Below, piece after piece: positions 1 through 55,371 of a stretch of 55,371 nt of DNA (position 1 is its first letter; every line of letters begins with the position of its first letter). The position numbers and the translations under genes were made by a program. This DNA comes from Candidatus Halobonum tyrrellensis G22. Lineage in GTDB: Archaea; Halobacteriota; Halobacteria; Halobacteriales; Haloferacaceae. The stretch is taken from NCBI RefSeq assembly GCF_000495475.1, contig NZ_ASGZ01000059.1, positions 1-55,371 on the forward strand, read 5' to 3'. A model generated the notes under the pieces. The model ran no database searches. It was given only the letters and a program-made list of their open reading frames with translations, and was not told where the DNA came from.

Positions 1-1
1 C

Positions 2-337
2 GCCGACGAGGCGGGCGCGCGCGACGCCGGGAGCGTGGTCGTGCCGGCGACGGTCCGCGACGACCCCGTGGTGGCGGCGGTCGCCACCGGCGGCACCGCG
101 CCGGCGCTGTCGAGACACCTCCGGCGGACCATCGAGGCGGACCTCTCGGGGGCGGGCGCGATGGCCGACCTGCTGGGCGAGATACGCACGGACTTACGGG
201 CACGAGAGCTGTCCGAATCGGAGCGCCGTACGGCGATCAGGACCGTCGTCGAGAGCCCGGCGGTTTGGAAGGGTTTACAAGAGGGCGTCGCCAAGGGCCG
301 CCGAGAGGCAGAACGGGTCATGGAGGCGATCGAATGA
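2..337 (+). CDS. precorrin-2 dehydrogenase / siroheme synthase, C-terminal part (5' end outside window)
   Basis: The reading frame is open from base 2, so the gene starts upstream of the window. Visible residues include SVVVPATVRDD and a TGGTAPALSRHLR stretch, typical of the dimerisation half of CysG/Met8-type precorrin-2 dehydrogenases, followed by a helical C-terminus. The family oxidises precorrin-2 to sirohydrochlorin with NAD+ on the route to siroheme and archaeal heme. The stop codon overlaps the hemA start (ATGA, 334-337), so the two genes are probably translationally coupled, which fits one tetrapyrrole operon. The Rossmann domain is not visible, so catalytic residues cannot be checked. 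Confidence 0.85.
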   Translation, partial: ADEAGARDAGSVVVPATVRDDPVVAAVATGGTAPALSRHLRRTIEADLSGAGAMADLLGEIRTDLRARELSESERRTAIRTVVESPAVWKGLQEGVAKGRREAERVMEAIE

Positions 338-1650
338 CCGACGCGGGCGTCATCTCGGGGGTCACCGTGAGCCACACGCTCGCGAGCGTCGCCGAGATCG
401 AGTCCGCCGGCGGCGGCGCCGCCGTCCGCGAGACGGTCGCGGAGTTGCGCGCACGCGACGGCGTCACCGAGGCGTTCGCGCTGTCGACGTGCAACCGGGT
501 CGAGGCGTACGTCGTCACCGAGGACGCCGCCACCGGCCGCCGGGCGCTCGCGGAGTTCGCGCCCGACGTACGCGACGGCGCCGTGGTCCGTCTCGACCAC
601 GAGGAGTCGCTCCGGCACCTGATGCGGGTCGCCGCGGGGCTGGAGTCGCTGGTGCTCGGCGAGGACCAGATCCTCGGACAGGTCAAGCGCGCGCTCTCGG
701 AGTCGCGCGCGGCGGGCGGCATCGGGCCGGTGTTGGAGGAGGCGGTGATGAAGGCGGTCCACGTCGGCGAGCGGGCGCGCAGCGAGACCGCGATCAACGA
801 GGGGTCGCTCTCGCTGGGGTCGGCGGCGGTCGACCTGGCGGCCCGCGAGACCACGCTCGCGGGTGCGACCGCGCTCGTGGTCGGCGCGGGCGAGATGGGG
901 GCGCTCGCGGCGCGGGAACTCGACGACAGCCCGGTCGACCGGGTCGTCCTCGCCAACCGGACGCTCCCGCACGCCGAACACGTCGCCGCGGACCTCGACA
1001 CCGACGCGGTCGCGGTCGGTCTCGACGCCGCGCCGGCGGCGACCGACGAGGCCGACGTGGTGATCGCGGCGACGGCCGCGGACGGCTACGTCCTCGACGC
1101 GGGCGACCTCGCGGGCGCGGGCGAGACGGTCTGTATCGACCTGGGACAGCCGCGCGACGTTGACCCGGCGGCCGACGACGGCGCGGTCACGGTCCACGAC
1201 ATCGACGCGCTGGAGGCGGTGACCGCCGAGACGCGCACCCGCCGGCGCGCGGAGGCGGAGACGGTCGAGTCGATGATCGACGCGGAGTTCGACCGCCTGC
1301 TCGAGGCGTTCAAGCGCAAGCGCGCCGACGAGGCCATCTCGGCGATGTACGAGTCGGCCGAGCGCACCAAGGCCCGGGAGGTCGAGGAGGCGCTGACGAA
1401 ACTCGACGCCCAGGGAGGGCTGACGGCCGAACAGCGGGAGACGGTCGAGGGACTCGCGGACGCGCTGGTCGGCCAACTGCTCGCGGCGCCGACCCGGAGC
1501 CTCCGGGAGGCGGCCGCCGAGGACGACTGGAGCACCATCCACACTGCGATGCAGCTGTTCGACCCCGAGTTCGACCGCCCGTCGGTGACCGACGACGCCC
1601 CGAGCGGCGGACAGGGGGCGGCCGGCGTCTCCGAGCGCTCGGACGACTGA
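334..1650 (+). CDS. hemA: glutamyl-tRNA reductase
   Basis: This enzyme reduces glutamyl-tRNA(Glu) to glutamate-1-semialdehyde, the first step of C5-pathway tetrapyrrole synthesis. The 438-residue protein has the STCNRVEAY signature with catalytic Cys53, a GLESLVLGEDQILGQVK segment near residue 102, a Rossmann motif (LVVGAGEMG, about 181-189) and a helical dimerisation domain ending in an acidic tail. I chose the ATG at 334 because it overlaps the preceding stop in an ATGA junction and gives the normal family N-terminus. An in-frame start further upstream would overlap the previous gene by more than 70 bases. A hairpin with a T-run follows at 1703-1726. Confidence 0.97.
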   Translation: MTDAGVISGVTVSHTLASVAEIESAGGGAAVRETVAELRARDGVTEAFALSTCNRVEAYVVTEDAATGRRALAEFAPDVRDGAVVRLDHEESLRHLMRVAAGLESLVLGEDQILGQVKRALSESRAAGGIGPVLEEAVMKAVHVGERARSETAINEGSLSLGSAAVDLAARETTLAGATALVVGAGEMGALAARELDDSPVDRVVLANRTLPHAEHVAADLDTDAVAVGLDAAPAATDEADVVIAATAADGYVLDAGDLAGAGETVCIDLGQPRDVDPAADDGAVTVHDIDALEAVTAETRTRRRAEAETVESMIDAEFDRLLEAFKRKRADEAISAMYESAERTKAREVEEALTKLDAQGGLTAEQRETVEGLADALVGQLLAAPTRSLREAAAEDDWSTIHTAMQLFDPEFDRPSVTDDAPSGGQGAAGVSERSDD

Positions 1651-1702
1651 GGCGGCGCGTCCCGTACCGAGTCCGGTCGCGGCCGGCGGCCCGGTCCCCG
1701 CG

Positions 1703-1726
1703 GCCGACCCGGTCGGCGGTTTTTTT
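1703..1726 (+). terminator. hairpin plus T-run after hemA
   Basis: A 6-bp perfect stem (GCCGAC / GTCGGC, loop CCG) at 1703-1717 is followed by a run of seven T at 1720-1726. It lies about 50 bases after the hemA stop. T-runs are the main archaeal termination signal; the role of the hairpin is less certain. A 12-bp palindrome (CCCTCCGGAGGG, 1738-1749) follows, of unknown meaning. Confidence 0.55.
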
Positions 1727-1784
1727 AACGAGTACTCCCCTCCGGAGGGAAAGGGTGATGTGGTAGGGCGTCGCACAGGCGTGT

Positions 1785-2696
1785 ATGAGAGATCCGAGTA
1801 TGGGGGTCGCCAGTCTGCCGACGGCTCCCGTCGAACGGGGGGTGGAGTCGATCTGTCGCGCCGCGGACTGCGGGTATCCGGGGGTCGCCGTCGGCGTCGC
1901 GGTGCTCTGTCTCACGGCGGCGTTCCTGCTGTTGGGGGGAGCGGTCCTCGTGCGGCTGCGGGACGCGCAGGAGGCGGTCTCGACCGAACGCAGCCGGACC
2001 AGCGCCGAACGCGACGCGTTCGACCGGTTCAGGCGTCGCGTGGTCCGCCTCGACCCGGACACGCCACACCCGCCCGACCCGCCCTCGGCGGGCGGCGGGG
2101 TGCTGGCGACCGCCGGGTCGGCCGTCGAGGGCGCGAGCCTCGGGGACGCCCGGGAGGCGTACGCGGAGACGGTGATGGCGACGCCCCACTACGAGGAGGA
2201 GTACGACGAGTCGCTGCCCCAGAGTCTCGCCGCCGAGTTCGGCGACGGCGTCGCGGGCGCGATGGTCGGGGGCGGCGCGCTCACGCCACAGCTACGGTCG
2301 ACGCTGGTCGCGAGCGCCGAGCGCGCCCGCGAGGAGCGGGCAGAACTGCTGGCGGACCTCGACCGCGAGGAGGCGGGCATCGACGCCGCGAGCGACGTGC
2401 TCGCGCCGGCGGCCGACGCCGCCGCCGAGGTGACCGAGACCGACCTCGACTACTCCAGCTACACCGACCTGGTGGCCGACTACGAGCGGCTCGAGTGGCA
2501 CGAGAGGCGTATCGAGGCGCTCCTCCGCGACCGGCAGGCGACCGTCCACGACCGCGAGTCGGAGCGGCCCCACTGGTACGAGTACCTCTACGGCTGCCTC
2601 TCGTCGCCGTACCCCGTCGTCGGAGCGGCGACGGAGGCGCTGGTGGAGCTGTCGGCCGCGCGCGACCGGATCGCGAGCGCCGCGAGCAAGCGGTGA
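1785..2696 (+). CDS. haloarchaeal membrane protein with coiled-coil-like body, function unknown
   Basis: The 303-residue protein has one clear membrane segment near the N-terminus (about residues 32-58, ending LLLGGAVLVRL). A long charged, helix-rich domain follows, including a YEEEYDESLPQSLAAEFG stretch (about 133-150). The pattern resembles a haloarchaea-only family (I believe DUF7260) but I cannot confirm this. The likely topology is a single anchor with a cytoplasmic helical domain. A second in-frame ATG five codons later (1800) is also possible. The gene stands alone between the hemA terminator and a pterin dehydratase. Confidence 0.75.
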   Translation: MRDPSMGVASLPTAPVERGVESICRAADCGYPGVAVGVAVLCLTAAFLLLGGAVLVRLRDAQEAVSTERSRTSAERDAFDRFRRRVVRLDPDTPHPPDPPSAGGGVLATAGSAVEGASLGDAREAYAETVMATPHYEEEYDESLPQSLAAEFGDGVAGAMVGGGALTPQLRSTLVASAERAREERAELLADLDREEAGIDAASDVLAPAADAAAEVTETDLDYSSYTDLVADYERLEWHERRIEALLRDRQATVHDRESERPHWYEYLYGCLSSPYPVVGAATEALVELSAARDRIASAASKR

Positions 2697-2787
2697 GCGA
2701 CGGCCGCGGGTCGGCGTCGCCGTTCCCACTCGGCGGCCGGCGGACGCGCGGGAAGCGCTTTTGCCGGTCGGGTGCGTCCGTCCCGGT

Positions 2788-3066
2788 ATGGCCGACGTAC
2801 TCGACGACGACGAGATAGCCGACCGACTCCCCGACGGGTGGAGCTACGAGGGTGACGAGGTAGTCCGGACGTACGAGTTCGACTCCTACCTGGAGGGAGT
2901 CGGGTTCGCCGCCGGCGCGGGCGGACTCGCTCAGGAGGCGTTCCACCACCCGACGCTGACCGTCGAGTACGAGGAGGTGACGGTCGCGCTGACCAGCCAC
3001 GAGGCGGGCGGCGTCACCGACGACGACATCGACCTCGCCGAACGGCTCGACGAACTCGCCGACTGA
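2788..3066 (+). CDS. 4a-hydroxytetrahydrobiopterin dehydratase (pterin-4a-carbinolamine dehydratase)
   Basis: The 92-residue protein has the PCD/DCoH fold signature: IADRLPDGWSYEGDEVVRTYEFDS at the N-terminus (read in two halves), FHHPTLTVEYEEVTVALTSH with the paired catalytic histidines near residues 59-60, and HEAGGVTDDDIDLAERLDEL at the end. The family dehydrates 4a-hydroxy-tetrahydropterin formed by aromatic amino-acid hydroxylases. The ATG at 2788 is chosen because the family N-terminus begins there. The next gene starts four bases after the stop, suggesting co-transcription. Confidence 0.93.
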   Translation: MADVLDDDEIADRLPDGWSYEGDEVVRTYEFDSYLEGVGFAAGAGGLAQEAFHHPTLTVEYEEVTVALTSHEAGGVTDDDIDLAERLDELAD

Positions 3067-3070
3067 CGCC

Positions 3071-3442
3071 GTGGACGCCGCGTACGTCTTCCGGGTCCGG
3101 TTCACCCTCTCGCCGCGGCGGGTCGAGTTGGACCCCGACGAGTTCGAGACCACCGTCAGGCTCCCGGCGCCGCGGCCCGGGACCGACGGCTGGCTGCTGT
3201 TCCGCGACGCGCTCTGGCGGGGGGAGGCGAACGACGCGACCCACGCGCGCGACCTGATACGCGACCGCCTCCCGGAGGGGGTGGAGGTGCTGTCGGCGAC
3301 GTTCAGCGAGTTCGAGACCGACCCCGAGTACCGCGAGGCGCTCGAAGCGGCGGTGGAAGCCGACCTGACGGCGTTCCGCGCCGACTCGGCGCGCGAGGCG
3401 CTCCACAAGTACTTCGGCTCCTCCATCCACGTCCGCGAGTGA
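3071..3442 (+). CDS. LWR-salt family haloarchaeal protein
   Basis: The 123-residue protein starts with GTG four bases after the pterin dehydratase stop. It carries the RDALWRGEANDATHARDLI stretch (about residues 45-63) that I recognise as the Leu-Trp-Arg signature of a small conserved haloarchaeal family known as LWR-salt. The rest is a mixed alpha/beta acidic protein ending FGSSIHVRE. No catalytic motif is visible and the function is unknown. The family name is from memory. Confidence 0.8.
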   Translation: MDAAYVFRVRFTLSPRRVELDPDEFETTVRLPAPRPGTDGWLLFRDALWRGEANDATHARDLIRDRLPEGVEVLSATFSEFETDPEYREALEAAVEADLTAFRADSAREALHKYFGSSIHVRE

Positions 3443-3596
3443 CCCGAGACCCGTCCCGACGGGTAGGTGGCCGCTACGCGGTCGCGCACCGCAGTACGAC
3501 CCGAATACTTACTACGTACCGCCGCGTGGTATATGTTCTCGGGGCACACGGGAGGAAGGTACTTCCCACCCTGTCCCGTAGGAGGTTCCCCAAGTG

Positions 3597-4325
3597 ATGG
3601 TCCCCGACGCGTACGACTTCTGGCTGTTCGACCTCGACGGCACGGTCGTCGATGCGGAGTGGGCGTACACCCGCGAGGTGTTCGACCGGGTGGGCGACAG
3701 GCTCGGCCGGCGGTTCACCGACCGGCAGGCCGAACTCCTCTGGCACGGGTTGACGGGCGCGCGCGACCCGTTGCTCCGCGAGTGGGGAGTCGACCCCGAG
3801 GAGTTCTGGCCGGCCTTCCACGCCGTCGAGGATCCGCGGTCGCGCGCGGAGGCGACGTACCTCCACGACGACGCGGCACGGCTGCTCCGCTCGCTCCGCG
3901 GGCGTGACGTGCCGGTCGGCGTCGTCACCCACTGTGCGGAGTTCCTCGCGCGTCCCGTCCTCGACCACCTCGGCGTGGGCGACTGGTTCGACACGGTCCT
4001 CTGCTGTTCGAACGAGACGGGGTGGAAGCCCGACCCCGGGCCGGTCGAACTCGCCATGGAGGCGATGGGGGTCGACCCGGCCGCCGGGCGCGGGGTCCTC
4101 CTCGGCGACGGCGCGAGCGACGTGGGAGCGGCGTGGAACGCGGGACTCGACGCGGTCCACGTCGAGCGGCACGGCTACGAGCGGCGGGGGCGGTGCGTCC
4201 GCGCGGACCACCGCGTGACCGACTTCGACCAACTCCCGCGGGCGGGCGACGTCCCGGCGGGGCGCGGACCCGCCGCGACCGACGGCGGCGAGACGGGCGT
4301 CGACGCGGCCGACGACCGGCCGTAG
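3597..4325 (+). CDS. HAD-superfamily hydrolase (phosphoglycolate-phosphatase-like)
   Basis: The 242-residue protein has HAD motif I FDLDGTVVD with nucleophile Asp12 and acid Asp14. Motif II-type VVTHC lies near residue 105, a conserved lysine in GWKPDPGPV near 145, and motif III/IV GDGASDVGAAWNAGL near residue 165. The helical cap between motifs I and II is typical of small-metabolite phosphatases. A strong GGAGG lies about 12 bases upstream of the ATG. A GTG one codon earlier (3594) is possible but less likely. The substrate cannot be told. The C-terminal 25 residues are acidic and low in complexity. Confidence 0.9.
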   Translation: MVPDAYDFWLFDLDGTVVDAEWAYTREVFDRVGDRLGRRFTDRQAELLWHGLTGARDPLLREWGVDPEEFWPAFHAVEDPRSRAEATYLHDDAARLLRSLRGRDVPVGVVTHCAEFLARPVLDHLGVGDWFDTVLCCSNETGWKPDPGPVELAMEAMGVDPAAGRGVLLGDGASDVGAAWNAGLDAVHVERHGYERRGRCVRADHRVTDFDQLPRAGDVPAGRGPAATDGGETGVDAADDRP

Positions 4326-4445
4326 CGCCGGCGCGCGACCGACCGGGACCGACGCTCCCGGTCGGTCGGCCCGCCTCGTCGACACGGTCCGCGAGGGGGA
4401 GCTACCGCCGACGACCGAGCGGCGACGACGCGACCCGCGACTCCG

Positions 4446-4859
4446 TCAGCCGAGTCGCTCGTCGAGTATCAGCCGCGTCTTCGTCCCCTCGACCTCCGGG
4501 AGTTCGCGCGAGCGCGTGATGAGTTCGTTCACCGCGCGGGTGTCGACGGCGTCGACGATCATCACGACGTCCTCCTCGCCGGAGACCTGCCAGACGAAGT
4601 CGACCTCCTCCCACTCCGCCAACTCCTCCGAGACCGCGCTGGTGTTGACGTTCATGTCGACGGAGATCTCGATCATCGCCTTCACGTTGCCCGTGCGCGT
4701 GTTGATGGTGAACCGCTCGATCACGCCCTCGTCGGTCATGCGGTCGACGCGATTGCGTACGGTCCCCTCGCTCGTCCCGACCCGTTCTGCGATCTCCGTG
4801 TACGGGGTGCGCGCGTCCCGTCGGAGCAGGTTCAGGATGCGCCTGTCGAGGTCGTCCAT
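4446..4859 (-). CDS. Lrp/AsnC-family transcription regulator
   Basis: The 137-residue protein has the two-part Lrp layout. An N-terminal winged helix-turn-helix begins DDLDRRILNLLRRDARTPYTEIAERVG and has a recognition helix in GTSEGTVRNRVDRM (about residues 27-41). A C-terminal RAM/ligand-binding domain includes WQVSGEEDVVMIVDAVDT. Proteins of this type sense amino acids and bind palindromic operators. The gene is divergent from carA, and a perfect palindrome (4891-4905) sits between the two starts, so autoregulation and carA control are plausible inferences. Confidence 0.93.
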   Translation of the reverse strand: MDDLDRRILNLLRRDARTPYTEIAERVGTSEGTVRNRVDRMTDEGVIERFTINTRTGNVKAMIEISVDMNVNTSAVSEELAEWEEVDFVWQVSGEEDVVMIVDAVDTRAVNELITRSRELPEVEGTKTRLILDERLG

Positions 4860-4890
4860 GCGCCGTGGTGACGCCCCGGTGCCTTACCGA

Positions 4891-4905
4891 TTACGAATTT
4901 CGTAA
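4891..4905. promoter_or_regulatory. palindromic operator candidate between lrp-type gene and carA
   Basis: TTACGAATTTCGTAA is a perfect 7-bp inverted repeat around one central base. It lies 32 bases upstream of the regulator's ATG, next to where the minus-strand TATA box is expected, and about 20 bases upstream of the carA TATA-like box. The location and symmetry fit an Lrp dimer site. A related half-site (TCTCGTAA) sits immediately before the carA ATG. Confidence 0.6.
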
Positions 4906-4924
4906 CTCACCTTCGAACGACGCA

Positions 4925-4931
4925 CTTATGG
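4925..4931 (+). promoter_or_regulatory. TATA-like box of carA
   Basis: CTTATGG lies 25-31 bases upstream of the carA ATG in otherwise GC-rich sequence. This is the spacing expected for a leaderless haloarchaeal transcript starting at or just before the ATG. No Shine-Dalgarno sequence precedes the ATG. Confidence 0.5.
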
Positions 4932-4955
4932 TGGCGGGCGCGTGCGTATCTCGTA

Positions 4956-6020
4956 ATGGCGGACGCCTACGTCGCGCTGGCGGACGGCCGGGTCTTCGAG
5001 GCCCGCGCCCGTGCGCCCGGCCGCACACGTGGTGAACTGGTGTTCACGACCGCGTACACGGGGTACGAGGAGTCGCTGACGGACCCCTCCTACGAGGAGC
5101 AGGTCCTCACGTTCTCCTACCCGTTGATCGGGAACTACGGCGTCCGAGAGGAGCGATTCGAGTCGGACCGGGTCCACCCCACGGCCGCGGTGGCCCGCGA
5201 GATGACCGACGACGTGGCCGCGTGGCTCGAAGCCGAGGGCGTCCCGGCGGTCGACCACCTCGACACGCGCGAACTCGTCACCTCGGTCCGCGAGGAGGGG
5301 GCGATGGCGTGCGGCATCGCCGCCGGTCCCGACGCCACGCCCGAGGCCGCCGAGGAGGAACTCGCCGCCTGCAAGGGGATGTCCGACCACGTCGACATCG
5401 GCAAGCAGGTGTCGACCGACGAGTCGTACACGGTCGAGGGCGGCGGCGAGTTCGACGTCGCGCTGGTCGACTGCGGCGCGAAGGGGTCGATCACCTCGTC
5501 GCTGGCCGACCGCGGCGCGGACGTCCACGTCCTCCCGTACGACGCCACCGTCGACGACGTCGAGGCCGTCGACGCCGACGTGCTGTTCGTCTCGAACGGC
5601 CCCGGCGACCCCGCCAACTTCGAGGCCGCACAGGAGCTCGTCGAGGCGTTCGCGGGCGAACTCCCGCTGGCGGGCATCTGTCTCGGCCAGCAGATCGTCG
5701 CGCGGGCGTTCGGCGGCGAGACCGAGAAGATGGCGTTCGGCCACCGCGGCGTCAACCAACCCGTCCGCGACCTCGACTCGGGCAAGGTCGTGATGACGAC
5801 GCAGAACCACGGCTACTCCGTCGCCGACCCCGGGAGCCTCGACGTGACGCAGGTGAACGTCAACGACGACACCGCCGAGGGGCTGGCGAGCGACGACGAG
5901 AGCGTGATCACCCGGCAGTACCACCCCGAGGCGAACCCGGGACCGCACGACTCGCTGGGCTTCTTCGACGAGGTGCGCGACCTCGCGGAGCGAACCCACT
6001 CGCCCGTGACCGCCGACTAG
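4956..6020 (+). CDS. carA: carbamoyl-phosphate synthase small (glutaminase) subunit
   Basis: This subunit hydrolyses glutamine and channels ammonia to CarB for carbamoyl phosphate (arginine and pyrimidine synthesis). The 354-residue protein has the N-terminal CPSase small-chain domain (VFTTAYTGYEESLTDPSY, about 29-46) and a class I glutamine amidotransferase domain. The triad is visible: Cys242 in LAGICLGQQ, and His323 and Glu325 in YHPEANPGPHD. Length is normal. No carB gene is in this window; the DNA directly downstream is an inserted mobile element. A divergent Lrp-type regulator and palindrome upstream suggest amino-acid-responsive control. Confidence 0.97.
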   Translation: MADAYVALADGRVFEARARAPGRTRGELVFTTAYTGYEESLTDPSYEEQVLTFSYPLIGNYGVREERFESDRVHPTAAVAREMTDDVAAWLEAEGVPAVDHLDTRELVTSVREEGAMACGIAAGPDATPEAAEEELAACKGMSDHVDIGKQVSTDESYTVEGGGEFDVALVDCGAKGSITSSLADRGADVHVLPYDATVDDVEAVDADVLFVSNGPGDPANFEAAQELVEAFAGELPLAGICLGQQIVARAFGGETEKMAFGHRGVNQPVRDLDSGKVVMTTQNHGYSVADPGSLDVTQVNVNDDTAEGLASDDESVITRQYHPEANPGPHDSLGFFDEVRDLAERTHSPVTAD

Positions 6021-6061
6021 CAGACGAACCCGAACCTCTTTTCGCGGGGGCCTCCTCGCTC

Positions 6062-6078
6062 GCGCGGCTTCGCCGCGC
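6062..6078. terminator. GC-rich hairpin downstream of carA
   Basis: GCGCGGC / GCCGCGC arms (7 bp) around a TTC loop lie in a CGCTCG-rich stretch about 40 bases after the carA stop. A short T-run (CCTCTTTTCG) precedes it. It may be a transcript-end structure or a common dispersed haloarchaeal hairpin. Only the symmetry is certain. Confidence 0.35.
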
Positions 6079-6104
6079 TCGCTCGTCGATCCCCGCCAAA
6101 ACCC

Positions 6105-6126
6105 GTTCATGCGGCTTTGTTGAAAT
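6105..6126. repeat. left end of mobile element: 8-bp target duplication plus 14-bp terminal inverted repeat
   Basis: GTTCATGC (6105-6112) is repeated exactly at 8189-8196. It is followed directly by the left terminal inverted repeat GGCTTTGTTGAAAT (6113-6126). The right end, read on the minus strand, is GGCTCTGTTGAAAT, a 13/14 match. An 8-bp target duplication is what I recall for ISH1-type members of the IS5 family. Confidence 0.85.
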
Positions 6127-6164
6127 CCTCAGAGAGTTACATGTTCGTCTTGTAATTCCACGAG

Positions 6165-6984
6165 ATGAAGGCCCTCCCGAAGTCGCAGATTCTCCGGTTT
6201 ACCGAGAAGGCGATCCATCTGGCACGTCGAGCCGTCTCTCGATACCCCTCGAAGTTCTCGAAGCATCGCTATACACTTCCCAGCACGTTGTTTTGATCTG
6301 TCTCAAAGTTCGGAAGAACACGACCTATCGTGGGCTACTTGACGAACTGATCGAAATGTAACGCATCCGCCGTTTTCTTGGACTAACCGAACTTCCTACA
6401 CCATCAACCTCTGTAAGGCGTTCAACCGGCTTGATATGGACGTATGGCGTACTATATTGACTCTCTCAGCAACGCTACTTCCGACGAGCGGCGTTGTTGA
6501 AGTTGATTCGTCAGGATTCGACCGCAGTCACGCCTCGAAACACTACACGAAACGAGCTGAACTCACGATTCAGCAGCTTAAAGTGACGCTACTGGTCGAT
6601 ACGGAGGTGAACGCAATCCTCGATGTCCACGTGACGACGACACGAAAGCACGATAGCCAGATCGCCCCGTCGCTGATCAAGCGCAATCCCGAGAGTATCG
6701 ATACTCTGCTCGGTGACAAGGGGTATGACGACCAGAAGATCAGACGGCTTGCCCGTCAACGTGAGGTTCGCCCAGTGATCAAGCATCGTGAGTTTACATC
6801 ACTTCATGAGGCATGGAACGCACGCTTAGACACTGATCTCTACGGCCAACGGAGTCAATCCGAGACTGTCAACTCAACGCTCAAACGAAAATACGGTGCG
6901 TTCGTCCGCTCACGACAATGGTGGAAACAGTTCCGTGAACTCACCACCGCCTGTCTCAGTCACAACATCGACCGATCACTCTGA
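6165..6984 (+). pseudogene. IS5-family transposase, decayed (two frameshifts and one stop)
   Basis: Pieced together, the protein reads MKALPKSQILRFTEKA at the start. It continues through HVVLICLKVRKNTTYRGLLDEL, LCKAFNRLDM, VDSSGFDRSHASKHYTKR, LGDKGYDDQKIRRLARQ and SQSETVNSTLKRKYGAF (each read as a separate stretch). This order is typical of haloarchaeal IS5-type DDE transposases; the catalytic carboxylates lie around VDSSGFD, GDKGYDD and SQSETVNSTLKRK. Damage: one base lost near 6275 (CCC run, before the QHVV segment), a TAA at 6359-6361 where a sense codon is expected, and one base lost near 6409. The last 182 codons (from 6436) are intact. The protein would be inactive unless recoded. Confidence 0.9.
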
Positions 6985-7005
6985 GCGGTCAATACAGGGC
7001 TTGGG

Positions 7006-7854
7006 TCAGGCGGCCCGTTCGTACAGACGGTATCGCGCCACGCAGTGGACAGCGAAGGTGATCCCGATTAGCAGGACTGGCAGCGCGACAAGGACGACTC
7101 CGACCCCCACCATTACAAGACCCAGCGAAAAGGCGAAAATCAACGAGGGAACGCCAACGAAAATAATCGCGCCGCCGATAAAGGTTGCGAGACCGAGCAC
7201 GACGAGAACTCCGAAACAGAGCGCTTGGAGCGCCAAGACCGCACCCTTCGTGGTGAAGGCCAGTCCGAAGGCGCGCCGGACGCTCGAAACAAACCCCCGG
7301 TTCTCGAAGACGATCACAGGGACGACGTAGAAGGTCACGACGGTCCAGCCGAACGTCGAGCCGACAAGGGCCACGATTCCGGTCGGCTCCTCGTCCAGCG
7401 GACCGCCGTGGAACGCTTCGGCAAGTATGAAGACGACGAGTGTGATAGCCGAAAGTCCGACGACTGCCGTCACCCCCCACAGCACGAGGGGGCGCAACCG
7501 CGAGCCCGTTTGCCGGAGCGCTCCCCGGAACGTTCGGTTCCCTCCCGTACTCTGACGGGCGACCAGTTCGACGCCCGCGGCAACGGCGAGGGTGAACATC
7601 GGCTGCCACAGCACGAGCGCCTCCGGATCGACAGCCTCCCGGAGCAACGGGATCGAGATTTCGGTCCGCGAGAGCCCGACCACGGCTCCCCCCGTCACTG
7701 CCACCGGAACAGTGAAGATCACGAGCAGTTCGATCAGCAGAACGCGGTCCGAGAGTACCTGTTTGACCGCACGATGGGTCTCGACAAGCCCCGCACGAAC
7801 GCCCGGCGGATCGGGATCCGGGGAGCCGTCGGTGGCGTCTGAGTGGGTCGTCAT
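7006..7854 (-). CDS. multi-pass membrane protein carried by the IS element (DUF6159-like)
   Basis: The 282-residue protein has about six membrane segments: LIELLVIFTVPVAVTGGAVV, LWQPMFTLAVAAGVELV, LVLWGVTAVVGLSAITLVVF, STFGWTVVTFYVVPVIVF and two or three more toward the C-terminus. The VVPVIVFENRGFVSSVRRAF stretch resembles membrane proteins of the DUF6159 type; this is a weak recognition. No enzyme motif is seen. I chose the ATG at 7854 because a TATA-like AAGCTTAT lies about 55 bases upstream. An upstream start at 7986 would add 44 poorly folded residues. Codon use is more AT-rich than in neighbouring host genes. It sits between two copies of the same IS 3' end. Confidence 0.75.
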   Translation of the reverse strand: MTTHSDATDGSPDPDPPGVRAGLVETHRAVKQVLSDRVLLIELLVIFTVPVAVTGGAVVGLSRTEISIPLLREAVDPEALVLWQPMFTLAVAAGVELVARQSTGGNRTFRGALRQTGSRLRPLVLWGVTAVVGLSAITLVVFILAEAFHGGPLDEEPTGIVALVGSTFGWTVVTFYVVPVIVFENRGFVSSVRRAFGLAFTTKGAVLALQALCFGVLVVLGLATFIGGAIIFVGVPSLIFAFSLGLVMVGVGVVLVALPVLLIGITFAVHCVARYRLYERAA

Positions 7855-8025
7855 CGCGGCGGCTCTGAATTCGACATACACCCCAGCGTCAGTCTCACCG
7901 AGGAAGATAAGCTTAGCCGGCGAGAGTACCGTCGTGACGACGGCACGTCTACGGCTAGTACGATCCTCGAAAAACTCACACTCCACTTAATAAATAAGAC
8001 AATAATATAACTTGGGGTTGGACGG

Positions 8026-8122
8026 CCAGAGCTCAAGTCACGATATTGGCACAAACAGTTCCGTGAACTCACTATTGTATGTCTCGTTCAAAGTATCGAC
8101 CGATCACTCTGAGCGGTCAATA
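8026..8122 (+). repeat. second, partial copy of the IS transposase 3' end
   Basis: This stretch matches the transposase end at about 6899-6994. A 20-base exact match (8053-8072 with 6925-6944) and a 28-base exact match (8095-8122 with 6967-6994, spanning the TGA stop) sit in the same order and strand. In translation both copies give an RELT...IDRSL ending. After 8122 the sequence runs about 50 bases to the right inverted repeat, so this copy keeps the true right end of the IS. Confidence 0.85.
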
Positions 8123-8174
8123 TACATCTCTCATCGATCGGATGTTTCAGATGAGAATATATCTGAAGAAGATA

Positions 8175-8196
8175 ATTTCAACAGAGCCGTTCATGC
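8175..8196. repeat. right end of mobile element: terminal inverted repeat plus 8-bp target duplication
   Basis: The right inverted repeat is 8175-8188 (GGCTCTGTTGAAAT on the minus strand, one mismatch to the left end). GTTCATGC (8189-8196) repeats the left flank exactly. Host-like GC-rich sequence resumes immediately after. Confidence 0.85.
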
Positions 8197-8308
8197 CAAA
8201 ATGCCGCGAGCGGGACGGCAGAGCCGTCTCGCTCGCGGTGGGAGGCGTAGTGGTACCGGACCGATTAGCTATCGACGTGTGGCGTATCCCGGTCGTTCGA
8301 TACTACCG

Positions 8309-8533
8309 TCAGCCGGCGCGTCGGATCGGGTGGCCGTCGGGCGTCGCGTCGGAGGCGACGGCGAGGGCGGCGACGCCGAACGCACCGCCGACCACGAGTC
8401 CGAACATCATCCCGAACGCGTCGGCGTCGAGGAGGAACGGCGCGACGACGGCGACGACTGCGAGCGCCGCGAGCGGGAGCGCCCACAGTTTCGACCCGCC
8501 CGCGACGGCCTTCCGGGCGCTGGCTTCGTCCAC
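8309..8533 (-). CDS. small two-segment membrane protein, function unknown
   Basis: The 74-residue protein starts at GTG and has two hydrophobic stretches, LWALPLAALAVVAVVAPFLL and FGMMFGLVVGGAFGVAALAV (about residues 16-35 and 40-59). It ends in a short basic tail. Composition and position suit a real small haloarchaeal membrane protein. It lies just right of the mobile element and is divergent from the Rieske gene. No family is recognised, and the GTG start is tentative. Confidence 0.55.
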   Translation of the reverse strand: MDEASARKAVAGGSKLWALPLAALAVVAVVAPFLLDADAFGMMFGLVVGGAFGVAALAVASDATPDGHPIRRAG

Positions 8534-8649
8534 TCCCGTATCTCCGAGTTCGCTCCCCGCGCGCGTAAGTGTCCGCGAGACGATGTTATCTGCGTTACAG
8601 AAACGGCGTTCCGAGAACGTTCTTCATCGTGCGTGATGATCACTCGCGC

Positions 8650-10440
8650 ATGGCATCCGAACCCGAATCGGACGCGTTCCACGAGGCGGTCCCGCTCGCG
8701 GAGTTGGAGGCGGAGGGACGGGCGCTCGTCGCCGTCGAGGGCGTCCCCGTCGCACTGTTCCACCACGAGGGGGAAATACGCGCGGTCAACAACCGCTGTC
8801 CCCACATGGGGTTCCCGCTGACGGAGGGGAGCGTCGACGAGGGCGTGCTCACCTGTCACTGGCACCACGCGCGGTTCGAACTCTCCTGTGGGGACACGTT
8901 CGACCCGTGGGCCGACGACGTCGACACCTACCCGACGGAGGTGCGCGAGGGGGTCGTCCACGTGAACCCCACGCCGCGGCGGTCGGACCCGCCGGCGGTC
9001 CACTGGCGGGAGCGACTCGACGACGGGTTGGAGCAGAACCTCCGGCTCGTCCTCGCCAAGAGCGCCGTCGCGCTCCAAGACGTGGGCGTCGACCCCGCGG
9101 AGACGGTGGAGACGGGCGTCCTCTTCGGGACGCGCTACCGCGAGGGCGGGTGGAGCTCCGGGCTGACCATCCTCGTCGCGCTGGCGAACCGGCTGGACGA
9201 CCTGGACGACGAGGACAGAAAGCGCGCGCTGTATCAGGGGCTGACCGAGGTGACGAGCGACTGCGCCGACCAGCCGCCGAAGTTCGACCAGGAGGAGTTC
9301 GCCGCACGCGACGTGCCGTTCGAGCGGCTCGAATCGTGGTTCCGCGAGAACGTCGAGGTGCGCGACGCCGACGGCGCCGAGCGGACGCTCCGCACCGCCG
9401 TCGCGGCGGGCGCGACGCCCGAACAGCTCACGGGGATGCTGGTGGCGGCGGCGACCGACCACCGGTATCTCGATACGGGCCACACGTTCGACTACGTGAA
9501 CAAGGCGACCGAGGCGCTCGACCTGATCGGGTGGGACCACGAGGCCGCCGCCGACGTGCTCGCGTCGCTCGTCCGCGGGCTGGCGTCGGCCGACCGCGCG
9601 GAGGAGCGCTCGTCGTGGCGCCAGCCGGTCGACCTCGCGGCGATGTGCGACGAGACGTTCGACCGCCTCGACGACCTAGTCGCCGAAGGCGAGGGGAAGG
9701 AGTGGAAGCGGCCCGACGGGTTCACCGACCGCCTCCACGCGGCGGACCCCGAGGAGGTGTTCGACGCGCTCGAAGGCGCCATCGAGGACGGCGCGACCGT
9801 CGAGCAACTCGCGCGCGCGGTGGCGTACGCCGCCGGTCGGCGGGTCGCGCTGTTCGCCACCAACAACGAGTTCTCCGACTGGAACACGGTCCACCACACG
9901 TTCACGTTCGCGAACGCGGTCCACCGCGCGGCCCAGCGGACCGAGACGACCGAGCTCTACCGCGGCGTGTTCGACGCCGCGGTCAACGTCTACCTCGACC
10001 GCTTTCTCAACACGCCGCCCGCGCCCGAGCCGTCGCCCGACCCGGACGCCGACCCCGACGAGGAGTTGGAGGGACTCCTCACCTGCTTCGAGACCCAGGG
10101 ACGGGTCAACCGCGCGGGCGCACACGCGGCCCACTACCTCGACGGCGGGGGCGACCCCGAGCGACTGAAGGCGGAGTTGGGGAGCGCGCTGGTGCGCGAG
10201 GACACCGGGTTCCACACGTTCCAGGCGTACGAGGCGGCGTGTCGGCAGTTCGACCTCCGCGAGGACGCCGCCGAGCGCCGGGACCTGCTGGTCGCCGCCG
10301 CGCGCTACCTGTCGGCGCACTACCCCACCCGGCGCGAACGCGAGGGGACGTTCTCCATCGCCGCGCGCCTGCTCGACGGCGAGCGGGTCCACGGCGCCGA
10401 CGCCGGGAGCGACGCCGAGGTGGCGACCGGCGACGACTGA
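8650..10440 (+). CDS. Rieske [2Fe-2S] protein with a large helical C-terminal domain
   Basis: The 596-residue protein is a fusion. Residues about 10-110 form a Rieske domain with both cluster motifs intact: CPHMG (Cys50, His52) and CHWHH (Cys69, His72). Residues about 125-585 form a long helical domain rich in His and acidic residues, including GHTFDYVNKATEALDLIGWD and NEFSDWNTVHHTFTFANAV. Similar Rieske-plus-helical proteins occur in actinobacteria, to my recollection, but I know no assigned reaction. It has no membrane anchor and is probably a soluble redox enzyme. ATG 8650 gives a clean start; an upstream in-frame start (8569) adds 27 basic residues and is unlikely. Confidence 0.85.
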   Translation: MASEPESDAFHEAVPLAELEAEGRALVAVEGVPVALFHHEGEIRAVNNRCPHMGFPLTEGSVDEGVLTCHWHHARFELSCGDTFDPWADDVDTYPTEVREGVVHVNPTPRRSDPPAVHWRERLDDGLEQNLRLVLAKSAVALQDVGVDPAETVETGVLFGTRYREGGWSSGLTILVALANRLDDLDDEDRKRALYQGLTEVTSDCADQPPKFDQEEFAARDVPFERLESWFRENVEVRDADGAERTLRTAVAAGATPEQLTGMLVAAATDHRYLDTGHTFDYVNKATEALDLIGWDHEAAADVLASLVRGLASADRAEERSSWRQPVDLAAMCDETFDRLDDLVAEGEGKEWKRPDGFTDRLHAADPEEVFDALEGAIEDGATVEQLARAVAYAAGRRVALFATNNEFSDWNTVHHTFTFANAVHRAAQRTETTELYRGVFDAAVNVYLDRFLNTPPAPEPSPDPDADPDEELEGLLTCFETQGRVNRAGAHAAHYLDGGGDPERLKAELGSALVREDTGFHTFQAYEAACRQFDLREDAAERRDLLVAAARYLSAHYPTRREREGTFSIAARLLDGERVHGADAGSDAEVATGDD

Positions 10441-10533
10441 GCCGCCCGCGGGCCGGGTTCGCCACTCTCGCCGGGCCGACGACGGTCGGAGCGGACCGAA
10501 GCCGTCTTGGTTCCACCTGAACACCCACGGAAC

Positions 10534-11130
10534 ATGAGCACGGACGACGCCGGCGCGGGCGCCGACGCCGCGGGGGAGACGGGCGGCGAGCCCGCACACG
10601 AGAACGCGCTCCAGGACGTGATCGCGGTCGACGCCGACGACAACCCCGAGGGGACGGTCAACCGCCTCGACGCGCACACGGGCGAGGGGGTCCGCCACCG
10701 GGCGTTCACCTGTCTCGTGTTCGGGCCGGAGGGGCGGCTCCTCTTGGGCCAGCGCGCGCCGACCAAGCGGCTGTGGGCGACCTACTGGGACGGGACGGTC
10801 GCCTCCCACCCGGTCGAGGGACAGACCCAAAAGCAGGCCACCAGACAGCGGCTGGAGGAGGAGTTGGGGATCGCGCCCGACCAGTACGACGACCTCCGGG
10901 TGACGGACAAGTTCGAGTACCGGCGCTACTTCGAGAACGCGGGGCTCGAACACGAGGTGTGTTCGGTGCTGAAGGTGACGCTTGACGACGCGTCGCTCGA
11001 CCCCGACGAGGCGGAGATCGGCGGGCTGCTGTGGGCTGAGTACGACCACCTCCACGACCACCCCGAGTGGTACCGCCAGCTCAGGCTCTGTCCGTGGTTC
11101 GAGATCGCGATGCGTCGCGACTTCGACTGA
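10534..11130 (+). CDS. idi: isopentenyl-diphosphate delta-isomerase type I-like Nudix protein
   Basis: The 198-residue protein aligns by eye with type I IDI, which interconverts IPP and DMAPP for isoprenoid (archaeal lipid, carotenoid) synthesis. Visible features are an RHRAFTCLVFGPEGRLLLGQ strand (residues 54-73), a Nudix-like EGQTQKQATRQRLEEELG (95-112) and EHEVC with Glu139 and Glu141 matching the metal/acid pair. The position of the catalytic cysteine (VCGHP in E. coli) is VASHP here, so Ala90 replaces Cys. Activity is therefore uncertain. ATG 10534 is chosen because the family N-terminus starts there. Confidence 0.85.
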   Translation: MSTDDAGAGADAAGETGGEPAHENALQDVIAVDADDNPEGTVNRLDAHTGEGVRHRAFTCLVFGPEGRLLLGQRAPTKRLWATYWDGTVASHPVEGQTQKQATRQRLEEELGIAPDQYDDLRVTDKFEYRRYFENAGLEHEVCSVLKVTLDDASLDPDEAEIGGLLWAEYDHLHDHPEWYRQLRLCPWFEIAMRRDFD

Positions 11131-11198
11131 CCCGACGCTGCCGGTCGCTCGCCGGACCGAAACGCAACGCCGTTGTCGGTCGCCCGCCAAGCGCGGGC

Positions 11199-11927
11199 GT
11201 GCCCGACTCAGACCCCGGGACCGACGACACCCCCGACCCCGAACTGTACGACGACCTCAACGGCCAGGTCGCACTCGTCACCGGCGCGAACCGCGGGATC
11301 GGCCGCGAGATCGCGCGCGGCCTCGACGCCCGCGGCGCGACGGTGTTCGCGGGCGTCCGCAGCGTGACCCACGACGTGCCCGACGCGTGGCGGAAACTCA
11401 CCCTCGACGTCTCACAGGAGGGCGACGTCCAGAGTGCGATCAACGAGATCGGCGACGAGGCGGGGCGGCTCGACGTCCTCGTGAACAACGCGGGCGTCGC
11501 CTACTCCGAGGGTCCGATCGACGAGGAGCGGACCGCCCACCTCGACCGGACCATCTCCGTGAACCTCCGCGGGCCGATGCTGTTGTGTAAGTACGCGCTC
11601 CCGCCACTGCTCCGGACGGAAACGCCGCGTATCGTCAACGTCTCGTCGGGGATGGGCGCGCTCTCGGAGCCGCAGTCGGGCGGGTCGCCCTCCTACCGAG
11701 TCACGAAGACCGGACTCAACGGTCTCACGAAGTACCTCCACGGCGAGTACGGCGACGAGGGACTGCTCGCCAACTCCGTCTGCCCGGGCTGGACTCGGAC
11801 CGACATGGGCGGCGAGGAGGCGGACCGCTCGCCGGAGGAGGGTGCGGAGACCCCGCTGTGGCTCGCACGGTTCCGTTCGGGTCCGGGCGGGCGGGTCTGG
11901 CGCGACAGGGAGCCCATCGACTGGTAG
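11199..11927 (+). CDS. short-chain dehydrogenase/reductase
   Basis: The 242-residue classical SDR has the cofactor motif TGANRGIG (residues 28-35), NNAG (96-99), catalytic Ser near 149-150 and YRVTK (Tyr166, Lys170). The PGWTRTDMGG loop is typical of carbonyl reductases. It probably reduces a carbonyl with NADPH; the substrate is unknown. The GTG at 11199 is preferred because the conserved start VPDSDPGTDD follows it. A longer reading from further upstream gives basic, non-halophilic residues. Confidence 0.9.
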   Translation: MPDSDPGTDDTPDPELYDDLNGQVALVTGANRGIGREIARGLDARGATVFAGVRSVTHDVPDAWRKLTLDVSQEGDVQSAINEIGDEAGRLDVLVNNAGVAYSEGPIDEERTAHLDRTISVNLRGPMLLCKYALPPLLRTETPRIVNVSSGMGALSEPQSGGSPSYRVTKTGLNGLTKYLHGEYGDEGLLANSVCPGWTRTDMGGEEADRSPEEGAETPLWLARFRSGPGGRVWRDREPIDW

Positions 11928-12159
11928 CACCCGCACTTGGTTGGGCATCGCAGGGGTCGAACGCGAGGGGGCTTCGGCGGTCGTCTCGGGGACGACCCCC
12001 GCGGTCGGTCACGATACGCGAGACGGCTCGGACGACACGCCAGTGCCGACGTTCCCGTACGACTTGCCCTCCCGTGAGGAACCGCTCTACCGCTTCCTCC
12101 TCTCCCGTCCGCGTCGCCGCGACCCGCACGGTTTAGCCCGCGGTCGTTCGTGTTCGGGT

Positions 12160-13224
12160 ATGGACATCGCGCCGTTCGAACTCGAACGCTGGTTCGCCGA
12201 ACACGAACACGAGGCCGACATCATGCTCGCGGAGTCGGGCATCCGCTCGATCTCCGCCGACCGGTTCGACCTCGACCCGGGCAAACTCGGCTACGTCATC
12301 CCGACGAACGGCGACCCCGAACTGCGCGCCGCGGTGGGCGAGCGGTACGACCGCCCGGCCGACGAGGTGCTGTTCACCTGTGGCACACAGGAGGCGAACT
12401 TCCTCGCGTTCCTCGCGCTGATGAACTCGGAGGCGGGGAGCGAGGCTGTCGTGGTCACGCCCACCTACCAGTCGCTCCACGCGGTGCCGGAGGCGTTCGG
12501 GTCGGTAACCCGCGTCGGACTGGAGCCGCCGGGGTGGGAACTCGACCCCGACGCCGTGCGGGCGGCGGTCACCGACGATACCGCCGTGGTCGTGCTCAAC
12601 AACCCGAACAACCCGACCGGGCGGTACCACCCCGAGTCGGTCGTGCGCGACCTCTACGACGTCGCCGCCGACCACGGCGCGTACCTGCTGTGTGACGAGG
12701 TGTACCGCCTGCTCGCCGACGACCCGCTACCGCCGGTCGCGTCGTTCGGCGAGTACGGTCTCTCGACGGCGAGTCTGACGAAGGCGTACGGGCTGGCGGG
12801 CACCCGGTTCGGCTGGCTGGTCGGCGACGAGGACGTGGTCGAGGCGGCGTGGAACTGGAAGGACTACACCACCATCTCGCCGTCGCTGTTCGGCCAACAC
12901 GTCGCGAGACAGGCGCTCGGCGACCACGAGGACGCGATACTGGAGGAGAACCGCGAACTCGCGCGCGACCACCGCGACCGGGTGGCCGAGTGGGTCGACA
13001 GCCACGGTCTCGACTGGCACGACCCGGTGGGCGTCAACGCGTTCGTCACCGTCCCCGAGGGGTTCGACGGGTCGCGCGAGTTCTGTCGGACCGTCGTTGA
13101 GGAGGCGTCGGTCGTGCTCGCGCCCGGCGCGGCGTTCGGCCACGACGACTACTTCCGGTTGGGGTTCGGCCACGAGACGGCCGACCTCGAGGAGGGACTC
13201 GCGCGCGTCGGCGACCTGCTGTAG
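12160..13224 (+). CDS. PLP-dependent aminotransferase (class I/II fold)
   Basis: The 354-residue protein has fold-type I aminotransferase motifs: a GTQEANFLAF phosphate-binding segment near 75, NNPNNPTGRYHP (147-158), CDEVYR with the PLP-ring Asp179, SLTKAYGLAGTRFGW with PLP Lys208, and a C-terminal RLGFGHE arginine for the substrate carboxylate. It is shorter than AspC (about 400 residues). The amino donor cannot be assigned. The TATA-like TTTAGC at 12132 lies 28 bases before the ATG, suggesting a leaderless transcript. The 230 bases between the SDR and this gene hold only this promoter. Confidence 0.92.
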   Translation: MDIAPFELERWFAEHEHEADIMLAESGIRSISADRFDLDPGKLGYVIPTNGDPELRAAVGERYDRPADEVLFTCGTQEANFLAFLALMNSEAGSEAVVVTPTYQSLHAVPEAFGSVTRVGLEPPGWELDPDAVRAAVTDDTAVVVLNNPNNPTGRYHPESVVRDLYDVAADHGAYLLCDEVYRLLADDPLPPVASFGEYGLSTASLTKAYGLAGTRFGWLVGDEDVVEAAWNWKDYTTISPSLFGQHVARQALGDHEDAILEENRELARDHRDRVAEWVDSHGLDWHDPVGVNAFVTVPEGFDGSREFCRTVVEEASVVLAPGAAFGHDDYFRLGFGHETADLEEGLARVGDLL

Positions 13225-13285
13225 TCCGGTTCGACCCGTTTTGTCTCGTTCCGTCGCGGCTTGGTCCCCCTCGCCGCGACCCGCC

Positions 13286-13597
13286 TTACAGCGGGAGGAG
13301 GTCGCGGAACTCGCGCACCTCGTCGTCCATCACGCCGTAGGCGGTGACGCGCCGGCCGTTGTGCGAAAACTGGGTGTACCGTCGCGACATGACGCCGACC
13401 ACGCGCTCGACCGGGATCGAGACGTAGTCGTACCCCTCGGTGCCGGTCTGGTCGAAGCCGATGACCCACTCCCAGTCTTCGATGACGAACGCGGCGTCGA
13501 GCGAGACGGGGTCGCCGTCCTCGTAGTACACCTTCGCGACCGTCTCCGCGTCGGTTTCGTCCACCTCGCCGACGGTTCCCGTCTCGTGGTCGTCCAT
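13286..13597 (-). CDS. small conserved haloarchaeal protein, function unknown
   Basis: The 103-residue acidic protein has a beta-rich core (SLDAAFVIEDWEWVIGFDQ, EGYDYVSIPVERVVGVMSRR) and ends EFRDLLPL. No membrane segment or catalytic motif is visible. It is convergent with the aminotransferase and divergent from eIF5A. I do not recognise the family. The ATG start and halophile-type composition make it a confident gene. Confidence 0.75.
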   Translation of the reverse strand: MDDHETGTVGEVDETDAETVAKVYYEDGDPVSLDAAFVIEDWEWVIGFDQTGTEGYDYVSIPVERVVGVMSRRYTQFSHNGRRVTAYGVMDDEVREFRDLLPL

Positions 13598-13793
13598 GCC
13601 CCGAGGAGGTCGCCTCGGATATTAATCACGTCGTGAGCCGTGTTCGCGCGCTGTGGGCCGGCGGTCGGCGGCCGGTCCGTCACCGACCCGGTTCGACGGG
13701 TACGGCGGCTCACGCGCGCGCGGACCGCCGCGTTCGCGCGCTCGGCTGGGCGCTATCAAACCGTTTATACCGCGCCGACGGGAAGCGGCGGGT

Positions 13794-14168
13794 ATGCCGC
13801 GAGAGCAGAAGCAGGTCCGCGAACTCCAGGAGGGGAGCTACGTGATGATGGACGACTCGCCCTGCCAGATCAACGGGTACAGCACGGCGAAGCCCGGTAA
13901 ACACGGCAGCGCGAAGGCGCGCGTCGAGGGGAAGGGCGTGTTCGACGAGAAGAAGCGGTCGTTCTCCCAGCCCGTCGACGCGAAGGTGTGGGTGCCGATC
14001 ATCCGGCGCAAGCAGGGACAGGTCGTCTCCGTCTCGGGCAACGACGCGCAGGTGATGGATCTGGACACCTACGAGACGTTCACGATGCGGATCCCCGAGA
14101 GCGAGGAGTTCGAACCCGACGAGGACATCGAGTACCTCGAGTACGAGGGTCAGCGGAAGGTCGTCTGA
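13794..14168 (+). CDS. eif5A: translation initiation factor 5A (hypusine-containing aIF5A)
   Basis: The 124-residue protein has an SH3-like N-domain with the hypusine loop [12 protein letters not shown] and Lys36 as the modification site. A C-terminal OB-fold domain ([33 protein letters not shown]) follows. It promotes peptide-bond formation at proline-rich stalls. The TATA-like TTTATA near 13763 lies about 30 bases before ATG 13794, so it is probably leaderless. The agmatinase-like gene follows after 7 bases, a tight pairing. Confidence 0.97.
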
Positions 14169-14175
14169 GGCGGCC

Positions 14176-15054
14176 GTGACGTTCCCGTTCCCGGGCGCAC
14201 GCGCCGGCCGCGACGCGACCGACGACCCCGACGACGCGGCCGGGGGGGACGCGTACACGCTCGTCGGCGCGCCGCTCGACGCCTCGACGAGTTTCCAGCC
14301 GGGCGCGCGGTTCGGTCCCGACCTGGTCCGGCGGTTCGCCGGCGCGTACGACGACTACGACCGCCGCACCGACTCGCAGTTCTCCGCGGCGGGGGTCCGC
14401 GACGCCGGCGACGTCCGCGCGTGGGACGCCGCCGCCGACTACCTCGACCACCTGACCGCGGAACTCCGGGCGGCCGTCATCGACGGGACGGTCCCGCTCG
14501 TCGTCGGCGGCGAACACACGGTGTCGTGGGCGGGCGTCCGCGCGACCGACCCCGACGTACTCGTGGTCGTCGACGCCCACCTCGACCTCCGCGACGCGTA
14601 CGACGGCAACCCGCTGAGCCACGCGTGTGTCACCCGGCGCGCGCTCGACGGACTCGACGACGGCGACTACCCGACCGTCGACGACGTCGTCGTCGTCGGC
14701 GCGCGCACCGGGTCGCGCGCCGAGTGGGAGCGCGCCGACCGCGCCGACGTGACGGTCGTCCCGCCGGAGGCGGCGGCCGACTGGACGGCCGGGTTCGGCG
14801 ACCGCGACGTCTACCTCTCGGTCGACATCGACGGCGTCGACCCGGGGTTCGCCCCCGGCACGGGGACGATGGAGCCGTTCGGTCTCTCGCCGCGGGAGGC
14901 CCGCGACGTCGTCCGCGCGGTCGCACCCGCCTGTGTCGGCTTCGACGCCGTCGAGGTGAACGACCGCGACGACGGCCAGACCGCCGCGCTCGCGGCCAAA
15001 CTCCTCCGCGAGTTCGTCCGCTCGCACTCGGCCGCGGACGCGGGCGCCGAGTGA
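14176..15054 (+). CDS. speB: agmatinase-like ureohydrolase
   Basis: The 292-residue member of the arginase/agmatinase family has manganese ligands in GGEHTVSW (His114), DAHLDL (Asp133, His135, Asp137) and SVDIDGVDPGFAPGTGT (Asp217, Asp219). Departures from usual agmatinase include LSHAC where HG normally follows the second motif, and PFG in place of the usual PGG after the last motif. The GTG start is 7 bases after the eIF5A stop. From memory, work in Haloferax linked an agmatinase-like gene beside eIF5A to agmatine-based (deoxy)hypusine formation. The operon here agrees with that, but the substrate is inferred. Confidence 0.87.
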   Translation: MTFPFPGARAGRDATDDPDDAAGGDAYTLVGAPLDASTSFQPGARFGPDLVRRFAGAYDDYDRRTDSQFSAAGVRDAGDVRAWDAAADYLDHLTAELRAAVIDGTVPLVVGGEHTVSWAGVRATDPDVLVVVDAHLDLRDAYDGNPLSHACVTRRALDGLDDGDYPTVDDVVVVGARTGSRAEWERADRADVTVVPPEAAADWTAGFGDRDVYLSVDIDGVDPGFAPGTGTMEPFGLSPREARDVVRAVAPACVGFDAVEVNDRDDGQTAALAAKLLREFVRSHSAADAGAE

Positions 15055-15154
15055 CGCGCCGTCGCACACTCTCCTCTCGTTCGGACCTGCTTCTCGCCGG
15101 TCCGCCGGCCCGCCGGTACGAACCTACAAACCCCGCGCGCCCCCATCGCCGCCG

Positions 15155-15934
15155 ATGGCGATACAGCTCTCGGAGTTCGTCGACCGACTCGACGCGGAAC
15201 TCGACACCGACGCGTACGCCGACCTCGACGCGAGCGCGAACGGCCTCCAGGTCGGGCCGAGCGACGGGGATACGGAGGTCCAGCGGGTGGCGCTCGCGGT
15301 GGACGCGGTCGGCGCCACCGCGGAGGCGGCGGTCGACCGCGACGCGGACGTGCTGCTCACCCACCACGGCGTCGTCTGGGGCGGACTCGACCGCCTGACC
15401 GGCCGGGCGTACGACCGTATCGCGCCGCTCGTCCGGAACGACGTCGCGCTGTACGTCTCGCACCTCCCGCTCGACGGCCACCAGCGACTGGGCAACGCGG
15501 CGGGCGTCGCGGACCTGCTGGGTCTCGAATCCCGCGAGCCGTTCGGCGAACTCGGTCCCGAGTGGGTGGGCCAGCGCGGGGTCGCACCCGACCCGTACAC
15601 GGGCGAGGAACTCGCCGAGACGCTGCAGGCGTCCCTCGACCACGGCGGCGAGGGCGTCCGCCTGCTCGACTTCGGTCCCGACCGCATCGAGGATATCGCC
15701 GTGCTCACCGGCAGCGGGAGCGACTGGCTCGACGAGGCGGCCGCCGCGGGCGTCGACGCGTTCGTCACCGGCGAGCCGAAAGGGAAACTCTACCACGAGG
15801 CGCGCGAGGCCGGCGTCTCCGTGGTGCTCGGCGGCCACTACGCCACGGAGACGTTCGGGGTCGAGAGCCTGGGGTCGCTCGTCTCCGAGTGGGGCGTCGA
15901 GACGACGTACGTCGACCACCCGACCGGTATCTGA
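15155..15934 (+). CDS. Nif3-like dinuclear metal-centre protein
   Basis: The 259-residue protein matches the Nif3/DUF34 family. It has an N-terminal NGLQVGPS segment, DVLLTHHGVVWGGLDR with metal ligands His70 and His71, SHLPLDGH near 105, and a C-terminal FVTGEPKGKLYHEA plus VLGGHYATE metal motif. Members form toroidal hexamers with two metals per subunit. Cellular function is not established; GTP-cyclohydrolase-type-I-type-2 annotations exist but are doubtful. The start ATG follows host-like spacing after speB (100 bases). Confidence 0.92.
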   Translation: MAIQLSEFVDRLDAELDTDAYADLDASANGLQVGPSDGDTEVQRVALAVDAVGATAEAAVDRDADVLLTHHGVVWGGLDRLTGRAYDRIAPLVRNDVALYVSHLPLDGHQRLGNAAGVADLLGLESREPFGELGPEWVGQRGVAPDPYTGEELAETLQASLDHGGEGVRLLDFGPDRIEDIAVLTGSGSDWLDEAAAAGVDAFVTGEPKGKLYHEAREAGVSVVLGGHYATETFGVESLGSLVSEWGVETTYVDHPTGI

Positions 15935-16073
15935 GTCGGCCCGGTCGGGCGAGGACGCTCGGCGCGGCGAGCGTCGAGACGGTCGGCGAGGACGGACCCC
16001 CGTCTCGCGGGGGGCGGTCGGGAGAAGTCGCCCCCGAACGGGCGGCGCGCGGAGAGTCCCCGACGGGCGCGCC

Positions 16074-16117
16074 GTGGCCGGACGGTGGGCGTGCCGTGGC
16101 CGGACGGCGGGCGTGCC
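16074..16117 (+). repeat. 22-bp tandem duplication, intergenic
   Basis: Two adjacent 22-base units begin GTGGCCGGACGG and end GGCGTGCC, with one T/C difference (16074-16095 and 16096-16117). They lie in the non-coding stretch after the Nif3-like gene. Confidence 0.8.
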
Positions 16118-16174
16118 GCCGCGGTCGTCGTGCGGTGCGTGTCGGTTCGGCTGGGTAGTCGACTGGTAGCCGGG

Positions 16175-16282
16175 TTACCCGGTGAGACCCTCGTCCCGTA
16201 CGTGCTGTCGAAGCTCCGTTGCCGAATCGAATCCCCTGCCACAGGAGTGGCAGAAGTATCGGTCTGACCCGGTGAGGCTCAT
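16175..16282 (-). CDS. 35-residue zinc-finger-like microprotein
   Basis: A minus-strand ORF of 35 codons reads MSLTGSDRYFCHSCGRGF then DSATELRQHVRDEGLTG. Cys11 and Cys14 (CHSC), an aromatic residue at 18, Leu24 and His27 follow C2H2 finger spacing (C-x2-C-x12-H), but no second His/Cys follows at the expected place. Haloarchaea have many such micro zinc fingers. Its AT-richer, non-host-repeat composition and in-frame motif argue for a real gene. It may also be the remnant of a longer one. It occupies part of the 550-base gap between 15934 and 16488. Confidence 0.45.
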   Translation of the reverse strand: MSLTGSDRYFCHSCGRGFDSATELRQHVRDEGLTG

Positions 16283-16487
16283 GAGTCGAGATACCATAGG
16301 TCAGTACCTCTCTTGAATGTGCGGGCTCGCGCAACTTTTTACCGACTCGCGAGTAGGTGGCCCCCGCCGGGCGCGAGTCGGGGGTGCGGCGCTCGCCTCC
16401 TCCGGCTCTCGTGTTCGCCGGCGCTCGCGTCCGTCGGGACGATCCGACGACTGCAAGCTCTTTGGTCCCTGGCGCGTACCCCCGGCC

Positions 16488-17252
16488 GTGTCCGACTCCG
16501 CCGTCGGCGTCCAGAGCGTCGTCTTCGAAGCGACGTCGCTCGCCGACCTACTCGCCGAACTCGCCGGGACCGGGATCGAACATCTCGAACTGTGGACGGG
16601 CCACCTCTCGCCCGACGACGGCGACGAGCGGGTCGCGGCGGCCGAACGCGCGCTCGACACCGCCGGCGTCGCGGTGTGCGGCTACGGCGTCGCCGACCTC
16701 GCCGCCCCCGACGACGCGCGCCGGTACGCCGCGTTCGCCGACCGCCTGGGTGCCGGCTACCTGACCGTCAACTACCCGCCCGCCCGCGACGACGTGACCG
16801 AGGCGCTGGTGTCGGCCGCCGCCGAGTTCGACCTCGACATCGCGGTCCACAACTACTCGTCGCTCCACCACGACGACCGCTCGGCCGTCTTCTCGTCGGT
16901 CGCGGACGTCCGCGACGTGTTCGACCGGTACGACCACCCGCGGCTCGGGGTCTGCGTCGACACCGGTCACTTCCTCGTCGAGGACGTCGACCCCGAGACG
17001 GTCGTGCGCGACCTCGGCGACCGAATCGCGGCCGTCCACCTGAAGGACACCTCCGAGGCGGCCGCCGAGGACCTCCCTGGCGCGGGACGGCTCGACCTGT
17101 CGAGACTGGTCGGCCTGCTCGACGCGTACGCGGACCCGGACGCGCCGCTCGTGGTCGAGTACGAACTCCCGGCCGAGCGTGCGACCGCGGCGCTCCGGGA
17201 GGCGGAGGCGAACGTGCGGGCGGCGCTCGCGGACGCGACCGAAGGGAACTGA
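16488..17252 (+). CDS. sugar-phosphate isomerase/epimerase-like TIM-barrel protein
   Basis: The 254-residue protein of the xylose-isomerase-like TIM-barrel family has GIEHLELWTGHLSP near residue 27, IAVHNYSS near 119, LGVCVDTGHFLVEDVDPE (metal-site Asp/His, about 145-162) and AAVHLKDTS (about 179-187). The metal ligands Glu/Asp/His/Glu appear intact. The reaction is unknown. The GTG at 16488 is chosen because the upstream extension is basic and includes non-coding-looking sequence. The gene ends about 90 bases before the left repeat of the trk island. Confidence 0.85.
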   Translation: MSDSAVGVQSVVFEATSLADLLAELAGTGIEHLELWTGHLSPDDGDERVAAAERALDTAGVAVCGYGVADLAAPDDARRYAAFADRLGAGYLTVNYPPARDDVTEALVSAAAEFDLDIAVHNYSSLHHDDRSAVFSSVADVRDVFDRYDHPRLGVCVDTGHFLVEDVDPETVVRDLGDRIAAVHLKDTSEAAAEDLPGAGRLDLSRLVGLLDAYADPDAPLVVEYELPAERATAALREAEANVRAALADATEGN

Positions 17253-17339
17253 TTAGGGATGACGGGCGGTACTCCCCGACGGCCGATGACGAGGCGACCG
17301 GGCCGAGCCGGGGTGGCACCCGCGCGACGACGAGCCCTA

Positions 17340-17353
17340 TGAGTGCCGAGGCC
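17340..17353 (+). repeat. left 14-bp direct repeat bounding the trk island
   Basis: TGAGTGCCGAGGCC is identical to 21221-21234. GC-rich host sequence lies to its left and AT-richer sequence to its right. Confidence 0.75.
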
Positions 17354-17964
17354 AGCTTTCTATCCATACAGTTTCGAAGGGGGTGAACGACGTCAGAGAA
17401 TCGCGTCTGCTACTCTCCGAGGGAGGACCGTCGTAATCAATAGGCGAAGGGAGTAGACTCCGAGGTATCAGATCGGCCCCGTCCTCTCTGAGGTATCGAC
17501 TCTACTAGTCGAGATGCAGTTTTCACAGTGAGACTCGGTAACGCTCACGCTCGTTCGCTCTTCGGAAGTAGATCGTTCTCGGGTAGAGCGGGGGCTCTGG
17601 AAGCGTAGCGGGCAAGGGTGACGCGGCAGCGTCACTCGAACGCGATGTCCCCATTTGAACTGCTGAGTTCGGAGGCGAGCGCCGCGGCGGCCTCCAGTGC
17701 CCGCGCTGCCGGTCTGAATCCGGATTAAACACGACAGCTAGCGTACTAACGGTGTCTCTGTATGGATTGCGACCGCACGTTCGACGACAAGCCCGCCGGA
17801 GGGTGAGTTCAGGAGGTGGCTGTTGGACAGACACGGCTGAACAGCAGGGGGATGTTACCAGCCAATCGTCGGGTTCCTTTGCTCAACGCCGGATTCGACA
17901 GCACGGATGCCGAAGCGTACTTATCGAGCGTTCGACTACGTGACCATCACGCGGTAGTACAGAT
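17354..17964. other. gene-free left part of the trk island
   Basis: I see no convincing gene in these 611 bases. They hold several small symmetric structures: GTGACGC/GCGTCAC (17618-17635, loop GGCA), TCGACT/AGTCGA (17496-17512) and GGAGT/ACTCC (17450-17461). On the minus strand around 17560-17720 the residue pattern (SELSSSNGDIAFE then stop) vaguely recalls the decayed 3' end of an IS200/IS605-type element; this is not verified. A TTATCG box at 17921 may be the trkA promoter. Confidence 0.4.
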
Positions 17965-19299
17965 ATGCGTGTGATAATCGCTGGCGCTGGGCAGGTCGGC
18001 CGGAGAGTTGCAGCCCAACTCGACGCAACTCACGATGTCGTCGTGATCGATACCGATGCAGACCGGATCGATCGCCTTGGCTATGAACTAGATGTCCTCA
18101 CGGTTCTCGGTGATTGTTCGACTATTGGAACACTACAGGAAGCCGGTGTCGCGGACACTGACCTGCTCATCGCGAGTACCGACAGCGACGAAATCAATAT
18201 CCTGACGTGTGAGACGGCAAAGGCACTGAGTGACGTCACGACCGTCGCACGCGTCAGAAGTCTCAAATATATCGAAACGTGGGATCGTGCAGACGACGTG
18301 TTCGGCGTCGACCTCATGGTCGGAACGAACCTGTTGACCATCGGGGCAGCAGTCGGCGGGACTGGCCTGGAAGCAGCGATCAGCTTCGACGTCTTCGCCG
18401 GTGGGACGGTCCATATCGCCGATTTCCATGTCGATCCGGGGAGTTCTCTCGTCGGTCACACAGTCGAGGAGGCCGACAGGTTCGAGGGGCTGACGTTCGG
18501 TGCTCTCGTCCGGTCGGGGAAGACCATGCTCCCGACTGGCTCGACCCGGATCGAAGCGGGCGACGGAATCATCGTCATCGGAAGGCCCGAATCGGTCCAT
18601 ACCCTCGGCACCGAACTCAGTCGGGAGAAATCAGCAACGCGGAACGTCCTGATCATCGGGGGGAGCGATATCGGATATCACACTGCACGACTGCTCGAGG
18701 AACGCGGGCTTCGCCCGCACCTGCTGGAAGCGGATCCCGACCGCGCACGCGAACTGTCCGAACGCCTCTCGGCGACGACTGTCCGCAACACGGACCCGAC
18801 AACTCGGGACTTTCTGGAGACCGAACGAGCCGCAGACATCGACGTCGTCGTCGCGGCACTCGATCACGATAGCGAGGCGAACCTCCTGGCCGCACTCCGG
18901 GCCAAACGGATGGGCGTCGACCGGTCGGTCGCAATCGTCGATCACGGTGAATACGTGGACCTGTTCGAGGAGGCCGGTGTCGACGTCGCGGTGAATCCGC
19001 GGCGAACGACTGCCGAAGAGATCGTCGAATTCGCCCGGGACCAGGATACACTGAACGTTGCCCTGATGGAGAACAATCGGGCCGAGCTCATCGAAATCCG
19101 GATCGACACGGAGAGTGCCCTCGCTGGGCGTCCGATCGCAGAGGCGATCGCCGATTTCCCACCCGGTGTCGTGATCGGTGCGATTACTCGGAACGGCAGC
19201 TTTCTGATGCCCCGTGGCGATACGGTCGTCAAACCGGGAGACCACGCCGTCGTTCTCGCTGACAGTGATGGCATCGAAGAGGTAATAGAGCGCCTATGA
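17965..19299 (+). CDS. trkA: Trk K+ uptake system NAD-binding regulatory subunit TrkA
   Basis: The 444-residue protein has the duplicated RCK layout of TrkA. RCK-N domain 1 begins with GAGQVGR (7-13), ends its second strand at VIDTDADR and includes GDCSTIGTL. An RCK-C domain follows, then a second RCK-N begins VLIIGGSDIG (about 229-238), with a second RCK-C at the end (GRPIAEAI, MPRGDTVVKPGDHAVVL). It gates the TrkH channel in response to nucleotides. It lies 73 bases upstream of trkH. Codon use is AT-richer than neighbours, in line with island origin. Confidence 0.95.
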   Translation: MRVIIAGAGQVGRRVAAQLDATHDVVVIDTDADRIDRLGYELDVLTVLGDCSTIGTLQEAGVADTDLLIASTDSDEINILTCETAKALSDVTTVARVRSLKYIETWDRADDVFGVDLMVGTNLLTIGAAVGGTGLEAAISFDVFAGGTVHIADFHVDPGSSLVGHTVEEADRFEGLTFGALVRSGKTMLPTGSTRIEAGDGIIVIGRPESVHTLGTELSREKSATRNVLIIGGSDIGYHTARLLEERGLRPHLLEADPDRARELSERLSATTVRNTDPTTRDFLETERAADIDVVVAALDHDSEANLLAALRAKRMGVDRSVAIVDHGEYVDLFEEAGVDVAVNPRRTTAEEIVEFARDQDTLNVALMENNRAELIEIRIDTESALAGRPIAEAIADFPPGVVIGAITRNGSFLMPRGDTVVKPGDHAVVLADSDGIEEVIERL

Positions 19300-19372
19300 G
19301 CGGAACTGACCGTCGGTGTGGCCGACCGCCTCCCACTCGACCCGCTCTCGCTCGGGATGTGGAGGCGACCTG

Positions 19373-20941
19373 ATGCGCCTGAACGTTGACTGGCGACAGA
19401 GCTGTGCGCTCGTCGGGACGGTCCTCAAGTATCTCGCCGTCACGATGCTCATTCCGCTCTTCGTTGCAGTCGTCTATGGGAACGACGTGCTGGTCTTTCT
19501 CGCGTCGGTCGTCATTACTGCCGGACTCGGTGTTGCTCTGGAACGGAGTGCCGACGTCGACGACCTCGGAGCTGAGGAGACGCTGTTATTCGTGGCGCTC
19601 GCCTGGGTCGGCGTATCCGTCGGTGGGGCCGTGCCGTATCTGCTGGAAGGCTTCGGGACGGCATCGACGGTCGGTCTCTCCCTCGAATCGCCGACTGCGC
19701 TGTCTGTCTCGGTCGTAAACGCCCTGTTTGAGTCGACGTCAGGATTCACCACGACAGGGGCGACCGTGCTCGGCGAGATCTCGTTCGAGCGCCATTCACA
19801 CGCCCTGCTGATGTATCGGCAACTGACACAGTGGCTCGGTGGGATGGGCATCATCGTTCTCATGGTCGCGATACTGCCCGAACTGGCGGTCAATGGCGCC
19901 CAGTTGATCGACGCAGAGGCGCCGGGCCCGGAACTGAAGAAGCTCACCCCACAGATCGCCGAGACGGCACGCATCCTCTGGCTCGTGTATGCCGGATTCA
20001 CCGCGCTGTTGATCTGTTTACTGTACGCGCTCCATCGCTTCGGCGTCGCCCCAAATTTGGGTCTGTACAACGCGATCGCGCACGGATTCACGACGCTTCC
20101 GACGGGTGGGTTCTCGCCGGAGGCCGAGAGTATCGCAGCCTTCTCGCCGGCCGTGCAGTGGCTCGTGATTCCGTTTATGATCATCGCAGGAACGAACTTC
20201 GCGCTCTTCTATTTCGTTCTCCAGGGGAAGTACGTCGAGGTGTTCCAGAACCGAGAATTCCAGGGGTACGTGGGTGCGATCGTCGGCGCCGCGCTCGTGC
20301 TCTGGGCGCTGTTGTTCAGCGGTGCTGCCCCCCCGCTCGAACTGGGTGGGGCTACCAGGGGGGTCCTCGAGAACTCACTGCGGCAGGCCCTGTTCCAGAC
20401 CGTATCGCTGCTCAATTCGACCGGCTACGCGACGAGTGACTTCGCGCAGTGGAACGAGGGGGGCCAGATACTACTCCTGGCAGTGATGTTCATCGGCGGT
20501 TCGGCGGGGTCGACGGGTGGCGGTGTCAAGCTGATCAGATGGCTGGTCATCCTCAAAGCAGCACGCCGACAGCTCTCGATGACGGTGTACCCCGATATCG
20601 TGGAGCCAGTCCGTCTCGGCGGGCAAGTCATCGACGAGGAGGTCGTACGGGGAATCTTCGCGTTCACCTTCCTCTATCTGTTCATCTTTGCCGTGTCCGC
20701 GGTGGTCATTACGCTCGATGCGGGGCGTGTGGGACTCGAGTTGACGACGCTCGAGGCACTCAGTGCGAGTATCGCGACCATCGGGAATCTCGGCCCTGGC
20801 TTCGGGATGCTTGGGCCGTTCGGAAGCTATCTGGAGTTCCCCGTGACGTCGAAACTCCTGATGATCGTGTTAATGTTGCTCGGACGACTCGAAGTGGTGC
20901 CGGTGCTCGTGTTGTTCACCCGCTCGTTCTGGAAGTGGTGA
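19373..20941 (+). CDS. trkH: Trk K+ uptake system membrane subunit TrkH
   Basis: The 522-residue integral membrane protein has the four pore-loop signatures of TrkH/KtrB in order: TSGFTTTGATVL, FTTLPTGGFSPEAES, LLNSTGYATSDF and ASIATIGNLGPGFG. Each supplies the selectivity-filter glycine. About ten membrane helices are visible, ending LFTRSFWKW. ATG 19373 is chosen because a GGAGG lies 9-10 bases upstream and MRLNVDWRQ is the family-like start. An in-frame start at 19316 would add 19 residues. With TrkA it forms a K+ importer useful for salt-in osmoadaptation. Confidence 0.96.
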   Translation: MRLNVDWRQSCALVGTVLKYLAVTMLIPLFVAVVYGNDVLVFLASVVITAGLGVALERSADVDDLGAEETLLFVALAWVGVSVGGAVPYLLEGFGTASTVGLSLESPTALSVSVVNALFESTSGFTTTGATVLGEISFERHSHALLMYRQLTQWLGGMGIIVLMVAILPELAVNGAQLIDAEAPGPELKKLTPQIAETARILWLVYAGFTALLICLLYALHRFGVAPNLGLYNAIAHGFTTLPTGGFSPEAESIAAFSPAVQWLVIPFMIIAGTNFALFYFVLQGKYVEVFQNREFQGYVGAIVGAALVLWALLFSGAAPPLELGGATRGVLENSLRQALFQTVSLLNSTGYATSDFAQWNEGGQILLLAVMFIGGSAGSTGGGVKLIRWLVILKAARRQLSMTVYPDIVEPVRLGGQVIDEEVVRGIFAFTFLYLFIFAVSAVVITLDAGRVGLELTTLEALSASIATIGNLGPGFGMLGPFGSYLEFPVTSKLLMIVLMLLGRLEVVPVLVLFTRSFWKW

Positions 20942-21220
20942 CCCCGTCGCGCTCGGTCTCACGAACGATCCGTCTCCCGCCGTCCAGAACTGCGTGATAG
21001 TCTTCCGACAGTGCCCGACGAGCGCCTTGTATCTTGCACAGCACGTCCTAACAGAATCCAGAGAGGACCGCCTCGTTATCTTCGGTAAGAGACAGCGACG
21101 CCTTTGACTCGAAATTTAGAGCACGTGCGAGGATAGTAGCACGAGAGAGTGAACGGATTACGGATTGAGAGCCGTCTATAGGGCAGCTAAATCCACCCAC
21201 TATGGATAGATAGTGAGTCG
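20942..21220. other. right part of the trk island; contains an unassigned ORF-like stretch
   Basis: No complete gene is seen. On the minus strand from about 21230 to 21048 there is a continuous frame whose residues look protein-like (YLSIVGGFSCPIDGSQSVIR and SKASLSLTEDNEAVLSGFC, then TAG). It has no clear start of its own and runs in another frame through the next gene. It could be a decayed mobile-gene end. The inverted repeat TATGGATAGA is at 21201-21210. Confidence 0.35.
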
Positions 21221-21234
21221 TGAGTGCCGAGGCC
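21221..21234 (+). repeat. right 14-bp direct repeat bounding the trk island
   Basis: TGAGTGCCGAGGCC is identical to 17340-17353. It lies 22 bases beyond the 3' end of the convergent GIY-YIG-like gene. Confidence 0.75.
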
Positions 21235-21256
21235 GCTCCCTCTTTGAACCGACGAC

Positions 21257-21967
21257 TCAGACCGGGTCCGTCTCCTCGATCCGCTCCCCCAACAGGTCGA
21301 GGAACGCGGGGTCGTACGCCTCGTCGGCGTGGTTCACGTTCCACAGCCCCGACTCGCGGATCTTCCGGCTCCGACTGTTCCGGCCGAGCCAGCCGCCCGG
21401 CCGGGGGTCGACCGCGTCCCGCCGGTAGTTGCTGACGAGCGCGATGGCGTTCCGTTCGAGGTACGCCCGGTCGCTTTCGGGTCCGGGTTCGTCGTCGACG
21501 TTCAGCCAGAGGAACGGTAGGTCCCGAAGATAGTCGCTCACTCGCCGCTCCAACGGGAGTTCGTCCAGCCGGCGCTCGCGTCCGGCGGTCGACCCCTCGC
21601 CCCAGTGGGGGTACGCCTCGCCCAACCCCTCGCGTTCGATCAGCGCCTCGCCGACGCGCCTCCTGAACACCGACCCCCGGTGGTTGCCGCCGCCCTCGTA
21701 GCTCCCGCGGGTCGCCCCCCGGTGGGTACGGAGCCGGTCCCACAGCGCGGTGCCGCTGCCCGCCGAGACGGCGTGCGTGCCGACGCGGGTGAGCCGGGGG
21801 TGGTCGCCCGCCTCGCGGCGCTCGTCGGGCGCGAAGAAGAAGTAGACCCCGCGGTCGGGCCAGTCCATGTAGCCGGTGCAGTCGTCGAGCGTCCGGGTTC
21901 CCCCCACCCGCCCTGTCAGGTCGGCGACCAGGTCGTACAGCCGGTCGACGTCGTCGCGGCGTCCCAT
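21257..21967 (-). CDS. GIY-YIG-like domain protein
   Basis: The 236-residue protein has GVYFFF (Gly40, Val41, Tyr42) and, 20 residues later, RVGTHAV (61-67). TALWDRLRTHRG and GGNHRGSVFRRRVG (93-106) follow. This order resembles the GIY-YIG nuclease core, with RVG in place of YIG followed by the helix bearing the conserved Arg. The C-terminal half (RDLPFLWLNVDDEPG, NAIALVSN) is likely part of the same family. Nuclease activity is not certain because the classic YIG and the metal-binding Glu cannot be placed confidently. The trk island lies just past its 3' end. Confidence 0.7.
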   Translation of the reverse strand: MGRRDDVDRLYDLVADLTGRVGGTRTLDDCTGYMDWPDRGVYFFFAPDERREAGDHPRLTRVGTHAVSAGSGTALWDRLRTHRGATRGSYEGGGNHRGSVFRRRVGEALIEREGLGEAYPHWGEGSTAGRERRLDELPLERRVSDYLRDLPFLWLNVDDEPGPESDRAYLERNAIALVSNYRRDAVDPRPGGWLGRNSRSRKIRESGLWNVNHADEAYDPAFLDLLGERIEETDPV

Positions 21968-22165
21968 CTCGTACTCCCGGCGCTACTCCCCGCGCACGCA
22001 AAAACCGTTCACCCCCGGCTATCGGGACGGATAGTCGGTCCGGTCGCCCCCGCGCGGGAGTGCCGTCCGGACCGACGGACCGACCGCAGGGTCGGCGTAC
22101 CGGCGGACCGCCCCCGACCGGCGCCGTGTGTTTATCTGCTCTCGACGCATCTATCTAGTAATGAA

Positions 22166-23368
22166 ATGAATCTATTTGGCTTTCAGTTCGACGTGGCGGT
22201 GTTCGTCTCGCTCGTTCTCTGGCAGTTGGTGGTGGTGTACACGCTCCCGGTGGGCTACTGGCTGTACGAGGTGGCGCTCACGCTCGTCAAGCGGCCGACG
22301 ACGCCGTCGCCGCCGGTCGCGTGGGGGTTGGAGGACGTACAGGTCCGGATCCTCACGGTCGACGCCGCGGACGTGGTCCAGCGGACCGTCGACGCGCTCC
22401 CCGAGGGGTTCGACAGCGTCCTCGTGATAGCCGAGTCGCCGACCGAGATAGCGGGCGACTGCGAGGTGCTGGTGGTGCCCGAGGAGTTCGAGTGCGAGGC
22501 GCGGGCGAAGGGCCGCGCCATCGAGTGGGCACGGCGGGCCCACCCGACCGACTGCGAGTACGTCCTCTACCTCGACGAGGACTCGGTCGTGGGCGAACTC
22601 GACGGCATCCCCGACGCGGACGTGGTCCAGTTCCGCGAGCGACCCACCCGGACCGGCGGACTCCTGCCGTTTCTCGCGGAGGTCCACCGGATCGGCTTCG
22701 GCGTCGAGCAGTCCGCGTTCCCGTTCCTCCGCGTGCCGCTGTACGCGTGGGGCGGCGGCGTCGCGGTCCGCACCTCGGTCGAAGACCGGGTCGGGTGGGA
22801 CGTCCACACCGTCGTCGAGGACTCCGTGTTCGTCTGGCGCGCGCTGTTGAACCACGGCGCGACCTACTGTCTCTCCGATACGGCCTTCGAGAACCAGGCC
22901 CCGCCGTCGGTGCGCGCGATGGTCGGGCAGCGCCGCCGGTGGCTGACCGGGACGCGGATGAGCGCCGACCTGCTCCCGTTCGACTACCAACTGCTGTACA
23001 CCGTCCGCGACGTGGGCTGGGTGGTGTCGGTGTTCGCACCCGCCCTGTGGGCGCTGTCGACGCTCTCGCTGCTCGGCGTGCTCCCCGTCGGCGTCCGGCA
23101 GGTGCTCCTCCCCGAGGTGTACATCCCGCTGTCGTTCGTCCTCCTCGGGTTCGTCTACCTCTGGTCGCTCGTCGGTCTCTACGCATACCGGGAGTCGGTG
23201 GGCGTCGGCGCCGCGTGCCTGCTCGTCGCGCTCACGCCGCTGGTCGTCATCGTCCACTCGGTGGGCGCGCTGTACGGGTTCGTCGACCCCGCGACGGGGT
23301 TCGACGTCACCGAGAAGGTGGTCCACACGGCCGGTCCCGAGCGGTCCGAACGACCCGGCGCCGAGTAG
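22166..23368 (+). CDS. membrane glycosyltransferase, family 2-like
   Basis: The 400-residue protein has one N-terminal membrane segment (FVSLVLWQLVVVYTLPVGYW), a GT-A catalytic domain and at least three C-terminal membrane helices. Catalytic features are DEDS (Asp137, Asp139, nucleotide/metal), VVEDS (Glu218, Asp219, base) and GQRRRW (Gln255 to Trp259), the Q-x-x-R-W hallmark of processive family 2 enzymes. The arrangement recalls beta-mannosyl/glucosyl transferases of the Egghead type. It probably makes a cell-surface glycolipid or polysaccharide. A TTTATC box lies about 35 bases before the ATG. The acceptor is unknown. Confidence 0.85.
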   Translation: MNLFGFQFDVAVFVSLVLWQLVVVYTLPVGYWLYEVALTLVKRPTTPSPPVAWGLEDVQVRILTVDAADVVQRTVDALPEGFDSVLVIAESPTEIAGDCEVLVVPEEFECEARAKGRAIEWARRAHPTDCEYVLYLDEDSVVGELDGIPDADVVQFRERPTRTGGLLPFLAEVHRIGFGVEQSAFPFLRVPLYAWGGGVAVRTSVEDRVGWDVHTVVEDSVFVWRALLNHGATYCLSDTAFENQAPPSVRAMVGQRRRWLTGTRMSADLLPFDYQLLYTVRDVGWVVSVFAPALWALSTLSLLGVLPVGVRQVLLPEVYIPLSFVLLGFVYLWSLVGLYAYRESVGVGAACLLVALTPLVVIVHSVGALYGFVDPATGFDVTEKVVHTAGPERSERPGAE

Positions 23369-23541
23369 GCCGGCGGCCGGCGGTGTCCGCTGTCGGCGCC
23401 CGGGCGGGGAACCGGCGCGCGGTCGCCCGGCCCTCACGCGGTCACGCGGACCCCGCGCCGTCGGAGGCGGGTCCCGTCACTCGTCCGAACGATGCTCGGG
23501 CGAGCGGTGGAAGTTAAATCCCAGTAGCCACACCCCCCGTC

Positions 23542-24498
23542 GTGACACGAAAGCTCGTCATCGACACGGACACCGCGGGCGACGACACGCAGGCCCTCCT
23601 GATGGCCGCGCTCGCGGACTCTGTCGACCTGGAGGCGCTGACCGTCGTCGCGGGCAACGTCGAGTTCGACTACGAGGTGGAGAACGCGAAGTACACCCTC
23701 GACATGGCGGGCGTCGCCGACGAGGTGCCCGTCTACGAGGGGTCGCGCAGTCCGCTGGTCAAGGAGTTCGACCACGTCGACCACGTCCACGGCGAGGGCG
23801 GCCTCGGGGGCGAACTCTTCCCCGAGACGGGTATCGACTCCGCCGACGGCCACGCCGTCGACGCCATCGTCGCCGCCGCCCGCGAGTCGCCGGGCGAGGT
23901 GACGCTCGCGTGTATCGGCCCGCTGACGAACGTCGCGCTCGCGCTCCGCCGGGAGCCCGACCTGAACGACTTACTCGACGAGGTGTGGGTGATGGGCGGC
24001 GCGCTCGCGACGCTCGGCAACGACACCCCCGCCGCGGAGTTCAACTTCTGGGTCGACCCCGACGCCGCGAAGGTGGTGCTGAACGAACTCGACGTGACCC
24101 TCGTCGACTGGGGGCTGACGCTCCGCCAGGGGACGATCGGCGGCGCCCGACTCGACGAGTTCACCGAGGCCGACACGCCCTACGCCGACTTCTGCGCCGA
24201 GATAACGAGCCACGCCCGCGCGTTCTCCGAGGAGCGGTTCGGCACCGACGCCGCCACGTTCCCGGACACGCTCACGCTCGCGTGTCTCGTCAACCCGGAC
24301 CTGGTGGAGGAGGCGGAGACGTACTTCGTCGACGTCGACGAGCGCGAGGGGATGACCCGCGGCTACAGCCTGATAGACGAACTCGGGATCACGGACGGCG
24401 AGCCCCGGACCCGGGTGGTCGAGTCGGTCGACGAGGCGGCGTTCGAGCGGATGGTCGGCGACATGCTGGTCCACGCCGACCCCGAGCGGTCGGTGTGA
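23542..24498 (+). CDS. inosine/uridine-preferring nucleoside hydrolase
   Basis: The 318-residue protein cleaves N-glycosidic bonds of nucleosides to base and ribose (family knowledge). The Ca2+-binding N-terminus is IDTDTAGDD (Asp8, Asp10, Asp14, Asp15; the usual Pro of DxDPG is Thr-Ala here). VTLACIGPLTNVALAL, VWVMGGAL and AEFNFWVDPDAAKVVL are the canonical internal motifs. The C-terminal half is shorter on metal ligands: the usual HDP becomes FPDTLTLACLV. Substrate preference cannot be assigned. The GTG at 23542 gives the standard start. It is convergent with the galactokinase-like gene. Confidence 0.9.
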   Translation: MTRKLVIDTDTAGDDTQALLMAALADSVDLEALTVVAGNVEFDYEVENAKYTLDMAGVADEVPVYEGSRSPLVKEFDHVDHVHGEGGLGGELFPETGIDSADGHAVDAIVAAARESPGEVTLACIGPLTNVALALRREPDLNDLLDEVWVMGGALATLGNDTPAAEFNFWVDPDAAKVVLNELDVTLVDWGLTLRQGTIGGARLDEFTEADTPYADFCAEITSHARAFSEERFGTDAATFPDTLTLACLVNPDLVEEAETYFVDVDEREGMTRGYSLIDELGITDGEPRTRVVESVDEAAFERMVGDMLVHADPERSV

Positions 24499-24555
24499 GG
24501 CGGGCGAGATCTGCCGGAGATCGGGGGCCGACGCCGCCGCGGCCGCGAGCGGCCG

Positions 24556-25725
24556 TCAGCCCGACAGCGTCTCGACGGTGAGGCCGTCGCCGATGTCGAA
24601 CGCGTACACGCCGGGGTCGATGTCGGTCGCCGCGCGGTACTCGTCGGCGACGCGTTCGCCCACCCGCGTCGCGGTGCCCGGCGCGACCAACGCCACCACG
24701 CTCCCGCCCCAGCCGCCGCCGACCATCCGGGCGCCGTACACCCCCTCGCAGTCGTCGAGGATGTCGACGACCGTGTCGAGTTCCGCACAGCTCACCTCGT
24801 AGTCGTCCGTGAGGCTGCGGTGGGACTCGCGGACCAGCGCGCCGACCCGCTCGACGTCGTCGGCCGCGAGCGCCTCCGCGGCCTCCTTCACCCGTCGGAT
24901 CTCCGTTGTGACGTGTCTCGCCCGGCGGTCGAGCGGCGGGTCGAGGTGTTCGCGGTTCGCCTCCACGTCCTCGGGGGTCACGTCGCGGAGCGAGCGCACC
25001 CGCTTGCCCGTCTCCGCGTCGAGGATCGCGGTCGCCTCGTGACACTCGCGGACCCGCTCGTTGTACCCCGAGTCGATCAGCTCGTGTTTGACGTTCGTGT
25101 CGACCAACAGCAGGCTGGCCGTCCCGGTATCGAACGGGATGGTCTCGACGTCGCGCGACCGACAGTCGATCCGGAGCGCGTGACCCGCGCGGCCCAGCGC
25201 GCTGGCGAACTGGTCCATGATCCCACAGGACATCCCCACCTCCTGGTTCTCCGCGCGCCAACAGACGTCCGCGAGCGTCTCGCGGCTCAGCCCCAACTCG
25301 TGGACGGAGTCGAGCGCGCCCGCGACGGCGACTTCGAGCGCCGCCGACGAGGAGACGCCCGCGCCGAGGATCATGTCGCCGCCGACGGCGAGGTCCGCCC
25401 CGACGGGTCGGTCCACCTCGTCGGAGAGGGTGGTCGCCGTCCCGACCACGTAGGCGGCCCAGCCGTCGACCGCGTCGCCGACCGACGCCTCGACGCTCTC
25501 GTCCATCCGCGCCGAGTAGGCGCGGACGACGCCGTCGTCGCGCGGCCGGGCGGCGACCACCGTCGTGCGGTCGATGGCGACCGGCAGCACCACCCCGCCG
25601 CTGTAGTCGACGTGCCCGCCGACGAGGTTCACCCGCCCCGGCGCGCGCGACCGGACGGCCGGCTCCGCCCCGTAGCGCGCCTCGAACGTCTCCGCGACGG
25701 CCCGACCGTCGTCGTGTGTCGTCAT
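24556..25725 (-). CDS. galK: galactokinase-like GHMP kinase
   Basis: The 389-residue GHMP kinase has GRVNLVGGHVDYSGGVVLP (residues 30-48), GAGVSSSAALEVAVAGAL (P-loop-like, 121-138), MSCGIMDQF with catalytic Asp171, and GARMVGGGWGGSVVALV near the C-terminus. Overall order and length match galactokinase. The sugar-binding signature GEHTD is GGHVD here (Gly37 for Glu, Val39 for Thr), removing a residue that contacts the sugar in known GalK enzymes, so the substrate may differ. ATG 25725 starts the family N-terminus. Any longer frame reading is spurious. Confidence 0.85.
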   Translation of the reverse strand: MTTHDDGRAVAETFEARYGAEPAVRSRAPGRVNLVGGHVDYSGGVVLPVAIDRTTVVAARPRDDGVVRAYSARMDESVEASVGDAVDGWAAYVVGTATTLSDEVDRPVGADLAVGGDMILGAGVSSSAALEVAVAGALDSVHELGLSRETLADVCWRAENQEVGMSCGIMDQFASALGRAGHALRIDCRSRDVETIPFDTGTASLLLVDTNVKHELIDSGYNERVRECHEATAILDAETGKRVRSLRDVTPEDVEANREHLDPPLDRRARHVTTEIRRVKEAAEALAADDVERVGALVRESHRSLTDDYEVSCAELDTVVDILDDCEGVYGARMVGGGWGGSVVALVAPGTATRVGERVADEYRAATDIDPGVYAFDIGDGLTVETLSG

Positions 25726-25860
25726 CGTGACTCTCGGAGCGTTCGCCGACGAGCCCCTTGAATCCCTCCCCGGGGGACGCAGGGTCGCTCGGGCTCCCCG
25801 GCGCCGTCGGCCGCGGAGGCACCACAACGTTATTGTCGCTCGATCCGCTCGTACCCGCCG

Positions 25861-26409
25861 ATGACAGCGGCGTCCGTCCGTTCTACCGTGCTCCGGCGGC
25901 TCCGTCAGCGGCTCGGTCCCCGGCTCGACCGACTCGCGAAGACCGTCGGCAACCCGACTACGCAGGTGTACCCGTCCGAGTACGTCGGAACCGTCGGTCG
26001 ACCGATCGCGGAGCTCGAAGCCGCCCTCTCGAAAGGGGGGTTCGCGTGGGACCCGGTGAGTGCGTACCACTACACGCCTGCGGGGAGCAGCGCCGACGGG
26101 AGTTGGGTGTACCGGTCCGGCCCGTTCGGCGACCGACAGCTCCACGTCGTCCTGTTCGCGCCCGACGCCGACCGCACCGACGTGTACGCCCACGACGAGT
26201 TCAACTGGCTCCGCCACCCGGTCGAGCACGCCCGAGAGGAGGATATCCGGCGAGAGCAGGGGAGCGCGGAGGCGCGACGCTGGCTCGACGCGCGCGGTAT
26301 CGAGTACGAGCGCGACTCGCGAGCGCGCCGCCGACTCAAACACGCGATCGAACGGGTTCGCGCCCGCGTCGGCGACCGGGTCGGCGAACGCAGGGAGTCA
26401 ACCGAGTAG
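25861..26409 (+). CDS. haloarchaeal protein of unknown function
   Basis: The 182-residue protein has a basic N-terminus (VRSTVLRRLRQRLGPRLDRL), a middle beta-rich section (YVGTVGRPIAELEAALSKGG, SWVYRSGPFGDRQLHVVLFA, VYAHDEFNWLRHP) and a charged helical tail. The middle reads like a small soluble domain. No family or catalytic residues are recognised. It is divergent from the galactokinase-like gene and convergent with the MBL hydrolase. Confidence 0.75.
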   Translation: MTAASVRSTVLRRLRQRLGPRLDRLAKTVGNPTTQVYPSEYVGTVGRPIAELEAALSKGGFAWDPVSAYHYTPAGSSADGSWVYRSGPFGDRQLHVVLFAPDADRTDVYAHDEFNWLRHPVEHAREEDIRREQGSAEARRWLDARGIEYERDSRARRRLKHAIERVRARVGDRVGERRESTE

Positions 26410-26463
26410 CGCCGTCCCGACGAGACGGCGGGTCGCGCCGCCGGGGTCGTCCCGTACGGCGGC

Positions 26464-27429
26464 CTACCGCCGCTCGGCGGGCGAACCGAGCGCGTACGCC
26501 TCGCCGCGGTCGAGGTACGCGACGCGGTCGTCGAGCCCCGCCGCCGAGACGGCGTCTCGGAACGCCGAGAGCGGCGACCGGAACACGTCGTAGTCGTCGT
26601 AGTGGATCGGGATCGAGACGTCGGCGTCGAACAGGCGGACCGCGTCGACCCCCTGGTCGGCGTCCATCGTCAGGAGGACGCCCACGACTTCGGTCCCGCC
26701 GAGGTGGAGGAGCGCGAGGTCGATGTCGGGGTAGCGCTCGGGCACCTCCTCCACCTCGTCGTACAGCAGGGTGTCGCCCGAGACGTAGATCCGGAGGCTC
26801 GCCTCGCGGCCGCCGCCGCCGACCGCGCGGCCGCCGTCGCCGTCGGGGTAGAACTCCAGGACGCTCCCCATCACCTCCGGGAGCGCCTCCGCGACCACGG
26901 GCGGGCCGTGTCTGCCCGGCGTCGCGGTCACGTCGAGGGTGGCGTCGCCCTTCCGGACGGTGAACGTCTCCCACGTGTCGAGCGGGTACGTCTCGGTGAA
27001 CCCCTTCGCGTCGAGTTCCTCGGCGGCGTGGTGGGTGGTCACGATGGGGAGGTCGTCGTCGAGTTCCTCCTGTACGCGGTGGTCGAAGTGGTCGCCGTGG
27101 TAGTGCGACAGCAGGACGAAGTCCACGTCGGGCAGTTCGTCGAGGTCGAGCGCCGGGTCGGTCCGTCGCTCGGCGCTCAGCCCGTAGCCGAGGTGGGCGT
27201 GGTCGCCCGCGTGGAGGAAGTTGGGGTCGGTCAGGATCGTAAAGCCCGCGTACCGGACGACCACGGTGGCGGTCCCGACGAAGAACACCGACCCGCGCTC
27301 GGGGGTCGCGTCCCCGTCGGTTCCCGTTTCGGGTTCCGTTCCGGCGTCGGGGTCGGTTTCGGTCTCCGCGTCGACGCTCGCGTCGGTCCCGGCGTCCGTG
27401 TCGCCGCCGCCCGTCAGGAAATCGAACAC
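26464..27429 (-). CDS. metallo-beta-lactamase-fold hydrolase
   Basis: The 321-residue protein begins at GTG. After an acidic low-complexity leader (about residues 8-45) it has an MBL fold of the UlaG/DUF-like type: FFVGTATVVVRYAGFTILTDP, LLSHYHGDHFD (the H-x-H-x-D-H zinc motif, about 108-118), TPGRHGP, YVSGDTLLYDE and PIHYDDYDVFRSPL. It probably hydrolyses a phosphoester or lactone in the cytoplasm. The acidic Asp/Glu/Thr leader is likely a haloadaptive tail. Confidence 0.9.
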   Translation of the reverse strand: MFDFLTGGGDTDAGTDASVDAETETDPDAGTEPETGTDGDATPERGSVFFVGTATVVVRYAGFTILTDPNFLHAGDHAHLGYGLSAERRTDPALDLDELPDVDFVLLSHYHGDHFDHRVQEELDDDLPIVTTHHAAEELDAKGFTETYPLDTWETFTVRKGDATLDVTATPGRHGPPVVAEALPEVMGSVLEFYPDGDGGRAVGGGGREASLRIYVSGDTLLYDEVEEVPERYPDIDLALLHLGGTEVVGVLLTMDADQGVDAVRLFDADVSIPIHYDDYDVFRSPLSAFRDAVSAAGLDDRVAYLDRGEAYALGSPAERR

Positions 27430-27501
27430 GGTACCGCACGCGCACCGAACGCCCCAAAGTCCCCTCCCTGCGCTCTCCGGGCGGCGACTGACCCCGGCCG
27501 C

Positions 27502-28143
27502 CTACTCCCCGAACGGGTCGGCAACCGCCTCGGCTATCGGCACCTCGCCCGAGAGGAGTTCGAACGTCTCCCCGTGGGTCGCCTCGGCGCCGAGCGTCTC
27601 CACGAGCACCGCCGCCACGTCCGGACGCGGGATGTCGCCGCTCGTCGCGTCGAGGTCAGCGCCGGTCCGGACCCGGCCGGTGCCCGGTTCGTTCGTCAAC
27701 TCCCCGGGGCGGACGACCGTGTACGTGAGGTCGCTCTCCCGGAGGTAGTCGTCGGCCTCCGATTTGGCCTCCAGGTACTCCTCGAGCGCGTCGGGTCCCG
27801 CTTCGGGGGTGTCCGCGCCGATTGCGCTCAGCATGACGAACCGGTCGGCGCCCGCGTCCTCGCAGGCGTCGACCAGGTTCACGGCCCCGTCGCGGTCGAC
27901 GCCCCACACGTCGTCGCCGCCCGACCCCGCGGCGAACACCGCGGCGTCACACCCCTCGACCGCCTCCCGCACCTCGTCTTCGCGGGTCAGGTCCGCGACG
28001 ACCGGGTCGATCCCGAGCGCCTCCACCTCGGACGCCTGCCCCTCGTCGCGGACCATCCCCCGCGCGTCGTGGTCGCTCTCGCCGAGCAGTCGCGCGGCGT
28101 GCTGTCCGACCTGTCCGTGAGCGCCCGCTAGGAGTACATGCAC
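27502..28143 (-). CDS. NAD(P)-binding protein, atypical SDR (SDR_a5-like)
   Basis: The 213-residue protein has a Rossmann start VHVLLAGAHGQVGQHAARLL (Gly-x-x-Gly-x-x-Gly). DLTREDEVREAVEGCDAAVF, a FVMLSAIGAD strand and YTVVRPGELTNEPGTG follow. This is the pattern of NmrA/SDR_a5 nucleotide-binding proteins, often redox sensors or epimerase-like enzymes. No Tyr-x-x-x-Lys active site is obvious (YLEAKSEADDYL offers YLEAK). The GTG at 28143 begins the strand directly. It is divergent from the sulfatase-like gene. Confidence 0.87.
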   Translation of the reverse strand: MHVLLAGAHGQVGQHAARLLGESDHDARGMVRDEGQASEVEALGIDPVVADLTREDEVREAVEGCDAAVFAAGSGGDDVWGVDRDGAVNLVDACEDAGADRFVMLSAIGADTPEAGPDALEEYLEAKSEADDYLRESDLTYTVVRPGELTNEPGTGRVRTGADLDATSGDIPRPDVAAVLVETLGAEATHGETFELLSGEVPIAEAVADPFGE

Positions 28144-28346
28144 GGCCGGGCTACGGGCGTGACGCCGAAGAGCGTGACGCCCGCGGACGGTCGGCCGCGG
28201 TCGCCGACGCGTCCCACGGCGACCCCCCGTGCCGTCCGTGCCGCGTCGCCGACGTGACGTGTAGTTTACCGACCGGATGCCACATAATATACCGACCACG
28301 TGCTCGCAAGCACCGACGCCATACCGGCCACCGCCGAAGGGACGGT

Positions 28347-29822
28347 GTGTCCCGCCCGAACGTCCTGCTCGTCGTCATGGACACGACTCGACACGCCAAC
28401 ACGCTCGCGGACGGCACGTTCGAGTCGCTCCCCGCGCTCGCCCGACTCGCGTCCGAAGGAACCGTGTTCGACGGTGCGGTCACGACGGCGCCGTGGACGC
28501 TCCCCGCCCACGCCGCGATGTTCAGCGGCCAGTACACCACCGACCACGGCACCCACGGCGGGACCCAGTACTTCGACCCGGACCGCGCACCCCTCGCGCG
28601 GCGGGTGCGCGACGCGGGCTACCGGACCGCCGCGGTGTCGAACAACACGTGGGTGACCCCCGAGTTCGGCTTCGCCGACGGGTTCGACGACTTCTACACC
28701 CGGAGCGAGCCGTTCCCGTCGGGCGACGACCCCGCGGCCGCCCGCGAGGCGGTCCGGACGGACCCGCTCGGCGCCCTCCGCGACGCGGTGGCCGACGGCA
28801 CCGCCGCGTCGACGGCGGGCAACCTGCTGTACGACCGGTTCCTCCGCGACCGGGGCGACGACGGCGCGCGCCTCTCCAACTGGCGGATCGGCCGGTGGCT
28901 CGACGCCCACGACGGCGACGAGCCGTTCTTCCTGTTCGCCAACTACATCGAACCCCACCTGCCGTACACGCCGCCCGCGGAGTTCCTCCCGCCGGGGTTC
29001 GACTCCGGGGTCGCGGAGCGAGTCGCACAGGACCCCTGGGCGTTCCTGATGGGCGAGACCGATATCGGAGAGCGAGGGTTCGAGACGCTCGAAGCGCTCT
29101 ACGAGGCGGAACTCCGCTACCTCGACGCCCGGCTGGGCGACCTGTTCGACCGCCTGCGCGCCGACGGGACGTTCGACGAGACGGCGATAGTCGTCGTCGG
29201 CGACCACGGCGAGAACGTCGGCGACCACGGCCTGATGGACCACCAGTTCTCGCTGCACGACACGCTGTTGCGCGTGCCGCTGGTGGTCAAGCCGCCCGCG
29301 GGGACGGGACCGACGGTCGGGTCGGTGTCGGCGCCCGTCGAGACCCGCGACGTGTTCCCGACGCTGCTCGAACTCGCGGGCGCGGACGCGCCGACCCATC
29401 CGACGGTGTCCGACCGGAGCCTCCTCGAGTCGGTGTGCGGCCGCGCCGACGCCCACCGCGAACACGCCGTCTCGGAGTACCTCCACCCCCGGCCGTCGCC
29501 CGAGACGCTCCGCGAGCGGTTCCCCGACTCCGACGTCGACGTCGACCGGTACGACCGGTCGCTCCGGTGTATCCGGACGCCCCGGTGGAAGTACGTCCAG
29601 GCGACCGACGGCCGCGAGCAACTGTACGACGTCGCGGCCGACCCCGACGAGACCGCGAACCTGGCCGACGACCGCCCGCGGGTCCGCGACCGACTCCGGC
29701 GGACGCTCCGGGCCGAACGCGGGCGGTTCGACCGACCGGCCGAACCGGCCGACGACGGGACGGACCGCCACGAACCGCCGGCGGGGACCGAGCGCCGACT
29801 CGACGCGCTCGGGTACATCTGA
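28347..29822 (+). CDS. sulfatase-like hydrolase/transferase without the formylglycine cysteine
   Basis: The 491-residue protein of the alkaline-phosphatase/sulfatase superfamily has PNVLLVVMDTTR (metal Asp12), a nucleophile loop APWTLPAHAAMFSG, NYIEPHLPY, VVVGDHGENVGDHGLMDHQ (metal Asp/His) and IRTPRWKYVQ. The sulfatase signature Cys/Ser-x-Pro-x-Arg reads Thr51-Leu-Pro-Ala-His, so Thr51 takes the nucleophile place, as in phosphoethanolamine or glycerol-phosphate transferases. No signal peptide is seen. GTG 28347 fits the family start, with AATATA about 60 bases upstream. Confidence 0.85.
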   Translation: MSRPNVLLVVMDTTRHANTLADGTFESLPALARLASEGTVFDGAVTTAPWTLPAHAAMFSGQYTTDHGTHGGTQYFDPDRAPLARRVRDAGYRTAAVSNNTWVTPEFGFADGFDDFYTRSEPFPSGDDPAAAREAVRTDPLGALRDAVADGTAASTAGNLLYDRFLRDRGDDGARLSNWRIGRWLDAHDGDEPFFLFANYIEPHLPYTPPAEFLPPGFDSGVAERVAQDPWAFLMGETDIGERGFETLEALYEAELRYLDARLGDLFDRLRADGTFDETAIVVVGDHGENVGDHGLMDHQFSLHDTLLRVPLVVKPPAGTGPTVGSVSAPVETRDVFPTLLELAGADAPTHPTVSDRSLLESVCGRADAHREHAVSEYLHPRPSPETLRERFPDSDVDVDRYDRSLRCIRTPRWKYVQATDGREQLYDVAADPDETANLADDRPRVRDRLRRTLRAERGRFDRPAEPADDGTDRHEPPAGTERRLDALGYI

Positions 29823-29961
29823 CCCCGCGGGCGCGTACCGGGAGCCCGACTTCCGCCGGCGAACTGTCGCCGAAGAACCACGAACGCCCGCCCTCGGGGC
29901 GATTCTGGTCAATACCGCTTTTAGAGTAAATACTTTCGACGCGCGCGACGGGGATCGGAGC

Positions 29962-31029
29962 GTGAACGAGATCGATCTCGACGGACTCGTCGAACGCGAC
30001 TGGGAGGAGGAGACCGACGCCGACCCGGTCAGGTTCGCCATGGTGGGACTCGGCTGGTGGACGCGCGAACAGGCCATCCCGGCGGTCGAGGCGTCCGACT
30101 ACGCCGAGACGACGGTGCTGGTCACGGGGTCGCCCGAGAAGGCCGACGACGTCGCCGCCGACGTGGCGTCGGTGACGGCGACGCTCACGTACGAGGAGTA
30201 CGCCGACGGCGACGCCGTCGACGAGTACGACGCGGTGTACGTCTGTACGCCCAACGCGCTCCACCACGACCACGTCCGGGCCGCCGCCGACCTGGGGAAG
30301 GCGGTGCTGTGTGAGAAGCCGCTCGAAGCCAGCGTCGAGGAGGCGGAGGCGCTCGTCGACACCTGCGAGACGGCGGACGTACCGCTGATGGTCGCCTACC
30401 GCGTCACCACCGGGCCGGCGGCCCGACGCGCGCGCGACCTGATCGACGGCGGCGCCATCGGCGACGTGGTGAGCGTCGTCGGGCACATGTCGGACACGGT
30501 GCTCGACTCGGTCGGTCCCGACTCCTGGCGGCTCGACCCCGAGCTGTCGGGCGGGACGACGCTCAACGACATCGGCATCTACCCGCTCAACGCCACCCGG
30601 TTCGTCCTCGGCGAGGACCCCCGGGCGGTCCACGCGACCACGACCAGCGCCCACGAGGCGTTCGACGGCGTCGACGAACACGGCGCGTTCACCCTGGAGT
30701 TCTCCGAGTCGCTTCTGGGGTCGTACACGGTGAGCCACTCGGCGGACGTGAGGTCGAGCCTCCGGTTCGTCGGCACCGAGGGCGAACTCACGGTCGAGGG
30801 GATATTCTTCCCGGGCACCCAGAAGGTGCTCCGGCTGTCCCGCGGCGGGACCGAGTCGGAGTTCCGCCCGCCCAGCCCCGACCAGATGCGCGAGGAGTTC
30901 GACTACTTCGCCAACCACCTCCAGCGTGGCGCGGCGGTCGAGCCCGACGGCGCGATGGGCGTGACCGACATGCGGGTCGTCGAGGCGCTCTACGAGTCCG
31001 CCGAGTCCGGCGAGCGGGTCGAACTGTAG
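29962..31029 (+). CDS. Gfo/Idh/MocA dehydrogenase, D-xylose 1-dehydrogenase (Gfo6)-like
   Basis: The 355-residue oxidoreductase has VRFAMVGLGWWTREQAIP (Rossmann, about 23-40), AVYVCTPNALHHDHV, CEKPLEA with catalytic Lys119, and a C-terminal GTEGELTVEGIFFPGTQ. The ERDW...FAMVGLGWWTREQAIPAV start is very close to what I remember of haloarchaeal Gfo6 (NADP-dependent xylose dehydrogenase). No other xylose-pathway genes are in the window, so the assignment is by family only. The GTG start follows AT-rich sequence (TTTTAGAGTAAATACTTTCG). Confidence 0.82.
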   Translation: MNEIDLDGLVERDWEEETDADPVRFAMVGLGWWTREQAIPAVEASDYAETTVLVTGSPEKADDVAADVASVTATLTYEEYADGDAVDEYDAVYVCTPNALHHDHVRAAADLGKAVLCEKPLEASVEEAEALVDTCETADVPLMVAYRVTTGPAARRARDLIDGGAIGDVVSVVGHMSDTVLDSVGPDSWRLDPELSGGTTLNDIGIYPLNATRFVLGEDPRAVHATTTSAHEAFDGVDEHGAFTLEFSESLLGSYTVSHSADVRSSLRFVGTEGELTVEGIFFPGTQKVLRLSRGGTESEFRPPSPDQMREEFDYFANHLQRGAAVEPDGAMGVTDMRVVEALYESAESGERVEL

Positions 31030-31210
31030 CTGGCGGGTTCGACGGGGCTCCCCACGTCGGGGTTCCCGAACGGTCGCTCGCGGCGCGGAGCCGACGGAAC
31101 GGACGGCCGAACGCTCGCGGGAGCTTCGGTCGGCGGTCGTCGCGCGACCGGACGGGTCACTGGAGGGATACGAAAGGCTTATGCTGACGAGCGGCGTCCG
31201 TTCGGGTGCA

Positions 31211-31405
31211 ATGGCAACCGGTACGGTCGACTTCTTCAACGACACTGGCGGTTACGGTTTCATCTCCACCGAGGATTCGGACGACGACGTGTTCTTCCAC
31301 ATGGAAGACGTCGGCGGCGAGGACCTCACGGAAGGGACGGAGCTCGAATTCGACATCGAACAGGCCCCCAAGGGTCCCCGCGCGACGAACGTCACGCGCG
31401 TTTAA
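31211..31405 (+). CDS. cold-shock-domain protein (CspA-like)
   Basis: The 64-residue single CSD is complete: TGTVDFFNDTGGYGFISTED (RNP-1-like) and DDVFFHMEDVGG (RNP-2-like), ending RATNVTRV. It binds single-stranded nucleic acid and acts as an RNA chaperone. ATG 31211 is preferred over one ten codons earlier because TTATGC at about 31178 places a leaderless start here. A hairpin and T-rich stretch follow. Confidence 0.93.
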   Translation: MATGTVDFFNDTGGYGFISTEDSDDDVFFHMEDVGGEDLTEGTELEFDIEQAPKGPRATNVTRV

Positions 31406-31417
31406 TTACGGCACTCC

Positions 31418-31435
31418 GCGCCGCTCCGGCGGCGC
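31418..31435 (+). terminator. hairpin after the cold-shock gene
   Basis: GCGCCGC / GCGGCGC (7-bp perfect stem, loop TCCG) lies 12 bases after the stop. TTTCTTT follows about 12 bases later. Confidence 0.5.
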
Positions 31436-31555
31436 ACGACTGCCGGTTTCTTTCGACGCTACGCCCCCGAGCGGTCGCGCCGTCCCGCGCCGGGCGACGA
31501 ACGACGAAGCGACGAGGCGGGGAGGTTTTTCCCCGCGCCGGTCGTACCCCCGGGC

Positions 31556-31843
31556 GTGAGCGACAGCGACGACGCGGACGAGTTCGAGCGCGTGCGGTCC
31601 CGCGCGGCCGAGGCGGTCGAAGACGGCGACGCCACGTCGGTGTACGTCGGCCTCGTCGGCGGCGCCGGGGGGAACGAGTACTTCTTCGCGAACGACGTCG
31701 ACGACGCCGAACTCCGGGAGGCGGCCGCCGAACAGCTCGGCATGTTGACTCGGGTGATCGCCGAACAGTCGGACGCGACGGTCGAACAGGTCGCCGACCA
31801 CGCCGTCGAGACGGCCGAGCGGATGGACCTCCGCTCGGAGTGA
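31556..31843 (+). CDS. small acidic haloarchaeal protein, function unknown
   Basis: The 95-residue, strongly acidic protein begins at GTG about 20 bases after a GGAGGTTTTT stretch. YVGLVGGAGGNEYFFAND (about 30-47) is followed by helical repeats ELREAAAEQLGMLTRVI and VEQVADHAVETAERM. It is soluble, with no known motif. The family is not recognised. Confidence 0.75.
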   Translation: MSDSDDADEFERVRSRAAEAVEDGDATSVYVGLVGGAGGNEYFFANDVDDAELREAAAEQLGMLTRVIAEQSDATVEQVADHAVETAERMDLRSE

Positions 31844-31937
31844 ACCGGGGGCGCGAACGGCGACCCCCGCCGGAGCGGACGGAAGCGAGAGCGCGAACGG
31901 GTGCGTGGGCGCGACAAGGAGGGCGGGCGCCCGGCGC

Positions 31938-33599
31938 TCACCCCGACCGGACCGCCCGCGCAGACGGCGGGGCGGAGCCGTCGGACTCGCGGGCCACCTG
32001 TGTCGGCGGGCCTGTGGCCGCGACCGACGCGGGCGTCGTCGCGTCGGCCGTCGCGTTCGGTTCGGTCTCCTGGATCACGTACCGCTGGCCGACCATCGGG
32101 TCGAGCAGGCTGTCGACCGGCGCGTGGTCGTCGCGCAACACCGGCACGCCGTCGGTCGGCGGCGGCGACCGGTAGCTCCGTATCTCCCGACTCAGGTTTA
32201 CGCCGACGTCGCGTCGGTCGTTCCGCGCGAGTAGCTCCGCCTCGGTGAGTCGCGTCGCGTTCTTCGTCGCGACCACCTCGACGTTCTGGACGATCCCGCC
32301 GCCGGCCGTCGGGAAGCCGTACACCTGCGGGAACACCCGCCTCATCGTCCTGTACTCCGCGCGGTAGAACTCCGAGGCCGGACCGGTGGGCGCGGAGATC
32401 AGGTTGGCGAACAGCACGCCGTCGTCGTCGAGGCGGTCGCTCGCGAGCCGCATGAACTCCACGGTGGTGAGCTGGAACGGCACCTTGTCCTTCCGGTAGG
32501 CGTCGAGGACGACCAGGTCGTACGTGCGGTTCGTCTCCCGGAGGAACTGCCGGCCGCCCTCGGTGTAGACGTTCAGCCGGTCGGACTCCTCGAGCGAGAA
32601 GTACTCCTTCGCCGTCGAGACGACCTCGGGGTCTATCTCGGCGACGTCGACGGTGACGTTCGGGTAGTCGCGGACGAACCGCTTGGGACCGGTGAACCCG
32701 CCGCCGCCGACGAACAGGACCCGGTCCACGTCGCCGGTCATCAACAGCGGGAGGTGGAAGTAGCGGGTGTAGTCGAACACGTGGCGGTACGGCTCTTCGA
32801 GGTCCATCGCGCTGTGGCGCTGGCCGTCGAGGTAGAGCGTCCGCGTGTCGACCGAATCGACCACCCGGAGCTCCTGGTAGGGGGTCTGGCTCTCGTGGAC
32901 GACGCGCCCCTCGACGGTGATGCCGGCCGCGCCGCCCGCGAGTGCGACGACCAGCACCGCCGCGACGGCGCCGCTCGCCGCCGCCCGGTCGCGGCCCACG
33001 TCGGGGAGGTAGAGACCGACCGCCGTCGCGACCGACAGCGCGCCGAAGACGAACGCGATCTGGTCGATGCCGAACGCCGGGATGAGCGCGTACGTCGTCG
33101 CGAACGCGCCGACGATGCTGCCGACGGTGCCGAGCGCGTAGACGTGCCCCGACGCCTCGCCGAGGTCCCGCTTGGTCGAGAGTTCCGCGGCGTACGGGCT
33201 GACGAACCCGAGGAGGTACGTCGGCGGGCCGAACAGCAGCGCGACCGCGGGCAGCGACGCGAACCGGCTGGGCAGCGGGAACCCCGCGGTCGACCGGAGC
33301 AGGAGGTCGCCCGCCACCACCAACCCCGCGACGTACGCCGCGGTCAACAGGAACGCACGCGCCATCCGCTCGTTCGTCGCCCGCGCGGCCGCCTGCTTAC
33401 CGCCGCGGTGGTAGCCGTAGCTGAGCGCCGCGAGGAACACGCCGATGATGCTCCCCCACGTGTAGATGCTGCTGCCGAACTGCGGGGCGATCATCCGGCC
33501 GGCGAGGATCTCCAGCCCCATGCTGACCACGCCGGAGACGAACACCGCGGCCTCGGGTTTCGTCGGGCGACGCCACTCGCGCCAGGGGGCCGTGCTCAC
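31938..33599 (-). CDS. membrane-anchored spermidine-synthase-like protein
   Basis: The 553-residue protein has about seven membrane segments in its first 240 residues (FVSGVVSMGLEILAGRMIAP, IIGVFLAALSYGY, GPPTYLLGFVSPYAAEL, VGSIVGAFATTYALIPAFG and others). A polyamine-synthase-type methyltransferase-fold domain follows: HVFDYTRYFHLPLL, VLFVGGGGFTGPKRF, VDVAEIDPEVV and VVLDAYRKDKVPFQLTTVEF. The catalytic Asp region LDAY is present. The substrate is unknown; such fusions are widespread but uncharacterised. GTG start; acidic C-terminal tail. Confidence 0.88.
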   Translation of the reverse strand: MSTAPWREWRRPTKPEAAVFVSGVVSMGLEILAGRMIAPQFGSSIYTWGSIIGVFLAALSYGYHRGGKQAAARATNERMARAFLLTAAYVAGLVVAGDLLLRSTAGFPLPSRFASLPAVALLFGPPTYLLGFVSPYAAELSTKRDLGEASGHVYALGTVGSIVGAFATTYALIPAFGIDQIAFVFGALSVATAVGLYLPDVGRDRAAASGAVAAVLVVALAGGAAGITVEGRVVHESQTPYQELRVVDSVDTRTLYLDGQRHSAMDLEEPYRHVFDYTRYFHLPLLMTGDVDRVLFVGGGGFTGPKRFVRDYPNVTVDVAEIDPEVVSTAKEYFSLEESDRLNVYTEGGRQFLRETNRTYDLVVLDAYRKDKVPFQLTTVEFMRLASDRLDDDGVLFANLISAPTGPASEFYRAEYRTMRRVFPQVYGFPTAGGGIVQNVEVVATKNATRLTEAELLARNDRRDVGVNLSREIRSYRSPPPTDGVPVLRDDHAPVDSLLDPMVGQRYVIQETEPNATADATTPASVAATGPPTQVARESDGSAPPSARAVRSG

Positions 33600-33703
33600 G
33601 ACGCCCCCGACGGGTGCCGCGTACTAAACTGATCTGCGGCCGCCGGTCGCCCCGCTCCCGGCCGCGACTCGTCGTCGCTCGCGCCGTCCGCACCCTCCCG
33701 GGC

Positions 33704-34252
33704 TCACCCGGCTTCGTCGTTCGCGTCGCCCCCGTCGCCCGGGCCGCTCCCGTCGTCGCCCGCGCCGCTTCCTCCCTCGCCGTCGCCGCGTTCGTCGCTC
33801 CGCGGAGCGCTCATCCGCTCGGTGTAGTCCCAGCTGTGAATCACCGCGGGTTCGACCCGGATGCGGACCTCCTCGCGGTCGTCGTCGAGCAACCGCTCGG
33901 CGAGCGGGGAGTCGGTGCCGTCGAGGTAGCGCTCTATCAGGTCCCGCAGCGTCGCCTTCCCCCGGTCGGGCGACAGCGACGCGGTGCCGTTCCCCCTCAC
34001 TCCCCGGTAGGGCGGGCGGTTGGTCGAGACGTCGAACGCCACCTCCGGGTCGCCCCGGAGGAAGCGCACCACGTCGGCGTTCGCCCCGGTGGCGCACTCG
34101 AACGCGCCGTCGCGGTAGCGGTACCACAGCGTGACCAGCCACGGCGACCCGTCGGGTCGGCGGGTCGCGAGCCGCACCGGGATCGTCACCTCGCGGAGGA
34201 AGGCGTCGACCTCGGCTTCGGTCCACGCCCCGCGGAACGCGGTCGTGCTCAC
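33704..34252 (-). CDS. pyridoxamine-5'-phosphate-oxidase-fold protein
   Basis: The 182-residue protein has a split-barrel flavin-type domain: IPVRLATRRPDGSPWLVTLWYRYRDGAFECAT at the start (read in parts), then VRFLRGDPEVAFDVSTNRPPYRG and KATLRDLIERYL. A Gly/Asp-rich acidic tail follows. It probably binds FMN or F420. The GTG start overlaps the stop of an upstream minus-strand frame (GTGA, 34249-34252), suggesting coupling. Confidence 0.85.
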   Translation of the reverse strand: MSTTAFRGAWTEAEVDAFLREVTIPVRLATRRPDGSPWLVTLWYRYRDGAFECATGANADVVRFLRGDPEVAFDVSTNRPPYRGVRGNGTASLSPDRGKATLRDLIERYLDGTDSPLAERLLDDDREEVRIRVEPAVIHSWDYTERMSAPRSDERGDGEGGSGAGDDGSGPGDGGDANDEAG

Positions 34253-34668
34253 GCGTCCGATTCGGGCGGCCGGACGAAAAGTGTGCGCCCCGCGCCCGCG
34301 AGTGGCTCCGACCGACGTTCCCGGACCGCCCCGGGGATCCGCCCGATCACGTCCGTCGCGAGCACGCCGGTTCCGGTCTCGGTCGTGGCGAGTTCGCCCG
34401 CCTTCCCGACGATCCACGCGCCGGCCGTACGGACCGCGCCGGGCGCGAGCGGAGGGCCGCCCGACCGCTCCCGCGGGGCCGGCCCGTTCGACCCCGGGCC
34501 GCCCTTGCGAGCCGCGCGGAACGACGGCGCCGCCCCGCGGGAGATTCGGTCCGCCCGGCACGCTCCCGGCGGTCCCGCCCGCGCCGACGGGAGCCGACGC
34601 CGGAACCGCCGGCTCCGCGGCGTCCCGACCGGGGGCCCGCGCGTCGGCCCGACGACGAGTGCCTGCAC
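34249..34668 (-). pseudogene. possible decayed or unusual gene coupled to the PPOX-fold gene
   Basis: The last 60 codons read WIVGKAGELATTETGTG, VLATDVIGRIPGAVRERR and LAGAGRTLFVRPPESDA, which look like a real haloarchaeal protein. They end in a GTGA overlap with the next gene. The upstream 75 codons (from GTG 34668) are Arg/Pro/Gly-rich with no acidic character, unlike the rest of the genome. No start lies close to the good part. I read this as the 3' part of a damaged gene, or a gene whose true frame upstream is shifted. Confidence 0.35.
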
Positions 34669-34726
34669 ACTCAGCCTCGCCGCTCATGGGGTTCACCGCC
34701 CAACCCGGAGGTGGAGGAACACAGTT

Positions 34727-35218
34727 ATGACGACCGAATCCATGGAGGAGTACTTCGTGCAGGGCGTCCAGGAGCTCTACGACACCGAACAGCAGCTCGT
34801 CGACGCGCTGGAGACGCTCGCCGAGGGCACCGAAGACGAGGAGGCCAGTCGGGCGTTCTCCGAGCACCGCGAGGAGACGCAGGGGCACGTCGACCGGCTC
34901 GAACGGGTGTTCGAGGCTATCGGCGAGGAGCCCGAAGCGAAGGAGGACCGGGTGGTCGGCGAGCTGATCGACGAACACGAGCAGTTCGCCGGCGAGAACG
35001 ACGGCGAGATCCTCGACCGGTACAACATGTCCGTCGGGCAGAAGACCGAACACTACGAGATCGCCGCCTACGGCAACGTCACCTCGCTGGCCGACGAACT
35101 CGGCTACGGGGAGGCGGCCGACCTGCTTGAGGAGAACCTCCGCGAGGAGGAGGCGGCGCTCGAAGAGGTCACGGAGCTGTCCGAGCAGTTCGACCAGCAG
35201 CAGGTCGCCGCCGAGTAA
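34727..35218 (+). CDS. DUF892 ferritin-like protein (YciF family)
   Basis: The 163-residue four-helix protein has SMEEYFVQGVQELYDTEQQLVDALETLAEG (two ferritin-like helices, read in parts), then FSEHREETQGHVDRLERVFE, HYEIAAYGNVTSLADELGY and LLEENLREEEAALEEVTELS. Candidate di-metal ligands are Glu/His in YDTEQQ, EHREET, EHYE and EENLREEE. It is related to stress-induced rubrerythrin-like proteins. GGAGGTGGAGG precedes the ATG. A T6 run (35263-35268) after the stop may end the transcript. Confidence 0.9.
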   Translation: MTTESMEEYFVQGVQELYDTEQQLVDALETLAEGTEDEEASRAFSEHREETQGHVDRLERVFEAIGEEPEAKEDRVVGELIDEHEQFAGENDGEILDRYNMSVGQKTEHYEIAAYGNVTSLADELGYGEAADLLEENLREEEAALEEVTELSEQFDQQQVAAE

Positions 35219-35436
35219 GTCGTCCGGGCGCGGCCCGTCCGATGGTCTCCGAGTTCTCGCCGTTTTTTGCACGGACCCGTCAGCCGCCGGCGTCGAACCC
35301 CCAGCCGACGGCGACACGTGCGTCGGTCCCGCCGGCGGTCCGTTCGGCCCGCGCTCTCGGCGGGCGCTGCGGCTGGCGCTCGGGGGTCGGTAGCGCGTCG
35401 AAAGAACCGCGAAGAGGGAACTCGGTGGCGTCGGCC

Positions 35437-36339
35437 TCAGACGAGCGTGCTGTCGGCGCGGACGACGTAGCGTGCGATCTCCCGCATGTCGATGTCCTCG
35501 AACTCGACCTGGACGTCCCACGACTCGCCGGGGGCGAGCGCTTCGACGTCCTCCGACTCCTCGACGGTGTTGTCGAACACGTCGAGTTCGCCGTCGTCGG
35601 CGTCGTACAGCGTGACGGTCACCTCGACCGACTGGATGTTCTCCCCGCCGGCGTTCTCGACGGTCGCGGTGACGTAGGTGGTCGACTCCTCGCGCGTGAG
35701 CTCGTGGCTCGTGATCTCGAGGTTGGGGTCGACCTCGTCGGCGTCGCCGTAGATGCCGTCCACCTCGCCGGGGGTGAGCTCGCTGGCGAGCACTCCCTCG
35801 AGCGCGACGGTGTAGGCCGTGACGGCGCTCATGTCGTCCGCCTCCTCGAAGACGACGTCGAACTGCCAGCTGCTGCCGGCGTCGAGCGTGACCGTCGACT
35901 CCTCCTCCTGTTCGTCGATGAACTCGTAGAGGGCGTCGCCCTCGTCGTCCTGGAGGGTCACCTCGGCTTCGACGTAGCGGTACGTCTCCTCGCCGGTGTT
36001 CTCGACGGTGCCGCGGAGACCGACCGCCCCGCCGTCGGTCCGGTAGAGTTCGCGGTTGCTGACTTCGAGGTTCTCCGGGGAGTCCTCGGCGACCTGCCCC
36101 TCGATGTCGGGGACGTCACCCTCGCTCGTGGTTGTCTCCTCGTCGCCCTCCGAGGTGGTCTCCGTCGCCTCGGTGTCGGTGGCGGTGTCTTCGGCGGTGG
36201 CGGTGTCGCCACCGGCCGCGTCGGTTTCGTCCGGCGTCGCCTGCTCGGTCGCTTGGCTCTCTTCGCCGCCCATGCAGCCGGCGGTCAGGCCGACGACGGC
36301 CGGACCGCTCGCGGCTTTGAGAAACTTTCGTCGGAACAT
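35437..36339 (-). CDS. Tat-exported lipoprotein with FxLYD-like domains
   Basis: The 300-residue protein starts FRRKFLKAAS with a twin arginine. Its lipobox LTAGC lies at about residues 18-22 and a Thr/Glu/Asp-rich linker follows. Two beta-sandwich repeats follow: NLEVSNRELYRTDGGAVGLRG...TLQDDEGDALYEF and NLEITSHELTREESTTYVTATVEN...TLYDADDGELDVF. They have the paired pattern of FxLYD domains. The lipid-anchored protein faces the outside; its partner is unknown. ATG 36339 places the Arg pair correctly; an upstream ATG (36348) adds MGA only. Confidence 0.88.
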   Translation of the reverse strand: MFRRKFLKAASGPAVVGLTAGCMGGEESQATEQATPDETDAAGGDTATAEDTATDTEATETTSEGDEETTTSEGDVPDIEGQVAEDSPENLEVSNRELYRTDGGAVGLRGTVENTGEETYRYVEAEVTLQDDEGDALYEFIDEQEEESTVTLDAGSSWQFDVVFEEADDMSAVTAYTVALEGVLASELTPGEVDGIYGDADEVDPNLEITSHELTREESTTYVTATVENAGGENIQSVEVTVTLYDADDGELDVFDNTVEESEDVEALAPGESWDVQVEFEDIDMREIARYVVRADSTLV

Positions 36340-36708
36340 AGCACCCACGCTACTGGCGTCACGCGATTAACCTCCGGGCCTGTACTCGCCGGTCGATCTG
36401 ACGCGGGACGCCGACGCCGAAAACTCGCCCGACCAGCCGTCGGAACGAGGAACCGACCGGTCTTCGGCCTCTAACCGAGAGAACGACACGAACGGTCGGC
36501 GATCGCGCCCGAGACGACGCGTCGGGTCCGCTCGAACCCGCCGGGACGGGCGGACGCCGACTGCGAGTCGAAACCCCCGGCAGTCCGGTCGCTTGCGAAC
36601 TGCCCGTCCGTTGGGGCGAACGGGAGCCGTCCCCGGGCGGCGAGCTGGTTTTCTCTCGTGATACCCCGAGCGGAAACTACATGAGGTGCGACGGGGTAGT
36701 CCGACGAG
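36340..36708. other. intergenic region, no gene seen
   Basis: These 369 bases between the divergent lipoprotein and histidine-kinase genes show no protein-like frame. They should contain both promoters. An ACTACATGAG stretch near 36676 lies about 30 bases before the kinase start and may be part of its promoter. No repeats or strong hairpins were noticed. Confidence 0.5.
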
Positions 36709-38310
36709 ATGAGGGGGGGAACGACCCGCACGAGCGGAGCGGTGATCGCCGGCGTCGGCGCGCTCTTGACGGCGTACCACGTGTACGGCTTCCTCCGTAT
36801 CCCCGCCGCCGCCGTCTCGTTTCTCGAACCCGTCCCCAGTTTCCTCTCCGTCGTGATGACCGGGGTGGGGGTCGCGCTCGCGTACGGCCGGCTGGTCGAG
36901 AGCCGGTCGGGCTGGCGGCTGCTGGGGTGGACGGCGGCCGGGACCGTCGCGCTGTCGGTGTTCGGCTGGTGGATGTTCGCGACGCTCTCGTCGATGGGGT
37001 TCCCGGTGTTACAGCGGGCCACGCCGCTCGTCCACGTCGCGACGTTCGGCGCGCTCGTGGGGGTGCTCGTCGGCGTCTACGACGTGCAGAACGCCGAACA
37101 GAAGCGGTCGATCGAGCGCGTGAACCGGGTCAACGACACGCTCCGTATCGCCACCCAGGAACTCGTCAACCGGACCGAGCGGGACGAACTCGAACGCGCG
37201 GTCTGCGACCGGCTGGTCGCGTCCGACTCGTACGAGGCGGTGTGGATCGGCCGGTACGACGAGCAGGCCGACCAGGTCCGCCCGACGGCGTGGGCGGGGT
37301 TCGACGACGACTACGTCGACTCGCTGGTCGTCACCGTCGACGACACGCCGACCGGCAACGGTGCCGGGGGGCGAGCGATCGAGACCCGCGAGCTACAGTG
37401 CGTGTTGAACCCCGAGGAGGACCCGTCGATGGCGCCGTGGCGACACCTCCTCGAGAGCCGCGGCGTGGAGGCGCTGTCGGTCGTTCCGATCTATCACGAC
37501 GACACGGTGTACGGGTTCTTCAGCGTCTACGCCGACCGACAGAACGTGTTCGACGCCCGCGAGCGGGAGGTGCTCGCCGAACTCGGCGAGACGATCGGTC
37601 ACGCCGTCGCGTCGCTCGAGACGACCGCTCGGCTGGCCGAACGCGAGCGGGAACTGGAGCGGCAGAACCAGCGGCTCGACCAGTTCGTGGGCGTCGTCAG
37701 CCACGACCTGCGCAACCCGCTGAACGTCGCCGACGGCTACCTCGAACTCGCGCGCGAGGCGGACGGCGGCGACCCCGAGGGGTACCTCGACCGGGTCGGA
37801 AAGGCGCTCTCGCGCATGGAGGAACTCGTCGACGACCTGCTGACGCTCGCACGCGAGGGGGAGGCGGTCGACCAGTTCCGGCGCGTCCCGCTCGACTCCG
37901 TCGCCGAGGAGGCGTGGTCGACCGCCGGGGGGCCGTCGGCGACGCTCCGCCTCGGCGACGACCTCGGGGCGGTCTCGGGCGACCCGAGCCGGGTGCGACA
38001 GTTGCTGGAGAACCTCTTTCGGAACAGCGTCGAACACGGCGGCGCGGGGGTCACCGTCTCGGTGACGGGGACGGACACGGGGTTCGCCGTCACCGACGAC
38101 GGTCCCGGCGTCCCCGAGGCGGAGCGCGAGACGGTGTTCGAGACGGGCTACTCGACGAACGACGCCGGCACGGGGTTCGGGCTCGACATCGTCAGGAGCG
38201 TCGCCGAGGCGCACGGCTGGTCCATCTCGCTCGCCGAGAGTCGGACGGGCGGCGCCCGGTTCGAGTTCTCGGGCGTCGAGCGACTCGACGCGCAGCCGGC
38301 GGTCGCCTGA
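36709..38310 (+). CDS. membrane sensor histidine kinase with GAF domain
   Basis: The 533-residue protein has four predicted membrane helices in the first 125 residues. A GAF domain (about 145-305, including AVWIGRYDEQADQVRPTAW and VEALSVVPIYHDDTVYGFFS) comes next, then a coiled stretch and a HisKA H-box VSHDLRNPLN with His332. An ATPase domain follows with N-box LLENLFRNSVEHG, G1 VTDDGPGVP and G2 GTGFGLDIV. It autophosphorylates on His in response to an unknown signal. No response regulator is adjacent, which is common in haloarchaea. Confidence 0.93.
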   Translation: MRGGTTRTSGAVIAGVGALLTAYHVYGFLRIPAAAVSFLEPVPSFLSVVMTGVGVALAYGRLVESRSGWRLLGWTAAGTVALSVFGWWMFATLSSMGFPVLQRATPLVHVATFGALVGVLVGVYDVQNAEQKRSIERVNRVNDTLRIATQELVNRTERDELERAVCDRLVASDSYEAVWIGRYDEQADQVRPTAWAGFDDDYVDSLVVTVDDTPTGNGAGGRAIETRELQCVLNPEEDPSMAPWRHLLESRGVEALSVVPIYHDDTVYGFFSVYADRQNVFDAREREVLAELGETIGHAVASLETTARLAERERELERQNQRLDQFVGVVSHDLRNPLNVADGYLELAREADGGDPEGYLDRVGKALSRMEELVDDLLTLAREGEAVDQFRRVPLDSVAEEAWSTAGGPSATLRLGDDLGAVSGDPSRVRQLLENLFRNSVEHGGAGVTVSVTGTDTGFAVTDDGPGVPEAERETVFETGYSTNDAGTGFGLDIVRSVAEAHGWSISLAESRTGGARFEFSGVERLDAQPAVA

Positions 38311-38417
38311 CCCGTCGCTCGGCGTCCGGCGTCGGTCCCGCGGCGCGTACATCGCGGTGCCCGCCGGTCGCGCGCCCGCCGAAACGTATGCCCGTCCGAA
38401 GTGTCTACCCGCCGGTG

Positions 38418-39727
38418 ATGACAGAGGCGCACGGCGACGGCGGGTTCGTCGCGTTCTTCCGGCGGTACGCGAAGACGTGGTACCACACCGTCGCGACCGC
38501 CGCGCTCACGCTGTTCGGGACGCTGACGTTCGTCGACCGGCTGTTCGCCGTCGTCGCCGTCGCGGCGTACCTCCTCCCGCCGGTCGTCCTCTACCTGACC
38601 GACTCGCTCCCGGCGGCCGACGGGTCGAGCGCCGGCACGGCCACGAGCGCCGCGGACGACGCCGATACCGGCCGACACCGGTCGGGCGTCGACGGCGGCC
38701 GGCCGGTGGAGCGGTCCGAGCGGACGGACGACCCCGGGTCGACCAGCTCCGCGGACCCCGCCGCGTCCGCGGGGACGACCGGTTCGACGGGGGCGAACGG
38801 GGCCGGCGGGAGCGGCGAGACGGAACCGAGTCCGGAGTGGACCGCCGCGGACGCACCGACCGACGACCCCCTGTTCGACGCCGCCGTGACCGACGCGGGC
38901 GCGTACGCCGTCGGCGGCGGCGGGACGCTGCTCGCGGCCGCCCGCGACGGCTGGGAGACCCTGCTCTCGGACGGGCCGGGAGCGGCCGGGACGACGCTGA
39001 CGGGCGTCGCCGCGACCGGCGGCGCGGTCTGGGTCGCGGGCGAGAGCGGCGCGGTCGGCCGCGTCGACCCCAAGACGGGGCGACACGCCGACCACTCCGC
39101 GCCCGACGGCGACACGACCAACCTCGCGGGCGTCGCCGCGGCCGACGACGGGGGCGGCGAACTCGTCCTCGTCGTCGACGGCTCCGGCCGCATCCGCCGC
39201 GGTCGGTTCCGCGACGGCGGCGTGACGTGGGGCGACCCCGTGACGCCGGGGAGCGGGTCGAGCGTGACCGGCGCGACGCTGCGGGACGCGTCGACGGGGT
39301 ACGTCTGCGACTCGAACGACGGCGTCTTCGCCACCGACGACGGCGGCGCGTCGTTCGACCGGGTCGGCGTCGACTCGGCCGACGGCACGCTCGCCGACGT
39401 GGCCGCCACCGCCGACGGCTGTCTCGTCGCCGCCGACGACGGTACCGTCCACCGGTACGACGGGTCGAACTGGACGCCCGTCGGCGTCGCCGACGGCGCG
39501 CTGTGGGCTGTCGCGGCCAGCGGCGGCCGGGGGCTGGCGGCCGGGGGCTGGCGGCCGGCGACGGCGGCGCGGTGTACGAACGCCCGGCCGGCGCCGCCGA
39601 CTGGGAGCGGGCGGACGCGCTCGCGACGGTCACGCTCCGCGGGGCGGCGCTCGGCGCCTCCCGCGCCGTCGCCGTCGGCGACGACGGCACCGTCGTCGAG
39701 CGTGGACCCGTCGGCGCCGAGCGGTAA
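38418..39727 (+). pseudogene. two-helix membrane protein with propeller-like repeats, frameshifted by a 14-bp duplication
   Basis: The first frame gives a two-helix membrane N-terminus (WYHTVATAALTLFGTLTFV, LFAVVAVAAYLLPPVVLYL) and a low-complexity linker. Repeated blades follow: YAVGGGGTLLAAARDGWETLL, GVAATGGAVWVAGESGAVG, YVCDSNDGVFATDDGGASF, GCLVAADDGTVHRYDGSNW. These resemble YCF48/BNR-type propellers. At 39527-39554 a 14-bp unit is tandemly doubled, and the protein frame changes. The natural C-terminus (LAAGDGGAVYERPAGAADW to VAVGDDGTVVERGPVGAER) continues in the other frame to 39727. Unshifted, the first frame runs to 39842 with an Arg/Pro/Ser-rich end. Confidence 0.75.
39527..39554 (+). 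repeat. 14-bp perfect tandem duplication causing a frameshift
   Basis: CCGGGGGCTGGCGG occurs twice in a row (39527-39540, 39541-39554). Fourteen bases is not a multiple of three. Removing one copy joins GGRGLAAG to DGGAVYERP in a single frame. Confidence 0.9.
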
Positions 39728-39735
39728 CGCGACGT

Positions 39736-39906
39736 TCAGTACGCGAGCTCCCGGCGGATACCCGCCGCGAGCGCGGCGACGCCGACGAGCGCGAGGCCGA
39801 CGCCGAGTAGCCACGCGGGCGACCCCGCGGCGAGCAGGCTGACGAGCCACAGTCCCGCGACCAGTGCGACTCCCCCGGCGACGACGAGCGCGACGAACCG
39901 TTCCAC
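39736..39906 (-). CDS. 56-residue two-helix membrane microprotein
   Basis: A minus-strand ORF starts at GTG and gives two hydrophobic helices, FVALVVAGGVALVAGLWLV and WLLGVGLALVGVAALAAG, ending IRRELAY. It ends 8 bases after the propeller gene on the opposite strand. It is divergent from the DCC1-like gene. Reading frame and composition are protein-like. No family is recognised. Confidence 0.6.
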   Translation of the reverse strand: MERFVALVVAGGVALVAGLWLVSLLAAGSPAWLLGVGLALVGVAALAAGIRRELAY

Positions 39907-39964
39907 GCTCGTCGGTGGGGGCGCGCCCCGGAGAAGTTAGTGGCTCGCGCCCGTACGGTCGCGC

Positions 39965-40351
39965 GTGTCCGACGCCACCCGCTCCCCGCCGACGTTCGTC
40001 TACGACGACGACTGCGGCTTCTGTACGTGGTGGGCCGAGACGTTCGACCGCCGGACCGACCTCCGGGTCGTGGGGTACACCGATCTCGGGCCGGCGCTCC
40101 GCGCCCGCCTCCCCGACGACTACCGGGACTGTTCACACCTCGTGACCGACGACGCGGTGTACTCCTGTGGCGCGTCGGTCGAGCGGGCGCTACTGCGGAC
40201 CGAGGCGGGGTCGCACGCCCGCCCGGTCGCGGACCGACTGGACCGTCTCGGCGCCTATCGGACCGCCCGCGAGCGGGGGTACCGGTGGGTCGCCGACCGG
40301 CGGTCGCTGTGGGGGGAACTGCTCTCGCAGACGCCGCCCGCGCGGCGGTAG
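39965..40351 (+). CDS. DCC1-like thiol-disulfide oxidoreductase family protein (DUF393)
   Basis: The 128-residue protein has the family start PTFVYDDDCGFCTWW, a D-x-x-C-x-x-C motif with Cys17 and Cys20. A central HLVTDDAVYSCGASVERALL (second Cys pair partner) and a C-terminal GYRWVADRRSLWG follow. Family members carry a thioredoxin-like fold; their redox role is not proved. GTG start. It is convergent with, and 14 bases from, the lipase-maturation-factor-like gene; the two families are often linked or fused elsewhere. Confidence 0.87.
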   Translation: MSDATRSPPTFVYDDDCGFCTWWAETFDRRTDLRVVGYTDLGPALRARLPDDYRDCSHLVTDDAVYSCGASVERALLRTEAGSHARPVADRLDRLGAYRTARERGYRWVADRRSLWGELLSQTPPARR

Positions 40352-40365
40352 CGCCGACCCGCAGG

Positions 40366-41913
40366 TCAGAACGCGGCCGCCCGCCGACCCCGGCGGCGCG
40401 ACCGGAGGTCGGCGAGCGACGCGGGCGCGACGTACGTCCCGACGCGCTCGCGGACCCACCAGTCGCCCGTCTCGCGCCGCTCGGCGGGCGTCGTGAACCG
40501 GTAGCGGTAGCGCGTCACCCGGACCCGCTCGGGGGGGTCGTCGCCGAACGGGTCGTCGCCGAGCAGCGAGCGGGTCGCCTCGTCGCCCTCCAGCAGGCGT
40601 TCGAGGAGGGTCACGAGCCAGCGCTGGCGGGAACCCGGCCGGGGGCGCATCGCGGCGAACCACAGCTGCCAGTCGAGCCGGAGGTGGTACGGCGTCCACT
40701 GGGGCGGCCGTTCGTCCGTTCGGACGGGCTGGCCCGCGAACCCGTACGCCGTCCAGTCGTCCGCCGCGGGGTCGTCGGCGCGCGACCCCTCGATCACGAG
40801 CTGGTAGCGGTCGCGCGTCACCGACCCGAACGCGCCGTAGGCGTTGACGAGGCTCAACGGGTCGTACGACGCGTTCATCGCCTGCGCCTCCGAGAGCACG
40901 TTCCTCACGGGGCCGACGCTCAACGCGAGCACGACCGCCGCGAGCAACACCGAGAGCCACTGGAGGTACACCGGCGTCGCGGTCGGTACGGTGGCGGGTG
41001 TCGAAACGGGCAGGGCGGCGGGGGCGGGACCGGCGAGTCCGGCGAGTTCGGCCAGCCGCGCGAGCACGCCGTCGGAGAACGTCGCCACCGCCTGGACGAC
41101 CGTCAGCGCGTTGAGCCACGCGAAGTTGCCCGTCAGCATCAGCCAACCCTGAAACAGGACCGTGGCCGCGCCGCCGACCGCGGCGTACGGCTGGGGGGCG
41201 AAGTAGAGGAACGGCACCGCGAGTTCGACGACGTGGTTGCCGAGCACCTCGACCCGGTGGAACCGGTCGGGGAGGTGGTGGGCGTACCAGCTCCCCGGGT
41301 TGGGCATCGGCTGGGTCTCGTAGTGGTAGTCCATACACGTCAGGTTCCGCCAGCAGTCGTCGCCGCGGACCTTGATCAGTCCCGCGCCGAACATGTTGCG
41401 GAACAGCACCCACTTGACCAGCCAGACTACCACCACGGGCGGGGACGACGCGCCCGCGCCGAGGAACACCGCGAGGAACCCCGTCTCCAGGAGCATCGAC
41501 TCCCAGCCGTAGCCGTAGAACACCCGTCCGGCGTTGACGAACGAGAGGTACAGCCCCCACAGCGCGAGCCACAGCAGCATCGACGCGGGCGTGGCGTACG
41601 CCTCGGGGAGCCAGTAGGGGACGCCGACCACCGCGGCGACCGAGAGGGCGACGCCCGTCCACGCCGCCGCGCCCACCGCGCGGTCGGAGGGGACGAGGTG
41701 AAACAGGCTGGGCCGCTCGCCGAACGCCGCACGCTCGGCGAACTCGCCGAGGGGGAGCAGGCCGTTTTCGCCCGCGAGCGGGCGGAACTGCCGCGCCGCG
41801 ACCACGAACGCGGCGAGGTAGACGACCGCCAACCCCCGCTGGAACAGCAGGCGGACGAGCCAGTAGCCCTCGCCGGCGAGGTCCACGCCCGGGCGGAGTC
41901 GACGGACGCGCAA
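40366..41913 (-). CDS. lipase maturation factor (LMF1)/HTTM-like membrane protein
   Basis: The 515-residue membrane protein has at least seven hydrophobic helices. Motifs typical of LMF1 proteins are seen: FQRGLAVVYLAAFVVAARQF, LLLETGFLAVFLGAG (close match), LVKWVLFRNMFGAGLIKVRGDDCW, TCMDYHYETQPMPNPGSWY and PYHLRLDWQLWFAAMRP. In animals LMF1 helps fold secreted lipases; microbial roles are unknown. The VYGFAGQPVRTDERPPQWTPY-type tail region (read approximately) follows. The DCC1-like neighbour supports a redox/folding context. Confidence 0.87.
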   Translation of the reverse strand: MRVRRLRPGVDLAGEGYWLVRLLFQRGLAVVYLAAFVVAARQFRPLAGENGLLPLGEFAERAAFGERPSLFHLVPSDRAVGAAAWTGVALSVAAVVGVPYWLPEAYATPASMLLWLALWGLYLSFVNAGRVFYGYGWESMLLETGFLAVFLGAGASSPPVVVVWLVKWVLFRNMFGAGLIKVRGDDCWRNLTCMDYHYETQPMPNPGSWYAHHLPDRFHRVEVLGNHVVELAVPFLYFAPQPYAAVGGAATVLFQGWLMLTGNFAWLNALTVVQAVATFSDGVLARLAELAGLAGPAPAALPVSTPATVPTATPVYLQWLSVLLAAVVLALSVGPVRNVLSEAQAMNASYDPLSLVNAYGAFGSVTRDRYQLVIEGSRADDPAADDWTAYGFAGQPVRTDERPPQWTPYHLRLDWQLWFAAMRPRPGSRQRWLVTLLERLLEGDEATRSLLGDDPFGDDPPERVRVTRYRYRFTTPAERRETGDWWVRERVGTYVAPASLADLRSRRRGRRAAAF

Positions 41914-42050
41914 ATGCGTACCGGCCGGCGCGGGTTCGGGCGGGGTCGACCCCGGTCCGATTCGGGATGGTGACCCCGATTAGATTCGGGTACGTTACCA
42001 GTGCGTTGTTCGGCTACAAGATACTAATGTCGTCTCGGCGTTGTCCCGGT

Positions 42051-42572
42051 GTGCAGTCACCAGGACACATCGGAATGGCGCTGCTGTTCGCAGCGCCCGT
42101 CTGGTTCGCCCTCGACGACCTCAAGGCGAACCTGGCGTTCACGGCGCTCGCGGCGTCGACCGGGATGCTCCCGGACGGCGACATCGTTCTGATGCGGTAC
42201 TTCTTCATCGAACACCACGGGCTGACCCACAGCCTCGTGTTCATCGTTCCCACGGCGCTCGTGTTGGGCGCGATAGTCGCCGGAATCTACCTCGCGGTCC
42301 GCGACGACCACGCCTACCAGGCGTCCGGCCGGCAGGTGTACGGGTTCGTCGCGCTCGGACTGTTCACGGGCATGTTGGCGCACGTGTTCGCCGACCTGCT
42401 CACGACGCCGGACATCGCCCCGCCGCTGGAGCCGATGTACCCGCTGTTGCGGACCCCGATGCTGCTCGACGTGGCGTTCGTCAAGTCGAACCTCTGGAAC
42501 CTCGGGACGCTCGCGGTCGGCATCACCGTCCAGGCGGCGCTCGTCGTCAGAAGCTACTACGGTGACATCTGA
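42051..42572 (+). CDS. membrane-bound metal-dependent hydrolase (YdjM/DUF457 family)
   Basis: The 173-residue protein has the family start QSPGHIGMALLFAAPVWFAL. MLPDGDIVLMRYFFIEHHGLTHS follows (read in parts; Asp/His metal-type residues), with GLFTGMLAHVFADLLTTPDI and three or four membrane segments. GTG 42051 is preferred because AGATACTAAT (about 42020) would be a TATA box at leaderless distance. ATG 42027 is an alternative adding 8 residues. The next gene starts 7 bases after the stop. Confidence 0.82.
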   Translation: MQSPGHIGMALLFAAPVWFALDDLKANLAFTALAASTGMLPDGDIVLMRYFFIEHHGLTHSLVFIVPTALVLGAIVAGIYLAVRDDHAYQASGRQVYGFVALGLFTGMLAHVFADLLTTPDIAPPLEPMYPLLRTPMLLDVAFVKSNLWNLGTLAVGITVQAALVVRSYYGDI

Positions 42573-42579
42573 TACTGCT

Positions 42580-43131
42580 ATGAACCGACGCACCTTCCTC
42601 TCGACGACCGGTACGCTCGCGGCCGCGGGGCTGGCGGGCTGTTCGGGCGACTCGGGCGACAACAAACTCCTCGGTCAGCCGACCAAGACCGTCTCCTCCC
42701 CCCAGGGGGTCGAGCCGCAACACCGCTCGTTCGGCGAGACGGTGGAGTTCCCCCGGGTGTCGCTGACGGTGTCGGACCCGCGCATGATGAAGACGTACGA
42801 GTGGAGCGAGAACGGCGAGGCCAAGACCGCCGACGCGGGCGAGGGCAACCAGTGGGCGATGGCGCACGTCCGCGCGGAGAACATCGCCGACCGGGAGGCG
42901 CGCCTCCCGCTCACGCTCGACTTCAAGGGGGTCGTCGGCGAGCGGGTGTTCCACCCCGGACGGAACAAGAGCCCCACCGCGAAGTACATCGGCGGCAAGG
43001 CGGACCCCGGCGTGGTCAGCGAGGGCGACATGGGGTTTCTCGTGCCCGAGAGCGCCTCCGTCGACCAGTTCCGCGTCCTCTACGAGGAGCGCCGCACCGA
43101 CGGCAAACACGCCGTCTGGTGGGAGCCGTGA
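42580..43131 (+). CDS. Tat-type lipoprotein, secreted domain of unknown function
   Basis: The 183-residue protein begins NRRTFLSTTGTLAAAGLAGCSG with twin arginine and lipobox Cys (residue about 21). The exported part has RSFGETVEFPRVSLTVSDP, QWAMAHVRAENIADREARLP and VFHPGRNKSPTAKYIGGKAD, a DUF4352-like beta sandwich. It is probably lipid-anchored outside the membrane. It is co-oriented with the DUF457 gene and only 7 bases away, so probably one transcript. Confidence 0.87.
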   Translation: MNRRTFLSTTGTLAAAGLAGCSGDSGDNKLLGQPTKTVSSPQGVEPQHRSFGETVEFPRVSLTVSDPRMMKTYEWSENGEAKTADAGEGNQWAMAHVRAENIADREARLPLTLDFKGVVGERVFHPGRNKSPTAKYIGGKADPGVVSEGDMGFLVPESASVDQFRVLYEERRTDGKHAVWWEP

Positions 43132-43249
43132 CTCGGTAGCCACGCCTCGCACGACCCGCGCGCTTCGATGGTCGATTCAGGCCAGTTCGGACGGGCCGAC
43201 GCGCGGCGCGTCGGTCCGCGGCTGCGGTACCGGCGGTCGGGACGTCCCG

Positions 43250-43954
43250 TTACTCGGCGGCCTGTTCCTCGCCTTCGTCGTCCGCCGCGGACTCGCTGAT
43301 GGCGGGTTCGGCGTCGTCGTCGAGTTCGCGGGGGCCGGCGGCTCCGTCGTGTTCGTCGTCGGCGTGTTCGTCGTCGGCGTCCGCCTCGGTGCCGTCCTCC
43401 TCGCCGACCACGTGCGCGTTAGCGGTGTGTGCCGGCTCTTCCCGTTCGTCGTCCGCCTCGTCGTCCGTCGCCTCGGCGGCGTCCTCGGCGTCGACGCCCG
43501 TCGACGCCACGTCGCGCTCCTCGACGTCGCTGGGGTCGACGTCGCTGTCGAGTTCGGTCGCGGTGTCCGACTCGTCGATGTCGGTCGACATCGGGTCGAC
43601 GACGTCCGAAGGGTCGCCGTGACTCTCGGTGCCGGTGCCCTCGTCGGCGTCGGTCGCCACGTCGCCGAGGTCGGGCGAGGTGTCGACCACCTCCCGCTGG
43701 TCGACGTCGGCGCTCGGGCCGAGGTCGTCCGACCCCCCGGAACTCATCCGGCGCTGGACCGCCGCGACGCCGAACCAGAAGCCGGCCGCGAGCAGGCGAA
43801 CCCCCGCCCGTTTCCACTGTCGCTTCCGGAGCGCGTTCATCGCCCGCACCAGCGTGATGCCGCCGCTCGCGGCGGCGAACGCGCCCGACTTGGCACCGCG
43901 CTTGACTGTCTCTTTCGCAACCGATCCTCCTCCGGTGCCGGTCTCTTCGCTCAT
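43250..43954 (-). CDS. membrane-anchored protein with very acidic tail
   Basis: The 234-residue protein has an N-terminal basic/hydrophobic region (about residues 10-72, including TVKRGAKSGAFAAASGG and RLLAAGFWFGVAAVQRR). About 160 residues of Asp/Glu/Ala/Ser/Thr-rich low complexity follow (SDVDPSDVEERDVAS, ADADDEHADDEHDG). This looks like a small membrane anchor with an unstructured acidic tail. No function is known. Confidence 0.72.
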   Translation of the reverse strand: MSEETGTGGGSVAKETVKRGAKSGAFAAASGGITLVRAMNALRKRQWKRAGVRLLAAGFWFGVAAVQRRMSSGGSDDLGPSADVDQREVVDTSPDLGDVATDADEGTGTESHGDPSDVVDPMSTDIDESDTATELDSDVDPSDVEERDVASTGVDAEDAAEATDDEADDEREEPAHTANAHVVGEEDGTEADADDEHADDEHDGAAGPRELDDDAEPAISESAADDEGEEQAAE

Positions 43955-44104
43955 GCGTTACCCGGTTCTCTCGCCAGACGCAAAGCCATACTGGCGGGTC
44001 GGCGGGGCACGGGCTCCGGCGGCGACCCGGGGCGGTCCGCGAGTCGTCCGCGGTCCGCCGCGCCGGCCTCGCCGTTTATCGGCCCGCGGGCCGTCCGACG
44101 AGCC

Positions 44105-44740
44105 ATGGAGACGACGCGCATCCCGGCCAAGAGCGGCGGGGCGTTCGGCGTCGACGCGGGCGAGACGTTCGCGGTGGAGACGCCGGAGCCGAGACAGGTC
44201 GCCGACCTGGTCGCGTTCGTCCGCGACGACCCCGACGAGGCGTTCGCCCAGTCGTACACCCGCGACCTCAACGGGACACTGCGGCTCTCGACGGGCGACG
44301 CGCTGTACACCACCGCGGGCGAGGAACTGCTCAGCATCGTCCGCGACGACTGCGGCGTCCACGACGTGATGTTCGGGCCGTGTACCGAGTGGATGCTGAC
44401 CGACCGGCCGACCGGCGACGGCGTTCAGAACGAACCCGGGGGCTGTCGGGAGAACCTCTCGCTGGCGCTGTCGGCGGCCGGACTCGACGTTCGCGTCCCC
44501 GACACGCTGAACCTGTTTCAGGAGTCGACCGTGACCGACCAGACGTACTTCGACGTCCGGGAGAGCCCCGCGGCGGCGGGTGACACGGTCGAGTTCCGCG
44601 CCGAACGCCCGGCGACCGTCGCGGTGTCGGCGTGTTCGGCGGAGGGGGTCGCCAGCGGCACGACGCTCACGCCCATCGACCTCCACGTCCCCGACGGCAC
44701 CGCGGTCCACCTCGCGTCGGTTCACGACGACCGGCCGTAG
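44105..44740 (+). CDS. DUF1989 (urea-carboxylase-associated) family protein
   Basis: The 211-residue protein has a cupin-like fold pattern: RIPAKSGGAFGVDAGETFAV, GTLRLSTGDALYTTAGEELL, HDVMFGPCTEWMLTD, GCRENLSLALSAAGL and VSACSAEGVASGT, with conserved Cys/His-type ligand positions. Family members accompany urea or allophanate pathways or act as demethylases; here no urea-carboxylase genes are nearby. The ATG lies in the family position. The next gene follows 190 bases later. Confidence 0.85.
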   Translation: METTRIPAKSGGAFGVDAGETFAVETPEPRQVADLVAFVRDDPDEAFAQSYTRDLNGTLRLSTGDALYTTAGEELLSIVRDDCGVHDVMFGPCTEWMLTDRPTGDGVQNEPGGCRENLSLALSAAGLDVRVPDTLNLFQESTVTDQTYFDVRESPAAAGDTVEFRAERPATVAVSACSAEGVASGTTLTPIDLHVPDGTAVHLASVHDDRP

Positions 44741-44930
44741 CGTCGCGGCCACACGGGTGCGGCGGCCCTCCCGCTCGCAGCGTCGCGGCTCCCGCGGCCG
44801 CGGCGGCCCGCCCGCTCGCGTACCCTCGACGGCGCTTCGCCGGACGCGAGCGGACGAGCGGGGGCGCACCCGCCGCGTCGTGACGGAGGCAGGCACCCGA
44901 TTTATCCGGCTCAGGCCCCTCGGACCGGTA

Positions 44931-45686
44931 GTGAGCGTGAGTCACCCCCGGACGCGAGAGGCGATCGAGTCCGCCGTCGAGGCGGGCCGGCTCGACGGCT
45001 GGGAGGCGCGCCGGTACCGCGCGTTCGACGAGACGATGACCGACGAGGCGCCGCCGTTCCCCTGCTTCTTCGCGGTCGACGCCCACGAGACGGGCGACCT
45101 CCGCTACCTGTTCGCCCCCGACCCCACGACCGACGCGGGCGAGCGGACGGTCGCCGAGGGGCTCGCGGCCTACCTCGAGGAGGCGCCCGACATCGCGTCC
45201 ATCACGTCGCTCGTGGTGTTCTTCGAACCGCCCGACCGGGAGCTGTCGGCGGCGGCGTACCGCGACCGGTTCTGGGACCTGCTCGCGGGTCTCCGCGAGC
45301 GCGACCCCGAGCCGTGGCCCGACGACGTGCCGTCCGACCCCGCCGACCCCGAGTGGGAGTTCTGCTTCGCGGGCGAGCCGATGTTCGTCGTGGCGCGCGC
45401 GCCGTGTTACGAACGCCGGCGCAGTCGGTACACCCCGCACGGACTCGAACTCACGATCCAGCCCCGGTGGGTGTTCGACGGTCTCTCCCCCGACACGAAG
45501 GCGGGCGAGGAGGCGCGCGACCGGATCCGCGATAGACTCGCCGACTACGACGAGATACCGCCCCACCCCGACATCGGCGACTACGGCGCGTCGGGCGTCC
45601 ACGAGTGGGAGCAGTACGTGCTCCCCGACACCAACGACGACCGTATCGACGAGTTCCCGGTCGCACCCGACGACTGGACGGTGTGA
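44931..45686 (+). CDS. YqcI/YcgG family protein
   Basis: The 251-residue protein shows PPFPCFFAVDAHETGDLRYLF, DIASITSLVVFFEPPDRELS, PEWEFCFAGEPMFVVARAPC and RYTPHGLELTIQPRWVFDGL, matching the YqcI/YcgG family, whose function is unsettled. It is soluble with no membrane segment. GTG 44931 is preferred (TTTATC about 26-31 bases upstream). A GTG two codons later is equally possible. A longer frame upstream is basic and not believable. Confidence 0.82.
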   Translation: MSVSHPRTREAIESAVEAGRLDGWEARRYRAFDETMTDEAPPFPCFFAVDAHETGDLRYLFAPDPTTDAGERTVAEGLAAYLEEAPDIASITSLVVFFEPPDRELSAAAYRDRFWDLLAGLRERDPEPWPDDVPSDPADPEWEFCFAGEPMFVVARAPCYERRRSRYTPHGLELTIQPRWVFDGLSPDTKAGEEARDRIRDRLADYDEIPPHPDIGDYGASGVHEWEQYVLPDTNDDRIDEFPVAPDDWTV

Positions 45687-45719
45687 GGTGGCCGGCGGGA
45701 GCCGCCGCCCGCCGTCGGC

Positions 45720-46130
45720 TCAGTACGTCGTGTAACTCGCCGACCCGACGTCGATGCGGACCAGCGTGTTCTCCGCCCACGCGTCGTCGTCGGCGCCGTA
45801 CTTCCGGTTGATCCGGCGGTTCGCCGCCTCGAACGCCGCCTCGTCGTCGACCACCGTGGCCGTCCCCAGCAGCGTGACCGACCACGCGGGGTCGCCGCCG
45901 TCGCTCTTCGTCACCGACAGCGACACCCGGGGGTTCTCGCGGATGTTCGCCAGTTTCCGCCCGGAGGTCACGAGTTCGACCGTCTCCCCCTCGGGCTCGT
46001 AGCGGTACCACAGCGGCGCGACGTGGGGCCGGCCGTCGGCGCACGTCGCGAGGTGTGCGAGCAGCGGTTCGTCCGTGAGCAGGCGTTCGGCCTCGGCGGG
46101 GACGGCGGCCCCGTCGTCTCGGTGGTCCAT
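45720..46130 (-). CDS. pyridoxamine-5'-phosphate-oxidase-fold protein
   Basis: The 136-residue split-barrel protein has LLAHLATCADGRPHVAPLWYRYEPEGETVELVTSGRKLANIRENPRVSLSV in order (read in pieces), typical of small FMN/F420-dependent PPOX-fold enzymes. The C-terminus WAENTLVRIDVGSASYTTY supplies the last strand. It is probably an F420- or FMN-binding reductase or a heme-utilisation-like protein. It lies downstream of the APC permease gene on the same strand. Confidence 0.9.
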   Translation of the reverse strand: MDHRDDGAAVPAEAERLLTDEPLLAHLATCADGRPHVAPLWYRYEPEGETVELVTSGRKLANIRENPRVSLSVTKSDGGDPAWSVTLLGTATVVDDEAAFEAANRRINRKYGADDDAWAENTLVRIDVGSASYTTY

Positions 46131-46193
46131 ACGCCCCCCTCGGCCGACGCCGCCTAAGTCGTGTGGGACGGGCCGCCGACCGCTCGCAGGCGG

Positions 46194-47690
46194 TCAGGCG
46201 TTCCGCTCGACCCGTTGGATCCCCTCCGCGATCGACTCGCGCTCGAAGTAGAGGCCCTCGACGGCGAACACCACGGCGGCGATGGCGAACACGAGGTAGA
46301 ACACGTGGGGCAGGCGGCTGTAGAGGAACCACAGTAGCATCACGAAGAACGCCGCCGACCCCACCACGCCCACGAGCGGCGGGACGACCGAGTAGTCGCC
46401 CTCCGAGCGTTCGAGGACCGCCAGCCCGCTGACCGTGCCGAACACCGCGATGAAGGCGAGCGACGCGAACTCGACCACCGCCTCCAGGCTCCCCAGGACG
46501 GCGAACGCGGCCGTCAACCCGCCGATGACGAGTATCGCGCGCGTCGGCGTCTCCTCGCCCGCGTCGGCGGAGTCCCCCTCGTCTCCGTCGTCCCCCGCGT
46601 CGTCCGACTCCGCCCCGTTCGCGCCGTCGTCGCCGGCCCCGCCGGGGTCGGCGTCCACGTCCGCGGCCATCCGCTCGGGGAGGATGCCCTCGGAGACGAG
46701 TCGCTTGGCGAACATCGCCTCCGAGAGCAGCGTCGAGTTGATGGCGCTCGCGGTGGCGACGAGCCCCGAGACGCCGACCGCGAGCGCGAGCCACGCGCTT
46801 ATCTCGAGCGAGCCGTACAGCAGCGCGGCCTCGGGTTGGGCGGTGACCACCGCCACCGGGAGCAGGCTGGTGACCACGAACCCGACGAGGACGTAGATGG
46901 CGGCGGCGACCGGTATCGAGACGAACACGCCCCTCTCGAGCGTCTCCTGGGGGTCGGCGAACTGCCCCTGGTCGTAAAAGAGGAGCTGCCACCCCTCGAA
47001 GGAGACGAACCCGACCGACGCGCCGACGACCGGGCTGATCCCGAACTCGGAGAGGCCGGACTGGAGTTGGCCCGTCCGGAGCCCGAACCAGAGGCCGACC
47101 ACGCCGAACGCCGCGATGATGCCCGCCTGGACGAACACCAGATAGCGTTCGGCCGCGCCCGACGCACCCGCGCCCGCGATATTGAGCGCGACGAACACCG
47201 CGACGATGCCGACCGAGAGGAACGGCCGGAACGGCAGCCCCCAGACGTACTCGACGCCGACGAGCATCTGCCCGTACGCGCCGAACGCGTAGGCGTACAT
47301 CGCCATCGTCCCGACGTACCCCACCGCGAGCGTCCACCCGATGACCGCCGCGACGGTGGTCCGGCCGGTCACCTCCTCGATGAACGCGACCGACCCGCCC
47401 TGCGAGTCCGTGATGGCGTTCATCTGGACGTACGAGTAGGCGCAACAGAACACCACCAGCGTCGCCAGCGCGTACGAGAACCACGTCAGCAGCCCCGACG
47501 CCATCACGACGATGCCGATGGCGGCGTAGATGCCGCCGCCGACGATGCCGCCGACGCCGAGCGCCACCGCCGTGGCGACGCCGAACCCGCCCCCGTCGTC
47601 GGCGCCGTCCGCCTCGTCCGCCCCGTTCGCGCCGTCCGCGCCGTCCGAGGCGTTCGGGTCGTTCGCGCGGCCCGCGCCGGTCTCGCTCAC
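46194..47690 (-). CDS. APC-superfamily amino-acid permease
   Basis: The 498-residue transporter has about twelve membrane helices. It begins after an acidic leader with TAVALGVGGIVGGGIYAAIG, the glycine-rich first helix of APC carriers. GGSVAFIEEVTGRTTVAAVIGW (read approximately) and GFVSFEGWQLLFYDQGQFADP follow. An acidic low-complexity loop (DDGANGAESDDAGDDGDEGD) near residue 360 lies between helices 8 and 9 and is likely cytoplasmic. Substrate is unknown. The GTG start overlaps the stop of the binding-protein gene by four bases (GTGA). Confidence 0.92.
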   Translation of the reverse strand: MSETGAGRANDPNASDGADGANGADEADGADDGGGFGVATAVALGVGGIVGGGIYAAIGIVVMASGLLTWFSYALATLVVFCCAYSYVQMNAITDSQGGSVAFIEEVTGRTTVAAVIGWTLAVGYVGTMAMYAYAFGAYGQMLVGVEYVWGLPFRPFLSVGIVAVFVALNIAGAGASGAAERYLVFVQAGIIAAFGVVGLWFGLRTGQLQSGLSEFGISPVVGASVGFVSFEGWQLLFYDQGQFADPQETLERGVFVSIPVAAAIYVLVGFVVTSLLPVAVVTAQPEAALLYGSLEISAWLALAVGVSGLVATASAINSTLLSEAMFAKRLVSEGILPERMAADVDADPGGAGDDGANGAESDDAGDDGDEGDSADAGEETPTRAILVIGGLTAAFAVLGSLEAVVEFASLAFIAVFGTVSGLAVLERSEGDYSVVPPLVGVVGSAAFFVMLLWFLYSRLPHVFYLVFAIAAVVFAVEGLYFERESIAEGIQRVERNA

Positions 47691-49246
47691 GGCTCACCCC
47701 CCACGAGCCGCGGCGTGCGTCCCGCGAGCGGGTGGAGGCGGAGCGCGGACGCGTCCGGGTCGACCGCGAGGCTGTTCGCGAACGTACAGACCGGGAGGTA
47801 GACGTGTTCGTCCGCCAGCGTCGACAGCGCGGACTCGTACAGGCGCCGCCGTTCGGCTCGGTCGGTCGTCGCGCGCGCGGCGGCGATAGCCTCCATCACG
47901 CCCTCGTCGCGGTAGAACAGCCCGTTGGTCAGCCCCTCGACGTTCTCGTGGACGGCCGGGTAGAGGTACGAGTCGGGGTCGGCGGTGCCGGCGACCGACC
48001 CGACGAACACCGAGTAGTCCCGCTCGGCCCCGCTGACGTACCGGTCGAGGTAGCGCTCCCACCCGGTTTCGGTCACCAGCGCCCCGCGGCCGGCGTCGCG
48101 CAGGCCGCGCGCGAGCGTCTCGCCGAGTTCCTTCAGCTTGGGGTTGGGCGGGGTCAGGATCTTCAACTGCCCGCTCGTCGCGTCGGCCTCGCGGAACAGC
48201 CGCCGCGCCCGCTCGGCGTTTTGCCCCACCGCCGTCTCGCGCCACTCCTCGGTCGGCATCCCCCACGCCTCGGCGACCTGCGGGGGGAGGAGGCCGTACG
48301 CCCGGCGGCCCAGCGGTTCGACCAGTTCCTCCACCGCCTCGTCGACGTCGATACAGTAGCGTATCGCCTCCCGCACCGCGGGGTCGGTGGTCGGCCCCTC
48401 GTTGCAGTTGAACCCGAAGTACACCGTCCGGAGCCCCGGACGCCGGCGGACGGACGCGCCGGTCACGTCCGCGACCCGGCCGGCGAGCAGGGGCGAGACG
48501 GGCTGGATCGCGTCCGAGCGGTTCGTCGCCAGCCCCATCATCTGGGTGACGGGCGACCCGACGGCGGCGAACACGAGTCGGTCGACCGGGGGCGTCTCCC
48601 CCCAGTACTCCCCCCAGCGGTCGAGCACCGTCTTCTTCTCGGGGGTGAACGAGGCGGCCGCGAACGGGCCGGAGCCGACGGGGTCGCGCGCGAACCGCTC
48701 GGGGTTCGCCTCCCGTTCGGCCTTCGGGACGACCGGGTGGGTCAGCAGGTGGTCGAGCGCCGGGTAGGGGTGGCTCAGGTGGACGCGGACGGTCGACGCC
48801 GAGACGGTCTCGACCGACTCCACCGGGTCGACGCGCCACTTGGTCGGCGCGTCCTCCGCGACCGGCGCCTCGAACGAGTAGGCGACGTCCTCCGGGGTCA
48901 CCGCCCGGCCGTTCTGGAACCGCGCGTCCGCGCGGAGGTCCACCTCCGCGGTCGTCGCGTCGGGTCGCCGGGGCGGTCCGTCCGCGATCCGCGGGACGAC
49001 GCCGAGGCCGTCGTCGTACGCGTACAGGCCGTCGAACAGTTTCTCGACCGCGCGCTCGGACCCGACCGACGCCGCCTCGACCGGGTCGAGCGTCACGGGC
49101 GGGTCGAGCGTCGCGAGTCTGGCGCGCGCCGACCCCGCCGCGCCCGTGGTCCGCGCGTAGCCGGCGAGACCGGCCGTTCCGGCCAGGCCGACCCCCGCCG
49201 CGCCGAGCAGTCTCCGCCGCCTGACGTGTGGGTCACGCTCGGACAT
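47687..49246 (-). CDS. extracellular solute-binding protein, peptide/nickel type (SBP family 5)
   Basis: The 519-residue protein starts with a Tat-like RRRRLLGAAGVGLAG signal; the place of a lipobox Cys reads LAGY. The mature part has LDPVEAASVGSERAVEKLFDGL, FQNGRAVTPEDVAYSFEAPV, VGSGPFAAASFTPEKKTVLD, VYFGFNCNEGPTTDPAVREA and ATTDRAERRRLYESAL, the classic family 5 order. It should capture peptides or similar solutes outside the cell. No ABC permease or ATPase gene is nearby; instead an APC permease overlaps its stop (GTGA). Confidence 0.9.
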   Translation of the reverse strand: MSERDPHVRRRRLLGAAGVGLAGTAGLAGYARTTGAAGSARARLATLDPPVTLDPVEAASVGSERAVEKLFDGLYAYDDGLGVVPRIADGPPRRPDATTAEVDLRADARFQNGRAVTPEDVAYSFEAPVAEDAPTKWRVDPVESVETVSASTVRVHLSHPYPALDHLLTHPVVPKAEREANPERFARDPVGSGPFAAASFTPEKKTVLDRWGEYWGETPPVDRLVFAAVGSPVTQMMGLATNRSDAIQPVSPLLAGRVADVTGASVRRRPGLRTVYFGFNCNEGPTTDPAVREAIRYCIDVDEAVEELVEPLGRRAYGLLPPQVAEAWGMPTEEWRETAVGQNAERARRLFREADATSGQLKILTPPNPKLKELGETLARGLRDAGRGALVTETGWERYLDRYVSGAERDYSVFVGSVAGTADPDSYLYPAVHENVEGLTNGLFYRDEGVMEAIAAARATTDRAERRRLYESALSTLADEHVYLPVCTFANSLAVDPDASALRLHPLAGRTPRLVGGEP

Positions 49247-49367
49247 CACCGTCTCTCGTCGGGAGCGACGGTTAGGTACTGTGGCTCTCCGGGGCGCCGA
49301 CGGTCGCTCGCCGGGGGTCGTCGCCGCGTCCGCGAGCGACGCCCCGGTCGCGAGGCGGGACGCCCGC

Positions 49368-50567
49368 TCAGCCCGTGGTGACGATCTCGACCACGTCGCG
49401 GTGGTCCAGCCGGCTGTCGGCGGCGACCTGCCGGCCGCTCCGGCAGTCGATGGCGTGGAGGAAGCCGTCGCCGATGTCGGAGTGGAGGTGGTAGGCGAAC
49501 TCCTCGGCGGTGGCGTCGCCCGGCAGGACGAAACAGTCGCGGAACGGTCCCCCGCTCCACTGGCCGCTCGCGCTGCCGGGGAAGACGGCCTTCGCCCCGA
49601 GTTCGTCGAACAGCGCGGTTTCGAGCGTCCGCTGGACGCCCGTGCCGCCGAACTCATCGATGAACGTCCGCACCTGCTGTAACCCCTCGCGCTGACTCTC
49701 GGACAGCTCGCCCGTGGTCTCGAACCCGTCGGCGCCGGGCGCGTACGACACCGCGCCGCCCTCGGCGGCGTTCTTGAGCGCCTTCTCGGCGTGCGCGCTC
49801 GCGGGCACGACCGTGAGGTGCTCGTAGTCGGGGTCGGCGGTCACCTCGCGGTAGTTCTCGCGGGCCGCCTCGGTGTCCATCTTGTTGGCGGCGATCACGA
49901 TGGGTTTCGTGCGCTTCCGTATCTCGCGGGCGAGTTCGAACCGGTCGTCGTCGTCCCACGTCCCCGGATCGAGTTCGAGACCCAGCGAGAGCACCACCCG
50001 TTTGATCTCGTCTTTGTTCGTGCGGAACGCGCTCATCTGCTCGGCGAGCACTTCCTCGACCGTCACCGCGTCGCCGGGGTTCGGTCCCTGGTAGGTGGAC
50101 TCGAACTTCTCGACGCCCTTCTCCAGGATCGAGAGGTACCACCGGTCGAGTTCCTCTTCCAAGAAGTCGATGTCCTCGCGGGGGTCGTGACCCTCGGTGG
50201 GTTCGCCCTCGGCGTCGGTGGTCCCCGAGAAGTCGACGACGTGGACCAACACGTCCGCCTCGTTGAGGTCGGTGAGGAACTGGTTGCCCAGCCCCTTCCC
50301 CTCGTGGGCGCCGGGGATCAGCCCCGCGACGTCGACGAGACGGACGGGGACGTAACGCGTCTCGTGCTCGCAGAAGCCGTGGTTCGGCTCGCAGGTCTCG
50401 TCGAACTCGGGGGCGGCGCAGTCGACGCCGACGTACGCCTCGCCGACGCTCGGGTCGATGGTCGTGAACGGGTACGCCCCCTCGGGCACGTCGTTCATCG
50501 TGGCGGCGTTGAAGAAGGTGGACTTGCCCACCGAGGGCTTGCCCACGAGACCGATGGTGTAGCTCAT
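49368..50567 (-). CDS. ychF: YchF/Obg-family GTP/ATPase
   Basis: The 399-residue protein has P-loop GKPSVGKST (residues 9-17), G2/G3 regions [11 protein letters not shown] and [23 protein letters not shown] (G4; archaeal form), and a C-terminal TGS domain ([39 protein letters not shown], read in parts). YchF binds ribosomes and prefers ATP in characterised homologues. Its TGS end and length are normal. It is divergent from the aIF2-beta gene, a translation-related pairing. Confidence 0.95.
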
Positions 50568-50742
50568 TACCCCCGCTGGGCCGCTGGCGCGGGAAAGCGT
50601 TTCTACCCGACGACGGCGTGTCACGCGCCCCCACGCCGAGTCGCGTCGGTCACGCCGGACCGCGTGGGTCACACCGGGTCGCGCGACGTGCGTCAACCAG
50701 TCTCTCGGAACGCCTTTAGGCCGCGATCACCTTATTAAGGGT

Positions 50743-51357
50743 ATGAACTACGATTCTGCGCTCGACCGTGCTTACGAGTCGCTCCCCGACAGCCCCGCCG
50801 AGGCGGGCGACCGACTCCAGGTCCCCGACCCCGAGGGTCAGACCGACGGCGCGTTCACCCGGCTGACCAACCTCGGCGCCATCGCGGACGCCCTCTCCCG
50901 CGAACCGGAGCACGTCCACCGCTCGATCCAGCGCGAACTCGGGACGAACGGCCAGTTCGAGAACGGCGTCGCCCGCTACAACGGTTCGTTCTCGGTCGCG
51001 GACTTCGACGAGGCCATCGACGAGTACATCGCCGAGTACGTCACCTGCTCGGAGTGCGGGCTGCCCGACACGGTGCTCAAGACCGAGAACGGCATCGACA
51101 TGCTCCGGTGTCAGGCGTGTGGTGCGTTCCGCCCGGTCGAGAAACGCTCCGGCTCCGCCTCCCGGCAGCAGTCGCGGCCCGACGTCGAGGAGGGCGAGAC
51201 GTACGAACTGAAGATCACCGGCACCGGCCGGAAGGGCGACGGCGTCGCCGAGAAGGGCAAGTACACCATCTTCGTCTCCGGCGCCCAGGAGGGCGACGTG
51301 GTGAACGCGTACGTCCACAACATCAGCGGCGACCTCGCGTTCGCGCGGCTGACGTAA
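50743..51357 (+). CDS. translation initiation factor IF-2 subunit beta with C-terminal TRAM domain
   Basis: The 204-residue protein has the aIF2-beta core: an N-terminal helix, the FTRLTNLGAIADALSREPEHV recognition helices and a C4 zinc ribbon (Cys102, Cys105, Cys123, Cys126 in VTCSECG and LRCQACG). A TRAM domain is fused at about 146-204 (GETYELKITGTGRKGDGVAE, VVNAYVHNISGDLAFARLT). TRAM binds RNA. The TTTAGG box about 25-30 bases before ATG 50743 fits a leaderless start. The fusion is seen in other haloarchaea to my memory. Confidence 0.94.
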   Translation: MNYDSALDRAYESLPDSPAEAGDRLQVPDPEGQTDGAFTRLTNLGAIADALSREPEHVHRSIQRELGTNGQFENGVARYNGSFSVADFDEAIDEYIAEYVTCSECGLPDTVLKTENGIDMLRCQACGAFRPVEKRSGSASRQQSRPDVEEGETYELKITGTGRKGDGVAEKGKYTIFVSGAQEGDVVNAYVHNISGDLAFARLT

Positions 51358-51461
51358 GCCGACGGCGCCGACCGACGACCGAGCGCAGCCGACCGCGAGC
51401 CGATTTTCACGCGTGATGGCCGGCCCGCCACGTACTCGTACCCCCGTCGCGAGCCGCGGGT

Positions 51462-51725
51462 GTGAGCACGGACACCGCCACGGATCGGCTCGACGTCTCC
51501 GACGGGTTCGACGTACACGACTACCGCTCGAAGCTGAAGCTCCTCCGGCAGACCGGCGACTCGATGACGCTGGAGAACCGCGCGGAGTTGGGATGTCCCG
51601 CCTGCGACCGGCCGTTCGAGCGACTGCTCGTGAGCGAGGGGGAGTCGCTCACGGTCGACAGCCCGCCCGCGGGCCGGCTCTGTGTCGTCCGGACCGACGA
51701 CCGGACGCTCCTGGTCGCACACTGA
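51462..51725 (+). CDS. small CxxC protein, haloarchaeal family
   Basis: The 87-residue protein has VHDYRSKLKLLRQTGDSMTLEN, CPACDRPF (Cys45, Cys48) and GRLCVVRTDDRTLLVAH with a third Cys. It looks like a zinc-ribbon-type protein. I recall similar proteins near haloarchaeal flagella clusters (DUF7385) but cannot confirm. GTG start. No partner is visible. Confidence 0.7.
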   Translation: MSTDTATDRLDVSDGFDVHDYRSKLKLLRQTGDSMTLENRAELGCPACDRPFERLLVSEGESLTVDSPPAGRLCVVRTDDRTLLVAH

Positions 51726-51767
51726 GACGCGTCGACCGACGATTCGCGGGCGTCTACGTTCGCCCGC

Positions 51768-51962
51768 TCACGGCACCCGATTCCGCAACTCCTCGTCGGC
51801 GGCGAACCGCCCGTAGTCGTCCGCGACGATAACCGCCAGCCGCTCGACAGTCCGGGGGTCGACCCCGCCGTGTGCGGGGTGACGAACTGCGTCGCGCGGC
51901 GTCGGCCCGCGGTCCGGGCCGACCGTGTGGGTCACCAGTAGCGTCGGGTCGCCCTCGCTCAC
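51768..51962 (-). CDS. 64-residue haloarchaeal protein, function unknown
   Basis: From GTG 51962 the minus strand reads VSEGDPTLLVTHTVGPDRG and RTVERLAVIVADDYGRFAADEELRNRVP (in pieces), a balanced, protein-like sequence. Upstream of this GTG the same frame is Arg-rich and not believable. It lies downstream of msrB on the same strand (128 bases). No family is recognised. Confidence 0.5.
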   Translation of the reverse strand: MSEGDPTLLVTHTVGPDRGPTPRDAVRHPAHGGVDPRTVERLAVIVADDYGRFAADEELRNRVP

Positions 51963-52090
51963 CACTCCCGTCCCTCGCGGTGCGGGGCGAAGAGTCCCGG
52001 ACGCGCCCCGTCGCTCGCCGACTCCCGGTCCCGGCTCTCCCCGACTCCTCCCGGGTCCCCCGGCTCTCTCCGTGTCTCGCCGGGTCCCCG

Positions 52091-52534
52091 TCAGTCCGCC
52101 CGCTCGCGCGACTCGAAGTCGAGCGCGACGGAGTTGATGCAGAACCGCTCGCCAGTCGGCTCCGGGCCGTCCTGGAACACGTGTCCGAGGTGGCCGTCGC
52201 AGTTCGCACACAGCACCTCCACCCGCGACATCCCGTGGCGGTCGTCGTCGCGGAGGGTCACCTTCGAGTCGTCGGCGGCGTAGAAGCTGGGCCACCCGCA
52301 GCCCGAGTCGTACTTGGTGCCCGAGTCGAAGATGACGGTCCCGCAGCCGGCGCACTCGTAGACGCCGTCGTCGTCGCGGTCGACGTGCTCGCCGGAGAAG
52401 CGCGCTTCGGTCCCGCGCTCGCGGAGTATCTCGTACTCCTCGTCGGAGAGACGCTCGCGCCACTCGTCGTCCGTCTCGGGGAGCGACTCGTCGCTTCGGC
52501 GCTCGTCGGTCGGGGTCTCGTCGGTCTCGCTCAC
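52091..52534 (-). CDS. msrB: peptide-methionine (R)-S-oxide reductase
   Basis: The 147-residue MsrB has an acidic leader and then the catalytic domain. Zinc cysteines CAGC (61, 64) and CANC (109, 112) are seen with the SGCGWPSFY segment (Cys79) and the active-site RFCINSVALDF with Cys132. It repairs oxidised methionine. GTG start. The gene is isolated; the msrA partner is not in the window. Confidence 0.96.
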   Translation of the reverse strand: MSETDETPTDERRSDESLPETDDEWRERLSDEEYEILRERGTEARFSGEHVDRDDDGVYECAGCGTVIFDSGTKYDSGCGWPSFYAADDSKVTLRDDDRHGMSRVEVLCANCDGHLGHVFQDGPEPTGERFCINSVALDFESRERAD

Positions 52535-52702
52535 ACCTCCGCGTGGGCGCTCCGGACGGTTAACCCCACGCCCGCGCGACGCCCGCCCCGCCGGCCGACC
52601 GGGGTCGGCCGTGACGCTCCCCGGTGCCGGGGCAGTGCTCCCGCGCGTCGGGCTTGCGCCTGACGCCGGAACCCCTATGTCGCCCGCCCGCCGAGCCCGC
52701 GT

Positions 52703-53869
52703 GTGTCGAAGGCCGCCGAGGACCCGACGGCCGGGGCGGACGACGAGGGACCGCCCGACGGCCGGTGCGGGTACGTGTTCGAGACAGGGGAGTCGATCTC
52801 CACGCGGAGCGAGGCGTGTTGCTGGCGCGAGACCGCGGACGACGGGGACCGGTGTCGGTGGCACCTCGACGGCGAGGACGCCGCCGAGTCGACGTTCCGG
52901 CCGGAACACTTCGAGGAGGTGGAGGGCGGCGTCTACGGCGCGGTCTTTCGCGGCGCGAGTCTGCCGGACGACACCTCGTTCGCCCAGAAGCGCTTCCCGC
53001 GGAGCGACTTCTCGGGTACCGACCTCACGGGTCGCGACTTCTCGGGCGCGGACCTCAGCGGCGCGAACCTGCGGGACGCCGAACTCCGGAACGCCGACTT
53101 CTCGGGCGCGAACCTCCGGAACGCCGACCTGACCGACGCCAACGCCCGGGGGGCGACGTTCGAGGACGCGAACCTGGAGAACTCCGAGCTGACCCGGACC
53201 AACCTCCGGAACGCCGACATCCGGAACGCGGCGCTGTACGAGATGGCGTTCTCGGACACGTGGATCAACGAGAGCACGAAGCTGGGGGACCTCTGCCACT
53301 ACGAGCGAGAGGAGAAGAGTATCGAGCGCGACACGCGCACCATCCGCCACCACGAGGCCGCGGCGTGGACCTACCGCGCGCTCCAGCAGTTGTGCGAGGA
53401 GAACGCGCTCCCCACCCGGAACCGGTGGTTCTACGTGCGCGAGAAGGAGGCGCGGCGCAAGCTGGCGTGGGAGACGGGCAACTACCGGCACGCGGTCAAG
53501 TCGGAGCTGTCGCGGTGGGTGATGGAGTACGGCAGTAACCCCTGGCGGGTCGTCGCCGTCTCGGCGGTCGTGATCACGGTGTTCGGGGCGCTCTACCCCA
53601 TCGTCGGGGGGATCCAGGACACCATGAGCGACCGGTCGGCGATCGGGTTCTTCTCGGCGGACGTGCCGGCGGACGCGCCGGTGTGGTACTTCACCGGCCC
53701 GTTCCTCAAGGGGCTGTACTTCAGCGTCGTCACGTTCACGACGCTCGGCTTCGGCGACATCAAGCCGGTCGGGGCGTGGGCGCGCTTTCTCGCGACGACC
53801 GAGGCGGTCCTCGGCTCGGTGCTCATCGCGCTGTTGGTGTTCGTCCTCTCGCGGACCGTCACCTGGTAG
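52703..53869 (+). CDS. pentapeptide-repeat protein fused to a two-helix K+-type ion channel
   Basis: The 388-residue fusion has a Cys/His-rich N-terminus (Cys22, Cys39, Cys40, Cys51, His54; [20 protein letters not shown]). A pentapeptide-repeat helix follows at about residues 85-185 ([40 protein letters not shown]). A charged linker leads to a membrane pore with two helices ([40 protein letters not shown]) and filter TTLGFGD (346-352). It is probably a K+-selective or weakly selective channel gated through the N-terminal domain. GTG start. Confidence 0.9.
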
Positions 53870-54002
53870 TCGGAGTGCGCCGGGGGGCGGGCCGCGCCGG
53901 AAGGTGGGCCGCGCCGGGAGAGGGGCCATGCCGCCGACCCGCGTGCCCGACGCGCCGTGTCGACCCACAACTCCTACCCGGGAGCCGGCCGTACAACGGT
54001 CG

Positions 54003-55052
54003 ATGAGCCACATCGGTATCGTCGGGGCGGGGATGGCGGGCGCCGGCGCCGCGGACGCGCTCTCGGCGGCCGGCGTCGACGTGACGATCCTGGAGAAGTC
54101 GCGCGGCGTCGGCGGGCGGGCGGCGACCCGCCGCCGGAACAACTGCCGGTACGACCACGGCGCCAACTACGTGAAAGGCGACGACGACGGCCGCACGAGC
54201 GGCCTGGTCCACGAGTTGGGCGAGGCGGGGCTGGTCGAACTCGCCGACCCCGTCTGGACGTTCGGCGGCGACGGCGAGATAACCGCGAGCGAGCGCGACG
54301 CCGAGACGAAGTACACCTGGGAGGCGGGCATCACGCAGTTCGCCAAGCGCCTGCTCGCGCGCACCGACGCCGAGGTGCGCACGTCGGTCCGCGTCGCGTC
54401 GCTCGCGCGGGGCGACGGCTGGACCGCCACCGACGAGACGGGCGACGAACACGGCCCGTTCGACGCGGTGTTGCTCACGCCGCCGGCGCCCCAGACCGCC
54501 GACCTGCTGGAGTCGACCGACTGGCGCGGCGGCTGGGAGGAGGGGGCGCTCGAATCGCTGCGGGAGGCGGCCGACGCGGTCCCGTATCGGACCATCCGGA
54601 CGGTCGTGTTGAACTACGGGTTCGAACTCGACGTGCCGTGGTACGGCGCGGTCAACACCGACGACGACCACCCCGTCGGCTGGCTCTCGCGCGAGGAGTG
54701 CAAGCCCGGGCACGTCCCCGACGGGCAGACGCTCCTCGTCGCGCAGATGAGCCCCGACTGGTCGGTCGACCACTACGACGACGACCTGGCGGACGCCGCC
54801 GACGCCGCCGCGGCGCGGGTGGCGACGCTGGTGGGCGACGACCGCCTCCGCGAGTACGACTGGGCCGACGACCAGGGGTGGCGCTACGCGCTCCCCGACG
54901 AGGCGGCCGACCCGAGCGAGCGGGCAATCGAGCGCGCACGCGAAGCCGGCCTGTTCCTCGCGGGCGACTGGGTCGCCGGCGACGGGCGCGTCCACGAGGC
55001 GGTGTGGAACGGCGTGAGCGTCGGCGAGGCGATGGCGGACCGCGTCGAGTAG
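54003..55052 (+). CDS. FAD-dependent amine oxidase/renalase-like protein
   Basis: The 349-residue protein has a dinucleotide-binding start HIGIVGAGMAGAGAADALSA (GxGxxG), VTILEKSRGVGGRAATRRR and YDHGANYVKG, the renalase/amine-oxidase N-terminus. The C-terminal FAD motif GLFLAGDWVAGDGRVHEAVWNG closes the fold. It oxidises an unknown amine or NAD(P)H-like substrate. ATG 54003 gives the family start. Spacing suggests its own promoter. Confidence 0.9.
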   Translation: MSHIGIVGAGMAGAGAADALSAAGVDVTILEKSRGVGGRAATRRRNNCRYDHGANYVKGDDDGRTSGLVHELGEAGLVELADPVWTFGGDGEITASERDAETKYTWEAGITQFAKRLLARTDAEVRTSVRVASLARGDGWTATDETGDEHGPFDAVLLTPPAPQTADLLESTDWRGGWEEGALESLREAADAVPYRTIRTVVLNYGFELDVPWYGAVNTDDDHPVGWLSREECKPGHVPDGQTLLVAQMSPDWSVDHYDDDLADAADAAAARVATLVGDDRLREYDWADDQGWRYALPDEAADPSERAIERAREAGLFLAGDWVAGDGRVHEAVWNGVSVGEAMADRVE

Positions 55053-55108
55053 CGAGTCGTCGGCGCGAGACGGCGAGAGTCGCGGAGCGGCCGGAACGAG
55101 GAAGCGGA

Positions 55109-55140
55109 GGATCGAGGGATCGAGAGATCGAGAAACCGAG
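55109..55140 (+). repeat. 8-bp near-tandem repeat
   Basis: Four 8-base units, GGATCGAG, GGATCGAG, AGATCGAG and AAACCGAG, follow one another after the amine oxidase gene. The last is degenerate. No coding role is seen. Confidence 0.7.
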
Positions 55141-55267
55141 GCGGCGGTCCGTCGGACGACCACCCGTCGGGCCGGGGCGTCCCACGCCGGGTCGGGCCGC
55201 CGGACCGCGTCCGAATCCGCCGCTGTCGAAACCGATTCACTCCGGGGGGACCAACGCCGGGGACGCG

Positions 55268-55371
55268 ATGGACCCCGCCGCCCCGCCGCTCGACCGGCCC
55301 GACGGACAGACGGCGAGCGGCGCGACCGCGGGGCGTGCCGGCGACGAGCGCGGGCGCGACCGCGGCGATAG
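55268..55371 (+). CDS. possible 5' end of a gene (truncated by the window edge)
   Basis: ATG 55268 opens a frame through the window end: MDPAAPPLDRPDGQTASGAT then Arg/Gly/Asp-rich residues. Such disordered starts are common in haloarchaeal proteins. Too little is visible to name it; it could equally be chance. Confidence 0.35.
   Translation, partial: MDPAAPPLDRPDGQTASGATAGRAGDERGRDRGD

Follow-up and report, generated by a model that had tools for sequence, protein, structure and literature searches.

The stretch of DNA analysed here (the window; 55,371 nucleotides from Candidatus Halobonum tyrrellensis G22) contains a 2.1-kb segment in which a single pair of insertion sequence (IS) ends encloses a broken transposase gene, an intact gene for a membrane protein with 6-7 hydrophobic segments, and the 3' end of a second transposase gene (Table 1). 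The element proper spans positions 6113-8188 and is single-copy in its own draft genome. Its inverted ends, the right one at 8175-8188, agree at 13 of 14 positions, and the 8-bp target-site duplication (TSD) flanking them is perfect.

Table 1. Features of the IS element and its passenger gene, in window coordinates
Feature	Position	Strand	Remark
Target-site duplication, left copy, GTTCATGC	6105..6112	.	sequence
Left terminal inverted repeat, GGCTTTGTTGAAAT	6113..6126	+	relatives have GGCTCTGTTGAAAT
IS5_2-type transposase gene, broken	6165..6984	+	two frameshifts and one stop
About 14 nt past the transposase stop, GCGGTCAATACAGG	6985..6998	+	in most relatives the last conserved stretch before the cargo slot
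Passenger membrane-protein gene, intact, convergent with the transposase gene	7006..7854	-	~282 aa
3' end of the transposase gene of a second, different IS copy	8038..8122	+	82% identical to the first; abuts the right end
Right-end module with terminal inverted repeat ATTTCAACAGAGCC	8123..8188	+	similarity to the right ends of relatives
Target-site duplication, right copy, GTTCATGC	8189..8196	.	sequence

The transposase scores 164.6 bits against the NCBIfam model NF033579 (transpos_IS5_2), above the curated cutoff of 140, and relative to the group consensus it carries frameshifts at about 6281 and 6409 and an in-frame stop at 6359-6361. As the transposase is broken, the element could now be mobile only with help in trans. 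The preliminary description, made from the sequence alone, had recognized an IS5-type element whose 14-bp ends are inverted and flanked by a perfect 8-bp target duplication, together with a decayed transposase and a minus-strand membrane-protein gene, and on all of these points it is borne out. It had also proposed that a single pair of ends, with a single target duplication, surrounds both the transposase remnant and an unrelated gene. This arrangement holds as well, and 50 or more related elements elsewhere share the layout, which suggests that the gene was carried as part of one unit. Cargo-bearing copies of the group that are identical or nearly so occupy more than one site (L107/L173 and L182/L184), and ISHla2 is present at four; for the window passenger, present as a single copy, movement as one unit would be read only from the ends and the TSD.

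A different picture emerges for the origin of the second transposase 3' end, which had been taken for a duplicate of the first and made the basis of a capture through duplication of the IS 3' end. Such a 3' end is indeed present beside the right end, but it is no duplicate: it is 82% identical to the corresponding stretch of the first gene (6910-6994), and the two have different nearest relatives, the left one being 94% identical to copies such as L012/L131 and the right one lying nearest to L099/L092 (89-90% over ~70 nt). The two 3' ends thus come from different IS copies, and duplication of the element's own 3' end is rejected. The outer right end probably derives from another, diverged member of this IS group. 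That the left and right halves of the element stem from different lineages could be taken to mean that its ends belong to unrelated elements and that the target duplication is a coincidence. This is scarcely conceivable, however, as a TSD lies where expected both in the window, with a perfect 8 bp, and in 52 relatives, with 7-8/8, and the chance of an 8/8 match is about 1 in 65,000.

No copy of the same passenger came to light elsewhere, nor did an empty site of the element, with a single genome covering its genus. Relatives of the passenger gene were absent from the remainder of its own genome, from a pattern scan of genome contigs, and from plasmids, and a comparison with 40 other haloarchaeal genomes returned weak partial matches only, the best with 38% identity over part of the protein.

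An IS group with a variable slot

The parent IS was found at the level of a group, ISHla2/ISHxa2-like by plasmid records: the transposases are haloarchaeal IS5 transposases, and the plasmid records name members ISHla2 and ISHxa2. When 391 haloarchaeal genomes (one per species) were searched at the DNA level, 296 matched, and the transposase matches stop ~14 nt past the stop codon; the right ends of the relatives were located separately, hundreds of bases downstream of the transposase. Genome regions together with 80 named loci yielded 52 distinct elements, each bounded by 14-bp ends and a 7-8/8-bp TSD and 1071-5124 bp long (1193 bp for ISHla2). The group is found across haloarchaeal families. 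Viral contigs contained no close relative of the transposase, and carriage by viruses is therefore not supported.

The window element fits this group well. Over 885 bp its DNA is 89% identical to that of relatives, its right end is ~89% identical across 65 bp to theirs, and it shares the 14-bp ends of the GGCTCTGTTGAAAT type and the 8-bp TSD. Its transposase is broken, whereas that of 44 of the 52 relatives is intact with a median dN/dS of 0.08, which indicates that the cargo-bearing form is the live form. We therefore regard the segment, with a probability of roughly 80%, as a decayed copy of a widespread haloarchaeal ISHla2/ISHxa2-like IS5 group that acts as a carrier of single genes.

The elements are modular. 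In typical order, the transposase gene and ~14 nt are followed by variable DNA and then by a right end of usually ~65 bp, and information content is accordingly close to zero from ~14 nt past the transposase stop and returns in the last ~65 bp. Left junctions of the variable DNA cluster at GGTCAATACAGG or its subgroup equivalents, with L145, L160, L189, and L201 breaking elsewhere. The unrelated copies L121, L144, L178, and L201 have another type of right-end module, which differs from the usual one outside the inverted repeat. The nearest right inverted repeat was found in 96 of 112 copies, 63-4023 bp past the transposase. The 63-bp distance occurs in L121 only, where the TSD marks the outer end instead, so that this inner end is not in use; among the 96 copies with a findable right end, there is consequently no simple IS with its transposase joined directly to a functioning right end. 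No TSD was seen in 62 of the 112 copies, in some cases owing to their position at a contig end. As a control, a different haloarchaeal IS5 gave full-length matches in dozens of places, with a constant length of ~940 bp.

The content of the slot changes from copy to copy. Cargo is unrelated in nearly all pairs, even where the transposases are 94-98% identical, and transposase pairs at dS 0.04-0.2 hold unrelated cargo. Carriage is near universal in the group and the passenger almost always a different one, so that the group resembles a general-purpose carrier by which single genes are picked up and moved. The remark in the preliminary description that passenger-bearing IS are a little-described rarity in haloarchaea thus understates the case, as members of this IS group normally carry a passenger.

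The window element could also be viewed as a collapsed composite, in which two related IS once flanked the gene and lost their inner parts, with the IS group itself being ordinary. Its gene does lie between two diverged transposase 3' ends in direct orientation, and we consider a history of this kind conceivable but less likely than not. It fits the geometry of the window copy alone, where it would amount to a special case of capture, and it leaves the same slot in 50 other elements, mostly without a second transposase fragment, unaccounted for.

Several smaller or nested forms accompany the group. A 666-bp transposase-less cassette (L252:2888-3553) has the group's ends, a 7/8 TSD, and an RDD-family gene only, and is classified as a mobile insertion cassette (MIC). 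In L065, L074, and L110, full elements lie inside a ~180-bp MITE built from the group's own left and right ends; the flanking duplication around this MITE contains an N. In L182, the second haloarchaeal IS5 (~940 bp; 7247-8190) that served as the control has inserted into the right inverted repeat of an element with cargo. We had considered L182 as a snapshot of readthrough past a right end and rejected this, as the nested IS5 has its own TSD, GTTTCAAC.

Cargo genes

The variable DNA is rich in complete genes. The best complete ORF fills 60% or more of its segment in 49% of cargos, compared with 9% of size-matched flanks (P 5e-12), and it has two or more hydrophobic transmembrane segments in 44% versus 4% (P 6e-14); the choice of ORF and the hydropathy count are heuristic, with the identical procedure applied to cargo and flanks. 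All comparable pairs but one give a cargo dN/dS of 0.10-0.44, and the cargo genes are under purifying selection. These observations bear on the idea that the variable DNA is junk accumulating in a neutral spacer through nested insertions and random indels, with any genes being incidental. Nested IS do make up or sit in 3 of the 52 spacers (an IS66 in L103, an IS6-like element in L160, and the IS5 in L182), and the smallest spacers (L185, L086) hold no clear gene. Complete ORFs and membrane proteins are, however, far more frequent than in size-matched flanks, and given this excess and the dN/dS values of the cargo, we judge a neutral spacer to be very unlikely.

Pfam matches among the cargo are diverse and comprise thioredoxin, low-molecular-weight (LMW) phosphatase, maltose acetyltransferase, IlvD, FMN-dependent dehydrogenase (Fni-like), MATE, CNNM/CorC, RDD, DUF6498-like, HTH_10 regulators, SnoaL, O-methyltransferase, and alpha/beta hydrolase. 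For the majority of the scanned cargos, Pfam gives no informative match; these encode mostly small membrane or lipoprotein-like proteins. The main cargo gene is convergent with the transposase gene in 35 of 45 elements (P 2.5e-4), a count in which the choice of main gene favors transmembrane proteins. Even slots of the smallest size, ~230-320 bp, often encode a protein of 55-71 aa with two hydrophobic segments (L080, L112, L196, L009, and likewise the small slots of L114, L195, L186, and L142). The possibility that the cargo forms a defence arsenal was discarded, with only 2 of 52 cargo proteins matching PADLOC models.

Some cargo genes have identifiable kin. The gene ilvD is carried in two transposase subgroups, and relatives of ilvD, fni, and RDD/DUF6498 genes were located, several of them already linked to IS fragments or ends; none of these relatives represents a native source locus with borders matching the cargo.

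How genes may enter the slot

Each element consists of three modules, namely, the left end with the transposase up to ~14 nt past its stop, a free slot with one or sometimes two ordinary genes, and the right-end module of usually ~65 bp. Since the transposase would recognize the two ends, anything between them would move along and insert with an 8-bp duplication. Entry of a gene could begin with the weakening or loss of the proximal right end, upon which the transposase would pair the left end with a compatible right end downstream, belonging to another copy or to the other end type, and so enclose the intervening DNA. The inner right end, by then useless, would be deleted later. In the window copy, the gene would accordingly lie between the first copy and the right end of the second, the first copy's own right end being gone.

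Apparent intermediates give some insight into these steps. L121 contains an entire IS of 951 bp, including a right end next to the transposase, followed by 0.7 kb holding a membrane-protein gene and by an outer terminus that is of the different right-end type and carries the TSD. L117 (the ISHxa2 copy) and L146 keep inner right ends whose final bases are GCT instead of GCC. In L146 (5949-11072), a MATE gene and then a CNNM/CorC gene were captured in series, and the inner right end between them is mutated at its last base. Weaker relics of inner right ends are present in L068, L075, and L188, and a recognizable inner right end is kept by only about 6 of the 52 elements. These cases suggest bypass of the proximal right end as the best mechanism; they support the capture step that we infer and stop short of proof. 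Cargo and right end may also be exchangeable between transposase lineages by recombination. In the pair L066/L156, the cargo has a dS of 0.08 and the transposase one of 0.50, with the change in identity near the slot, as would result if lineages had exchanged cargo and right end together.

Random loss of the inner end does not fully account for the sharp left junction. An alternative is that genes are inserted in a cassette-like, site-specific manner just past the transposase stop. The clustering of left junctions at GGTCAATACAGG or its equivalents would agree with this, as would the occurrence of common cargo and right end with different transposase lineages and the position of the identity change. 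Yet the junctions are variable as well as clustered, as the four elements that break elsewhere demonstrate, and some elements retain an inner right end. The elements encode no recombinase such as an integron-like cassette system would have, and conservation on either side of the slot may simply reflect functional modules. We find site-specific insertion improbable on this evidence. Similarly, it could be speculated that these IS form an archaeal system dedicated to gene capture, in which the slot past the transposase stop is actively targeted and single genes are continually swapped in and out. We think this unlikely; if true, it would describe an archaeal counterpart of gene-cassette capture by which genes for small membrane and exported proteins spread between haloarchaeal genera.

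With the intermediates L121, L117, and L146, the acquisition of genes by an IS becomes directly testable. Haloarchaea exchange genes widely, and a different, selected passenger in almost every copy would make the ISHla2/ISHxa2-like group a simple vehicle for single-gene transfer among them. There is also a practical consequence for annotation, as genes adjoining transposases of this kind are routinely entered as belonging to the host although they are transposon cargo; the DUF6498-like and RDD genes carried by L117, annotated as ordinary genes, are an example.

Comparison with known systems

IS are normally regarded as carrying their own transposase alone, and passenger-bearing IS are exceptional. 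MICs are transposase-less relatives of passenger-carrying IS, and transporter IS (tIS) have been described in the IS1595 family, with reports from several IS families. The term tIS denotes an IS that carries passenger genes (PMC3129680, PMC7986276), and the IS6 family has one such member, ISDsp3 (PMC7986276).

ISHla2 and ISHxa2 have the same transposase group, ends, and 8-bp TSD as the window element. Their records differ in that they name the transposase only and list the passengers as separate host genes, and neither the records nor the papers we found describe a slot. Among open-licence PMC papers, none was found that names ISHla2 or ISHxa2 or reports near-universal, ever-different cargo in an IS group; one refers to a transposon passenger gene in Hrr. 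lacusprofundi and draws no link to this group.

With a composite transposon, the window element shares a gene placed between two related IS sequences. It differs in having one terminal inverted repeat pair, one TSD, and no complete flanking IS, as the left copy lacks its right end and the right copy is reduced to its last ~150 bp. With MICs, the group shares a passenger gene between IS ends, and the RDD cassette of L252 is a version without a transposase. The main form of the group differs from a MIC by its intact transposase and the window copy by a broken one, so that the window copy is no MIC, even if it would functionally depend on help in trans.

The group falls under the definition of tIS. 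An ordinary IS transposase and a gene unrelated to transposition lie inside one pair of inverted repeats in the window copy, as they do in most of the 52 elements. The difference is that the reported tIS are single exceptional members, whereas here carriage is the rule, the cargo varies, and the slot is fixed. Members thus normally carry a passenger that differs in almost every copy and is subject to selection, and the ISHla2/ISHxa2-like group is a type of tIS with an unusually promiscuous cargo slot.
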